Assembly: GCA_020850315.1 (NCBI GenBank)
Contig: JADZEY010000022.1
Coordinates: 1 to 40,907 of the forward strand
Source: Armatimonadota bacterium
GTDB lineage: Bacteria > Bacteroidota > Ignavibacteria > OLB7
Reading direction: 5' to 3'
DNA length: 40,907 nucleotides
The notes under the pieces are model-generated. The model did no database searches and was not told the origin of the DNA. It was given only the letters and a program-made list of their open reading frames with translations. The translations under genes and the position numbers were made by a program. This document shows positions 1 to 40,907 of this stretch, piece by piece. The first letter of the stretch is position 1, and the number at the start of each line of letters is the position of its first letter.

Positions 1-404
1 CCGGCGAGTATCTTTCTCTCTGCGTTGGAGTTCACGCAGTGCCGTGCGCGTTTTCGTGTCTAGTTCTATCACAAACCCAATATCCTACTTTTTTCCTGTT
101 TTCGCAATCTGAAAGCACTCGAGTATATATGAGTTCATCTGACACTCTAAAGCATGATTTTTACTCATTGGAATTCGGACTTGGATATTCTATCAGACTT
201 AAAGAATCATTGCTGTTGGGTGTAGCAGGAACATATTTAAGGATTGAAGAAGATAAATATCCAGCGGTTAATCTCGGAATTTTACTCAATGGTGTTTCCC
301 AATACCTGCCAACCTTGGTTGTTGGTGTTGGATACCAAAAAGACGCAAACAACGATCGCGCATATCCCATCTTTCAAATCATCCAACCACTGAACGCATT
401 ATAA
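1..404 (+). CDS. C-terminal part of a probable outer-membrane beta-barrel protein (cut by window edge)
   Basis: The frame is open from the left edge, so the 5' end lies outside the window; the first internal ATG at 39 is probably not the start. The visible ~133 residues show short amphipathic beta strands alternating with polar turns (for example EFGLGYSIRLKESLLLGVAG and LPTLVVGVGYQKD), the pattern of an outer-membrane barrel or an OprF/PorT-like envelope protein. It ends 12 bp before the next gene, so the two are likely co-transcribed. No family can be named from the fragment. The barrel call is inference from residue pattern. Confidence 0.55.
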   Translation, partial: GEYLSLCVGVHAVPCAFSCLVLSQTQYPTFFLFSQSESTRVYMSSSDTLKHDFYSLEFGLGYSIRLKESLLLGVAGTYLRIEEDKYPAVNLGILLNGVSQYLPTLVVGVGYQKDANNDRAYPIFQIIQPLNAL

Positions 405-416
405 GGAAAACACACC

Positions 417-1358
417 ATGAAGAAGCATCTACTTATTCTCGCTTGCATCCTCGGCATCTTCTCAACGGCTACATCGCAGGAATATGACACCCCGAACGTC
501 CTGAGTTACTATGCAATGGGTAACTCGATGGATGGTCAACCTATGGTGGATATGGCAAATATCTTGCGATTTTACCCAGTGTTCGCTCTCCAACAATACA
601 CCGATGCGGTTATTATCACGATATACTATGGCCCCTATGTTTACACCGATACTGCACGGCCAATGAACGATAAACAGTACTGGGAATCACGGCTCCCACG
701 GTTTGAGCTTGGCCAAGCAATTCAAAGAATTGATGTAAGAACTAGTATTAATCAAAACAATCCGATTACTACATCTGGATTGACCTTCGCCAGCATTCCC
801 AGCATTGACAGCGCAATCTATGCACAGATAACCGATACAAACTACTCTGGTGTCAGTGTTCGTAAAGGCGATGTGATTATCGACAACCCCGGCTACCGTA
901 TCCAAATTCTTTACCGTAACCACAAAACTTCCTTGCGAGAGCTTCCTGCGCTTGACCCAGCGGAGAATGTTGGATTATTCAGAGCAAGGTTTATTCCATT
1001 TGTTATTATCGGAAAAGACTTGCTAACCACTTTTACTGGCGGGCACGGTGCTGTATTCGAAATAGGCCTTGCCTTCGGAGATGTGCGGGTTTCGGGAGAT
1101 GATTTTATAAAACCGGAGCTTTCGCTACGCCGGTTGGGCGTTGCATTTGCCGTTACCAACCGACTGTTCAGTGATGATGCCAGAATTAGAGCGTTGGCCT
1201 TCACCTACGATTTCACCTCCTACGGCAGCATTGCCGCAGGGGTAAATTTCCCCGGAGAAAATTCTTCTTCCTCCATGAAGAACGAGCTGTACATGAGCTT
1301 TGGGGTGAACAAACGGGCTTTTGAACAGATGCTGAAAAAGATATCAGGGCTCTTCTAA
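417..1358 (+). CDS. Exported protein of unknown function, 313 aa
   Basis: The protein starts with a clear signal peptide (MKKHLLILACILGIFSTATS, cleavage probably after the Ala/Ser-rich end), so it is periplasmic or in the outer membrane. The rest is rich in aromatic beta-strand-like segments with no motif I recognise; the C-terminal third (about 195-313) has alternating patterns ending in MSFGVNKRAFEQMLKKISGLF. The ATG at 417 is preceded by AAGGAAAACACACC, only a weak Shine-Dalgarno. It follows the barrel gene by 12 bp, which suggests a two-gene unit of envelope proteins. The base composition of this pair is more AT-rich than the genes to the right. Confidence 0.7.
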   Translation: MKKHLLILACILGIFSTATSQEYDTPNVLSYYAMGNSMDGQPMVDMANILRFYPVFALQQYTDAVIITIYYGPYVYTDTARPMNDKQYWESRLPRFELGQAIQRIDVRTSINQNNPITTSGLTFASIPSIDSAIYAQITDTNYSGVSVRKGDVIIDNPGYRIQILYRNHKTSLRELPALDPAENVGLFRARFIPFVIIGKDLLTTFTGGHGAVFEIGLAFGDVRVSGDDFIKPELSLRRLGVAFAVTNRLFSDDARIRALAFTYDFTSYGSIAAGVNFPGENSSSSMKNELYMSFGVNKRAFEQMLKKISGLF

Positions 1359-1460
1359 TCACAACAATCCAACCACGCGAGATATTCGGGAAACTGATAC
1401 CCGATCATGGGATTCCGAGTATAACAGAACGGCTAAGCATACCGAAAGGGTTTGCAGTGA

Positions 1461-1470
1461 GGGGGGGGGG
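1461..1470 (+). repeat. Homopolymeric G10 tract in a 5' leader
   Basis: Ten consecutive G residues lie 32 bp upstream of the ATG at 1503, between the exported-protein gene and the small membrane protein. Tracts of this length are prone to slipped-strand mispairing. Confidence 0.85.
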
Positions 1471-1502
1471 AATCAACATCATACTTATCAGGAGGGTTCA
1501 TC

Positions 1503-1934
1503 ATGCCGGATTTCGACGTTCTCTTAACCATCGTCCCAATTCTTCTTGCCCTTGCCGGGGCAAGCGAGCGGTTAGTGGAGGCAATCAAAAATCTAATTCC
1601 ACCGCTGCAAGTGGATCCGCGAGGAACAACACCATCGGCTGTGGCAGGAGGTTCCAGTCCAGTAACTGTAGAACAAGAACAAGCCAACAGCTGGCGAGAA
1701 GGCTGGATTGGATTGCTCAGCGTTGCAGTTGGCATACTGACAGCATGGTTAGCCTGCGATGCTGGCGTATTTCCAAAAAACGTGCCGACAAACACTGCGG
1801 CCGTGATGCTGTATGGCCTGATTATCGCTGGCGGGACTCGGCTGCTGAATCCAATCGCCAGCTATTTGGTGGAGATCAAAAACAGCAAGGTTCTACAGGC
1901 GCAACAGGAGCGCGCACAAACACCACGGGCATAA
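1503..1934 (+). CDS. Small membrane protein, 143 aa
   Basis: A strong AGGAGG lies 8 bp before the ATG, one of the few good Shine-Dalgarno sites here. Residues 5-22 form a hydrophobic segment (VLLTIVPILLALAGASERL), followed by a Pro/Ser-rich soluble stretch (about 35-60). Two more hydrophobic stretches follow, about 67-85 (GWIGLLSVAVGILTAWLACD) and 95-115. The tail is polar (KNSKVLQAQQERAQTPRA). The layout resembles small holin-like or phage-associated membrane proteins, but no specific family is recognised. A strong terminator follows about 40 bp after the stop, so it is probably the last gene of its transcript. Confidence 0.65.
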   Translation: MPDFDVLLTIVPILLALAGASERLVEAIKNLIPPLQVDPRGTTPSAVAGGSSPVTVEQEQANSWREGWIGLLSVAVGILTAWLACDAGVFPKNVPTNTAAVMLYGLIIAGGTRLLNPIASYLVEIKNSKVLQAQQERAQTPRA

Positions 1935-1971
1935 CAGCACAAGGTGATTTGCCCGCAGGGGCTTCACAACA

Positions 1972-2012
1972 AACGAAGCCATCAACAGAGGTTGTTGATG
2001 GCTTCGTTTTTT
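1972..2012 (+). terminator. Rho-independent terminator
   Basis: A perfect 15-bp stem (1972-1986 with 1994-2008) with a 7-nt loop is followed by a T run (2007-2012). It ends the transcript of the small membrane protein. The A-rich left arm may also serve the minus-strand peroxiredoxin gene that ends at 2035. Confidence 0.9.
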
Positions 2013-2034
2013 ACTGACGAAAGACTTGCAAACC

Positions 2035-2673
2035 TTACTTATTCGGCTGCGGGGTCACTCGCAGATAGGGCTTTAGTTCGGTGTAGCCTTTGGGGAATTT
2101 TTCGGCAAGGATTTCCGGGTCGGTGAGCTTGGGTGAGATAATCACATCGTCCCCGTCGTTCCAGTTAGCTGGGGTGGAGACGCTGAATGTATCGGTGAGC
2201 TGAAGGCTATCAATCACCCGCAGTATTTCCCCAAAATTCCGCCCTGCGCTGGCTGGGTAGGTTAGCGTCAGCCGCAGTTTTTTGTTGGGGTCAATGATAA
2301 ACACCGAGCGCACCGTTTGGGTGTCGTTGGCGTTGGGGTGGATCATGTCGTACAGATCGGACACGCGCCGGTCGCTATCGGCCAGCATCGGGAAGTTCAC
2401 CGCGTGTCCTTGCGTTTCTTCGATGTCGCTCATCCATCCTTTGTGGTCTTCCACGCTGTCCACGCTTAGGCCAATGGTCTTCACGTTCCGGTCGGCAAAT
2501 TGGTGTTGCAGCTTTGCAACTTGCCCAAGCTCGGTGGTGCAAACCGGGGTGTAGTCGGCGGGGTGGGAGAATAGGACTACCCAGTTGCTGCCGGCCCAAT
2601 CGTAGAAGTTAATGGTCCCTTCGGTGGAATCCTGTGTGAAGTCGGGGACTTGATCCCCAAGCCGTAATGCCAT
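2035..2673 (-). CDS. 1-Cys peroxiredoxin (Prx6 family)
   Basis: Reduces peroxides through a single peroxidatic cysteine; cytoplasmic. The motif ADYTPVCTTE places the catalytic Cys at residue 45, with Thr42 and Arg later in the fold, and no other cysteine occurs, so it is a true 1-Cys enzyme. The C-terminal part carries the Prx6-type TPANW sequence and the extra C-terminal domain (total 212 aa, usual for the family). I chose the ATG at 2673 (MALRLGDQVPDF) because homologues start there and GGAG lies 8-11 bp upstream; the frame stays open further upstream but that part is not family-like. It appears monocistronic. Confidence 0.93.
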   Translation of the reverse strand: MALRLGDQVPDFTQDSTEGTINFYDWAGSNWVVLFSHPADYTPVCTTELGQVAKLQHQFADRNVKTIGLSVDSVEDHKGWMSDIEETQGHAVNFPMLADSDRRVSDLYDMIHPNANDTQTVRSVFIIDPNKKLRLTLTYPASAGRNFGEILRVIDSLQLTDTFSVSTPANWNDGDDVIISPKLTDPEILAEKFPKGYTELKPYLRVTPQPNK

Positions 2674-2824
2674 GTTGGACGCTCCGTTATTTGGTGGATT
2701 TAGAATCATTACCATGCACCGGAAAGTTAGGTAGCCACCACCCAAAGTGCTGTAAAGATTTGGCAACGCGATGCTGTGGCCCCCGGCATTGCTGAGCTTA
2801 CTTACTGGCCTTACGCAAAGCCAA

Positions 2825-2859
2825 GGTCAGTGGTCAGTGGTCAGTGGTCAGTGGTCAGT
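2825..2859 (+). repeat. Five tandem heptamers GGTCAGT
   Basis: Five perfect head-to-tail copies of GGTCAGT, 35 bp in total. A related heptamer array (TATCAGT) lies at 13815-13842. Short tandem heptamers of this kind are known from cyanobacteria (STRR sequences); their role is unknown. Confidence 0.95.
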
Positions 2860-2875
2860 TGCAAAGAGGGTCATT

Positions 2876-2990
2876 AGTCACTCACCTTACCCAGAATTTG
2901 GATAGTGAAGACTTGCTCGTTCAGTGGCTTGCTTCGACAAGCTCAGCATGAGCGGAGGGTGATGTCCGGCGGAACAGCGAAGCATCGAAA
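2876..2990 (+). repeat. MITE-like interspersed repeat, copy A (3' end degenerate)
   Basis: It begins ACTCACCTTACCCAGAA and contains the core GCTTCGACAAGCTCAGCATG. It is nearly identical to copy B (3113-3258) over about 85 bp and similar to copy C (36082-36216, opposite orientation). The right end found in B and C (GAGTGAGTGA) is not seen here, so the copy looks truncated or diverged. Confidence 0.8.
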
Positions 2991-3112
2991 TCCCTTTTCG
3001 ACTTTGGTTCCCTCTCCCGCCCGACCAATGGAGTGGAAATAGTAGCATCACCCGCTTGGGAGAGGGCAGGGGTGAGGGCTGGCAGCGAACGAGGGCAAGT
3101 GCGTAAGGTCAG

Positions 3113-3258
3113 TTACTCACCTTACCCAGAACTTGAATAGTGAAGACTTGCTCGTTCAGTGGCTTGCTTCGACAAGCTCAGCATGAGCGGAGGGTGAGGT
3201 TCGGTGGAACACCGGGCTACTGCAATCGCCAAGCTCCCGCATGTTCTGAGTGAGTGAA
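3113..3258 (+). repeat. MITE-like interspersed repeat, copy B (both ends present)
   Basis: About 146 bp. The left end reads TTACTCACCTTACCCAGAAC and the right end GTTCTGAGTGAGTGAAC, which are inverted relative to each other, so the element has terminal inverted repeats. No coding capacity. The right end directly abuts the TAA of the minus-strand lipoprotein gene. Confidence 0.8.
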
Positions 3259-3259
3259 C

Positions 3260-3727
3260 TTACTCCCCTTGCTTGCTGCGCCGCATTACCCACGCGCTGA
3301 CGCTGCGGTGAAATTCGACAAGCGTTCCCGCTGGCGGCGATGTACTCCATTGCACCCGATGCTCCTCCCCGTGCTGCTGAAGCTCAACATACCAGTTCAT
3401 GTTTCCAACGTCGTTGTAGTTCAGTTGCTGGAAGTTCATGGCATCTATCATCCCAAAAAACACTGCTACCGAATCGGGGTCGGTAAAAAGAATTGTCCCT
3501 GTGTCGCGCCCGCCCGCCGGGGCGGACCAGCCATAGACGCGCCCATCGGAGCAGAGCCGATAGCCCCGATAGATTCCAGTAAACCCGCCCCCTGAACCGA
3601 TGATAAGTGTCCGCTGCACCAACGCAGCGGTATCGGCTTTGCGCCCGATTGTTTGCTGAACATCGGCGTTGGTGTTGCAGGCGGCCATGATGGCCAGCGA
3701 TAGGAAGCAGGTTACGATCATCTTCAT
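3260..3727 (-). CDS. Putative lipoprotein, 155 aa
   Basis: The chosen start (3727, MKMIVTCFLSLAIMAACNTN) gives a lipoprotein signal peptide with the lipid-modified Cys at residue 17; the frame extends upstream but without family-like sequence. The mature part has a Gly-rich beta stretch (SGGGFTGIYRGYRLCSDGRV) and a D-P-D-S-V segment typical of small exported proteins that report a computed value in loops, but no known domain is recognised. The stop codon directly touches the end of repeat copy B. It is separated from the upstream repeat-rich lipoprotein gene by a hairpin terminator. Confidence 0.7.
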   Translation of the reverse strand: MKMIVTCFLSLAIMAACNTNADVQQTIGRKADTAALVQRTLIIGSGGGFTGIYRGYRLCSDGRVYGWSAPAGGRDTGTILFTDPDSVAVFFGMIDAMNFQQLNYNDVGNMNWYVELQQHGEEHRVQWSTSPPAGTLVEFHRSVSAWVMRRSKQGE

Positions 3728-3754
3728 GGTGTAGAAAATGTTTGCGGCAAAATA

Positions 3755-3788
3755 GCGAAGCCTTGCTCGGCTTGGAACAAGGCTTCGC
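3755..3788 (-). terminator. Hairpin terminator of the repeat-containing lipoprotein gene
   Basis: An 11-bp perfect stem (3755-3765 with 3778-3788, GCGAAGCCTTG) with a 12-nt loop, followed on the minus strand by TATTTTG. It sits about 50 bp past the stop at 3838. Confidence 0.75.
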
Positions 3789-3837
3789 CGTTGGCAGAAA
3801 AATTGTTGCGGGCGAACGTGGTGAATGCTCACCTGAT

Positions 3838-5142
3838 TCAGCGCGGCATCGGTATCGCACGCCGTACCGTGGAGCTTCCGCCTTGCTCGGCAGGCATTGA
3901 TTGAGCGGGGAGGCTTGGTGTCGCCCCAGTTGCTGACTTGGATTCCACCACCACCACTCTCTCCGATTTTTGTGATTGCACCCGAACCGCATCTCTATCC
4001 ACGTTCCATTGCTCCGCACGAACGGTGGACTCTACTGGAGTTTCCCCGACGACCTTTGCCGGAGCCGCAGATTCGTTTGGGACTACCGGAGCAACCACAA
4101 CGCGGCGGGGCTTCGATTCTTCGATTGCGGCTGGCGTGGCTTCGGGCCGAACGGCTGGTTGCTGGGCGCGTGCTGGGACCTCACTCTGTTCAAAACGACG
4201 TTGCTGAAAACGCCGTGGCTCCGATGCTGGCCCAGTCATCACGGGAACCACTGGAGGTTGGCTGGTCTGTTGTGGGGGAGCATCAACAACAGGGATAGTG
4301 CGGCGCGGTTCAGATTTCCGTTCGTCGTTCACCGTTGGCAGCACTGCTGGGCGTTCGGCGCGCTGAGGTTGTTCTTCCATCGCTGGGATAGTGCGGCGCG
4401 GTTCTGATCTCCGTTCGTCGTTCACCGTTGGCAGCACTGCTGGGCGTTCGGCGCGCTGAGGTTGTTCTTCCATCGCTGGGATTGTGCGACGCGGTTCTGA
4501 TCTCCGTTCGTCGTTCACCGTTGGCAGCACTGCTGGGCGTTCAGCGCGGTGAGTTTGTTCTTCCATCGCTGGGATTGTGCGACGCGGTTCTGATCTCCGT
4601 TCGTCGTTCACCGTTGGCAGCACTGCTGGGCGTTCGGCGCGGTAGATTTCCCCCGGTGCGCGGCGTGGTTGCGATTGAACTCCATCCTGCGGTTGCGCCC
4701 CTCCATTGCTTCCTTCTTCAGCATCGGTGCGCTGTGCCGATTCACCGTTGCGGTTCGGTTGCGGTGTTGTCGGAACGTAGATCACGTAAGGCTTATGCCT
4801 GCCATACTGCCACGGATCATTGTTTGAATAATCGTAGTAGCGGTAGTCGTGTTCGTTGCGGTAGATGGGGGGCGTTGGATGATACCCGCCTGAGTAGTAG
4901 CCATGCTGGCAATCTTGCGTTCCCCCGCTGCTGTAGCTGGGGTTCTGTTGGTGATTGCAGCAGTTGTAGTTGTTGGCAGAGTAGCTTGCCGTTTGGGCGG
5001 TAACGGGGGTGTTCGTGGCGGCAGTAGCGTTCGGGTTTTCGGTATAGTGGTGATGCGTTGCCAGCGTTACGCAACCACCAAGTCCGATGGCAAGGGCGGC
5101 CCCAATCGGGGTCAGCAGGTTCAGGAAGATGTGCTTGTTCAT
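3838..5142 (-). CDS. Repeat-containing lipoprotein, 434 aa
   Basis: Starts at 5142 (MNKHIFLNLLTP...) with a signal peptide ending in the lipobox LGGC (Cys24). After that come a low-complexity region rich in Thr, Asn and Tyr (His-rich near 30), then Tyr/Asp-rich segments, then four tandem 31-residue repeats at about residues 168-291 (unit RAERPAVLPTVNDERRSEPR plus RTIPAMEEQ and two more). The C-terminal 140 residues are Pro/Arg/Val-rich and probably disordered. This is a surface or periplasmic lipoprotein with an extended linker-like body; function unknown. A longer N-terminal extension in frame is rejected because it lacks the signal peptide. Confidence 0.8.
   Translation of the reverse strand: MNKHIFLNLLTPIGAALAIGLGGCVTLATHHHYTENPNATAATNTPVTAQTASYSANNYNCCNHQQNPSYSSGGTQDCQHGYYSGGYHPTPPIYRNEHDYRYYDYSNNDPWQYGRHKPYVIYVPTTPQPNRNGESAQRTDAEEGSNGGAQPQDGVQSQPRRAPGEIYRAERPAVLPTVNDERRSEPRRTIPAMEEQTHRAERPAVLPTVNDERRSEPRRTIPAMEEQPQRAERPAVLPTVNDERRSEPRRTIPAMEEQPQRAERPAVLPTVNDERKSEPRRTIPVVDAPPQQTSQPPVVPVMTGPASEPRRFQQRRFEQSEVPARAQQPAVRPEATPAAIEESKPRRVVVAPVVPNESAAPAKVVGETPVESTVRAEQWNVDRDAVRVQSQKSERVVVVESKSATGATPSLPAQSMPAEQGGSSTVRRAIPMPR
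4270..4641 (-). repeat. Four tandem 93-bp repeats inside the lipoprotein gene
   Basis: Exactly 93-bp periodicity: TTCGTCG recurs at 4321, 4414, 4507 and 4600. Each copy codes 31 residues. Copies 1-3 (from the protein's N-terminus) are almost identical and copy 4 diverges in its last third. Such near-identity makes copy-number change by recombination likely. Confidence 0.95.
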
Positions 5143-5623
5143 GTGACGCAGTCTCCAAAAAATCATACGTGGACGAAAGGTTAGTTTAACAAGCAGCCGT
5201 ACAGAAAGAATTGCCGGTTTCCCCCAACGCAGGCAGCAGGAATGCGCCGGATGACAGGGAGCAAGAAAGAGAGGTTGAATGGGTGCAGCGATTTTTTTTG
5301 AGGAGGATTTTTTCATCTCATCTCAAGCAAGAAAACCCCCTCTCTTTCTTCCCTCTGTGCTCTCTGTGCCTCTGTGGTTCATTCTCTTCTTGGTGGTGAA
5401 GAGGGGAAGAACCACAGAGGCACAGAGGACACAGAGAGGGAAGAAGAGAGGGGCGGAGTCTGATTTTTTTGATTGTTCCCCCCCGATTTATAGCAATTCA
5501 GAAGAAGGGAAAACCGTTGCCTATCCCCGCAAAGTTGACGAAGTTGGTGACGGGTGGAAAGATTGCCGAACCGCAACTCCATTTCCCTTTCAATCTATTC
5601 TTTCACACTATCTACTTCTGCCT
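5143..5623. other. Divergent intergenic region with a long inverted repeat
   Basis: About 480 bp between two divergent genes, so promoters for both should be here, though none is obvious. Its centre is the long inverted repeat described at 5336-5453. The frame of the downstream protease is open through this region, but the sequence has no coding character. Confidence 0.6.
5336..5453. repeat. Long imperfect inverted repeat with the CACAGAGGCACAGAGG motif
   Basis: The left arm (5336-5380) ends CTGTGCCTCTGTGGTTC; the right arm (5409-5453) starts GAACCACAGAGGCACAGAGG. The arms match over about 45 bp with a few mismatches, around a short centre that can itself pair (TTCTCTTC with GAAGAGG). Sequences like this are known as interspersed repeats in many bacterial genomes. 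Confidence 0.85.
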
Positions 5624-8600
5624 ATGCAACGCCTTTTGCTCCTTCCGTTGTTCCTGTTGTTGGGGATTGCGTATCTGGCCAATGCCCAGCAACGTCCGCA
5701 GTTTCCACCTGCGGCCCAAGCCACCCCCGAACGGGAATCGCACTACCGACCCAGGGTGGTGATCTTGAAGCTGAAAGCGAGCGTTCCGAACCGCCGCGAC
5801 GCGCTGTTGTTTGGTGTTCCGGCCATTGATGCTCTGCTTCAGCAAGCTGATATCAGGCAGCGGCGGCCACTCTATCCCATGGCTCCGTACTCCGCAATGG
5901 AGTTGTTCTCGGCAAACTCACTCCGGTTCGACAAAACCTATGTGATTAGCTACGCCAACCCGATTGACCCACGCACGGTTGCCAACCAACTACGCGAAAC
6001 TGGACTGGTGGAATATGCCGCCCCCTACCGTGCCTTCCGCATTGCAAAAACACCCAACGACCCACGGTTAGCCGAGCAGTACTGGGTGAAGCAATCGGAA
6101 GCGGAAGCTGCGTGGGAGATCACCACTGGCGACACCAGTATTGCCATTGGAATTATTGACAGCGGGGTGGAATGGAGCCACCAAGACCTGCGCGATAACG
6201 TTGCAGTCAACTGGGGTGAAACCGGAACCGACGGCAGCGGAAAGGAAAAACAAACCAACGGCATTGATGACGACGGGAACGGATATGCTGATGATTTCTA
6301 CGGCTGGGATTTTATTGGAAACCTAACTGAGCAGGAGTTTCTGGACAGCGCGTTCAAGCCGGATAACAACCCCGAACCGCAGCCAGCACCAAAACAGATC
6401 CCCCACGGAACGCTTGTTGCCGGGTGCGCTTCGGCGGTGACAAACAACGACCGTGGGGTTGCCGGCGCTGGATATCACACCCGTTTAATTCTCACCAAGT
6501 GTGCTCCCGATTCTTCTGGCGCGATGCTCTACGACGTGTACGATGCCATGCGCTACGCCGTGGATCGTGGCGCACGGATTCTGAACCTAAGCTGGGGTGC
6601 TGCGGAATGGGAATTAGCCCCCGGAGAATTGCCACTGATAGAAGAAGCAATCGCCTACGCCCGTAGCAACAACGTCCTGGTGGTTGCAAGCGCGGGGAAC
6701 GACGGGCTGTTTCTTGGGCGCAATCCGTTCTACCCGGCGGGCCTTCCCGGCGTGTTGTCGGTGGGTGCTTCTAATGCCAACAACAATGCAGCAGGGTTCA
6801 GCAATTATGGGGCGGGGGTGACGCTGTTTGCTGCGGGGCAAGCAATACTTTCAACATCCAGCGGCAACAGCTATCAGCCAGCAAACGGGACATCGTTTGC
6901 CGCGCCAATTGTTAGCGGCGCGGCGGCGTTGGTGATGGCCTTGCATCCCGATTGGACCCCCGACCAAATTCGGATGCAGCTTCGCGTCACCGGCGATACC
7001 TTGCAACTACCACACCCCTACACCTACCGCCGGTTAAATATGCGGCGGGCATTGGAGCTTAACCGTGACCTAACCGCCGCAACCGGAACGCTCCCCGGAA
7101 TTGCCCTAACCAGCTACACCCTGCATGGAAACGCCAGCGACACACTCCGCTCAGCAAGCGACAGAGTGAAGGTTCGGCTATCGCTCACCAACTGGTTGGC
7201 ACCGGGGAAGAATATCCAGATTGCTCCGTGGGGGGAATCCATGCTGCTGGCCGATCCGGTGGCGATTCAAACAATCGGAACCAAGGAAGGACAGCAGATA
7301 GAGGTTGTGGCGCGGCTGAATCCTGATAGATCCCTGTTCAGCGAAGGGAAATCATTGCTGATCCTTCAGCTATCGAACGGCGAAGGCTACCGTGATGTCA
7401 TCGCTATTCCGATTGAGGTTGATCTTCCTGGGCTCCGCACGCAATCGGTGAACCAAGAAACGGAGGGGAACACCTCCTTCGCTGTTAGCGTTGCAACCCC
7501 GTCGCGCACCGAAGCCTGGGTGTTGGGATATGCACAGCGTGGCCCGAACGATTGGTTCTACAGCGCGACCCGCACCACCGATGGCCAGACGTGGGAGCCA
7601 TTTGCACGAATTCCCGGAACCGAGAAACACACTATTCGCGCAATCAGTGCTGTGGATTCCAACAATGCTGTTGTGGCGGGATATGGCCGGCCTGATGGTG
7701 AGTTGGAGTCGTTTGTCTTGCGGACCAGCAACGGCGGGAAAGCATGGGAACAAGCAACGATTACGGCAGTAGCCGACGAGCCAACCCGCATCTGGATGTT
7801 TGATAAAAAAGAGGGGATCGTCTGCGGGAAAAGCAAACCCGGCGCAGGCTCCGGAATTGGCCGCACCTCCGACGGCGGCGCAACATGGAGCCCGGTAGAG
7901 CTTCCCGACCGTTTGCCCCAAATTGAGGATGGCATCATGGCCACCATTGGCAACACCATCTATCTCTCACGAATCGGGCGCGACCCCGCGTCGCAGCCAA
8001 CTCTGACCCGTATCTATCGTTCCGATAACCGAGGCCAAACATGGCGCGTTGTTGATACCCTTCCGCAAGCAGCCGAGATCACCAGCATGGCATTTGCAAC
8101 GCCGGAGCAGGGGATGATGCAATTACTGAGTAGGAGCGGCGGCGGCAATCAAGCAAACCAACTGCAAGCCACCACCGATGGAGGGGGAACATGGATCCCA
8201 CGCGGTAACGGAATCCCAAGCGGCTACCGTCCCACGCAGTTGGCAGCCATGTCGGGGCGGATATACTTGGCGGCATCCGACCACACTCTTGAATCCACTG
8301 GTGGGCTGTTTGGCAGCCGGACTGTGGGGGCATCGTGGGAGCAGATACCTGTTCCGGCAGGACTCAATTTTTTCGACATCGGCTACGGGGCGCAAATGGC
8401 TGGTGGGGGCGATGGTGAGGGGAACACGTTGTGGCTGGCCCAATACAGCTTGTACGGCTACCGTGAAGCGAAGGTGTCATCGGCTCCAATTCAGGAAGCC
8501 ACCAGCATCTCAGGATTGGCAACAGTGGCCAACATGAGCGTTGCCCCGAACCCAGCAGATAGAACTACCACACTACAATTTCAGCTTCGCCGCGCGGCCA

Positions 8601-8785
8601 GTGTGGAGCTTGCGTTGTGCACCAACAGCGGCCAGCAAGTGTGGGGAAACAGATCACGCCAGCTTGCAGCCGGGGATCACACTGCCTTGATAGATTGCTC
8701 CGCAATGCCACAAGGAAGCTACTACCTAAGCGTCACAGCCAATGGCGAACGAACGACGTATCCGGTGGCGGTAATCCGGCAGTGA
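5624..8785 (+). CDS. Secreted subtilisin-like (S8) protease with C-terminal T9SS sorting domain
   Basis: 1053 aa. Signal peptide MQRLLLLPLFLLLGIAYLANA (the frame runs upstream but the signal peptide fixes the ATG at 5624). A prodomain-like region (about 40-140) is followed by a subtilase fold with all catalytic residues: Asp179 (IIDSGVEWSHQDL), His261 (PHGTLVAG), Asn359 (ASAGND) and Ser424 (NGTSFAAP). Residues about 640-960 contain BNR/sialidase-like propeller repeats (RTSNGGKAWE, RTSDGGATWSP, RSDNRGQTWR, TTDGGGTWIP). The last ~80 residues (VAPNPADRTTTLQF ... MPQGSYYLSVTANGERT) form a type A T9SS sorting tail, so the protein should be exported through T9SS to the surface. It has no co-directional neighbour and appears monocistronic. 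Confidence 0.93.
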   Translation: MQRLLLLPLFLLLGIAYLANAQQRPQFPPAAQATPERESHYRPRVVILKLKASVPNRRDALLFGVPAIDALLQQADIRQRRPLYPMAPYSAMELFSANSLRFDKTYVISYANPIDPRTVANQLRETGLVEYAAPYRAFRIAKTPNDPRLAEQYWVKQSEAEAAWEITTGDTSIAIGIIDSGVEWSHQDLRDNVAVNWGETGTDGSGKEKQTNGIDDDGNGYADDFYGWDFIGNLTEQEFLDSAFKPDNNPEPQPAPKQIPHGTLVAGCASAVTNNDRGVAGAGYHTRLILTKCAPDSSGAMLYDVYDAMRYAVDRGARILNLSWGAAEWELAPGELPLIEEAIAYARSNNVLVVASAGNDGLFLGRNPFYPAGLPGVLSVGASNANNNAAGFSNYGAGVTLFAAGQAILSTSSGNSYQPANGTSFAAPIVSGAAALVMALHPDWTPDQIRMQLRVTGDTLQLPHPYTYRRLNMRRALELNRDLTAATGTLPGIALTSYTLHGNASDTLRSASDRVKVRLSLTNWLAPGKNIQIAPWGESMLLADPVAIQTIGTKEGQQIEVVARLNPDRSLFSEGKSLLILQLSNGEGYRDVIAIPIEVDLPGLRTQSVNQETEGNTSFAVSVATPSRTEAWVLGYAQRGPNDWFYSATRTTDGQTWEPFARIPGTEKHTIRAISAVDSNNAVVAGYGRPDGELESFVLRTSNGGKAWEQATITAVADEPTRIWMFDKKEGIVCGKSKPGAGSGIGRTSDGGATWSPVELPDRLPQIEDGIMATIGNTIYLSRIGRDPASQPTLTRIYRSDNRGQTWRVVDTLPQAAEITSMAFATPEQGMMQLLSRSGGGNQANQLQATTDGGGTWIPRGNGIPSGYRPTQLAAMSGRIYLAASDHTLESTGGLFGSRTVGASWEQIPVPAGLNFFDIGYGAQMAGGGDGEGNTLWLAQYSLYGYREAKVSSAPIQEATSISGLATVANMSVAPNPADRTTTLQFQLRRAASVELALCTNSGQQVWGNRSRQLAAGDHTALIDCSAMPQGSYYLSVTANGERTTYPVAVIRQ

Positions 8786-8884
8786 TGAAAGGCAATAAAG
8801 GAATCAAGGGAGCAAGCTGAAGTATGGGAAGCAAAGAGAAGCCTGCGGCAGAACCTTGTAGGCTAACATTGTGCGTAGAGCAAA

Positions 8885-9265
8885 TTATTCCATTGCTCCG
8901 GCAAGCAGGTATCCAGCAAAGCAAGCGGCTGGAGCCATCACCATGCTGATGCCAGCATACAGCAATGCAGTTGGCGTATGCGATTCAATCATCAGATTGA
9001 TGGTTTCCAAGCTGAATGTGCTGAAGGTGGTGTATGCCCCGCAGAATCCAGTGCCAAGCAGAGCTTGCAGATGGCGATTATCCGAACCAGAACGGAACGA
9101 GCGAAACAGGAATCCAAGAAGCAACGACCCGCTGACGTTCACCAACAGCGTCCCCCACGGGAACCCTGCCGATGTGCCACGCCACTGCGTAACCCAGATA
9201 CCAAGCTGATACCGGGCAATTGCCCCGGCCATAGCTCCAACCGCAATGTAGAGGTAGGTTTTCAT
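8885..9265 (-). CDS. crcB: Fluoride channel CrcB/Fluc
   Basis: 126 aa, normal for a single-domain Fluc that works as a dual-topology homodimer to expel F-. Four hydrophobic segments are visible. Signatures: GAMAGAIARYQLG near the N-terminus, GTLLVNVSGSLLLGF (pore Asn43), and TGFCGAYTTFSTFS at 72-85 with the Phe-box and the Na+-site region. I chose the ATG at 9265 (MKTYLYIAVG) because all homologues start there; the frame extends upstream without similarity. No fluoride riboswitch was recognised upstream, but a hairpin lies about 70 nt before the start. Confidence 0.94.
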   Translation of the reverse strand: MKTYLYIAVGAMAGAIARYQLGIWVTQWRGTSAGFPWGTLLVNVSGSLLLGFLFRSFRSGSDNRHLQALLGTGFCGAYTTFSTFSLETINLMIESHTPTALLYAGISMVMAPAACFAGYLLAGAME

Positions 9266-9333
9266 AACACTGGACAAAAGATGCACCGTTTGGGAAGCAA
9301 AGTAAGCAAGATAACGGCAGAGTAGATGTGCAT

Positions 9334-9382
9334 AAAGGTGCTGGAATCGGCAGCGTACTTGCTGCTTGTTTCCAGCACCTTT
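9334..9382. other. Hairpin upstream of crcB
   Basis: A perfect 13-bp stem (9334-9346 with 9370-9382, AAAGGTGCTGGAA) encloses a second stem (GCAGC 9350-9354 with GCTGC 9361-9365). It lies about 70 nt upstream of the crcB start on the minus strand. It could be a leader structure of crcB or a plus-strand terminator (TTTATTCATTT follows). Confidence 0.7.
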
Positions 9383-10082
9383 ATTCATTTGCCGTGCAAG
9401 TGGTGTTGCCGTGCGGTTGTGTGTTCATAGCATCGGCGTGCAGGGTGGTGTTGCTGCCGTATAGCCGATTCCCTCTCTTTCGTTAGGGTTTCTCTCTCTC
9501 CCTGTCTTTTTGTGGCGATGCTTGTGGTGTTAGCATCGCGCCTGCGTGGTGGCACAGGTGAACAGCACGGGATGTTGTTGGGGGAACGGGGCTGAGTTCA
9601 AAGGGCTTATCACTTGTCTCTGCTCTCTCTATCAGCCATCCAGCCCTGGGTGAATCTATGATGTTGTTAATCGAATTGGCGGAAGGTGCACCTCTCTCTC
9701 TCTTTTCATGCAATGCCTTCCTTCATTTGGGAAACTGCTGTGCTCTCTCATCGTTCGCAGCTTCACGTTGCTGGCTCTCTTGCCAGCGTGGTAGCGGGTG
9801 ATTCTCTCTCTTTAATCATTCCCGCTTTTGCACTCTCGCTTCCTCTCAAATATTCCCCTCTCGTGTGGTGTCGGCATGCCCTACGGTGGTGATGCCGCTT
9901 CGTTGCGCGTGGTGTTAAGAACGGCGGCAAATCTACAGTAGCAGTGTCCCGAAAACGTACTCAAAGACTTATAGCTCAGGGGATGGAGTTAGAGTGATTT
10001 TGTCGTTTTTTAAATTTAATCAGCGTTTTTCAGTCTCTATTTAGATTTTTTCGGAAGGCATTCTGGGTTTCATTGCAAAACG

Positions 10083-10118
10083 AAAATGCCCGCTTCGTTG
10101 CAACGAAGCGGGCATTTT
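10083..10118. terminator. Bidirectional terminator, perfect 18-bp palindrome
   Basis: AAAATGCCCGCTTCGTTG (10083-10100) is followed directly by its exact reverse complement (10101-10118), giving A-rich and T-rich flanks in both directions. It sits 34 bp past the stop of the OmpA-family gene on the minus strand. Confidence 0.92.
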
Positions 10119-10151
10119 GTGTATGGCAGATAGGCCTTGTTAGCTACGCGA

Positions 10152-12710
10152 TCAGCTTCCGCCGCCGCCGGATGGTGTGCTGATAAGCACCTGCACGGTT
10201 CGGTTGTAGAATCGGCCTTCCGGCAAGTTGTTGTTGTACAGCGGTTGAGTTTCCCCGACACCATCGCCGTAGAGCGAATTAATCAACGCTTTATTCACGT
10301 TGCGGCCAATGCCGTCGGTGACGGTTTTGGCGCGATCCTTCGAGAGCTTCAGGTTTCGGTCGTCGGCACCCACAACGTCGGTGTAGCCGGTGACGTTGAT
10401 TTTTGCGCCGGTGCGGATATCACCGTAAATGAATTCCTTCAAAATGCGCTCGTTCAATGGGCCGGCCTTCGGGCTATCGAATTCGAACAGCACCAGTGAG
10501 TAGCGGTCTTTGGTGCTATCAACTAACTGCTCGGTACGTTTCCGTTCGTTCGTGACGATCATCACAGGAATTTGGATTTCCGGCGAACGGCACTCTTTCC
10601 CATCCTTGTTGTACACCACCAATTGGGCGGTGTATGGCTCTTCCGTGTTGGGGATTTGATCCTTGTCTCCATCTTTCCCCCAGTTGTACTCTGGCGATAC
10701 TGCGTCGGTGGTTCCAACGTTTGTCATCGTATGCCAGATCTGCCCTTTCCGTTTGATCTCGATGGCACGGCGTGCCACCAACGCATCGTTGATGCCGTTC
10801 TTCATCTGGAAGTGCATGGTGTCCGGCTGCGGATAGCGGCGGAAGTCAACCTGCACAATTGGTTTTGCAACGCCCCAACCTGCGCCTGCTGGGTCAACCA
10901 CGTTGATTTCGGTGCGGCGGTTTTCCACAATGCCGAGCGGATCTTTCGGGTTGGAACGGAGGCGTGGCATATTGCGCGGCTTCATCAGCGCAATGCGGCT
11001 TGGATCAATCTGCCAGATATTGATGAGATAGTCATAGACCACCTGGCCACGCTTGCCAGAAACATCTATCACCTCACCAATCGCGGTCTGGCTTGCGTCG
11101 TTGCCTGATTCGCTGTTCGAGTTACAGCCTTGGATTTCAATCTTGGTATCTGGATACTTGCGCATCCGGTACCCCACAATGTTCAACATGTGGTAGTATT
11201 TCTGCAACGTGCCACCGGGAATGGTGGAGTCGTTGAAGTTGTTGGTCTGGTCTGGGCTGGTGAACAAGATGTAGCGCTCTGGGATTTTCGCGCTGCCGCT
11301 GTCGAAGAAGACGTAGGTAAGCAACGGATAGAGCTCCTTCACCAAGTTTTCCTCGATCAGCAGCCCGTGGAACTCGCGGTATTTTGCCGGAGCGTTTGGC
11401 TGGTTCTGCTTCAAGGCCCGCACGTAGTTGGAGGTGTCGTAGGTTGCGCCAAGCACCGGCATCTCACCCAATGGGAAATCCTTGGTGATCTCCAGATACT
11501 TATCAGTTTTCGGCACCTCAATCACTTCTTTAATGGCTTTGTAGCCTGGGCTGTTGCCAGCAACGTCGATCGTCATGGCCCCTTCGGCGTTCACCACAAA
11601 GGAGTAGGTTCCCGTAGCCATGTTGGTTTTCACAGCTTGGATTGTCTCCCCAGTTTTCCGATTGACGAACGTCAGGTCGGCAGGAAGATTATCCCCGGTA
11701 CATTGGTCGAACACGCGCCCCTTTATCAGGATAGTGACCGTCCGTGGTGGCAGCAATCCCATGAAGATGTCTAGCTTCCCTTCGTTTCCAAGGTCGTTCC
11801 GTTCGGAAGCGAAATAGACGATATCGCCAGCAGCAGGGAGCGTGATAAAACGCTCGTCGCGCTCGGTGTTGAATGGTTCGCCCAAATTCTCTGGTTCACT
11901 GAAAACCCCTGCACTCACCTTAGAAGTGAAGAAGTCCAGCCCCCCTTCTCCGCCATGGCCTGCCGAGGAGAAGTAGAGGAGTTTACCGCCGGGGAAGATA
12001 AATGGGCTATCCTCACGCTGTGGTGTGTTGATTGGTGGACCAAGATTTTTTGGTTTGGACCATTTGCCATCGGACTGTTTGGTGCTGACGTAGATGTCGG
12101 CATCCCCTTCGCCGCCAAGCGCGCCTTCGCGGGTGGAGCAGAAATAGAGGGTTTTGCCGTCGGACGCGATCGAGGGCTGGGAATCCCATGCTGGGGAGTT
12201 GATCTCCTCCACATTACGGACGTTTGTCCATTCATTTCCGTCAAGCTCGGCCTCATAGAGGTCGCAATCACCAAGCCCGTCATCGCGATTACAGCCGGTG
12301 AAGAAAATCGTTTGACCGTCGGCGGCGATCGAGGCAACACCCTCATTTTCGCCAGTGTTCACTGGGGGGCCAAGGTTCACTGGGGGGGTGAATATGGTGT
12401 CCAAGCGGTTTGCCTTGGTGGTAAACCAGAAGTCGTGTCCACCAACCCCGCCGGAGCGGTCGCTCACAAAAAACAGTGTTCGGCCGTCGGCCGTAATCGT
12501 CGGCGCATACTCTAGATCGGTTGTGTTGACAACCGGCCCAAGATTGCGGATTTGGAATTTTTTGATGTCTTGGTCGCCGCCTGGTGGTTGCGCTTGCAGC
12601 GGTGTACTGCTTAGGAGGCTTAGCGCAACCAGGGCAAGCAGGGAGGGAAGGAGGAAGCGCAGGCTGATCGCATACACCACCGGCTTGTGTTGGTTGTTGT
12701 TGTTGTTCAT
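10152..12710 (-). CDS. PD40 beta-propeller / OmpA-family outer-membrane protein
   Basis: 852 aa. Start at 12710 (MNNNNNQHKP...) gives a signal peptide ending at about residue 40 (STPLQA); an upstream extension is rejected. Residues about 65-360 contain five PD40/WD40-like repeats (YAPTITADGRTLFFVSDRSG, SIAADGQTIFF, SIASDGKTLYF and two more). Residues about 365-460 resemble a carboxypeptidase-regulatory/CNA-B-like beta-sandwich (KGRVFDQCTGDNLPADLTF). Two OmpA-like peptidoglycan-binding regions follow: about 510-650 (VFFDSGSAKIPE ... NRRTEINVV) and about 750-850 (LFEFDSPKAGPLNERIL ... GYTDVVGADDRNLKLSKDRA ... NRTVQVLIS). It should anchor the outer membrane to the cell wall. Known Bacteroidota relatives are paired with envelope or gliding systems. 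Confidence 0.9.
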   Translation of the reverse strand: MNNNNNQHKPVVYAISLRFLLPSLLALVALSLLSSTPLQAQPPGGDQDIKKFQIRNLGPVVNTTDLEYAPTITADGRTLFFVSDRSGGVGGHDFWFTTKANRLDTIFTPPVNLGPPVNTGENEGVASIAADGQTIFFTGCNRDDGLGDCDLYEAELDGNEWTNVRNVEEINSPAWDSQPSIASDGKTLYFCSTREGALGGEGDADIYVSTKQSDGKWSKPKNLGPPINTPQREDSPFIFPGGKLLYFSSAGHGGEGGLDFFTSKVSAGVFSEPENLGEPFNTERDERFITLPAAGDIVYFASERNDLGNEGKLDIFMGLLPPRTVTILIKGRVFDQCTGDNLPADLTFVNRKTGETIQAVKTNMATGTYSFVVNAEGAMTIDVAGNSPGYKAIKEVIEVPKTDKYLEITKDFPLGEMPVLGATYDTSNYVRALKQNQPNAPAKYREFHGLLIEENLVKELYPLLTYVFFDSGSAKIPERYILFTSPDQTNNFNDSTIPGGTLQKYYHMLNIVGYRMRKYPDTKIEIQGCNSNSESGNDASQTAIGEVIDVSGKRGQVVYDYLINIWQIDPSRIALMKPRNMPRLRSNPKDPLGIVENRRTEINVVDPAGAGWGVAKPIVQVDFRRYPQPDTMHFQMKNGINDALVARRAIEIKRKGQIWHTMTNVGTTDAVSPEYNWGKDGDKDQIPNTEEPYTAQLVVYNKDGKECRSPEIQIPVMIVTNERKRTEQLVDSTKDRYSLVLFEFDSPKAGPLNERILKEFIYGDIRTGAKINVTGYTDVVGADDRNLKLSKDRAKTVTDGIGRNVNKALINSLYGDGVGETQPLYNNNLPEGRFYNRTVQVLISTPSGGGGS

Positions 12711-12933
12711 TGACACCTTGTGATATGAGAGAGGAGAGGATTCGGCAACTATGATACCCTGCGGGCGCAGGGATATGGAATAGGGGGGAGAATTTAGGAT
12801 GCTTCGCTCAAATAGGCAACGATTGTTTCGCAGAGGACGCATCTTTCATGCACTTTCCCTGATGAAAAATGCATTCTGACAGCATATCCTCCCCAAAAAA
12901 AGGAAGGGGGGACAATCGCTGCCGATGATTCAC

Positions 12934-13683
12934 CTACTGGGAAGATTTCTGCTCGCTGGCTGGAACATTGTTCCCTGTGATCTCAATAATTTTTTCTGCG
13001 GCTTCGGGGTGGTTGGTTCTGATGCGAATCTTTCCGCGAATCTCCCCCGGCTTGCGCGGGGTCACGAATATCCGCACTGACGTGATGGAGCGCGGTTTCA
13101 CTTCAACAGGCATCGTCTGCTCAAAACGGACATCCACGTTTCCTTCCACCAGTTCAGGGGGGAATAGGGTGAACGTGGAATCGCTTACGCTGATGATGTT
13201 GATACTGGCCATGGTTTCTTTCCCAACTTGAGCCTTCATCACATTGAAAAATTCAAAGGGCATGATGGTATATGCCCGGCGGATGTTTGCAGTTAGGTCT
13301 AACTTTACAGTTGGATTTGTGGGATCGGTGGAAAGGATCAGCAGCGGTTTCCGAATCCTTCCGGCACTGCTTCCTGTGGTTAGTGCCAAGCTGATTGTTG
13401 CTGTCCCCCCTGGCTTAATCAGGCTGTCGGCCAGCAGCGTCCCGGTGCAAGAACAGGAAGCGTGTAGCGCAAGGATACGCAAGTCCCCTTTCCCAGTATT
13501 TTTCACCACTACCTCACCGTTTAGCACGCCAGGCTGCACGTCGCCCCAATCGTAGGTGGTTCCACCAACAACCTCAATGCGGCCTTGGGGGGCAGTCTTC
13601 CCTTGCGCCAACCCAAGCGATGACGCAGCAACCGCAGCCACCGCCACGCAAGCAACCGCACGCAACAACAACCAGTATTCCAT
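12934..13683 (-). CDS. DUF1573 exported protein, 249 aa
   Basis: Signal peptide at residues 1-27 (MEYWLLLRAVACVAVAAVAA...). The DUF1573 core is visible as TTYDWGDVQPGVLNGEVVVKNTGKGDLRILALHASCSCTG, with the CSC pair, then two more immunoglobulin-like beta stretches to the C-terminus. DUF1573 proteins resemble ASH/MSP-type scaffold modules; no biochemical role is established. It lies downstream of a paralogue in the same direction (13831-14571), with which it shares the TTYDWG motif. A strong hairpin and a heptamer array separate the two genes. Confidence 0.85.
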   Translation of the reverse strand: MEYWLLLRAVACVAVAAVAASSLGLAQGKTAPQGRIEVVGGTTYDWGDVQPGVLNGEVVVKNTGKGDLRILALHASCSCTGTLLADSLIKPGGTATISLALTTGSSAGRIRKPLLILSTDPTNPTVKLDLTANIRRAYTIMPFEFFNVMKAQVGKETMASINIISVSDSTFTLFPPELVEGNVDVRFEQTMPVEVKPRSITSVRIFVTPRKPGEIRGKIRIRTNHPEAAEKIIEITGNNVPASEQKSSQ

Positions 13684-13716
13684 TGACTTAATTGATTAGG
13701 GATTCGTAGTGATGGC

Positions 13717-13758
13717 ACGGTCACAACCCACCTTTTGACAAAGGGTGGTTGCGACCGT
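13717..13758. other. Hairpin between the two DUF1573 genes
   Basis: ACGGTC (13717-13722) pairs with GACCGT (13753-13758) and the inner AACCCACCTTT pairs with AAAGGGTGGTT with small bulges. It has no T run on the minus strand. It could be a processing site, an attenuator or a repeat. Confidence 0.7.
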
Positions 13759-13814
13759 ACCGAATCGTTTTTGTGTGGTTGGTATCGCGCGCAGATGCAC
13801 ACGTACTACCACGC

Positions 13815-13842
13815 TATCAGTTATCAGCTATCAGTTATGAGT
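13815..13842 (+). repeat. Four tandem heptamers (TATCAGT type) overlapping a stop codon
   Basis: TATCAGT, TATCAGC, TATCAGT and TATGAGT in a row, 28 bp. The array overlaps the last codons and the TGA (13831-13833) of the minus-strand DUF1573 gene, so the heptamers have become coding at the C-terminus. Confidence 0.9.
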
Positions 13843-14571
13843 GGGAGCATTCCCACCCCCTTCTGTTACGTCGGATCCAACAACATCAACTGCTTTCTCC
13901 GGCATTTCCTTGCTGCTGGTTTTGATCTTCACTTGGCCAGCAATCGGACCGGTTTTGGTTGGTGTCACAAAAACCGTCAGTGGGGTTGATTCCCCTGGTT
14001 TCAGGCTCTTTGGTGCTGTCAAATCGAAGCGGACGGTGGCGGTTACGTTGGCTTCCGGTGGGAAAACCGTCAAGTTCTCATCGCCAGTGTTTTGGATGTT
14101 TACTGTCACCGCACTTTCCACACCAATTTTGCCGTTCAGCACCGATATCCAATCGGGGTCAACGCGGAACGGGCGTTTTACGTTGGCTTTTAAGTAGATG
14201 ATCGTCACCGGGGTCTGTGGGTCGTCGGAGGTGACGGTGATGGATTTCTGCAGTGGCCCTGTGCTGGTGGAGGCCCGCAACGTCACACTGATTTTTCCGA
14301 CCTCGCCGGGGTTCAGCACGTTTTTGTCAATCGGTGCGGCGGTGCAACCACACCCCGGGCGGACTTCTTTCACATTCAGTACCCCTTCGCCAGTGTTCTT
14401 CACTTCAATCGTGGCCTTCAAATCTCCTGGAGCCACGTTCCCCCAGTCGTAGGTGGTTCCGTTCACGATCTCAATCTTCCCAGCTTTTTGTTGGGCAGTT
14501 GCCGATACGGTTATCAACGCTAATGCAGCAACGGCAGTGGCCATCATTGCGGGTAGTCTCATGCGTTTCAT
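13831..14571 (-). CDS. DUF1573 exported protein, 246 aa (paralogue)
   Basis: Start at 14571 (MKRMRLPAMMATAVAALALI...), which gives a signal peptide ending ATAQQ; a longer reading is rejected. The core DUF1573 motif is NGTTYDWGNVAPGDLKATIEVKNTGEGVLNVKEVRPGCGCTA, with CGC in place of the usual CxC pair, and a second Ig-like module follows (SVLNGKIGVESAVTVNIQNTGDENLTVFPPEANV). It is a tandem paralogue of the gene at 12934. Its C-terminus is encoded partly by the heptamer array. It probably belongs to the same envelope cluster as the TPR and OmpA proteins. Confidence 0.87.
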   Translation of the reverse strand: MKRMRLPAMMATAVAALALITVSATAQQKAGKIEIVNGTTYDWGNVAPGDLKATIEVKNTGEGVLNVKEVRPGCGCTAAPIDKNVLNPGEVGKISVTLRASTSTGPLQKSITVTSDDPQTPVTIIYLKANVKRPFRVDPDWISVLNGKIGVESAVTVNIQNTGDENLTVFPPEANVTATVRFDLTAPKSLKPGESTPLTVFVTPTKTGPIAGQVKIKTSSKEMPEKAVDVVGSDVTEGGGNAPTHN

Positions 14572-14698
14572 GGATGGTTTTCTTCGGTTAATCGAATGGT
14601 ATTGTGTTGTTCGCCTGACACAGCTTCCGCAAATATGTTTAGAACTTTCTACGCTGGCAATAGCTTGTTTGTGATTCGCCACTGTTCTGAACATGAAC

Positions 14699-14730
14699 GT
14701 GGCCGGAGCCTTGATAGAGACTCCGGCCAC
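14699..14730 (-). terminator. Hairpin after the TPR gene
   Basis: A perfect 10-bp stem (GTGGCCGGAG 14699-14708 with 14721-14730) with a 12-nt loop, 52 bp past the TPR stop on the minus strand. There is no clear T run, so termination is a guess. Confidence 0.55.
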
Positions 14731-14781
14731 AGGGGTTCTGTTACAGCTCAGGATTTTTGCTTGTTTACGTCATGGTTATCC

Positions 14782-16542
14782 TCAGCATCCTAAATCGGAA
14801 AGATTTTTCTTGATGTTTGCGTTGTTCGGGTCTTGCTTCAATGCTTGGCGATAGTTCTTGCAAGCACCCTCCTTTTCGTTTAGATATTGGTGGCAGTATG
14901 CCATGAACAGGTAGTTCTGGCCATTATCTGGGTTCAGTTTGGATGCGCGATCAAAGTAGGCGATTGCCTCGGTGAAGGCTTTGTTGTTTTTTTTGTTTTT
15001 CCCTTCGTTGAACTTATCGAAGCCCATAAAGAAGTAGGCGGTTGATAGCTTGCTTGCGTTCTCCTTCACCGTTTCGTCGAAGCTGCGAGCGGTGAACACT
15101 CGCCCAACTTCAGCTGCCTTGTTGATCGAGTCAGCTTTTGCATAGACGTTCATCAGCCAGAAGTACCCATCGGCCTGTGAACTGTCGGCAGCAATCGCTT
15201 GGTGGAGCGATGTGGCCGACTGCGGATACTGCTGCAACGAAAATTGCGATAACCCAATGAACAGATATGACGTGTATTTCGGTTCGTTCGGGCAATTCTG
15301 GATCCGTTTGCTGAAGACATCTACCACATCGGTGTACTTCTTCATCTTGTAGTACATGTTCCCCAGCTTCAAACTGAGGTCACAATCGTTGGGGTCTTCT
15401 TCCAACAGCTGGCGGTAGATATTAAGCGACTTGGCAGTGTCGCCACCGGAGGTCAAGATTGCCGAGGCGTAGTAATTGCGATCGTCACGTTTCATCATCG
15501 CTTCTGGCACGCTGGCGTAGGCAGCTCGCGCTTTGTCGTATTTCTTGTCGGCCATGTACGCCAGCCCAAGCATCAATCGGGCGCGATCGGCAAATTCTTT
15601 GGAAATGGAGTCGTTCCGCGAAAGCACCCGCTCCAGCGGTTCGATTGCTTGCAAGTAAAACCGTCCTTCGTAGGCGGCACGCGCCAGCAAGATGTCGCCG
15701 CGTGGATCCTCGGGCCGAAGCTCGACATACTTGGTGAAGGATTGGCCAGCTTTCTCATATTCCCGTGCCAGCATCAGAATTTCCCCTTGCTCCAGCCATG
15801 CACGGGCGTTTTTTGGGGCGCGAACCGTGACATCGTTGTACTCGGTTAAAGATTTGGAGTAGTATGGTTTTGCGCACTCAAGATCGGGGCAGCGGATCGC
15901 CATTTCCCGATACGAACGCCCCAGCCGAACGCGGGCATCTATCAGCTTGGCATCAAGCGATAAGGCTTTCTCGTAATAGGTTTGGGCAAGCTCGTACACG
16001 CCACGGGCAAAGTACAGGTCGCCCAGCGCAGTTTGCGGTTCCGGTGCGTTGGGGAATTTCTTGCTGGCGGTCAGGATGGTAAGCTCCGCCGTGTTTAGCG
16101 AATCCTTACCAGCATTGATTAGCACCTGGCCCAGCGTCATGCTGCTTTCCAGGGAGCCATCATCGCTTTTCATTGCTTTGCGTGCGGCCTCGACCGCTTC
16201 AGTATGGCTTCCCAGCACCGAAAGAGCCAACGCATACTTCCGGTTGAACACCTCATTTTTGCTATCGCGATCCAACGCCCGTTTGTAGTAATCGCGTGCG
16301 GTGGCGTATCGCTCAAGTTCCATATTTACATCACCGGCTTCAGCAAGCACGGTTTCATCTTTTGGTGCTTCTTTTACCGCCTCTTCGTACAAGCGTGCTG
16401 CATTGGTGAAATCCCCTTCGCTTGCGGCAGCACGGGCGCGGTCTAACGCGCTTCCTTGTGCAACTGCGGGCATGGTCAGCAATGCTGAGAAGAGAACGAT
16501 TGCCGCAATACGTGCGGCGCAACTGAATGAACGCATGGTCAT
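14782..16542 (-). CDS. Exported TPR-repeat protein, 586 aa
   Basis: A signal peptide follows the Met at 16542 (or the second Met at 16536: MRSFSCAARIAAIVLFSALLTMPAVAQ). The remainder is nearly all tetratricopeptide repeats (ALDRARAAASEGDFTNAARLYEEAV, ATARDYYKRALDRD, ELAQTYYEKALSLDAKLIDARVRLG and others through about residue 580), with a Lys-rich loop (FNEGKNKKNNKAF). TPR arrays mediate protein-protein contacts. It lies downstream of the PstS-like lipoprotein gene, in the order PstS-like/TPR that is common behind ExbB-ExbD-TonB genes in Bacteroidota. No Shine-Dalgarno was seen. Confidence 0.9.
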   Translation of the reverse strand: MTMRSFSCAARIAAIVLFSALLTMPAVAQGSALDRARAAASEGDFTNAARLYEEAVKEAPKDETVLAEAGDVNMELERYATARDYYKRALDRDSKNEVFNRKYALALSVLGSHTEAVEAARKAMKSDDGSLESSMTLGQVLINAGKDSLNTAELTILTASKKFPNAPEPQTALGDLYFARGVYELAQTYYEKALSLDAKLIDARVRLGRSYREMAIRCPDLECAKPYYSKSLTEYNDVTVRAPKNARAWLEQGEILMLAREYEKAGQSFTKYVELRPEDPRGDILLARAAYEGRFYLQAIEPLERVLSRNDSISKEFADRARLMLGLAYMADKKYDKARAAYASVPEAMMKRDDRNYYASAILTSGGDTAKSLNIYRQLLEEDPNDCDLSLKLGNMYYKMKKYTDVVDVFSKRIQNCPNEPKYTSYLFIGLSQFSLQQYPQSATSLHQAIAADSSQADGYFWLMNVYAKADSINKAAEVGRVFTARSFDETVKENASKLSTAYFFMGFDKFNEGKNKKNNKAFTEAIAYFDRASKLNPDNGQNYLFMAYCHQYLNEKEGACKNYRQALKQDPNNANIKKNLSDLGC

Positions 16543-16733
16543 GGTCTGTGAATGAGTACGGCGGAAGGAGAGTTTAGGAATCTGAATAACTACGCTACTG
16601 CACTTGCTTGCGTTAGGACTTTGGGAAACTCTCTCCTCGTTCAGGTTCCCGTTGTCCGGCGTTAGTGACGCAAGATGTTGGTTTCGGCTTGATGACAAAA
16701 AGGCTGTTTTTCTGTAACGCCTCTTTCTGAACC

Positions 16734-17726
16734 TCACTCCTCGGCTGCGGCAGGCACCAGCTGTAGTTTCACATTTTCGGCTTGCAAGCCTTGCTCAACA
16801 ATGTACCGTTGCGATTCGCGCCCTTTCGAGACGGCAATCAAAAAGCCATTGGCCACCGATTTGGGGTCGGCAAAGGTGTAGCCAACAATTGGCTGCTTCA
16901 GCGGATAGACATCGGTGACAAGTGAGGAAGGATGCACCCGTGCTGGTGTGTGATTGCGGCCCAAGCTATCGGTATAACCCACGTACAGCGTCCGCAGCCG
17001 GGTGCTGTCGCGGTGGGCAACATACCAACCAACAATGCCAATCCCCTTCCCATCGGCTACCAAGGTGTTTACGGAGTCGGGGCTGGCAACGTAGTGTGCC
17101 GGGGCTTTCACGATAGAGTCGGGGGAAAGAAGCGTCCGCACAAGCGCGAACGCCGAAGAGTTCTGGTCGGGAAGCACAAACCCCAGCGGGTTGGAAGGGC
17201 CGGCACTATCCAATTGCTGTGCTGTGGGTGCGGAGGAGCGCAACGCCGCAGCCAGATATTCCCGTGTGGTTTGTTTCAGGGGTGAAGCGGTGGGGACTAC
17301 CACCGCAAGGCCGTCGTAGGCAATGGAGTACTGGCGCGGTTGCAAACCAGCTTTTGCCATTGCAGCCGATTCATCGGGAAGGAACCGCCGCCCCAGAATT
17401 GCAGCAAAGGAGGCTGTGGTGTCGTTGTAGTGATCCAGCAGATATTGAACCGCCATGCGTGGGTTCATTGCTTGAATCTCCACTTTGGCGTTTGGTGTGC
17501 GGGTCATAAAGCTATCGGCTAGGGCACGGAAGAGCGGGGCATAGGCTTCATCCACCGCAACCACCAACCGCCCCGATGTTAGGCGGCTGGTCCCCGGCGG
17601 GGAAGTTTCGCAGCCACTCACGAAAAGCATCATGGAGGCACCAAACAGCCCAAGAATCCCGAACGCGCCTAACCTCTGATAGATACTTCTGCAATAACCG
17701 TTGCAGGCTCTGAATGTTCTGCTCAT
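16734..17726 (-). CDS. PstS-like substrate-binding lipoprotein
   Basis: 330 aa. The lipobox VSGC gives the lipidated Cys39, so it is anchored at the membrane. The body follows the periplasmic-binding (PstS/PBP-like II) pattern: GRLVVAVDEAYAPLFRALADSF, YSIAYDGLAVVVPTASPL, GFVLPDQNSSAFALVRTLL, KGIGIVGWYVAHRD, VYPLKQPIVGYTF, with a C-terminal SKGRESQRYIVEQGL. No ABC transporter genes are nearby, so a phosphate-transport role is doubtful; in Bacteroidota such proteins accompany TonB systems. The start ATG overlaps the stop of the upstream small membrane gene by one base (TGATG), which suggests translational coupling. Confidence 0.85.
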   Translation of the reverse strand: MSRTFRACNGYCRSIYQRLGAFGILGLFGASMMLFVSGCETSPPGTSRLTSGRLVVAVDEAYAPLFRALADSFMTRTPNAKVEIQAMNPRMAVQYLLDHYNDTTASFAAILGRRFLPDESAAMAKAGLQPRQYSIAYDGLAVVVPTASPLKQTTREYLAAALRSSAPTAQQLDSAGPSNPLGFVLPDQNSSAFALVRTLLSPDSIVKAPAHYVASPDSVNTLVADGKGIGIVGWYVAHRDSTRLRTLYVGYTDSLGRNHTPARVHPSSLVTDVYPLKQPIVGYTFADPKSVANGFLIAVSKGRESQRYIVEQGLQAENVKLQLVPAAAEE

Positions 17727-17950
17727 CAGTTGTTTTCCTCCTGGTGCTGTGTACGTTTCCGCTGCATATTGGTCATCACCAATCGGTAGAGGCCGTACAG
17801 CAGCAACACAACCCCAAACACCGTTTGCAGCAGCGGCATCTCCCCCGCCTCAGTTCCCCGCAGTTGGAAAAAGCCGGAGAGGATCAGGATGCCCATCACC
17901 ACCATCGCAACACCCAAGATGTAGCCAACCCAAAGCAAATTACCACGCAT
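17726..17950 (-). CDS. Small two-helix membrane protein, 74 aa
   Basis: MRGNLLWVGYILGVAMVVMGILILSG and FGVVLLLYGLYRLVMTN are two hydrophobic helices with a short polar loop, then a charged tail (MQRKRTQHQEENN). The ATG at 17950 is chosen because the upstream extension in frame is not hydrophobic or family-like. The stop overlaps the next gene's start. Small membrane proteins of this kind occur between tonB and the PstS-like gene in Bacteroidota; the role is not known. Confidence 0.75.
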   Translation of the reverse strand: MRGNLLWVGYILGVAMVVMGILILSGFFQLRGTEAGEMPLLQTVFGVVLLLYGLYRLVMTNMQRKRTQHQEENN

Positions 17951-18083
17951 GATTTTAAAGATGGCGGAATGTGAGTTAATGGCAATGGTATCGGCGGGTC
18001 TTAGGGTGTAACCTTCCCCGTCATACCTCCCCTTCGTGCCATTGCCGTTGCAAGTGAACCGTGCGGCTATTCCCCACAAAGAA

Positions 18084-18113
18084 ACAGCACCCTCCGCTGC
18101 CGGAAGGTGCTGT
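18084..18113 (-). terminator. Terminator after tonB
   Basis: A 13-bp stem (18084-18096 with 18101-18113, one G-U) with a 4-nt loop, followed on the minus strand by TTTCTTTG. It separates the ExbB-ExbD-ExbD-TonB unit from the small membrane/PstS-like/TPR unit, at least partly. Confidence 0.8.
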
Positions 18114-18151
18114 GGTTTCCCCAACAGTGAAAAATTCGGCAGCAAGCTCGG

Positions 18152-18943
18152 TTAGTTCAATTGGAAGTTCACCGGGATTGACATCCAAAGACCGATTGGA
18201 TTGCCGTTTTGGATTGCCGGCGTGAAGACGGTTTCCATCACAGCGCGGCGTGCTTCTTCTTCCAGAATCTTGTTGTCGCTCTGCTCAATAATGCACTTCT
18301 CGGCTTTGCCCGTTTTGCTCACATAAACACGCACGGTCACGCGGCCAGTGATGCCGTTTCGTTTAGCGATTTCGGGATACTTCACCCGCTTTTGCAAATC
18401 ACCTTCGTCGTAGGACGGCTCCTTCTCCACCGGCACAAACTCATACGGGTCTTTGGCTTCTTCCTTGTCTTTCACCTCGGTCTTGCTCACATCAATTTGC
18501 GGGGCACCAAGCCCTTCTCCATCCCCGATTGAGAAGCCAGTTCCGTCGCCCCCTTCTGGGGTGGCAACGGAGATGACATCAGTGGTTGCGAACTTCTGCA
18601 TTTCCGGCGTAATCAATGCGTCGGGGACGGCAATTGGTACGCCAGCACGGGCGGCCACACCACCATTTCCGGTTCCGCCAGTTTGCAGGTTTGGCGGAAT
18701 CATTGGCGGCGGCGGTGGCGGCGTTGCGTTATCCGGCGGCGGCGGTGGGGGAAGGTTCGTCAGTTTCATTTTTCCCACCGGAGCCACCTTCTTGGTGTCT
18801 GCGGCAACCGCAGAGATCAAGAAGGGAATGGAAAGCAGCAGCAGGTGGAACACGATCGAGACGATGAAGGCCGATCGTAGGTTCGGGTTGTAGAATTGCT
18901 TCAGCTCTGCTGCGCCATACTTCAGTGTGTGCGCGATACTCAT
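18152..18943 (-). CDS. TonB-family energy transducer
   Basis: 263 aa. A cytoplasmic N-terminus is followed by one membrane helix (about 24-48, AFIVSIVFHLLLLSIPFLIS), a Pro-rich spacer (LPPPPPPDNATPPPPPPM), a long linker, and a C-terminal TonB domain (YPEIAKRNGITGRVTVRVYV ... ARRAVMETVFTPAIQNGNPI). It couples the proton-motive force, via ExbB-ExbD, to outer-membrane receptors. It is the fourth gene of the exbB-exbD-exbD-tonB unit, 30 bp after the second exbD. AGGAG lies about 11 nt before the ATG. Confidence 0.93.
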   Translation of the reverse strand: MSIAHTLKYGAAELKQFYNPNLRSAFIVSIVFHLLLLSIPFLISAVAADTKKVAPVGKMKLTNLPPPPPPDNATPPPPPPMIPPNLQTGGTGNGGVAARAGVPIAVPDALITPEMQKFATTDVISVATPEGGDGTGFSIGDGEGLGAPQIDVSKTEVKDKEEAKDPYEFVPVEKEPSYDEGDLQKRVKYPEIAKRNGITGRVTVRVYVSKTGKAEKCIIEQSDNKILEEEARRAVMETVFTPAIQNGNPIGLWMSIPVNFQLN

Positions 18944-18973
18944 TGCTCTCTGTGCTCCTGTCAGAAAAATCGT

Positions 18974-19522
18974 TTAGATATCCACCTTTGCAAGCTCGGC
19001 CTTGTCCTCTTCGGTGATTGGCGTAATCGCAAATCGGCGTTCCCGCTTCAAATTCTTCTCCTTGTACGAATCCACCAATTCCCCTTCGGCAAGGTTCAAT
19101 TCATCAAGGATATCCACTACTGTGGCGTAGCTGGCGGCGGGGTCCACTTTCAGCGATGTGATTAAGTCGTTCTCCCGTTCAGCATTTTTCTGCACCGCAA
19201 GTGCTTGCAAATCCTTGATGTCAATTTTCCGCATGATTGGATCAATGCCGGTGTTGTAGAACAGATGCTCCTTGTTGCTGACGTACAGCGTGAACAAGTC
19301 CGACTGTGCCACCTCAACCGGGGTGGTGATGTCGGGCGGGACCTGCATCTCCATAATCTGCGGTTGTGCCATGGTGGTTGCGAACATGAAGAAGGTCAGC
19401 AGCAGAAACGCTACGTCAACTAACGGTGTCATGTCCAGCTTAAAACCGATCCGTTTCGGTTTTTTTACTCCACCACCTTTCTTCTTTTTGGAAGAGCTTT
19501 CACCTAAATCGGCGCCTGCCAT
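18974..19522 (-). CDS. ExbD/TolR-type protein (ExbD2)
   Basis: 182 aa. A Lys-rich cytoplasmic tail (SSSKKKKGGGVKKPKRIGFKLD) precedes one membrane helix with the conserved proton-path Asp36 in DMTPLVDVAFLLLTFFMF. A periplasmic domain follows (TTPVEVAQSDLFTLYVSNKEHLFYNTG...). It works with ExbB as the proton channel. An 81-nt stretch at its 5' end is almost identical to the other exbD (6 mismatches), whereas the rest diverges. GGAG and AGGA lie just upstream of the ATG. Confidence 0.93.
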   Translation of the reverse strand: MAGADLGESSSKKKKGGGVKKPKRIGFKLDMTPLVDVAFLLLTFFMFATTMAQPQIMEMQVPPDITTPVEVAQSDLFTLYVSNKEHLFYNTGIDPIMRKIDIKDLQALAVQKNAERENDLITSLKVDPAASYATVVDILDELNLAEGELVDSYKEKNLKRERRFAITPITEEDKAELAKVDI

Positions 19523-19587
19523 ATCCTGTCTCCGTTGCTATTTCGTGTGATAAAATTTGGTTGCGACCCCGTTCTCTCTCTCTCTCT

Positions 19588-20103
19588 CTACCCTTGCTGG
19601 CTTCGGTTGACGGTCACGAAGTTGAACAGCGTTGCCCCTTGCGACCGGAAGGTGTTCATCACCTGCTCAATCCGCCCGTAGCGCACCCGCTTGTCGGCAT
19701 CAATCATGAATTTGATTTTGGGATTGGTGCGGCGTGTTTGCAGCACCAAATTTGCCAGCGTCACGGTGTCGCGTACGGTCACTTGGGCGTTGTTTGCTTC
19801 GGCGGGGTCCACCCCTTGTGCGGTGTAGATCGCCTTGCGGTCTTTCTCGCTGATGACGGCAAAGTACGTCAGCGTATCCCCTTTCTCATCAATTCCGATC
19901 TTCACAAGGGCGATTCCCCGTTCCGGCAGCTTTGCTGTGTCGGGGGAGGCCACGGGCCGCTTGATTTGGAATTTCTGTTCGCTCTCGGCTTCCGATTTGA
20001 ACTTTGCGGTGAACATGAAGAAGGTCAGCAGCAGGAACGCTACGTCAACCAGCGGTGTCATGTCCAGCTTGAAGCCGATCCGTTTTGGTTTATGTGCTCC
20101 CAT
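19588..20103 (-). CDS. ExbD/TolR-type protein (ExbD1)
   Basis: 171 aa. A short tail (MGAHKPKRIGFKLD), then the membrane helix with Asp20 (DMTPLVDVAFLLLTFFMF), then a periplasmic domain (GIALVKIGIDEKGDTLTYFAV ... FMIDADKRVRYGRIEQVMNTFRSQG), which contains the typical D-K-x-x-Y-G segment. It follows exbB by 34 bp. The two exbD copies presumably act as a heterodimer. Confidence 0.93.
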   Translation of the reverse strand: MGAHKPKRIGFKLDMTPLVDVAFLLLTFFMFTAKFKSEAESEQKFQIKRPVASPDTAKLPERGIALVKIGIDEKGDTLTYFAVISEKDRKAIYTAQGVDPAEANNAQVTVRDTVTLANLVLQTRRTNPKIKFMIDADKRVRYGRIEQVMNTFRSQGATLFNFVTVNRSQQG

Positions 20104-20137
20104 AAGGGTTGGGTCCGGTTCGGTTAAACAAAGGGGC

Positions 20138-20914
20138 TTACTTCACTTTCACGGTCAGGATTTCCATCATCGAGAGCGTTGACTCTTCGATCATGTACAC
20201 GAAGTTATCCACCTTGTTGGTGAAGATATTGTAGGCCACAATAGCCAAGATTGCGGCAATCAGACCGAACGCTGTGTTGATAAGAGCCTCGGAGATACCG
20301 ATAGAAAGCTGTGTTGCCGAGACTGCGCCTTCGCCGCCACCCAGTGCCGCAAAGGCACGAATCATACCGATGGTTGTTCCCAACAGACCGAACATGGTGG
20401 AGATAGAAGCCACCGTCGAGAGCGCGACAAGATTTTTTTCCAGCAACGGAGTTTCCAGCCCGGTGGCCTCGTCAATGGCGCGTTTCACTTCTGTCAACTT
20501 CTTCTCCTTATCCAACGAGGAGTCATTGCGGACTTGTTGCCAGCGTTCCAGCCCAGCGCGAAGGATATTGGCCGCCGAACCGCGTTGGCGATTGCATTCA
20601 TCCAGTGCTGCATCAACGTTATCGTGCTCAAGGTTATCGTGGACTTTGCGGAGGAAGGCTGACAAGTTGCCCCGCCCCTGCGCACGTGCCAGCGACATCA
20701 ACCGCTCCACAATGAACGTGACTACCATGAGCGTTAGCCCCACCAGAACCGGCACAACCCAGCCGCCGGTGTACACTGTGCCAAGAAGGTTGATCGGTTT
20801 TTCGCGTGCGGCATCCGAGAAATTGCCCGGCATACCGAAGATGAATTGCCAGATAAGGACACCCGCTACAAGGCAGGCAACAACGACACCGATGACGAAA
20901 TACTTGCTTTTCAT
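20138..20914 (-). CDS. ExbB/TolQ/MotA proton-channel protein
   Basis: 258 aa. Three membrane helices: about 7-25 (VIGVVVACLVAGVLIWQFIF), about 52-72 (GGWVVPVLVGLTLMVVTFIV), and the MotA/ExbB core near the C-terminus (STVASISTMFGLLGTTIGMIRAF and ISEALINTAFGLIAAILAIVAYNIFTNKV), with the Gly-rich GLLGTTIGMI characteristic of the family. It forms the pentameric proton channel energising TonB. The first gene of the unit after the STAS gene; the gap to exbD1 is 34 bp. Confidence 0.94.
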   Translation of the reverse strand: MKSKYFVIGVVVACLVAGVLIWQFIFGMPGNFSDAAREKPINLLGTVYTGGWVVPVLVGLTLMVVTFIVERLMSLARAQGRGNLSAFLRKVHDNLEHDNVDAALDECNRQRGSAANILRAGLERWQQVRNDSSLDKEKKLTEVKRAIDEATGLETPLLEKNLVALSTVASISTMFGLLGTTIGMIRAFAALGGGEGAVSATQLSIGISEALINTAFGLIAAILAIVAYNIFTNKVDNFVYMIEESTLSMMEILTVKVK

Positions 20915-21023
20915 AAGCCGTGATGTTTGGTAGATGTGTGAGTTAAGAACCGTAGTTGCTGATGTGTGATTCTGGGCTGCCTTACCTAGGTATCGCAGCC
21001 CGTACTGTTGGCTGGAACGCCAT

Positions 21024-21374
21024 TTACCCTTGCAGTGCCGTCATTGCTTCGGCACGGGTCCCGTAGGCTTGGAACACCAACGATAGTTTCGTGATGACGA
21101 AGATATTGTTGATGTTGTCCGAGGCATTGCAGATAGCCACCTGTGCGCCCCGTTTGCTGAAACTGGTGTGTGCCGAAATCAGCGCGCCCAGTGCAGTGGA
21201 GTTCAAGTAGGTTGCTCCGGCAAGGTCAATCAACAACTTCTGGGTTCCATCCTTCGATTCCTGCGTCAGCGTGTCGCGCAGGTCGTCGGTCTCGTTACCA
21301 CCAATAAATTCGCCGTTTAGCTCAACGACGCGAACGCCATCGGCAGAGGTTACTTTCACTTTCGACGAGAACAT
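21024..21374 (-). CDS. STAS-domain protein (anti-sigma factor antagonist-like)
   Basis: 116 aa, a single STAS domain: beta strand start VRVVELNGEFIGGNETDDL, then LLIDLAGATYLNSTALGALISAH, where Ser59 is the likely phosphorylation site. The family acts by partner switching with anti-sigma factors or kinases. It is encoded upstream of exbB in the same direction (110 bp gap). Whether it regulates the ExbB cluster is inference. Confidence 0.9.
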   Translation of the reverse strand: MFSSKVKVTSADGVRVVELNGEFIGGNETDDLRDTLTQESKDGTQKLLIDLAGATYLNSTALGALISAHTSFSKRGAQVAICNASDNINNIFVITKLSLVFQAYGTRAEAMTALQG

Positions 21375-21541
21375 TTCGAGGCTGTCTCCCTATTGAAGAT
21401 GTGAGTATAAGAACCGTGCCACAGCAGGTAGCGGGCATTGTTTTGCGGGGCGGCAAGATATTCTAAGCAATCGGGTCTTGCAAGAAGCGATTTCGTAACA
21501 GCCGCAATATTGCAATTTGCAGGGGGCTAATGTTACCGCCA

Positions 21542-22267
21542 TTACCGGTTCGGTAGCGTTTGGCGGGCCCATTTTTCCAACGGAATCCCCGCCAACTGGC
21601 GAAAATGGTCGGGGAACTTCCCCCCGTTGCCAATCGCACGCAACATGGCCAACACAGCCGATTTCCCCTGCTGCTCCACAAATTTCCCCACCAACCGCTG
21701 GCACGTTCCGTAGGCCGAACGGATCACAGAGTAGTTTTGGGAGCGAAGCAAAGTATCCTGCAATGCCTGCAAGGTTACGAACCTTATGCTTTCCGGCTGT
21801 TGCTCGCCAGCAACCACCATCGCCATTCCCTCATTGAACCATCGCGGCAATCCGTTGCGGGCGGCTTGCCCCAAGGCAATGTGAACAAGCTCATGCCCGA
21901 TTGTCCGCAAAGCCTCCGGGCGGCGCAAAAGTAACGGAAGTGGCTGAAGATGCAACCGCCCGTTCTGAGTTCCGGCCAGATGTGAGGTTGTTAGCCCCGT
22001 GGCCTGGGCAAACTGTGAACTGGTGGAATAAATCCGCACCACCACCCTCGGTGGCAACGCAAGCCCATACTCCCGCACTTGCTTCCGCGCTGATTCCAGC
22101 CACCCTGTTACGTGAGTTGGATCCTGGCTGCTGGGAAGCACCAGCGTGAAGTTGGCCATTTTTCGCACCAATAGCTTCCCTTGCGATTTGGCCTGCGTTG
22201 CGGCAGTGAAACAGAGCAGCAGAAGCAGCACGGCATCACCCCACCATCTGGTTGTTTGGTTTACCAC
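21542..22267 (-). CDS. Exported MA-type (gluzincin) metallopeptidase, 241 aa
   Basis: Signal peptide near residues 9-28 (WGDAVLLLLLCFTAATQAKS). Zinc site: HELVH (His125, Glu126, His129) with a third ligand Glu146 in RWFNEGMAM, as in the peptidase MA-like family. The domain spans about residues 70-235 (LALPPRVVVRIY... RQTLPNR). It starts 1 bp after dtd stops, so the two are co-transcribed; that pairing has no obvious functional logic. Confidence 0.85.
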   Translation of the reverse strand: MVNQTTRWWGDAVLLLLLCFTAATQAKSQGKLLVRKMANFTLVLPSSQDPTHVTGWLESARKQVREYGLALPPRVVVRIYSTSSQFAQATGLTTSHLAGTQNGRLHLQPLPLLLRRPEALRTIGHELVHIALGQAARNGLPRWFNEGMAMVVAGEQQPESIRFVTLQALQDTLLRSQNYSVIRSAYGTCQRLVGKFVEQQGKSAVLAMLRAIGNGGKFPDHFRQLAGIPLEKWARQTLPNR

Positions 22268-22268
22268 G

Positions 22269-22718
22269 CTACACCCTTGATTCCAGCAGCAACGTGAACG
22301 GGCCTTCGTTCACAAACGCAACATCCATCATTTCGCGGAACCGCCCGGTGGCAACGTTTCCGGGGCCGATCAATCCACGCAGTTCTTCAACAAACTGTTC
22401 GTACAGGGCATTGGCAAGTTCGGGCGGCGCGGCGGCAATGTAGCTGGGGCGGTTCCCCTTGCGGGTGTCGGCAAGCAGGGTGAACTGGCTTATCACCAAC
22501 GCGCCGTAGCCAGTATCCAACAATGAAAGATTCGGGACATCGTTGGGGTCGGGGAACAGCCGCAAGTTGGCCACTTTTTTTGCAAGCATTGCGGCGTGCG
22601 GCGCGGTGTCGGCGGCGGCCACCCCCAGCAACACCACCATCCCTTTTGGGATTGCACCCACTACTTCCCCGGCAACCGTCACCGTGGCGTTGCGTGCGCG
22701 TTGGATTACTGCTTTCAT
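22269..22718 (-). CDS. dtd: D-aminoacyl-tRNA deacylase
   Basis: 149 aa, the normal size. It removes D-amino acids from mischarged tRNA. MKAVIQRARNATVTVAGEVVG is the typical start, SQFTL at 77-81 is the catalytic motif, and NEGPFT at 137-142 is the Gly-cisPro motif (usually NxGPVT). A cytoplasmic homodimer. It is the first gene before the MA peptidase. There is no clear Shine-Dalgarno. Confidence 0.95.
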   Translation of the reverse strand: MKAVIQRARNATVTVAGEVVGAIPKGMVVLLGVAAADTAPHAAMLAKKVANLRLFPDPNDVPNLSLLDTGYGALVISQFTLLADTRKGNRPSYIAAAPPELANALYEQFVEELRGLIGPGNVATGRFREMMDVAFVNEGPFTLLLESRV

Positions 22719-23094
22719 TCTTTTCTGCTTGGCCAGCGATGCCTGCTTAGATGATTCAGAATTGGCGACTTCATGACTACCGCATCAAATTAGCATTCCC
22801 CTTTTCACTGCCAGCAATTTCGGCTGCAATCAGCCCGATATGAACTCCGCTGAGCCCCCTTCTCCACTCTATCTGCCCCCCCCATTGTCCGGTTTTTGTC
22901 CGGGTGACAAGCCCCCCTGTGAGATAGTACGTTTGCCTGCAAGAAATCAACAGCGGTTCTGTCGCGGCATTGGCTGCGCTGGCGCCGGTCGGCCAATGCC
23001 GGGCACACCGCTGGGTGTGCCGGTATCACCCGGCAGAACGCTGTTGAAATCCAAACAACATTCGCGACCATTGCAGCCACGGAGAGAACAAACC
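22719..23094. other. Divergent intergenic region with a structured leader
   Basis: About 376 bp between divergent dtd and the T9SS-tail gene. It holds a C8 tract at 22876-22883 and the branched palindrome at 22948-23046. Two copies of TGTCCGG flank a T-rich stretch near 22887-22901. No gene was seen. Confidence 0.65.
22948..23046 (+). promoter_or_regulatory. Branched palindromic element, possible structured leader RNA
   Basis: The outer stem pairs CAACAGCGGTTCT (22948-22960) with AGAACGCTGTTG (23035-23046), one bulge. Inside are GGCATTGGC (22966-22974) with GCCAATGCC (22992-23000) and GGCACACC (23002-23009) with GGTGTGCC (23014-23021). TGCCGG (23018-23023) can instead pair with CCGGCA (23030-23035), giving mutually exclusive folds. 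It ends 48 nt before the ATG at 23095. I do not recognise a known riboswitch class. Confidence 0.5.
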
Positions 23095-23673
23095 ATGAAC
23101 GCTTCTGTTTCTATCCCAACCAGACAACGCACCGCAGCAATCCTGACACTACTGGTGGTGCTGGCGGTTGGCACACTTCGCGCACAAACTGTGGAAATCG
23201 CCTGGCAGACGATTGGCACCGGCGGACTTGCCGACAACCAACAATCGGTTTCCTTCACACTTGGCCAACCGGTTGTGGACGTTATCAGTGGTGCAGGGGC
23301 GGGGCTTAATGCAACGCTCTATTTAGGGTTCTGGCTTCCACTGGCCAAAACAACTGCGGCGGCGGATGCCCCATTGCAAGCCGCGACAACCACCACACTG
23401 CACGCAGTTCCAAACCCGTTCAGCACTGCGACAGCGGTTATCTGTCGGCTGAAGCGGGCGGGCCATATCAGCGTTGTCATCTTCGATCTTCTTGGCCGAC
23501 CAGTGCGGCAGCTGGTATCGGGGATGATGGAGTCCGGAACCCACACGATAGCATGGGACGGAGCCGATGAGCAGGGGGAAAAAGTCCCCGCCGGAAACTA
23601 CCTCTGCCGTATCGAAACCGATAACTCTACTGGTGAGCGGAGCACGGGATCGCTAATCATCCAGCACCTGTAG
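23095..23673 (+). CDS. Exported protein with T9SS type A sorting tail, 192 aa
   Basis: Signal peptide ends near ALRAQ (MNASVSIPTRQRTAAILTLLVVLAVGTLRA). A short mature N-terminal part (TVEIAWQTIGTGGLADNQQSVSFTLGQPVV) is followed by a sorting-tail/FlgD-like fold: HAVPNPFSTATAVICRLKRAG, IFDLLGRPVRQL, GTHTIAWDGADEQGEKVPAGNYLCRIET. So it should be exported by T9SS and bound at the surface. The frame runs upstream but the signal peptide and the GGAGAG before the ATG fix the start. The structured element lies upstream. Confidence 0.88.
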   Translation: MNASVSIPTRQRTAAILTLLVVLAVGTLRAQTVEIAWQTIGTGGLADNQQSVSFTLGQPVVDVISGAGAGLNATLYLGFWLPLAKTTAAADAPLQAATTTTLHAVPNPFSTATAVICRLKRAGHISVVIFDLLGRPVRQLVSGMMESGTHTIAWDGADEQGEKVPAGNYLCRIETDNSTGERSTGSLIIQHL

Positions 23674-23685
23674 CCCCAACCTGCC

Positions 23686-23883
23686 ATGCCACCAGAATCA
23701 ACAATTAACAGGGCCGCACCGCACGCTGGCAACAGCACTGACGCAGCTCCAACAGAATCAACGCAGCCAGAATCGCGAGCAGATCTGGATGACCTTCTGC
23801 TGCTATCGGCTGGGTGGATCGAGCAAGCATATCCAAACGACGTAGAATTTTTCAACACATCACATAGGCAGGAAGAAACATAA
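23686..23883 (+). CDS. Small ORF of unknown function, 65 aa
   Basis: 12 bp after the preceding stop, and its TAA overlaps the ATG of the following reading frame by one base (TAATGG), an arrangement typical of a real operon gene. The sequence is low-complexity (Ser/Thr/Pro/Ala/Glu), then DLDDLLLLSAGWIEQAYPNDVEFF. There is no signal peptide. No family is recognised; it could be spurious. Confidence 0.4.
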   Translation: MPPESTINRAAPHAGNSTDAAPTESTQPESRADLDDLLLLSAGWIEQAYPNDVEFFNTSHRQEET

Positions 23884-23926
23884 TGGTAGCCAACAAGACA
23901 TTCCGCATATCCGCCACGCAGCCGCC

Positions 23927-26071
23927 GTGCTGCTTGTTGCAGGATTCCTTACCAGCACCGCCAGCGCACAAGTCCCGCAGACTATCAGTTTTCAGGGGCT
24001 TGCCACCAACGCTGGCAGCACAACGCCCGTTGCCGACGGCTCATACTCCGTTGCCTTCCGACTGTACGAATCGGGGACGGGGGGAAGCGCAGTCTGGAGC
24101 GAGAACCAAACTGTGAGCGTTGTACGCGGGTTGTTCAAGGCCAGTCTGGGAAGCGTGACACCGCTGGGGCTGAAATTCGATAAACCATACTACTTGGGCA
24201 TCACAATCAACAATGGAGCCGAGCTTCCACGGACGGAACTCACATCGGCTCCGTACAGCCTAAACTCACGCAGTACTGAAGTAGCAACCACGGTGGTTGA
24301 CAACGCCATCACCAGTGCAAAAATTGCCGACGGCGCGGTGGGGGGAAGCGACCTTGCCGATGGCGCGGTTGCCACCACAAACCTTGCCGACGGCGCGGTC
24401 ACTTCCGGAAAAATTAGCACCGCAGGCGCAGGCGCGGGGCAAGTGCTAACCGCCACCGGAAGCGGCGCGGCATGGCAATCTATCGGGAGCCTGGGGGATG
24501 TCACCGGGGTATCGGCTGGGCCGGGATTAACCGGAGGTGGAAGTAGCGGCGACGTTGCCGTGCGGGTTGCCGATCTGGGGATCGTTTCCACGATGATCGC
24601 CAACAACTCCATCGGCACCGCAAAAATTGCCGATGGCTCTGTCACTCGCGATAAACTCACCTTCAACATCATTGGCCCCAGCCAGCTTGATGACGATGCT
24701 GTTGATGGCCAAAAAATCCTTGATCGCAGCGTGGAAGGTCGCGACCTTGCCGATGCAGCCGTGGCAACGCGAAACCTTGCCAGCGGTGCTGTCACCGGCG
24801 ATAAAATCAACGGCATGGGAGCCAAAGCCGGGCAAGCGCTCCGCTGGAATGGAGGAACATGGATGCCCGGAAATGATGATGCTTACAACTGGAGCCTTTC
24901 TGGAAACAACATCGGCAGCGGCGGAACCGGGGCAAACCAGCAGTATCTGGGAACACCTTCCGGCAACACACAGCCTCTGGTTATCGCTACCGATGGAACC
25001 GAACGGATTCGTGTGGGAAGCAACGGGATCATTAATGTCAACAACAACACTGCCAACTTAGGGCGAATGAACGTCCTGACCGATGTTACCGCTGCCAACA
25101 CCCCACGTGTAGCAGTCACTGGCTTCAGCTCTGTCACCGGAACAACCCACACAATCTACGGCATGTTAGGATCGGCCACCACCAGCTCCACCCCAGCCGG
25201 AGGACTCACATCAGGGTTCGGCGTTTCTGGCCAAGTCTCCTCCAGCTTTAGCACGCCTAACCAAACCGCTTCTATCACTGGGTTAGGTGGCTTTGCTACA
25301 ATCCCATCGCTGACCAACTCCGTCACGGCAATCGGGCTAACAGCCCAATCCATTAGCCAGAATTTCCTGCCGAACATCGGCGCGTTTGCCCAGTCGCAGA
25401 ACTCATTCTTCAGCAATATCGGCCTTGTAGCTATAGCGAACGCAAGCACAACACAGGCATTGGGGCTGATCCCAGTCATGCAGGGAGTCAACAGCGGCAT
25501 TGTTGCCTACACACCGGGAACTGGCAGCGGTGATTACTCCATCAACGCAATCGGCAAAATGCGGCTGATGCTGAACGGACCAACCGCATCCGGCGCACCA
25601 TCGCAGCTTCAGTTTGTTGGCGGAACCGCCGCCGCGCAACGCACCAGCAGTTTTGCTGCGTCGGCAGCACAGACCATGGACAACATCAGCTACGTGTTGC
25701 CCGAGACACTGAGTGCAGCCCCGAACAATCGTCTGCTTGCCATCACCAGCACCAGCGGTAGCGCGCCGAACCTAACGGCACAACTTGGATGGGTTGATCC
25801 CTCCACGCTTGGCAACAGCACCGAGCGCGCTGTTGCATCGGGGAACATTGGAGCTGTGAGTGAGGCGATTATCGTGGCCAGCGGCAGCGTGGTGCTGAAT
25901 GCTGGCGGAACCCGGAACGCCCAGCGGGTTAGCATCGTGAACACCGCAACCGGAGCAATCAGTGTTACCGGCGGGGCAATGGCCGGAACAGCCGCAAGCA
26001 TCAACGCAGGGCGCAGCCTCAGCTTCGTTTACCGGACTGCAACCGGGTTGTGGTATGCCGAGGGAAACTGA
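23927..26071 (+). CDS. Exported repeat protein, tail-fibre-like, with apparent frameshift at the 5' end
   Basis: 714 aa in this frame from a GTG. It begins within a signal peptide (LLVAGFLTSTASAQ). The N-terminal module (PQTISFQGLATNAGSTTPVADGSYSVAFRLY) is common in large exported proteins of the group. Residues about 115-300 carry repeats of the type KIADGAV..DLADGAVATTNLADGAV, and the rest is Ser/Thr/Gly/Asn-rich with Ala-rich stretches, ending in VSIVNTATGAISVTGG...YRTATGLWYAEGN. The best start (ATG at 23883, with AGGAAG upstream) is in another frame: it reads MVANKTFRISAT and then leaves the signal peptide frame, so a one-base deletion or a frameshift lies between about 23883 and 23927. 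No ATG exists in the main frame between a stop at 23843 and the GTG. Confidence 0.75.
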   Translation: MLLVAGFLTSTASAQVPQTISFQGLATNAGSTTPVADGSYSVAFRLYESGTGGSAVWSENQTVSVVRGLFKASLGSVTPLGLKFDKPYYLGITINNGAELPRTELTSAPYSLNSRSTEVATTVVDNAITSAKIADGAVGGSDLADGAVATTNLADGAVTSGKISTAGAGAGQVLTATGSGAAWQSIGSLGDVTGVSAGPGLTGGGSSGDVAVRVADLGIVSTMIANNSIGTAKIADGSVTRDKLTFNIIGPSQLDDDAVDGQKILDRSVEGRDLADAAVATRNLASGAVTGDKINGMGAKAGQALRWNGGTWMPGNDDAYNWSLSGNNIGSGGTGANQQYLGTPSGNTQPLVIATDGTERIRVGSNGIINVNNNTANLGRMNVLTDVTAANTPRVAVTGFSSVTGTTHTIYGMLGSATTSSTPAGGLTSGFGVSGQVSSSFSTPNQTASITGLGGFATIPSLTNSVTAIGLTAQSISQNFLPNIGAFAQSQNSFFSNIGLVAIANASTTQALGLIPVMQGVNSGIVAYTPGTGSGDYSINAIGKMRLMLNGPTASGAPSQLQFVGGTAAAQRTSSFAASAAQTMDNISYVLPETLSAAPNNRLLAITSTSGSAPNLTAQLGWVDPSTLGNSTERAVASGNIGAVSEAIIVASGSVVLNAGGTRNAQRVSIVNTATGAISVTGGAMAGTAASINAGRSLSFVYRTATGLWYAEGN

Positions 26072-26154
26072 CACTGGCAAACAGCAGACCATATTTTTCG
26101 GTTAAAACTATCTAGAGCTTTTGGGGGGCATAGGTGGAGAAGACACAGGAGCAA

Positions 26155-26186
26155 AACGGCACGCCCGATAGCGTGCCGTTTTTTTT
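26155..26186 (+). terminator. Rho-independent terminator
   Basis: A perfect 10-bp stem (26155-26164 with 26171-26180) with a 6-nt loop and a run of T residues (to 26186). It lies about 85 bp after the repeat protein. Confidence 0.93.
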
Positions 26187-26297
26187 GTTGTTATGCCACA
26201 AAAAAAGAAATGCCAATGATAAAATGACACTTCCGTGACAATGCCACAATTAGGCAGCGATAACTTGCACCTGTATTTCCAACCAACTACCAACGCC

Positions 26298-27680
26298 ATG
26301 AAAAAGAGCATTTATCTTCTTCAGCCAACGTACCGAAAAATGGATGGAACCCTGGTAAAAGGGCTGCCAATTTTCAACTACGCCATCAATATGCCAATCA
26401 TCAGCGCGTGCATTCCCAATGATTGGCAGAAAGAGACCTGCATCGAGTATTTCGATGAAGTAAATCTGGAAACGGAGGCATCCATAATTATTATGATGTC
26501 GCCCGGATATGACATCGCCCATGCAGTCGAGATTGCGCAGGAGTTCAAACGCCGTGGAAAGATTATCATTTTTGGTTCGCACACGGACGAGCTTAGCGAC
26601 AAATTAATGCGTGAAATCTGCGACGTGGTGTACTACGGCTACCCACAGCCTTCTACGATAGCGGAGTTATTGAACAGCGTTAGTATTGGGCTATTCCAAC
26701 CCGAGTATCATTGGAAATTTGGGATTGATTTTGCATTCGATTATTCGGTGTTCAAAAACTATAATCTTCCGTTTATCCCGGTAATGGCAAGCACGGGGTG
26801 CAAGAATGATTGCTCCTACTGCTGCTATCCTCCGGTTTTCGGCGGACGGTATCGGCTTCGGCATATCGAGCGGGTGATTGATGATCTGAGGTCTGTCCAA
26901 AAACTCAACAAACCAATTTCATTTTTGGATGGCAATTTGTTCAACAATCGTGAATATCTGCTCCGCTTGTGCAATGCCATTTCCAACTCTAAACTAAAAA
27001 TACGTTGGGGCGGACAAGCAACCATTGACATTGCCGACGATGCCGAGGTGCTATCTGCGCTAAAAAAAGCGCGCTGCCGATTACTTCTGTTTGGTTTGGA
27101 AACGCTTGAGCCAGAAAACTCAGTTCAGCTTCATAAGCAGATGTACCCTGTTCATAAATTCGAAGCCCAAATCAACAGCATTCAGCGGGCTGGTATCCGT
27201 GCCGGTGCGTACTTCATTTTTGGGTTAGATAACGACACGAAAAGCACATTCACGAAGGTTCGGGATTTTATTGCGCGAACAAACGTTGCCGTCCCCTACC
27301 TTCATGTTCTTGTGCCGATTGCCGGCACCGCCATCTACCACCAGCTGCGTAACGAAGGGCGATTGTTAGCTGAAAATTTCGAGGATTATTTGCAGCAGAA
27401 CCCTGAGTTCAGCGTCCCATGCAGCTTCGCCTATTTCAGACCCAAAAAGATGACGGCACTGGAAGTTGAGGAGGAATACTTGCGTTTGAATGCCCACGTA
27501 TATCGGCTCGATCGAATTCTTGCCCGTTCAATAAGTGGGAATATCCGAGATATGTGGGCATTCCTCCAGCTAAATCTTGAGGCCAGAAGCAAATACAAAG
27601 CGATGGTGCGAGGGTATCAATTACGCAAGAACAAGAGTCGTCAACCCAAAAACATTGAAGTTGCAGCCAGTGCGGCATAA
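26298..27680 (+). CDS. Radical SAM protein with N-terminal B12-binding-like domain
   Basis: 460 aa from the ATG at 26298 (MKKSIYLLQPTYRK). The N-terminal ~130 residues look like a Rossmann/B12-binding-type domain (ASIIIMMSPGYDIAHAVEIAQEF, RGKIIIFGSHTDEL), but the DxHxxG cobalamin motif is not visible. The 4Fe-4S site is C168-x3-C172-x2-C175 (STGCKNDCSYCC), followed by a TIM-barrel core (FLDGNLFNNREYLLRLC, RLLLFGLETLEPEN, GIRAGAYFIFGLDNDTKSTF). The C-terminus is Lys/Arg-rich. It lies 12 bp before the desaturase-like gene. Upstream ATG at 26241 and GTG at 26235 are possible alternatives. Substrate unknown. Confidence 0.88.
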   Translation: MKKSIYLLQPTYRKMDGTLVKGLPIFNYAINMPIISACIPNDWQKETCIEYFDEVNLETEASIIIMMSPGYDIAHAVEIAQEFKRRGKIIIFGSHTDELSDKLMREICDVVYYGYPQPSTIAELLNSVSIGLFQPEYHWKFGIDFAFDYSVFKNYNLPFIPVMASTGCKNDCSYCCYPPVFGGRYRLRHIERVIDDLRSVQKLNKPISFLDGNLFNNREYLLRLCNAISNSKLKIRWGGQATIDIADDAEVLSALKKARCRLLLFGLETLEPENSVQLHKQMYPVHKFEAQINSIQRAGIRAGAYFIFGLDNDTKSTFTKVRDFIARTNVAVPYLHVLVPIAGTAIYHQLRNEGRLLAENFEDYLQQNPEFSVPCSFAYFRPKKMTALEVEEEYLRLNAHVYRLDRILARSISGNIRDMWAFLQLNLEARSKYKAMVRGYQLRKNKSRQPKNIEVAASAA

Positions 27681-27692
27681 TTCTCAGTCTCA

Positions 27693-28631
27693 ATGTCAAC
27701 CATAAAATTGCCATACGTCCGCCACCACTTATCGGCGGAAAAAGAAGGATTGGTTAGGCTGCTATCCAAGCCATCCGACGCGCAAGGCATGTATGCTGCG
27801 GTTAGTGTTGTGGCTGTTTATGCTGGCTCTGCGTTGCTAATTCTTTGGTCTAGCCTTTGGTTCCTGCAGATATTGGGAATTATTGGGATGTCGTGCGCGA
27901 TGATTCGCGGGGGATTTTTAGTGCATGAAGCATCACATCATACGCTGATGAAAACCCGAAAATGGAACGCTGTTTTTGGCGTAGCGTTCGGCATCCCAAT
28001 CGCAATGCCTGTGACCATTTATGGATACTTCCATCGGATTCACCACGCCTACGAGCGGACCGAGCGGGACCCCGGCAACCTTGAGTTTATGGCACAAAAA
28101 CTCCATATCCATCCAACGCTTCTGCAATGGCTTGTGTTGATCGTCGGAACCGAACTATCCATACTTCAAACGGTTTTGACCGCACTCGTAATGGTTGTGC
28201 GCAGTAAACGCCGTGATATTCTGGTAGAATACTTGTTGGTTGCTTTGTTCTTTTTTTCTGTTTTTTCATTCATAACTCTAACGGAGTTTATGGTGGTTTG
28301 GGTGCTTCCTTTTTTGCTTGCGGCCACAGCAATGAACGTTCGCATTATTGCCGAGCATGAGCTTCCGGTATCGCTGGAATCGCAATTTACCCGCACCCGA
28401 ACAGTGGTGAGCAACAGGCTGATCCAATGGATATTGTACAACGGTAATTTCCATCTTGAGCATCACCTGTATCCTAAAGTTCCAGCATATAATCTTCCAA
28501 GATTGCATCGGCTACTTCAGGAAGAGTTCCGAACTGCTAATTCCTCGATTTATTCTGGTTATGGAGCCTTTATGCGCGATTATATGATGATGAGTTGGCA
28601 GCGATTGCGCACGCCAACCATCACCCCCTAA
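27693..28631 (+). CDS. Membrane fatty-acid-desaturase-like diiron enzyme
   Basis: 312 aa. Three His boxes in the family spacing: HEASHH (78-83), HRIHH (114-118) and HLEHH (254-258). Hydrophobic helices lie at about 35-70, 95-112, 140-165 and 178-215. Such membrane diiron enzymes insert double bonds or hydroxyl groups into lipids or lipid-linked substrates. It follows the radical SAM gene by 12 bp; the two are probably co-transcribed and act on the same molecule. Substrate unknown. Confidence 0.87.
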   Translation: MSTIKLPYVRHHLSAEKEGLVRLLSKPSDAQGMYAAVSVVAVYAGSALLILWSSLWFLQILGIIGMSCAMIRGGFLVHEASHHTLMKTRKWNAVFGVAFGIPIAMPVTIYGYFHRIHHAYERTERDPGNLEFMAQKLHIHPTLLQWLVLIVGTELSILQTVLTALVMVVRSKRRDILVEYLLVALFFFSVFSFITLTEFMVVWVLPFLLAATAMNVRIIAEHELPVSLESQFTRTRTVVSNRLIQWILYNGNFHLEHHLYPKVPAYNLPRLHRLLQEEFRTANSSIYSGYGAFMRDYMMMSWQRLRTPTITP

Positions 28632-28637
28632 AACGAC

Positions 28638-28687
28638 GCAGCAAGCCGCAAGAATAGGGTGTTGTTCCGTTCTTGCCAGCTTGCTGC
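28638..28687. terminator. Hairpin between convergent genes
   Basis: GCAGCAAGC (28638-28646) pairs with 28679-28687, and GCAAGAA (28648-28654) with 28670-28676, separated by a small bulge; the loop contains GGTGTTGTT. It lies between the convergent desaturase and DinB genes. There is no T run, so bidirectional termination is likely but unproven. Confidence 0.65.
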
Positions 28688-28712
28688 TGTGGTTGTTGGT
28701 TGGTGTTTTGCC

Positions 28713-28721
28713 GGGGGGGGG
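28713..28721. repeat. G9 tract at the 3' end of the DinB-like gene
   Basis: Nine G residues directly next to the stop of the minus-strand DinB-like gene. Confidence 0.8.
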
Positions 28722-29222
28722 TTACTGCAATGCCACCATCCCCATTGCCTCCCATTCCTCCTTGGATGGCCCATAGACCCCTGGCACTTTCAGTCCGGCT
28801 TGGCGCATCAGCACTGTCATCTGGCCGCGGTGGTGGGCCTGGTGGCCGATCAGCGCGCCGAGGGCGTAGCCTTTGGTCCATTCTTCGCCGTACATCTGCA
28901 CGTTGTTCAGCAAGTCTTCGTTGGACCAATTCGCTTCGACTTGTTCGGTAACGGAGTTGGCGGCTTGTTGGTATGCTGCGGCAATCTCTTGCGCGCTTTG
29001 CGGGGCTGGTTGTCCTTCCTGTGGCCCTTCAATGGATAGCCCTGCATTCCCAGGAAGTTCCGTCAGGGTGAGAGTGATATGCCATGCAAGGCCACGAAGC
29101 GTCCGCCCTTCGGCATAGACACGTTGATCCAGAGATTCGTCGTTAAGGTTGTTCAGCAACTTCAGCGTTGCTTCCGATTCATACTTCCAGTGGGTCAGAA
29201 AATCGTTGGTGTTGCGGTACAT
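28722..29222 (-). CDS. DinB-like protein (DinB/YfiT fold)
   Basis: 166 aa from the ATG at 29222 (MYRNTNDFLTHWKYESEATLKLL). A four-helix bundle with metal-ligand-like His residues: His48 (GLAWHITLTL) and His127/His130/His131 (GHQAHHRGQMTVLMRQAG). The family includes thiol-transfer enzymes and proteins of unknown activity. A longer N-terminus is rejected for lack of similarity. The start is preceded by ACAACACC instead of a Shine-Dalgarno. Confidence 0.85.
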   Translation of the reverse strand: MYRNTNDFLTHWKYESEATLKLLNNLNDESLDQRVYAEGRTLRGLAWHITLTLTELPGNAGLSIEGPQEGQPAPQSAQEIAAAYQQAANSVTEQVEANWSNEDLLNNVQMYGEEWTKGYALGALIGHQAHHRGQMTVLMRQAGLKVPGVYGPSKEEWEAMGMVALQ

Positions 29223-29447
29223 GGTGTTGTTGGTTGGTAGATAGTGTTGGTTATCAGTATGATGCCATATCCTAACCATTGATCGGCAGGTGCGGCATTG
29301 GTTGTTGTTTCTGTTGCACATTCTTCTGTGGCCGGCGCGCTGTTCAGCCCTATCGAAGGAACCGTAGTTGCGCCCCTTGCTATTGTCCGTATGGCGTGCT
29401 GAAGCATGATGCCCCCTTGTTCAAATGTGGTGTGGTGCGTGTGTGGT
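29223..29447. other. Intergenic region
   Basis: About 225 bp between DinB-like and DUF3224-like genes, both on the minus strand. Nothing was recognised; the ORFs in it lack coding character. Confidence 0.5.
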
Positions 29448-29894
29448 TTACGCAATTTTGTAGTTGAACTCAATCTCCATCGTGCGCCCGTGCCCAGCGG
29501 CGTATTGCAGCCACCCTTCCAAGCCCTTCAATTCCCCTGTTCCCGACCCCGGAACAACCTCCACTCGGTTGTTGGCTACTCCATCGGCATAACGCCCTGC
29601 GTGGCGCAGCACAAGGCTTCCCGAACGTCCATCAACGCTGCCGACAATCCGTTCCTGGCCAACAAAGTCGGCTGATCCGTCGGCATGGTAGATCATCAGG
29701 TGGTCAACGGTGGATTCCCCTTCGATAGCTCCATTGTAGCGTTGCTTCACGGTTGCCCGCGAAAGCCGAACGCCATCACTTTGGCCTTCTTCCTCATCGT
29801 AGATTTCCTCCTGCCAATCGGTGATCTGGATGGTGGCAAGGGCAGTCCGCGCGGTTGCTTGTTGTTGCGCGGTGGTTGGTTGATCTGATGTCAT
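29448..29894 (-). CDS. DUF3224-like protein
   Basis: 148 aa from the ATG at 29894 (MTSDQPTTAQQQ...). The DUF3224-type beta-barrel motifs are visible: VKQRYNGAIEGESTVDHLMIYHADGSADFVGQERIVGSVDGRSGSLVLRHAG in pieces, with GSGTGELKGLEGW. Cytoplasmic, no signal peptide. An alternative start at 29927 (MVHSSQTTPTP...) would lie 7 bp after the Tag stop. It follows tag on the same strand, so co-transcription is likely. Function unknown. Confidence 0.8.
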   Translation of the reverse strand: MTSDQPTTAQQQATARTALATIQITDWQEEIYDEEEGQSDGVRLSRATVKQRYNGAIEGESTVDHLMIYHADGSADFVGQERIVGSVDGRSGSLVLRHAGRYADGVANNRVEVVPGSGTGELKGLEGWLQYAAGHGRTMEIEFNYKIA

Positions 29895-29934
29895 CGGTGT
29901 TGGTGTTGTTTGTGATGAATGAACCATGCGTTGG

Positions 29935-30495
29935 CTACTGATGGCGGCTTCCTTCTTGCATCCAAGCCGGGCGGAGTTTTTGGATTGCGGCATAGACTGG
30001 GCAATCGGGATCGTGAGTTCCCGGAAGGTAGCCTGTACTCATCAGAAACTCGTTGACGATCTCGCCGCCGGTGAACAGAAATGTCCGTTTGAACAGCTTC
30101 GTCCACTCTTCGCGGCTACGCGGATGATGATGATCCAGCCACGTAGCGAAGGATCCGAACTCATCCCGTATCCGAATAATCCGCCGTGCGTTTTCAATGG
30201 CAGCATTCACCTTCAGTCGGTTGCGGATGATACCGGGATCGGCAAGCAATCGCTGGCGGTCGGGGTCATCGTAGGCGGCAACACGGTCAACGTCGAAGCC
30301 ATCGTAGGCTTTCCGGAAATTCTCCTGTTTCTTCAGAATCGTCAGCCAGCTTAACCCCGCTTGATTGATCTCCAGCACCAACCGCTCGAACAACGCCGAA
30401 TCATCCCGCAAGGGGAATCCATACTGATGATCGTGATACCGAACGTGCAACGGATCGGCTGCCGGAATTGTGCGAACGTAGCTGCAGTAAGTCAT
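29935..30495 (-). CDS. tag: DNA-3-methyladenine glycosylase I (Tag)
   Basis: 186 aa, normal size. Zinc-snap ligands: Cys4 (MTYCSYV), His21 (RYHDHQYG), His161 and Cys165 (THDPDCPVY). The catalytic region LVLEINQAGLSWLTILKKQENF contains the Glu42 and Trp that match the E. coli Tag base-flipping pocket. Excises 3-methyladenine from alkylated DNA. The ATG at 30495 fits the family start; the upstream frame is not family-like. Likely an operon with the DUF3224 gene. Confidence 0.94.
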   Translation of the reverse strand: MTYCSYVRTIPAADPLHVRYHDHQYGFPLRDDSALFERLVLEINQAGLSWLTILKKQENFRKAYDGFDVDRVAAYDDPDRQRLLADPGIIRNRLKVNAAIENARRIIRIRDEFGSFATWLDHHHPRSREEWTKLFKRTFLFTGGEIVNEFLMSTGYLPGTHDPDCPVYAAIQKLRPAWMQEGSRHQ

Positions 30496-30882
30496 CGGAG
30501 TGTGGCATGTCAAATATTGGATGGGGAGCGGCAGATGCTGCGCTGACCTTGATGCAAACCTACCCAGGGCAACTGACAACAGTATGTCAGGAGAACACCA
30601 TTGGCTATAAATAATTCAGATTTTTTTTTGAGACATGGCTCGCCAATGCAGTGGTCAAACTGGACAGATACGCTCCTATTGGATATGATACCAGCGATGA
30701 TGTAAGTTTGCAGCCCTACAATCTACCTCCCTCCTTCCTCCGTATCTCACCTGCATCGGCTGCAACTGTAGTGGTTGCCGCAGTTATGACCGAACAGAGC
30801 CCACAGAAGCACAGCCACGGCAAACAACAACGCGCCGTGCGAATGCCTGTTATACATCAATCATACTTATCCAAACAACACC
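30496..30882. other. Divergent intergenic region
   Basis: About 390 bp between divergent tag and the cytochrome gene. It contains a T9 tract near 30621 and C/T-rich stretches near 30726-30740. Promoters for both genes should lie here but none was identified. Confidence 0.5.
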
Positions 30883-31881
30883 ATGGGAAAGGCTGCCAAA
30901 GTTTTCAAGTGGACAGGGATAGTGCTGGCAAGCATTATCGTTCTGTTGGTTGCTGCCGTGTTCATCTTCGATGGCAAGACATACGATGCCCCCTATCCTG
31001 ACATCAAGGCCAGCAAGGATAGCGCAGCGATGGCTCGCGGGGGATATTTGGCCTATGGTTTAGCACACTGCGCAGCGTGCCATGTTGGCTCGATAGACGA
31101 TTACATGAAAATTGTTGCTGGGCAACATGTTCCACTATCTGGGGGATTTGAGTTCAAACTTGGCCCGCTTGGGATCATACGTTCTCCGAACATCACCTCC
31201 GATCCCGAAACCGGAATTGGGAAGTTGAGCGACCAAGAAATTGCCCGGGCACTTCGCTACGGCGTTGGGCACGATGGGCGCGCACTGTTCGATTTCATGC
31301 CATTCCACGACCTTAGTGATGAGGATCTGACCGCTGTCATCTCATTCCTGCGGGCGCAACCTCCAGTGAAAAAACAAGTGGAAGTCCGCGATCTCAGCTT
31401 TTTGGGAAAGGGGATTAACGCCTTTATGATAAAACCGGTGGGCCCTGAAGCAGAAATTGTAAAGGCAGTGAAGCCAGACACCACTGCCGAGTATGGGAAG
31501 TACCTTGTCCACTACGTTGCCAACTGCCGTGGTTGCCACACTAACCGCGACCTAACAACCGGAGCCTACATCGGCCCCGATTTTGCTGGCGGGTTTGAGA
31601 TGGAGTCAACGATAGTTCCCGGAACAGTTTGCGTTACGCCGAACTTAACGCCGGATCCCGAGACCGGACATATCACCAACTGGAGCGAAGAGCAGTTCAT
31701 CCAACGATTCCATGCTGGCGGAACAATCAAGGCTTCGGAGATGCCATGGGATATGTTCAAAACCGCCACCGACAACGACCTGAAAGCGATCTACCGCTAT
31801 CTAAAAACCTTGAAGCCAGTGAAAAACAAGATTGAAAAGATTGTCACCACGAAGGAGGAGTTGGAGAATCGGGCTTCGTAG
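30883..31881 (+). CDS. Membrane-anchored diheme cytochrome c
   Basis: 332 aa. An N-terminal membrane anchor (about 9-28, FKWTGIVLASIIVLLVAAVFIF) holds two periplasmic c-heme domains: CAACH at 63-67 and CRGCH at 215-219. Candidate distal Met ligands are in FMPFHDLSDEDL (about 139) and EMPWDMFKTATDNDL (about 285). The order resembles the cytochrome subunits of membrane dehydrogenases, but no dehydrogenase gene is adjacent. ACAACACC precedes the ATG. A terminator follows about 45 bp after the stop. Confidence 0.9.
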   Translation: MGKAAKVFKWTGIVLASIIVLLVAAVFIFDGKTYDAPYPDIKASKDSAAMARGGYLAYGLAHCAACHVGSIDDYMKIVAGQHVPLSGGFEFKLGPLGIIRSPNITSDPETGIGKLSDQEIARALRYGVGHDGRALFDFMPFHDLSDEDLTAVISFLRAQPPVKKQVEVRDLSFLGKGINAFMIKPVGPEAEIVKAVKPDTTAEYGKYLVHYVANCRGCHTNRDLTTGAYIGPDFAGGFEMESTIVPGTVCVTPNLTPDPETGHITNWSEEQFIQRFHAGGTIKASEMPWDMFKTATDNDLKAIYRYLKTLKPVKNKIEKIVTTKEELENRAS

Positions 31882-32227
31882 CCAGAAGGAATGGATGACG
31901 AACGGGAGCCGATAGAGTATTCCCACCAAACGCCCAGCGGCTTCGTCGCTGGGCGTTTGCACTATTTTCTTTCACCTAAAACACGCTCTTTTTCACTCTC
32001 ACGGTTCGGCAGAACGGCAAAGAAGAACGATATTCGCAGACCGAAATTCTTGTGGGTTCGTCAAACAACCTCCATGAAACCACTGGATTCCGGCAGGTTG
32101 CCACTAACCCAGGGCTAAACGATTGAATATCACAGCATCGTTCTTGCTTCATCATACACGTACTTCCCACCAAGCCAACCCTACGTTGGCCACTGGTGAA
32201 CGGCTTCGGCTCCGATGGATTTTTCGG
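31882..32227. other. Intergenic region with a terminator and weak upstream extension
   Basis: About 345 bp. It contains the terminator at 31928-31958. From about 32123 the frame of the next gene is open, with possible TTG starts at 32123 and 32186. Confidence 0.5.
31928..31958 (+). terminator. Terminator of the cytochrome gene
   Basis: A perfect 12-bp stem (AAACGCCCAGCG 31928-31939 with 31947-31958), a 7-nt loop and a short T run on the right. Confidence 0.85.
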
Positions 32228-34597
32228 ATGCTGTTGCTGCTTCTGTTTCCTGCATTGGCCTGGGGGCAGCTGCGCCCGCCCGACTCCATCACGATTGGTG
32301 GAACCACCGAGGGGCGCGAGTTCTGGTTGGTCTTCCAGAAAAATTTCCGCGATTGGACCCCCGACGAAGTTACCGGCGCGCTGAAACCTGCCGAACCACT
32401 TCAGCTAAATCTGTTTATCACCTCTAGCCAGCGGGCCGAAGGAACGATTGAGATTGAAGGGATTCGGTTTCGGAAAGATTTCACGGTGAACGCAGGGCAG
32501 GTTATCGCCATCAACATTGACACCGCGGCACAGCTACGTTCCAATGAGAAAGTAGAGAAGCTGGCGGTGCATGTCACCAGTGATGAACCGATCTCGGTCT
32601 ATGGCCTTAGCCACCGCTACCAAACTACCGACTCATATCTTGGCTACCCTGTTGACGTGTTGGGAACCAGCTACCGGGCAATCGGATACAGCTGGCTGGC
32701 CAACGACCTGTTATCGCAGATAGCGATTATCGGCACACAGGAGGGGACTACCGTCACAATCACACCAACGGTTCGCACAAAAAACAGAGCAGCAAAGCAG
32801 CCGTTCACCATCACGCTGAATCAAGGTGAGGTGTATCAGTTGATGCCCCGCTACGATCCTATGGGGACCTCCGATCTAACCGGAACGCTGATTGAGGCCG
32901 ACAAACCTGTGGCGGTGTTCAGTGGCCACAACTGCGCGTATGTTCCGGAAAACACCATCAAGGCGTGCAATCTTTTGGTGGAGCAGATGCCGCCGATTCG
33001 TTCTTGGGGGCGGCAATTTTTTGTGGGAACAATGGCCGGGCGAACAAGCTCGGTGGTGCGGGTTGTGGCCAACGAGGATAGTACGTTGGTGTATGAAAAC
33101 AACCAGTTGGTGGCGCGGCTGAAAGCGGGTGAGTTCTACCAGAACAACAATCAGAACCAGCAGACCATGCTTACCAGCAACAAGCCGATTCTTGTTGCCC
33201 AGCTTTCCAAAGGATTTGCCAACGGCGACAGCGTTGGCGACCCGATGATGATTGTTGTTGCCCCCACCGAGCAGTTCCTTCCCAAGTATCGGTTTGCCAC
33301 CCCAATACAAGGGCAATGGCGGCACTACGTGAATTTGATTGTGCCAACCGAATCGCTACGTAGCTTAAAGCTGGATGGGCAGTTGCTTGATTCACGTCAG
33401 TTCCGTCCGTTCGGGATTAGCCGCTACTCCTTTGCACAGATAGAGGTTGATTACGGCACGCACACCGTGGAGTGCGCCCAGCCGTTTGGGTTGTACAGCT
33501 ACGGTTTTGGGTTTGGGGTTGGCGAAGGGGGCGCGGCGTATGATGCCTACGGTAATGGTGGCGGGCAATCAATGATGCAGGTGATCCAAGCACCCGACAC
33601 CATCCCACCGTCGTTGGATGCTACGCTGGATAATCGCCTGGCCACCATCCGCACGGTTGTTCGCGATGACCGGGTGAACGATCTGGGGGTGGCAGAAATC
33701 ACCGTGATCGAGCGGGAGAATCTCTCTGTCGTAATCCCCACCTTCGCGCTGGGAACGCCACAAGTGCCGTTGCAAGTGGCGGTGACAGAACGCCGGCAAA
33801 ACGGCTACGCCCGATTCCGATTGCGGGATCGAGCGGGGAACGTCACCCAGCAAACACTCTGCGTTCGCTACGACCGCATTGGCGACTCACTGGTAGCAGA
33901 AGTTATTGGGCCGGATGAATCGTGCGACTTCTCGGAGGATATGTACATCGGCGGCTATGTCCGCTACTCAATCGTGAACAACAACGCAACCATTCCGGCG
34001 GGGACGGTACCGTTCAACAACCTTGTGCTGCTGAACGGAGCGGACGGCGCGCCGGCGTACGGATTTGGTGCGTATGCGGCGATGCTGTTGCAAGGGAGTT
34101 GGCATCTTACCGGGCGGGTTGGTTTGGATTTCTGGCGCGCCGATGCCTTCGGTTACCTTCCTGATTCCCTTCCCCGGCTTGCCCCCGACGGCACACCGCT
34201 GGCCGAAGAGTTCCAGCTTCACCGCACGGCAACCTACCTTTCGCTAACGCCGGGCGTTCAGTACTTCGTTGGATTCCACAGCATCTACCTTCATGGGGCT
34301 GTGAACATCGCCCTGCCGATTGCGGTGTCGCAGCAGTATGGCCAAACCATCTTGCGCCCTGCCAACTACGTTTATGCCAACGGCCAGGGAACGCTCACGG
34401 AATATGATGGTGGCGATGACGGATTTGGGATGATTATCGCCCCAGAAGCGGGCTTCGGGGTGCAAGCCGCAGTGCGCGGCGGATACACGCTGTTCGGCGA
34501 ATTAGGCGCAGGTTTCTCACTGCTAAACGGGATACCAAACACCACCGGGAAACCGACCTACCTGTTCAGCAGATTCGGGGTGAAAGTGCGGTTGTAA
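32228..34597 (+). CDS. IgGFc-binding-like protein with C-terminal outer-membrane barrel
   Basis: 789 aa from the ATG at 32228 (MLLLLLFPALAWGQ); a TTG at 32186 would add basic residues before this hydrophobic core and is an alternative start. Residues about 25-420 match the N-terminal IgGFc-binding-type pattern (GREFWLVFQKNF, LFITSSQRAEGTIEI, DEPISVYGLSHRYQT, DKPVAVFSGHNCAYVPEN, HYVNLIVPTESL). After a beta-rich linker (about 450-560), the last ~220 residues show beta strands (YGFGAYAAMLLQGSWHLTGRVG, FGVQAAVRGGYTLFGELGAGF) ending in TYLFSRFGVKVRL, typical of an outer-membrane barrel C-terminus. The combination of the two parts is unusual. A terminator follows about 20 bp after the stop. Confidence 0.8.
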   Translation: MLLLLLFPALAWGQLRPPDSITIGGTTEGREFWLVFQKNFRDWTPDEVTGALKPAEPLQLNLFITSSQRAEGTIEIEGIRFRKDFTVNAGQVIAINIDTAAQLRSNEKVEKLAVHVTSDEPISVYGLSHRYQTTDSYLGYPVDVLGTSYRAIGYSWLANDLLSQIAIIGTQEGTTVTITPTVRTKNRAAKQPFTITLNQGEVYQLMPRYDPMGTSDLTGTLIEADKPVAVFSGHNCAYVPENTIKACNLLVEQMPPIRSWGRQFFVGTMAGRTSSVVRVVANEDSTLVYENNQLVARLKAGEFYQNNNQNQQTMLTSNKPILVAQLSKGFANGDSVGDPMMIVVAPTEQFLPKYRFATPIQGQWRHYVNLIVPTESLRSLKLDGQLLDSRQFRPFGISRYSFAQIEVDYGTHTVECAQPFGLYSYGFGFGVGEGGAAYDAYGNGGGQSMMQVIQAPDTIPPSLDATLDNRLATIRTVVRDDRVNDLGVAEITVIERENLSVVIPTFALGTPQVPLQVAVTERRQNGYARFRLRDRAGNVTQQTLCVRYDRIGDSLVAEVIGPDESCDFSEDMYIGGYVRYSIVNNNATIPAGTVPFNNLVLLNGADGAPAYGFGAYAAMLLQGSWHLTGRVGLDFWRADAFGYLPDSLPRLAPDGTPLAEEFQLHRTATYLSLTPGVQYFVGFHSIYLHGAVNIALPIAVSQQYGQTILRPANYVYANGQGTLTEYDGGDDGFGMIIAPEAGFGVQAAVRGGYTLFGELGAGFSLLNGIPNTTGKPTYLFSRFGVKVRL

Positions 34598-34617
34598 ATC
34601 ATCAGCTTGAAAAACAG

Positions 34618-34663
34618 AAAGGCCGGGGTGGGTAGCTATTGTTCTACTCACCCCGGCCTTTTT
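34618..34663 (+). terminator. Terminator of the IgGFc-like gene
   Basis: A perfect 13-bp stem (34618-34630 with 34649-34661) which extends inward with one mismatch, followed by T residues to 34663. Confidence 0.92.
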
Positions 34664-34694
34664 GATATGGCCAGTGCCAGATGCGTTATCCGGC

Positions 34695-35198
34695 TTAATT
34701 CTTTTTCGTCAGGGCTGTTGCTTCTTCCACCAGCTTCTCCTCATCCCCTTCCAGAAAGCCGTTGTGTTTGGCGTGCAACGTTCCATCGCTGTTGAACACC
34801 AGGGTGTAGGGGACATCGGTCCCGTTGGCGGCGCGGAACACTTCGCTGTTTGGGTCCAGCAGCACCGGGAACTGATACCCTTTTGAGGCAAGGTACGGAG
34901 CCACTTTTGCTATCGTCTTGGTGTTGTCAATCGAGACGGCGATGTATTCAACTCCGCTCTCTTTCAGTTCTTGGTACTTGGGGGCGACGGCGGCCATTTC
35001 GGCTTTGCATGGCTTGCACCACGTTGCCCAGAAGCTCACGATCGTCACTTTCCCCGCGCCAATCTGGGCTACGGATTTTTGCTCGCCGGTTGGCGTGCTT
35101 AGCATATTGCTGAAGGTGGAAAGCGTTTGCGCCGAAGCGAAAATGCCACCAATGGAGAGGAACGCGCCGATCAGCAGAAGGCTACGAACGATTTTCAT
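34695..35198 (-). CDS. TlpA-like exported thioredoxin
   Basis: 167 aa. Signal peptide (MKIVRSLLLIGAFLSIGGIFASAQ), then a thioredoxin fold with VTIVSFWATWCKPCKAEMAAVAP (redox Cys61-Cys64), the cis-Pro region DVPYTLVFNSDGTL and a C-terminal EGDEEKLVEEATALTKK. Periplasmic thiol-disulfide exchange is the expected role. AGGGA lies 4-8 bp before the ATG at 35198. No co-directional neighbour. Confidence 0.92.
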   Translation of the reverse strand: MKIVRSLLLIGAFLSIGGIFASAQTLSTFSNMLSTPTGEQKSVAQIGAGKVTIVSFWATWCKPCKAEMAAVAPKYQELKESGVEYIAVSIDNTKTIAKVAPYLASKGYQFPVLLDPNSEVFRAANGTDVPYTLVFNSDGTLHAKHNGFLEGDEEKLVEEATALTKKN

Positions 35199-35342
35199 GG
35201 ATTCCCTGCGGTTTATCAAGTGGAGAGTTTATGAATGCGCTACGGTTGGTTATGCTGAGTTGCCAGCATACTGGCTATGCTGACAATTCAGCGGGGAATA
35301 TATTGCCCCATGATCCCACACAGCCAAGTTGGTCGGCGGCAG

Positions 35343-36056
35343 ATGACAGCCCCCCGTTGTCTCAGGTTTATTTGGTGCGGAATCTTCGCTCTGCTGCTGG
35401 CTTGCTCCATCCCAACTAACTGCGTTTGCCAGCCGGATTCCGCCATTGCTGCCACTACTTCAGCTCCTATCTGGGCTTCGCTGGATATTCTTCTGCCCCG
35501 ATTTCTTCGTGTGGCCTACAACACCCGAACCTGGGTGCGGGATTCGCTGGCAAGCGACACAACGAACGACGTAGCAAAGGTTGACCAGATTTACCGCCAC
35601 GCTCTTGCTGAAGCTAACGGCAACTACATTATTGCGCTTCTTGCTGCCGCCATTTCCACCTTGGAGCATCGGCATATTCCTCTTGCAATCGGGATTGATC
35701 TGCCGCTGACGTTCGAGACTGAAGCTGACTTCAATCAGCGCGTTGCCAAGCTGCCACGGCGGTTGTTTGCCGACCGCCCCGACGGCGACGACCGTGATAA
35801 ACTTCAGCATTTTTTTGCATCGGCGTGGCTGACCTTGGCGTTGAATAGCCGCCAAACCGCCGATGCCATTGGCCAGGGAATTGAGCGTGGCGAACGGCTT
35901 CTGCTAACCGGCGAAACCGAAGACCCTCGTGACATCCGTGCCAACCGATTGGGACAGATGTTTGCCGAACTGCTCCGCAGCCATCCAACAGCGGTTCCCA
36001 GCATCATGTTCAATACTTGGAACCGGAAGGCGAAACGTGGCAGAAAGGGTTTATAA
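35343..36056 (+). CDS. Putative lipoprotein, 237 aa
   Basis: From the ATG at 35343 (MTAPRCLRFIWCGIFALLLACS) it has a lipobox LLAC (Cys21). Other in-frame ATGs (35277, 35310) lack that. Body: LPRFLRVAYNTRTWVRDSLAS, FETEADFNQRVAKLPRRLFADRPDGDDRDKLQHFFASAW, GIERGERLLLTGETEDPRDIRANRLGQMFAELL. The D-K-x-x-H-F segment recalls YfiM/VanZ-like metal or lipid proteins, but the similarity is weak. It converges with the M16 gene across repeat copy C. Confidence 0.7.
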   Translation: MTAPRCLRFIWCGIFALLLACSIPTNCVCQPDSAIAATTSAPIWASLDILLPRFLRVAYNTRTWVRDSLASDTTNDVAKVDQIYRHALAEANGNYIIALLAAAISTLEHRHIPLAIGIDLPLTFETEADFNQRVAKLPRRLFADRPDGDDRDKLQHFFASAWLTLALNSRQTADAIGQGIERGERLLLTGETEDPRDIRANRLGQMFAELLRSHPTAVPSIMFNTWNRKAKRGRKGL

Positions 36057-36081
36057 TGCCAACACGCTACGGATCTGTTGC

Positions 36082-36216
36082 TGACTCACTCACCTTTTGC
36101 ACAACTATGCTGGAGCTTGGTGATTTCAATGCTTTGGTGTTCCACCGGACATCATCTTCCGCTCATGCTGAGCTTGTCGGAGCAAGCCACTGAGCGGGCA
36201 AGTGATCCCTATTCAA
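36082..36216 (-). repeat. MITE-like interspersed repeat, copy C
   Basis: Opposite orientation to copies A and B. It starts (plus-strand coordinates) with ACTCACTCACCTT and ends near CAAGTCGG, with the core CATGCTGAGCTTGTCGGAGC. Its right end supplies the last codon and the TGA of the minus-strand M16 gene (36213-36215). Confidence 0.8.
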
Positions 36217-37619
36217 GTCGGCATTTCTACGCTTAGTATGCCCTGCTCATCCACCACGGTTACTGGCCCAAGTTCTTTCAGTTCTTCTTGGATTGCTGTG
36301 GCATCGCCGGCGACAATTACCACCATTCGGTCCGGCTGGAACCAGCGGGCCGCAACCTGCAATAGTATCTCCACATCCAGCAACCGCACCTGGTCAGGGA
36401 AACTATCGAAGTAGTTAGCAGGCAAGCCGTACAGGGCAATGGCTTTCACAAAACTGGCCACCTGCCCGGGGGTCTCGATCTGCAATGCCTGCGAGCCAAC
36501 CACATAGTTTTTCACCATCGTCAGCTCTTCTTCGGTGACAGGATAGGTGGCAATCTCCCGCAACTCCTTGAAAATCTCCCGCAGTGCCGAAGCGGTTACT
36601 TCGGCACGCACGGATGTTGTCACCGAAACCGTCCCTATGTGAAGCGGCGCATCCACCGAGGATCTTGCGCCATAGGTGAAGCCGTTCACCTCACGCAGAT
36701 TATGATTGATCCGGCTGTTGAAGTATCCACCCAGCAAAGTATTGACAATCGCCAGCGGCACGTAATCGGGGTGGTTGCGGCTGATCCCCAATGCCCCCAC
36801 GCGCAGTGCTGACTGCACCGAGCCAGGGCGGTGAACAATCACCACGCGCGGCGTTGCGGTTGCTTCCGGTTCAGCAAACGGTGCTTCCTCTATCGCTGCT
36901 CCTTCCCATTCTCCAAAGTGTTCGTTCAGCATTGCCAGCAATGCTTCCGGGTTCACATCTCCTGCTGCCACAAAAAAGGCATTTCCGGCAGTGAAGTGCT
37001 GCTGGTGGAATTGGACGCAATCCTGGCGGCGGATCTTCTTCAGCGATTCTTCGGTCCCCTCTATCTCCGTTCCGTAAGGAGTCCCACGGTACAGCTGGCG
37101 GCGGAATTCCACTGCGGCCAAATAGCTTGGGTCTGACTGATTTTGCTTCAACGCGGCAATGGACTGGCGGCGTTCCCTGTCCAGTTCATCGCTTGGGAAG
37201 GTGGGGCGCAACACAGCATCGGCCATAATCGCCAACGCTTGTGGAAGGAATCGGGTAAGGACACCAAGCCGCACGGTGATCTCGTCACGCCCTGCACCGG
37301 CATCCAATACTGCCCCCAAGTAGTCAACGTCATCAGCAATCTGCTGCATGGTACGGTCGCCCGCACCGCTTAGCAGAAGCTCGCTGGTGAAGGTGGCTAA
37401 CCCCGGAAGCTGGCCATCGCTTCGGCTGCCGCTTCGCAGCACCAGTTGCAAGCTGACGTAGGCTTGGCCGTGGTTCTCGACAATGAACAGCGGAACCCCG
37501 TTGCGCAACTGCAACTGAGCAAACGGAGGGAACCCGGCGCGGCTTGCGCGTCCCGGTTCGGGTGGGCGGGAACGATCCAGCGGTTCGGTACGGTGTGACA
37601 CGTTGATATTGGAGATCAT
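36213..37619 (-). CDS. M16-family peptidase subunit, non-catalytic
   Basis: 468 aa. An M16 fold by sequence (LRNGVPLFIVENHGQAYVSLQL..., VAAGDVNPEALLAMLNEHFGEW, GGYFNSRINHNLREVNGFTYGARSS) but the HxxEH zinc motif is replaced (LATFTSELLL), so it cannot be catalytic alone. The R-x-G-Y-T-Y region is the one that completes the active site in M16B heterodimers. It lies downstream of the catalytic subunit gene with a 79-bp gap and is probably co-transcribed. The stop codon comes from repeat copy C. Confidence 0.9.
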   Translation of the reverse strand: MISNINVSHRTEPLDRSRPPEPGRASRAGFPPFAQLQLRNGVPLFIVENHGQAYVSLQLVLRSGSRSDGQLPGLATFTSELLLSGAGDRTMQQIADDVDYLGAVLDAGAGRDEITVRLGVLTRFLPQALAIMADAVLRPTFPSDELDRERRQSIAALKQNQSDPSYLAAVEFRRQLYRGTPYGTEIEGTEESLKKIRRQDCVQFHQQHFTAGNAFFVAAGDVNPEALLAMLNEHFGEWEGAAIEEAPFAEPEATATPRVVIVHRPGSVQSALRVGALGISRNHPDYVPLAIVNTLLGGYFNSRINHNLREVNGFTYGARSSVDAPLHIGTVSVTTSVRAEVTASALREIFKELREIATYPVTEEELTMVKNYVVGSQALQIETPGQVASFVKAIALYGLPANYFDSFPDQVRLLDVEILLQVAARWFQPDRMVVIVAGDATAIQEELKELGPVTVVDEQGILSVEMPT

Positions 37620-37698
37620 TTGGAGATTATGAAATCAATGGAATTCGGTACGTCGTTCGGTTGTCAAGCAAGGAGCCCGACAAAAACAATGGAGTTGT

Positions 37699-39027
37699 TT
37701 AGCGGGCGGCGCGGTACTCCACAACGTTCGGCTGAGCATCGCAAAGATACTGCCGCGCTACCCGTTGAACGTCATCGGCGGTCACGGATCCGTACAGTTC
37801 CGCCTCGGAAAACGCCAATGCGGGATTATCCAGCAAGGCTGCACAGATTGCCAGCCGCTCGGCTCGGCTACTAACCGATTGTAGCGCGTGGGTGATGGAG
37901 GTGATTTTCCGGTTCCGTGCTTTTTCCAGCTCCCGTTCTGTCACGCCATGCTCGGCAATTTTGTGAACCGCAGCAATCAAAGCTTCGGTTAGCCGCTCGG
38001 GGGAAATGCGGTTGTTTTGGGCAACAGCGTACGTAACCAACAAGGATCCAAGCTCCCCTTCATCAAGGTAGCATCCGGTTTCGTTGGCAATCTCTAGGTC
38101 ATACTCCAACTCGCGGAACAGCCGGCAGCTTTCGCCATCGCCCAAAATTCCGGTCAGCAGGTCGCAAGCGGGATTATCGGCATCGCGCAACGACGGCACG
38201 TGCCATGCCACAAACGCAGCATGGTGGGCAATCGTCTGTTCTTTCAACAAGCGGCGATTGCCGTAGCAGCGCAGCGTGGGATCAGCTTCGGGAAGTTGGG
38301 TGTGAACACCGGAAGGGATTGTGGAGAAATAGCCACGGATAAGGGGCATTGCATCCTCGGGACGAAAATCCCCAGCCACCACCAATACCGCGTTGGCCGG
38401 AACGTAAAACCGTTGGTAGAACTCCCGAACATCCTGCATCGTGGCGGCGGCCACATCATCCATACTCCCGATGGTTTCCCAGCTGTACGGGTGGGGTGCA
38501 GAAAACGCAAGCTCATGCAGCACCACTTGCGCCGAACCGTAGGGGGTTTCATCAACGGTCTGGCGTTTCTCCTCGGCAATCACCGATTGCTGAGTTCGCA
38601 GCGAGTTTTCCTCAATCGTAAATTCCGCCATCCGATCCGATTCCAACCACAGCCCCAACGCCAAGTGGCTGCTTGGCAAGGAGATGTAGTAGCTGGTAAT
38701 ATCGCTGGAAGTGAAAGCGTTGTTATCGCCACCGACCGAGGTGCACCATGTGTCGTACCCGCCGCGCGGGATATTTCGCGACCCCTCGAACATCAGATGC
38801 TCGAACAGGTGAGCAAACCCGGTTCGCCCAAGCTGCTCATTTTTGGATCCAACATGGTATAGCAGGTTGATCGTCACCATCGGTGTGGTGTGATCTTCAT
38901 GCAAAATCACCCGCAGCCCGTTTTCAAGCTGAACTTCGGTGAATAATTCGTTTGTGGTTGCAGTCAATGTGTGTTTTGAAGAAAATAATAAGCTGGTTCG
39001 CGGATAGTTGTTTTTTGCCCGCTGCAA
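37699..39027 (-). CDS. M16-family zinc peptidase, catalytic subunit
   Basis: 442 aa from the ATG at 39027. The inverted zinc motif HLFEH (His73, Glu76, His77) is in GFAHLFEHLMFEGS, with a third Glu near 150 (VIAEEKRQTVDETPYG). The N-terminal 30 residues are not conserved (a TTG at 38970 is an alternative start). No signal peptide is clear, so it may be periplasmic by another route or cytoplasmic. Pairs with the next gene to form a likely M16B heterodimer. Confidence 0.92.
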   Translation of the reverse strand: MQRAKNNYPRTSLLFSSKHTLTATTNELFTEVQLENGLRVILHEDHTTPMVTINLLYHVGSKNEQLGRTGFAHLFEHLMFEGSRNIPRGGYDTWCTSVGGDNNAFTSSDITSYYISLPSSHLALGLWLESDRMAEFTIEENSLRTQQSVIAEEKRQTVDETPYGSAQVVLHELAFSAPHPYSWETIGSMDDVAAATMQDVREFYQRFYVPANAVLVVAGDFRPEDAMPLIRGYFSTIPSGVHTQLPEADPTLRCYGNRRLLKEQTIAHHAAFVAWHVPSLRDADNPACDLLTGILGDGESCRLFRELEYDLEIANETGCYLDEGELGSLLVTYAVAQNNRISPERLTEALIAAVHKIAEHGVTERELEKARNRKITSITHALQSVSSRAERLAICAALLDNPALAFSEAELYGSVTADDVQRVARQYLCDAQPNVVEYRAAR

Positions 39028-39065
39028 ACGGGTGGGGGCACCATGAAGTCTGAATCAAGCACATC

Positions 39066-40562
39066 TTAAATAGCCGTTGATCCAAATACTCCTGTCTCAA
39101 TTATTGATTTCACTATCATATCTATAACTGGAACGGAAACACTATTTCCAATCAGCTTCATCCACCTTGCTCTACTGTCAGGCAGTATGTAGCCTTTAGG
39201 AAAGCCTTGGATTAAACAGGCTTCTTCTTTAGTTATTCTTCTATAGTTTCGTTTTTTGTAAACCTCATCTATAAATTGCTTTTTGTACTCTGCTTTATTT
39301 TGTGCTGGAACAATCTCGGTTGTTACAAAATCATTTGTATCACTAGCCACTAGAGTGGGAAAAACATTTGAGCTTGGAAGGAATATCCTGCTTATCCCGT
39401 AAAGCCCTGTGCTGATTTTAGTGTTTTTGAAGTCATATCTTACTTCAAGCAACATCAAAGCGTTTTTTTCTAACAGAGATTCAACCGTTTTAGAAATTGG
39501 AATTTTCTTCAGTTTTAATTCGCGATTTGTTCTAAGTTCATCTATTATCAAAACATTCGTCTTGCATTGTCCTAGAAGGATTTGTTCGTTTTTTTTAAGA
39601 TTTTCAATCTTATCGACATTCACTTGAAAAGCGTAATTGATTTTCTTTAAAATTTCTAATTCAATTAATTTCTCGAGATCATCTTTAGTGATTGTTTTAT
39701 CTAAATCTTGAAAGTGTTTTAATGAAAGAGGGTTCCCATCCAAGTAGCCATAAGTGCTTTTTCTTCTATTTTTGAGCAAAAGATAGCAAATGTCTTTTTG
39801 TTTTTCACTTGTTTCCTTTATGTCCCAAGAATGTATTGTTGAATGGCCGTTTCTTAAATCATTGAAAAGGAAATAATCATTCAATCCGTTACTCGCAGAC
39901 AAGCTCATGCTATGTTGAGCAATCGCATTTCCAAACAAATCCTTTGGAATTTGGATATTTTCTTTTATCACCTTTTCGGTGCAATCGTGTAAAATATCAG
40001 ATAATTTTATTTTTTTCTCGATCGGCTTAGGTAGGCTGAACGCGTCCGCGAATCTTTTATCTTTGAATCCAACAACATATATACGAATTCTATTTTGAGG
40101 CACGCCATAATCAAAAGAATTTAGAACATAGTATTTGGCAAAATACCCTGCTGTCTTAATTCTTTCGAGTATATATGTTAAGGCTTTTTTATTTCTAGGA
40201 TCAACCAGACCTTTTACATTCTCAAAAATGAAAGCATCAGGCTTTGATTGGTTAAGTAGAAAAATCGTGTCGTTCCAAAGCTGTCCACGATCATCATCAA
40301 AACCCAAATTTTTACCTGCTATAGACCAGCTTTGACATGGAACACCTGCTGTTAGAAGGTTGTGACAGGGTAGGGATTTAATTTTAGTGATGTCTCCTAG
40401 ATTCTTTTCGATTGATTCATTTGAGTTTACACAATATGTGTTTATTGCATCAGCATTTATTTCGCTAAAGAATAGACATTCTCCACCATTGTCTTCCATA
40501 GCTATTCTGAACCCCCCAATTCCAGCGAAAAGGTCAACAAAGGTAAATTTCACGCTTTTCAT
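39066..40562 (-). CDS. DNA (cytosine-5) methyltransferase
   Basis: 498 aa. Motif I FVDLFAGIGGFR, motif IV PCQSWS (catalytic Cys76), motif VI ENV (114-116), motif VIII QNRIR (156-160), motif X GNSVSVPV near the end. The central target-recognition region (about 200-410) is long and Lys/Asn-rich. The gene is strongly AT-rich compared with the rest of the window, which suggests horizontal acquisition. The first base of the ATG lies just left of the stop of the endonuclease fragment (40570), so they form one R-M operon. Confidence 0.94.
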   Translation of the reverse strand: MKSVKFTFVDLFAGIGGFRIAMEDNGGECLFFSEINADAINTYCVNSNESIEKNLGDITKIKSLPCHNLLTAGVPCQSWSIAGKNLGFDDDRGQLWNDTIFLLNQSKPDAFIFENVKGLVDPRNKKALTYILERIKTAGYFAKYYVLNSFDYGVPQNRIRIYVVGFKDKRFADAFSLPKPIEKKIKLSDILHDCTEKVIKENIQIPKDLFGNAIAQHSMSLSASNGLNDYFLFNDLRNGHSTIHSWDIKETSEKQKDICYLLLKNRRKSTYGYLDGNPLSLKHFQDLDKTITKDDLEKLIELEILKKINYAFQVNVDKIENLKKNEQILLGQCKTNVLIIDELRTNRELKLKKIPISKTVESLLEKNALMLLEVRYDFKNTKISTGLYGISRIFLPSSNVFPTLVASDTNDFVTTEIVPAQNKAEYKKQFIDEVYKKRNYRRITKEEACLIQGFPKGYILPDSRARWMKLIGNSVSVPVIDMIVKSIIETGVFGSTAI

Positions 40563-40569
40563 ATTGATT

Positions 40570-40767
40570 TTATTTTAAGAGTTCATCGTCAATATTGTTC
40601 GGCAACTCAATTTCTAAGAACTCTCTGTAAATTCTTTCACGGTATTCTTTGCCAAGTTTATTCACTTCCGAAATAAAAGTTTTATAAGTACCTATTCCGC
40701 CTATTAGATCCCAAAATTCATCCCCAATCAATACGGATTCATCTTCGTGCATATTAAACCACCTCAT
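40570..40767 (-). CDS. Restriction-endonuclease-like fragment, 65 aa (C-terminal part)
   Basis: MRWFNMHEDESVLIGDEFWDLIGGIGTY... . The open frame actually reaches back to 40788 and reads YKWTFP before the Met, which suggests the fragment continues an upstream frame. Segments like EFWDLIGGIGTY recall the C-terminal region of TdeIII/MjaII-type enzymes, but this is memory-based. If so, the gene is broken relative to the upstream frame (see findings). An alternative is a separate small gene that overlaps the upstream ORF by 14 nt. AT-rich. Confidence 0.5.
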   Translation of the reverse strand: MRWFNMHEDESVLIGDEFWDLIGGIGTYKTFISEVNKLGKEYRERIYREFLEIELPNNIDDELLK

Positions 40768-40907
40768 TGGAAAAGTCCATTTGTATACTCACGTGCTTTG
40801 AGTTTGCGAAATTCGGGGAATATGGAAATTCAGGGTTAGAAGACTCTCTAACTCTGCTTTGTAGTTCTTGATGTTCTTGAAAAATTTCAGTATCGCCTCC
40901 CGAAATC
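40754..40907 (-). CDS. Probable restriction-endonuclease fragment, upstream frame (cut by window edge)
   Basis: Reads ISGGDTEIFQEHQELQSRVR, continues to NSKHVSIQMDFSNEVV and stops at 40754-40756. It is open to the right edge of the window, so the start is not visible. Overlaps the neighbouring frame (40570-40788) by about 35 bp. No start codon or domain can be shown from the visible piece. Confidence 0.45.
   Translation of the reverse strand, partial: ISGGDTEIFQEHQELQSRVRESSNPEFPYSPNFANSKHVSIQMDFSNEVV

Follow-up and report, generated by a model that had tools for sequence, protein, structure and literature searches.

We propose that a field of small hairpins between an OmpA-family gene and crcB is the gene of a structured noncoding RNA of ~585 nt, RNA1 (9334–9920, minus strand), which would show repeated loops to a partner. 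The hairpins, the recurrence of their loops and the conservation of the field are observations, and we infer transcription; the proposal as a whole has, in our estimate, an even chance of being right. Transcription would proceed from the minus strand, beginning at a promoter near 9928–9955 and ending at a hairpin at 9382–9334. Two kinds of loop, (A)ACACCAC and GAGAGAG, would be carried by small stems of unrelated sequence. Function would reside in these recurring loops, which would serve as a platform or decoy with many binding sites for one or two loop-reading partners, most likely an RNA-binding protein; a common partner and a decoy action are presumed. The CACCAC loop recurs in a second candidate RNA of the same genus, RNA2, and in a third, RNA3, which is found across the class.

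The window, i.e., the whole stretch of 40,907 nucleotides that was analysed, is a single contig from a genome of 4.24 Mb. The field occurs as a single copy in that genome, which rules out a multi-copy or mobile element. Read along the minus strand, the OmpA-family gene comes first, followed by its terminator hairpin (10118–10083), a promoter-like block (9958–9928), the hairpin field, and crcB (9265–8885; Pfam CRCB, E = 9.6e-29). A sister species in the same genus, a Chlorobiota MAG (JAEUSP010000065.1), likewise has crcB downstream of the field on the same strand, and its copy of the terminator hairpin is identical. The promoter-like block, ACGTTTTCGGGACACTGCTACTGTAGATTTG, has 30 of 36 aligned bases the same in the sister species, in an upstream region that is otherwise poorly conserved. 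Bacteroidota promoters have an established −7 pattern, TAnnTTTG, and the sequence TAGATTTG at 9935–9928 of the minus strand fits it. In intergenic regions of the host genome the pattern occurs 13 times in sense and 6 times in antisense orientation, which lends weak support to the putative promoter; a sigma-70 promoter scan gave none. At its other end the field closes with a terminator-like hairpin (9334–9382) that has a 13-bp perfect outer stem, AAAGGTGCTGGAA/TTCCAGCACCTTT, and a short U run. This hairpin lies 68 nt before the crcB start, and all 36 bases of its stem are identical in the sister species.

Ten stem-loops had been predicted between crcB and the OmpA gene, and all ten are present, at the positions given for them and with the arms assigned to them. 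Along the minus strand, hairpin A (9872–9897) has the stem CGGCAT and CACCAC within its loop. It is followed by hairpin B (9793–9826; stems AGCGGG and TGATT), with a GAGAGAG loop and an inner pair that is U-A here and G-C in the sister species, and by hairpin C (9770–9787; stem GCTGGC), whose AAGAGA loop has lost its GAGA in the sister species. Hairpin D (9731–9764; stem GAAGCTGC/GCAGTTTC) carries a GAGAGAG loop that is longer in the sister species. Hairpin E (9681–9721) has the stems GGAAGG and TGCA and a GAGAGAGAG loop; its inner stem changes from TGCA/TGCA to TTGC/GCAA in the sister species, that is, to another register, and the GA loop is kept. Next come hairpin G (9541–9558; stem CCTGTG/CGCAGG), with CCACCAC within its loop, and hairpin H (9515–9539), with a perfect 8-bp stem, GCGATGCT, and the loop AACACCACA, both conserved and the stem 9 bp long in the sister species. 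The weakest of the set is hairpin I (9485–9503; 4-bp stem AGGG/CCCT, GAGAGAGA loop), which is absent from the consensus fold. Hairpin J (9437–9459) has the stem GCAG/CTGC inside CGGC/GCCG and the loop AACACCAC, and hairpin K (9396–9409; stem GCAA/TTGC, loop CACCAC) is identical in the two species. The CACCAC and GAGAGAG cores are unpaired in the folded RNA1. A further hairpin at 28638–28687, previously said to have a related loop, does exist, with GGTGTTGTT in the loop, but it sits where the desaturase (+) and DinB (−) genes converge and has the look of a 3′-end hairpin shared by the two, unrelated to the field.

The original prediction that the stems share no sequence while the loop motifs recur is correct. 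On the plus strand of the field, GTGGTG occurs seven times (starts at 9400, 9445, 9524, 9546, 9865, 9886, and 9909) and CTCTCT has 13 starts, against shuffled means of 0.47 and 0.84, respectively, and none of 500 dinucleotide shuffles reaches the observed counts. Neither motif is found on the minus strand of the field; all repeats share one orientation. Folding beats the shuffles on both strands. Non-overlapping perfect stems of at least 4 bp number 14 against 9.6 (3/200 shuffles), those of at least 6 bp number 3 against 0.75 (11/200), and those of at least 5 bp show no significant excess, so that the excess of hairpins, taken alone, is moderate. The minus strand of the field folds with a z of −5.2 when the end hairpin is included; with the 9334–9382 hairpin removed, z is −3.4 for the minus strand (0/200 shuffles) and −2.4 for the plus strand (4/200). 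In the sister species the same strand gives −3.0 to −3.6, with the antisense strand folding about equally well, and the consensus-fold z of the two strands differs little (−2.8 vs. −2.2). In a test against shuffled flanks, hairpin loops contain GAGAGA 6 times against 2.4 (1/60), and 10 times against 2.9 in the sister species (0/60). The excess is more modest for CACCAC, with 4 against 2.4 (6/60) here and 4 against 1.9 (4/60) in the sister species. CACCAC is not enriched in the hairpin loops of the genome generally (14 vs. 11 expected), and it follows that RNA1, RNA2, and RNA3 stand out.

Among 61 genomes searched, only that of the sister species contains a full homologue of the field, a single copy that is 79% identical and also precedes crcB. 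In the two-species alignment, the CACCAC columns are identical at 40 of 40 positions, compared with 211 of 332 other unpaired columns (p = 9e-8), a figure that is not circular since the motif columns were chosen independently of the consensus fold. The columns of local stems are identical at 139 of 146 positions, a figure that is partly circular because the stems were chosen by consensus folding. For the GAGAGAG columns the count is 47 of 64, and the length of the GA tracts differs between the species. Thus, CACCAC bears out the suggestion that conservation rests with the loops, and the CT/GA loops do so only partly. The consensus fold contains two compensatory pairs; covariation within RNA1 is thin because there are just two homologues. 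RNA1 was not found outside the genus, and among the family's five genomes its 5′ domain has no match beyond that genus. A coding sequence was rejected, as there is no long conserved ORF and the indels are mostly not multiples of three. Other BLAST matches of the field (G000:C130, G001:C59, and G051:C177) fall in coding-looking stretches and are probably due to chance. Three options had been offered for the field. Folding, the conservation of stems and CACCAC, the non-triplet indels, and the one-copy locus favour a structured RNA, while conservation speaks against a degenerate repeat field; the third option, a protein-binding array, is taken up below.

A pattern search within the family for CACCAC followed by GAGAGAG yielded RNA2 and RNA3; since the pattern contained both motifs, that each candidate carries them once is partly by construction. 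RNA2 is an intergenic candidate RNA of ~700 nt (G000:C82:~5590–6308; L056) with CACCAC and GAGAGAG, and it ends in a strong intrinsic terminator, GCTGGGAAGCCTTGTGCAGCAAGGGCTTCCCAGCATTTTTTT. Its ACACCAC-type loops sit on unrelated stems of 6–9 bp, such as agcggc-ACACCACCA-gccgct, gccggg-AACCACCAC-cccggc, and tggccggca-ACACCAC-tgccggcca. Between this copy and that of the sister species (G001:C56, minus strand; L040:1215–1830), the ends are conserved and the middle is very divergent. RNA3, of ~80 nt (G000:C128:47356–47445; L092/L036), is a well-supported candidate for a structured RNA. Its class consensus is near AAAGUGAGAUGCCCCUUGACG-UCACCACU-CGUCAAGGGGCACUCCCCUUCUCACCUUUUC-ACCACCACAAC-GAAAGGAG. 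It is present, usually once, in 57 of 391 genomes of the class, and all of its matches in a sample of the phylum come from the same class. The neighbouring genes vary. Both CACCAC loops are invariant in 22 aligned sequences, and in helix P2 nine of 12 pairs are changed on both sides. For the whole structure, 11 pairs have double changes against 4.7 in shuffled alignments (0/500), and 28 double-changed cells are seen against 6 shuffled and 0–4 in slid controls. The RNA3 loci have no match in Rfam 15. Two near-threshold matches to the Acido-Lenti-1 RNA (RF01687) lie near RNA3, at L036:2068–2112 (+) and 1887–1931 (−). The same loop thus occurs on other stems in RNA2, and strong covariation is seen in the separate RNA3 rather than inside RNA1. 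RNA1 is not a member of RNA3: the R3 covariance model, whose E-values are rough, gives best matches in the window at chance level and none in the field. RNA1 and RNA3 are therefore linked by the CACCAC loop only; this link is suggestive, and it is not independent of the motif-based search.

The main rival to a free-standing RNA1 is that the field is a long 5′ leader of crcB that acts in cis on the minus strand, its end hairpin serving as a conditional terminator and its hairpins stabilising or regulating the message. We consider this possible, but doubtful. The field shares strand and order with crcB in both species, and the short U run of the end hairpin makes read-through plausible. Neither the crcB fluoride riboswitch (RF01734) nor any other Rfam family has a gathering match in the window, and the field shows only sub-threshold chance matches. 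That result can be read for a crcB leader, but Rfam yielded no known leader of such a kind. Moreover, RNA2 has a like array with a strong terminator of its own and RNA3 has variable neighbours, which argues that the related loop RNAs are free-standing.

The field might instead be an ordinary untranslated region in a lineage whose untranslated RNA abounds in GA tracts and C/A runs; the GA tracts would then be products of slippage and the hairpins mostly incidental. In the co-directional intergenic regions of a 444-kb sample of the genome, the sense strands contain many AGAGA and CAACA/ACACA and few of the complementary sequences, a general strand bias; along with this, the differing GA tract lengths and the counts of perfect stems, just moderately over the shuffles, are what such an origin would give. 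However, CACCAC and the stems are conserved far beyond the rest, folding exceeds the shuffles in both species, and the motif density of the field is far above that of the other intergenic regions sampled. A purely compositional origin is thus the less likely one, and we regard an ordinary untranslated region as improbable. An array of protein-binding sites or cruciforms acting at the level of DNA, to which the repeated cores shared by the palindromes might point, is very improbable given that all repeats have one strand orientation, that the folded RNA leaves the cores unpaired, and that hairpins of the related-looking RNA3 covary while the loop stays fixed.

As for the strand, the original prediction had read the field on the plus strand, with GUGGUG and CUCUCU loops. 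The plus strand, too, folds better than shuffled sequence, but with a weaker z, and this reading is probably wrong; we give a plus-strand RNA very little credence. The flanking genes are both on the minus strand, as is the conserved TAGATTTG block, and the motifs have a sense bias in the genome at large. In co-directional intergenic regions (444-kb genome sample, field left out), GAGAGAG occurs 41 times in sense against 6 in antisense and is nearly absent from genes, and CACCAC occurs 30 times against 13; these genome statistics come from samples of ~440 kb, with intergenic regions delimited by a simple home-made gene caller. For these reasons the sense strand is most likely the minus strand, and the RNA would run from ~9920 to 9334, with loops that read (A)ACACCAC and GAGAGAG. 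A TC microsatellite of 17 nt (19573–19589 of the window), near the start of a minus-strand gene, also reads GAGAGAG in the sense direction.

The closest parallels to the proposed RNA1 are CsrB/CsrC and RsmX/Y/Z, noncoding RNAs in which one short motif, GGA, is repeated in single-stranded stretches or in hairpin loops whose stems differ (PMC7652899). In RNA1, similarly, stems of unrelated sequence carry the same loop motif, and the best-supported reading is that this RNA may work as those RNAs do, by presenting loops. It does not belong to their family: its loops carry CACCAC or GAGAGAG, not GGA, and CsrA (PF02599) has no match in its own genome, a search in which three control genomes were positive. 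In Bacteroides, of a related phylum, the RRM protein RbpB binds single-stranded parts of many sRNAs, among which the FopS sRNAs form a family of 14 copies with a common motif of 41 nt (PMC11697453). The host genome encodes two RRM proteins (G000:C135 and G000:C12). These might be partners of RNA1, but they remain mere candidates because RbpB prefers AU-rich RNA (PMC11697453); RNA1 also differs from FopS in being single-copy with a C/A motif. Structured RNA candidates have been described from Chlorobi, namely Chlorobi-1 and Chlorobi-RRM, the latter named for RRM genes, along with a motif named for crcB (Weinberg 2010, PMC2864571); neither the window nor the RNA3 loci match any of the three in Rfam. 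Our search for literature on small RNAs in Kapabacteria found nothing.

It is tempting to propose that RNA1, RNA2, and RNA3 form one undescribed post-transcriptional system of this class, whose conserved partner would read CACCAC loops. RNA3 would be the ancestral two-loop ligand, RNA1 and RNA2 would be genus-specific multi-loop decoys, and the whole would be a CsrA-free counterpart of Csr/Rsm. We offer this as speculation that is unlikely to hold. If true, a bacterial lineage without CsrA would have built a loop-array decoy RNA around a different recognition sequence, and the invariant loops and covarying stems of RNA3 across the class would offer a handle on the partner.
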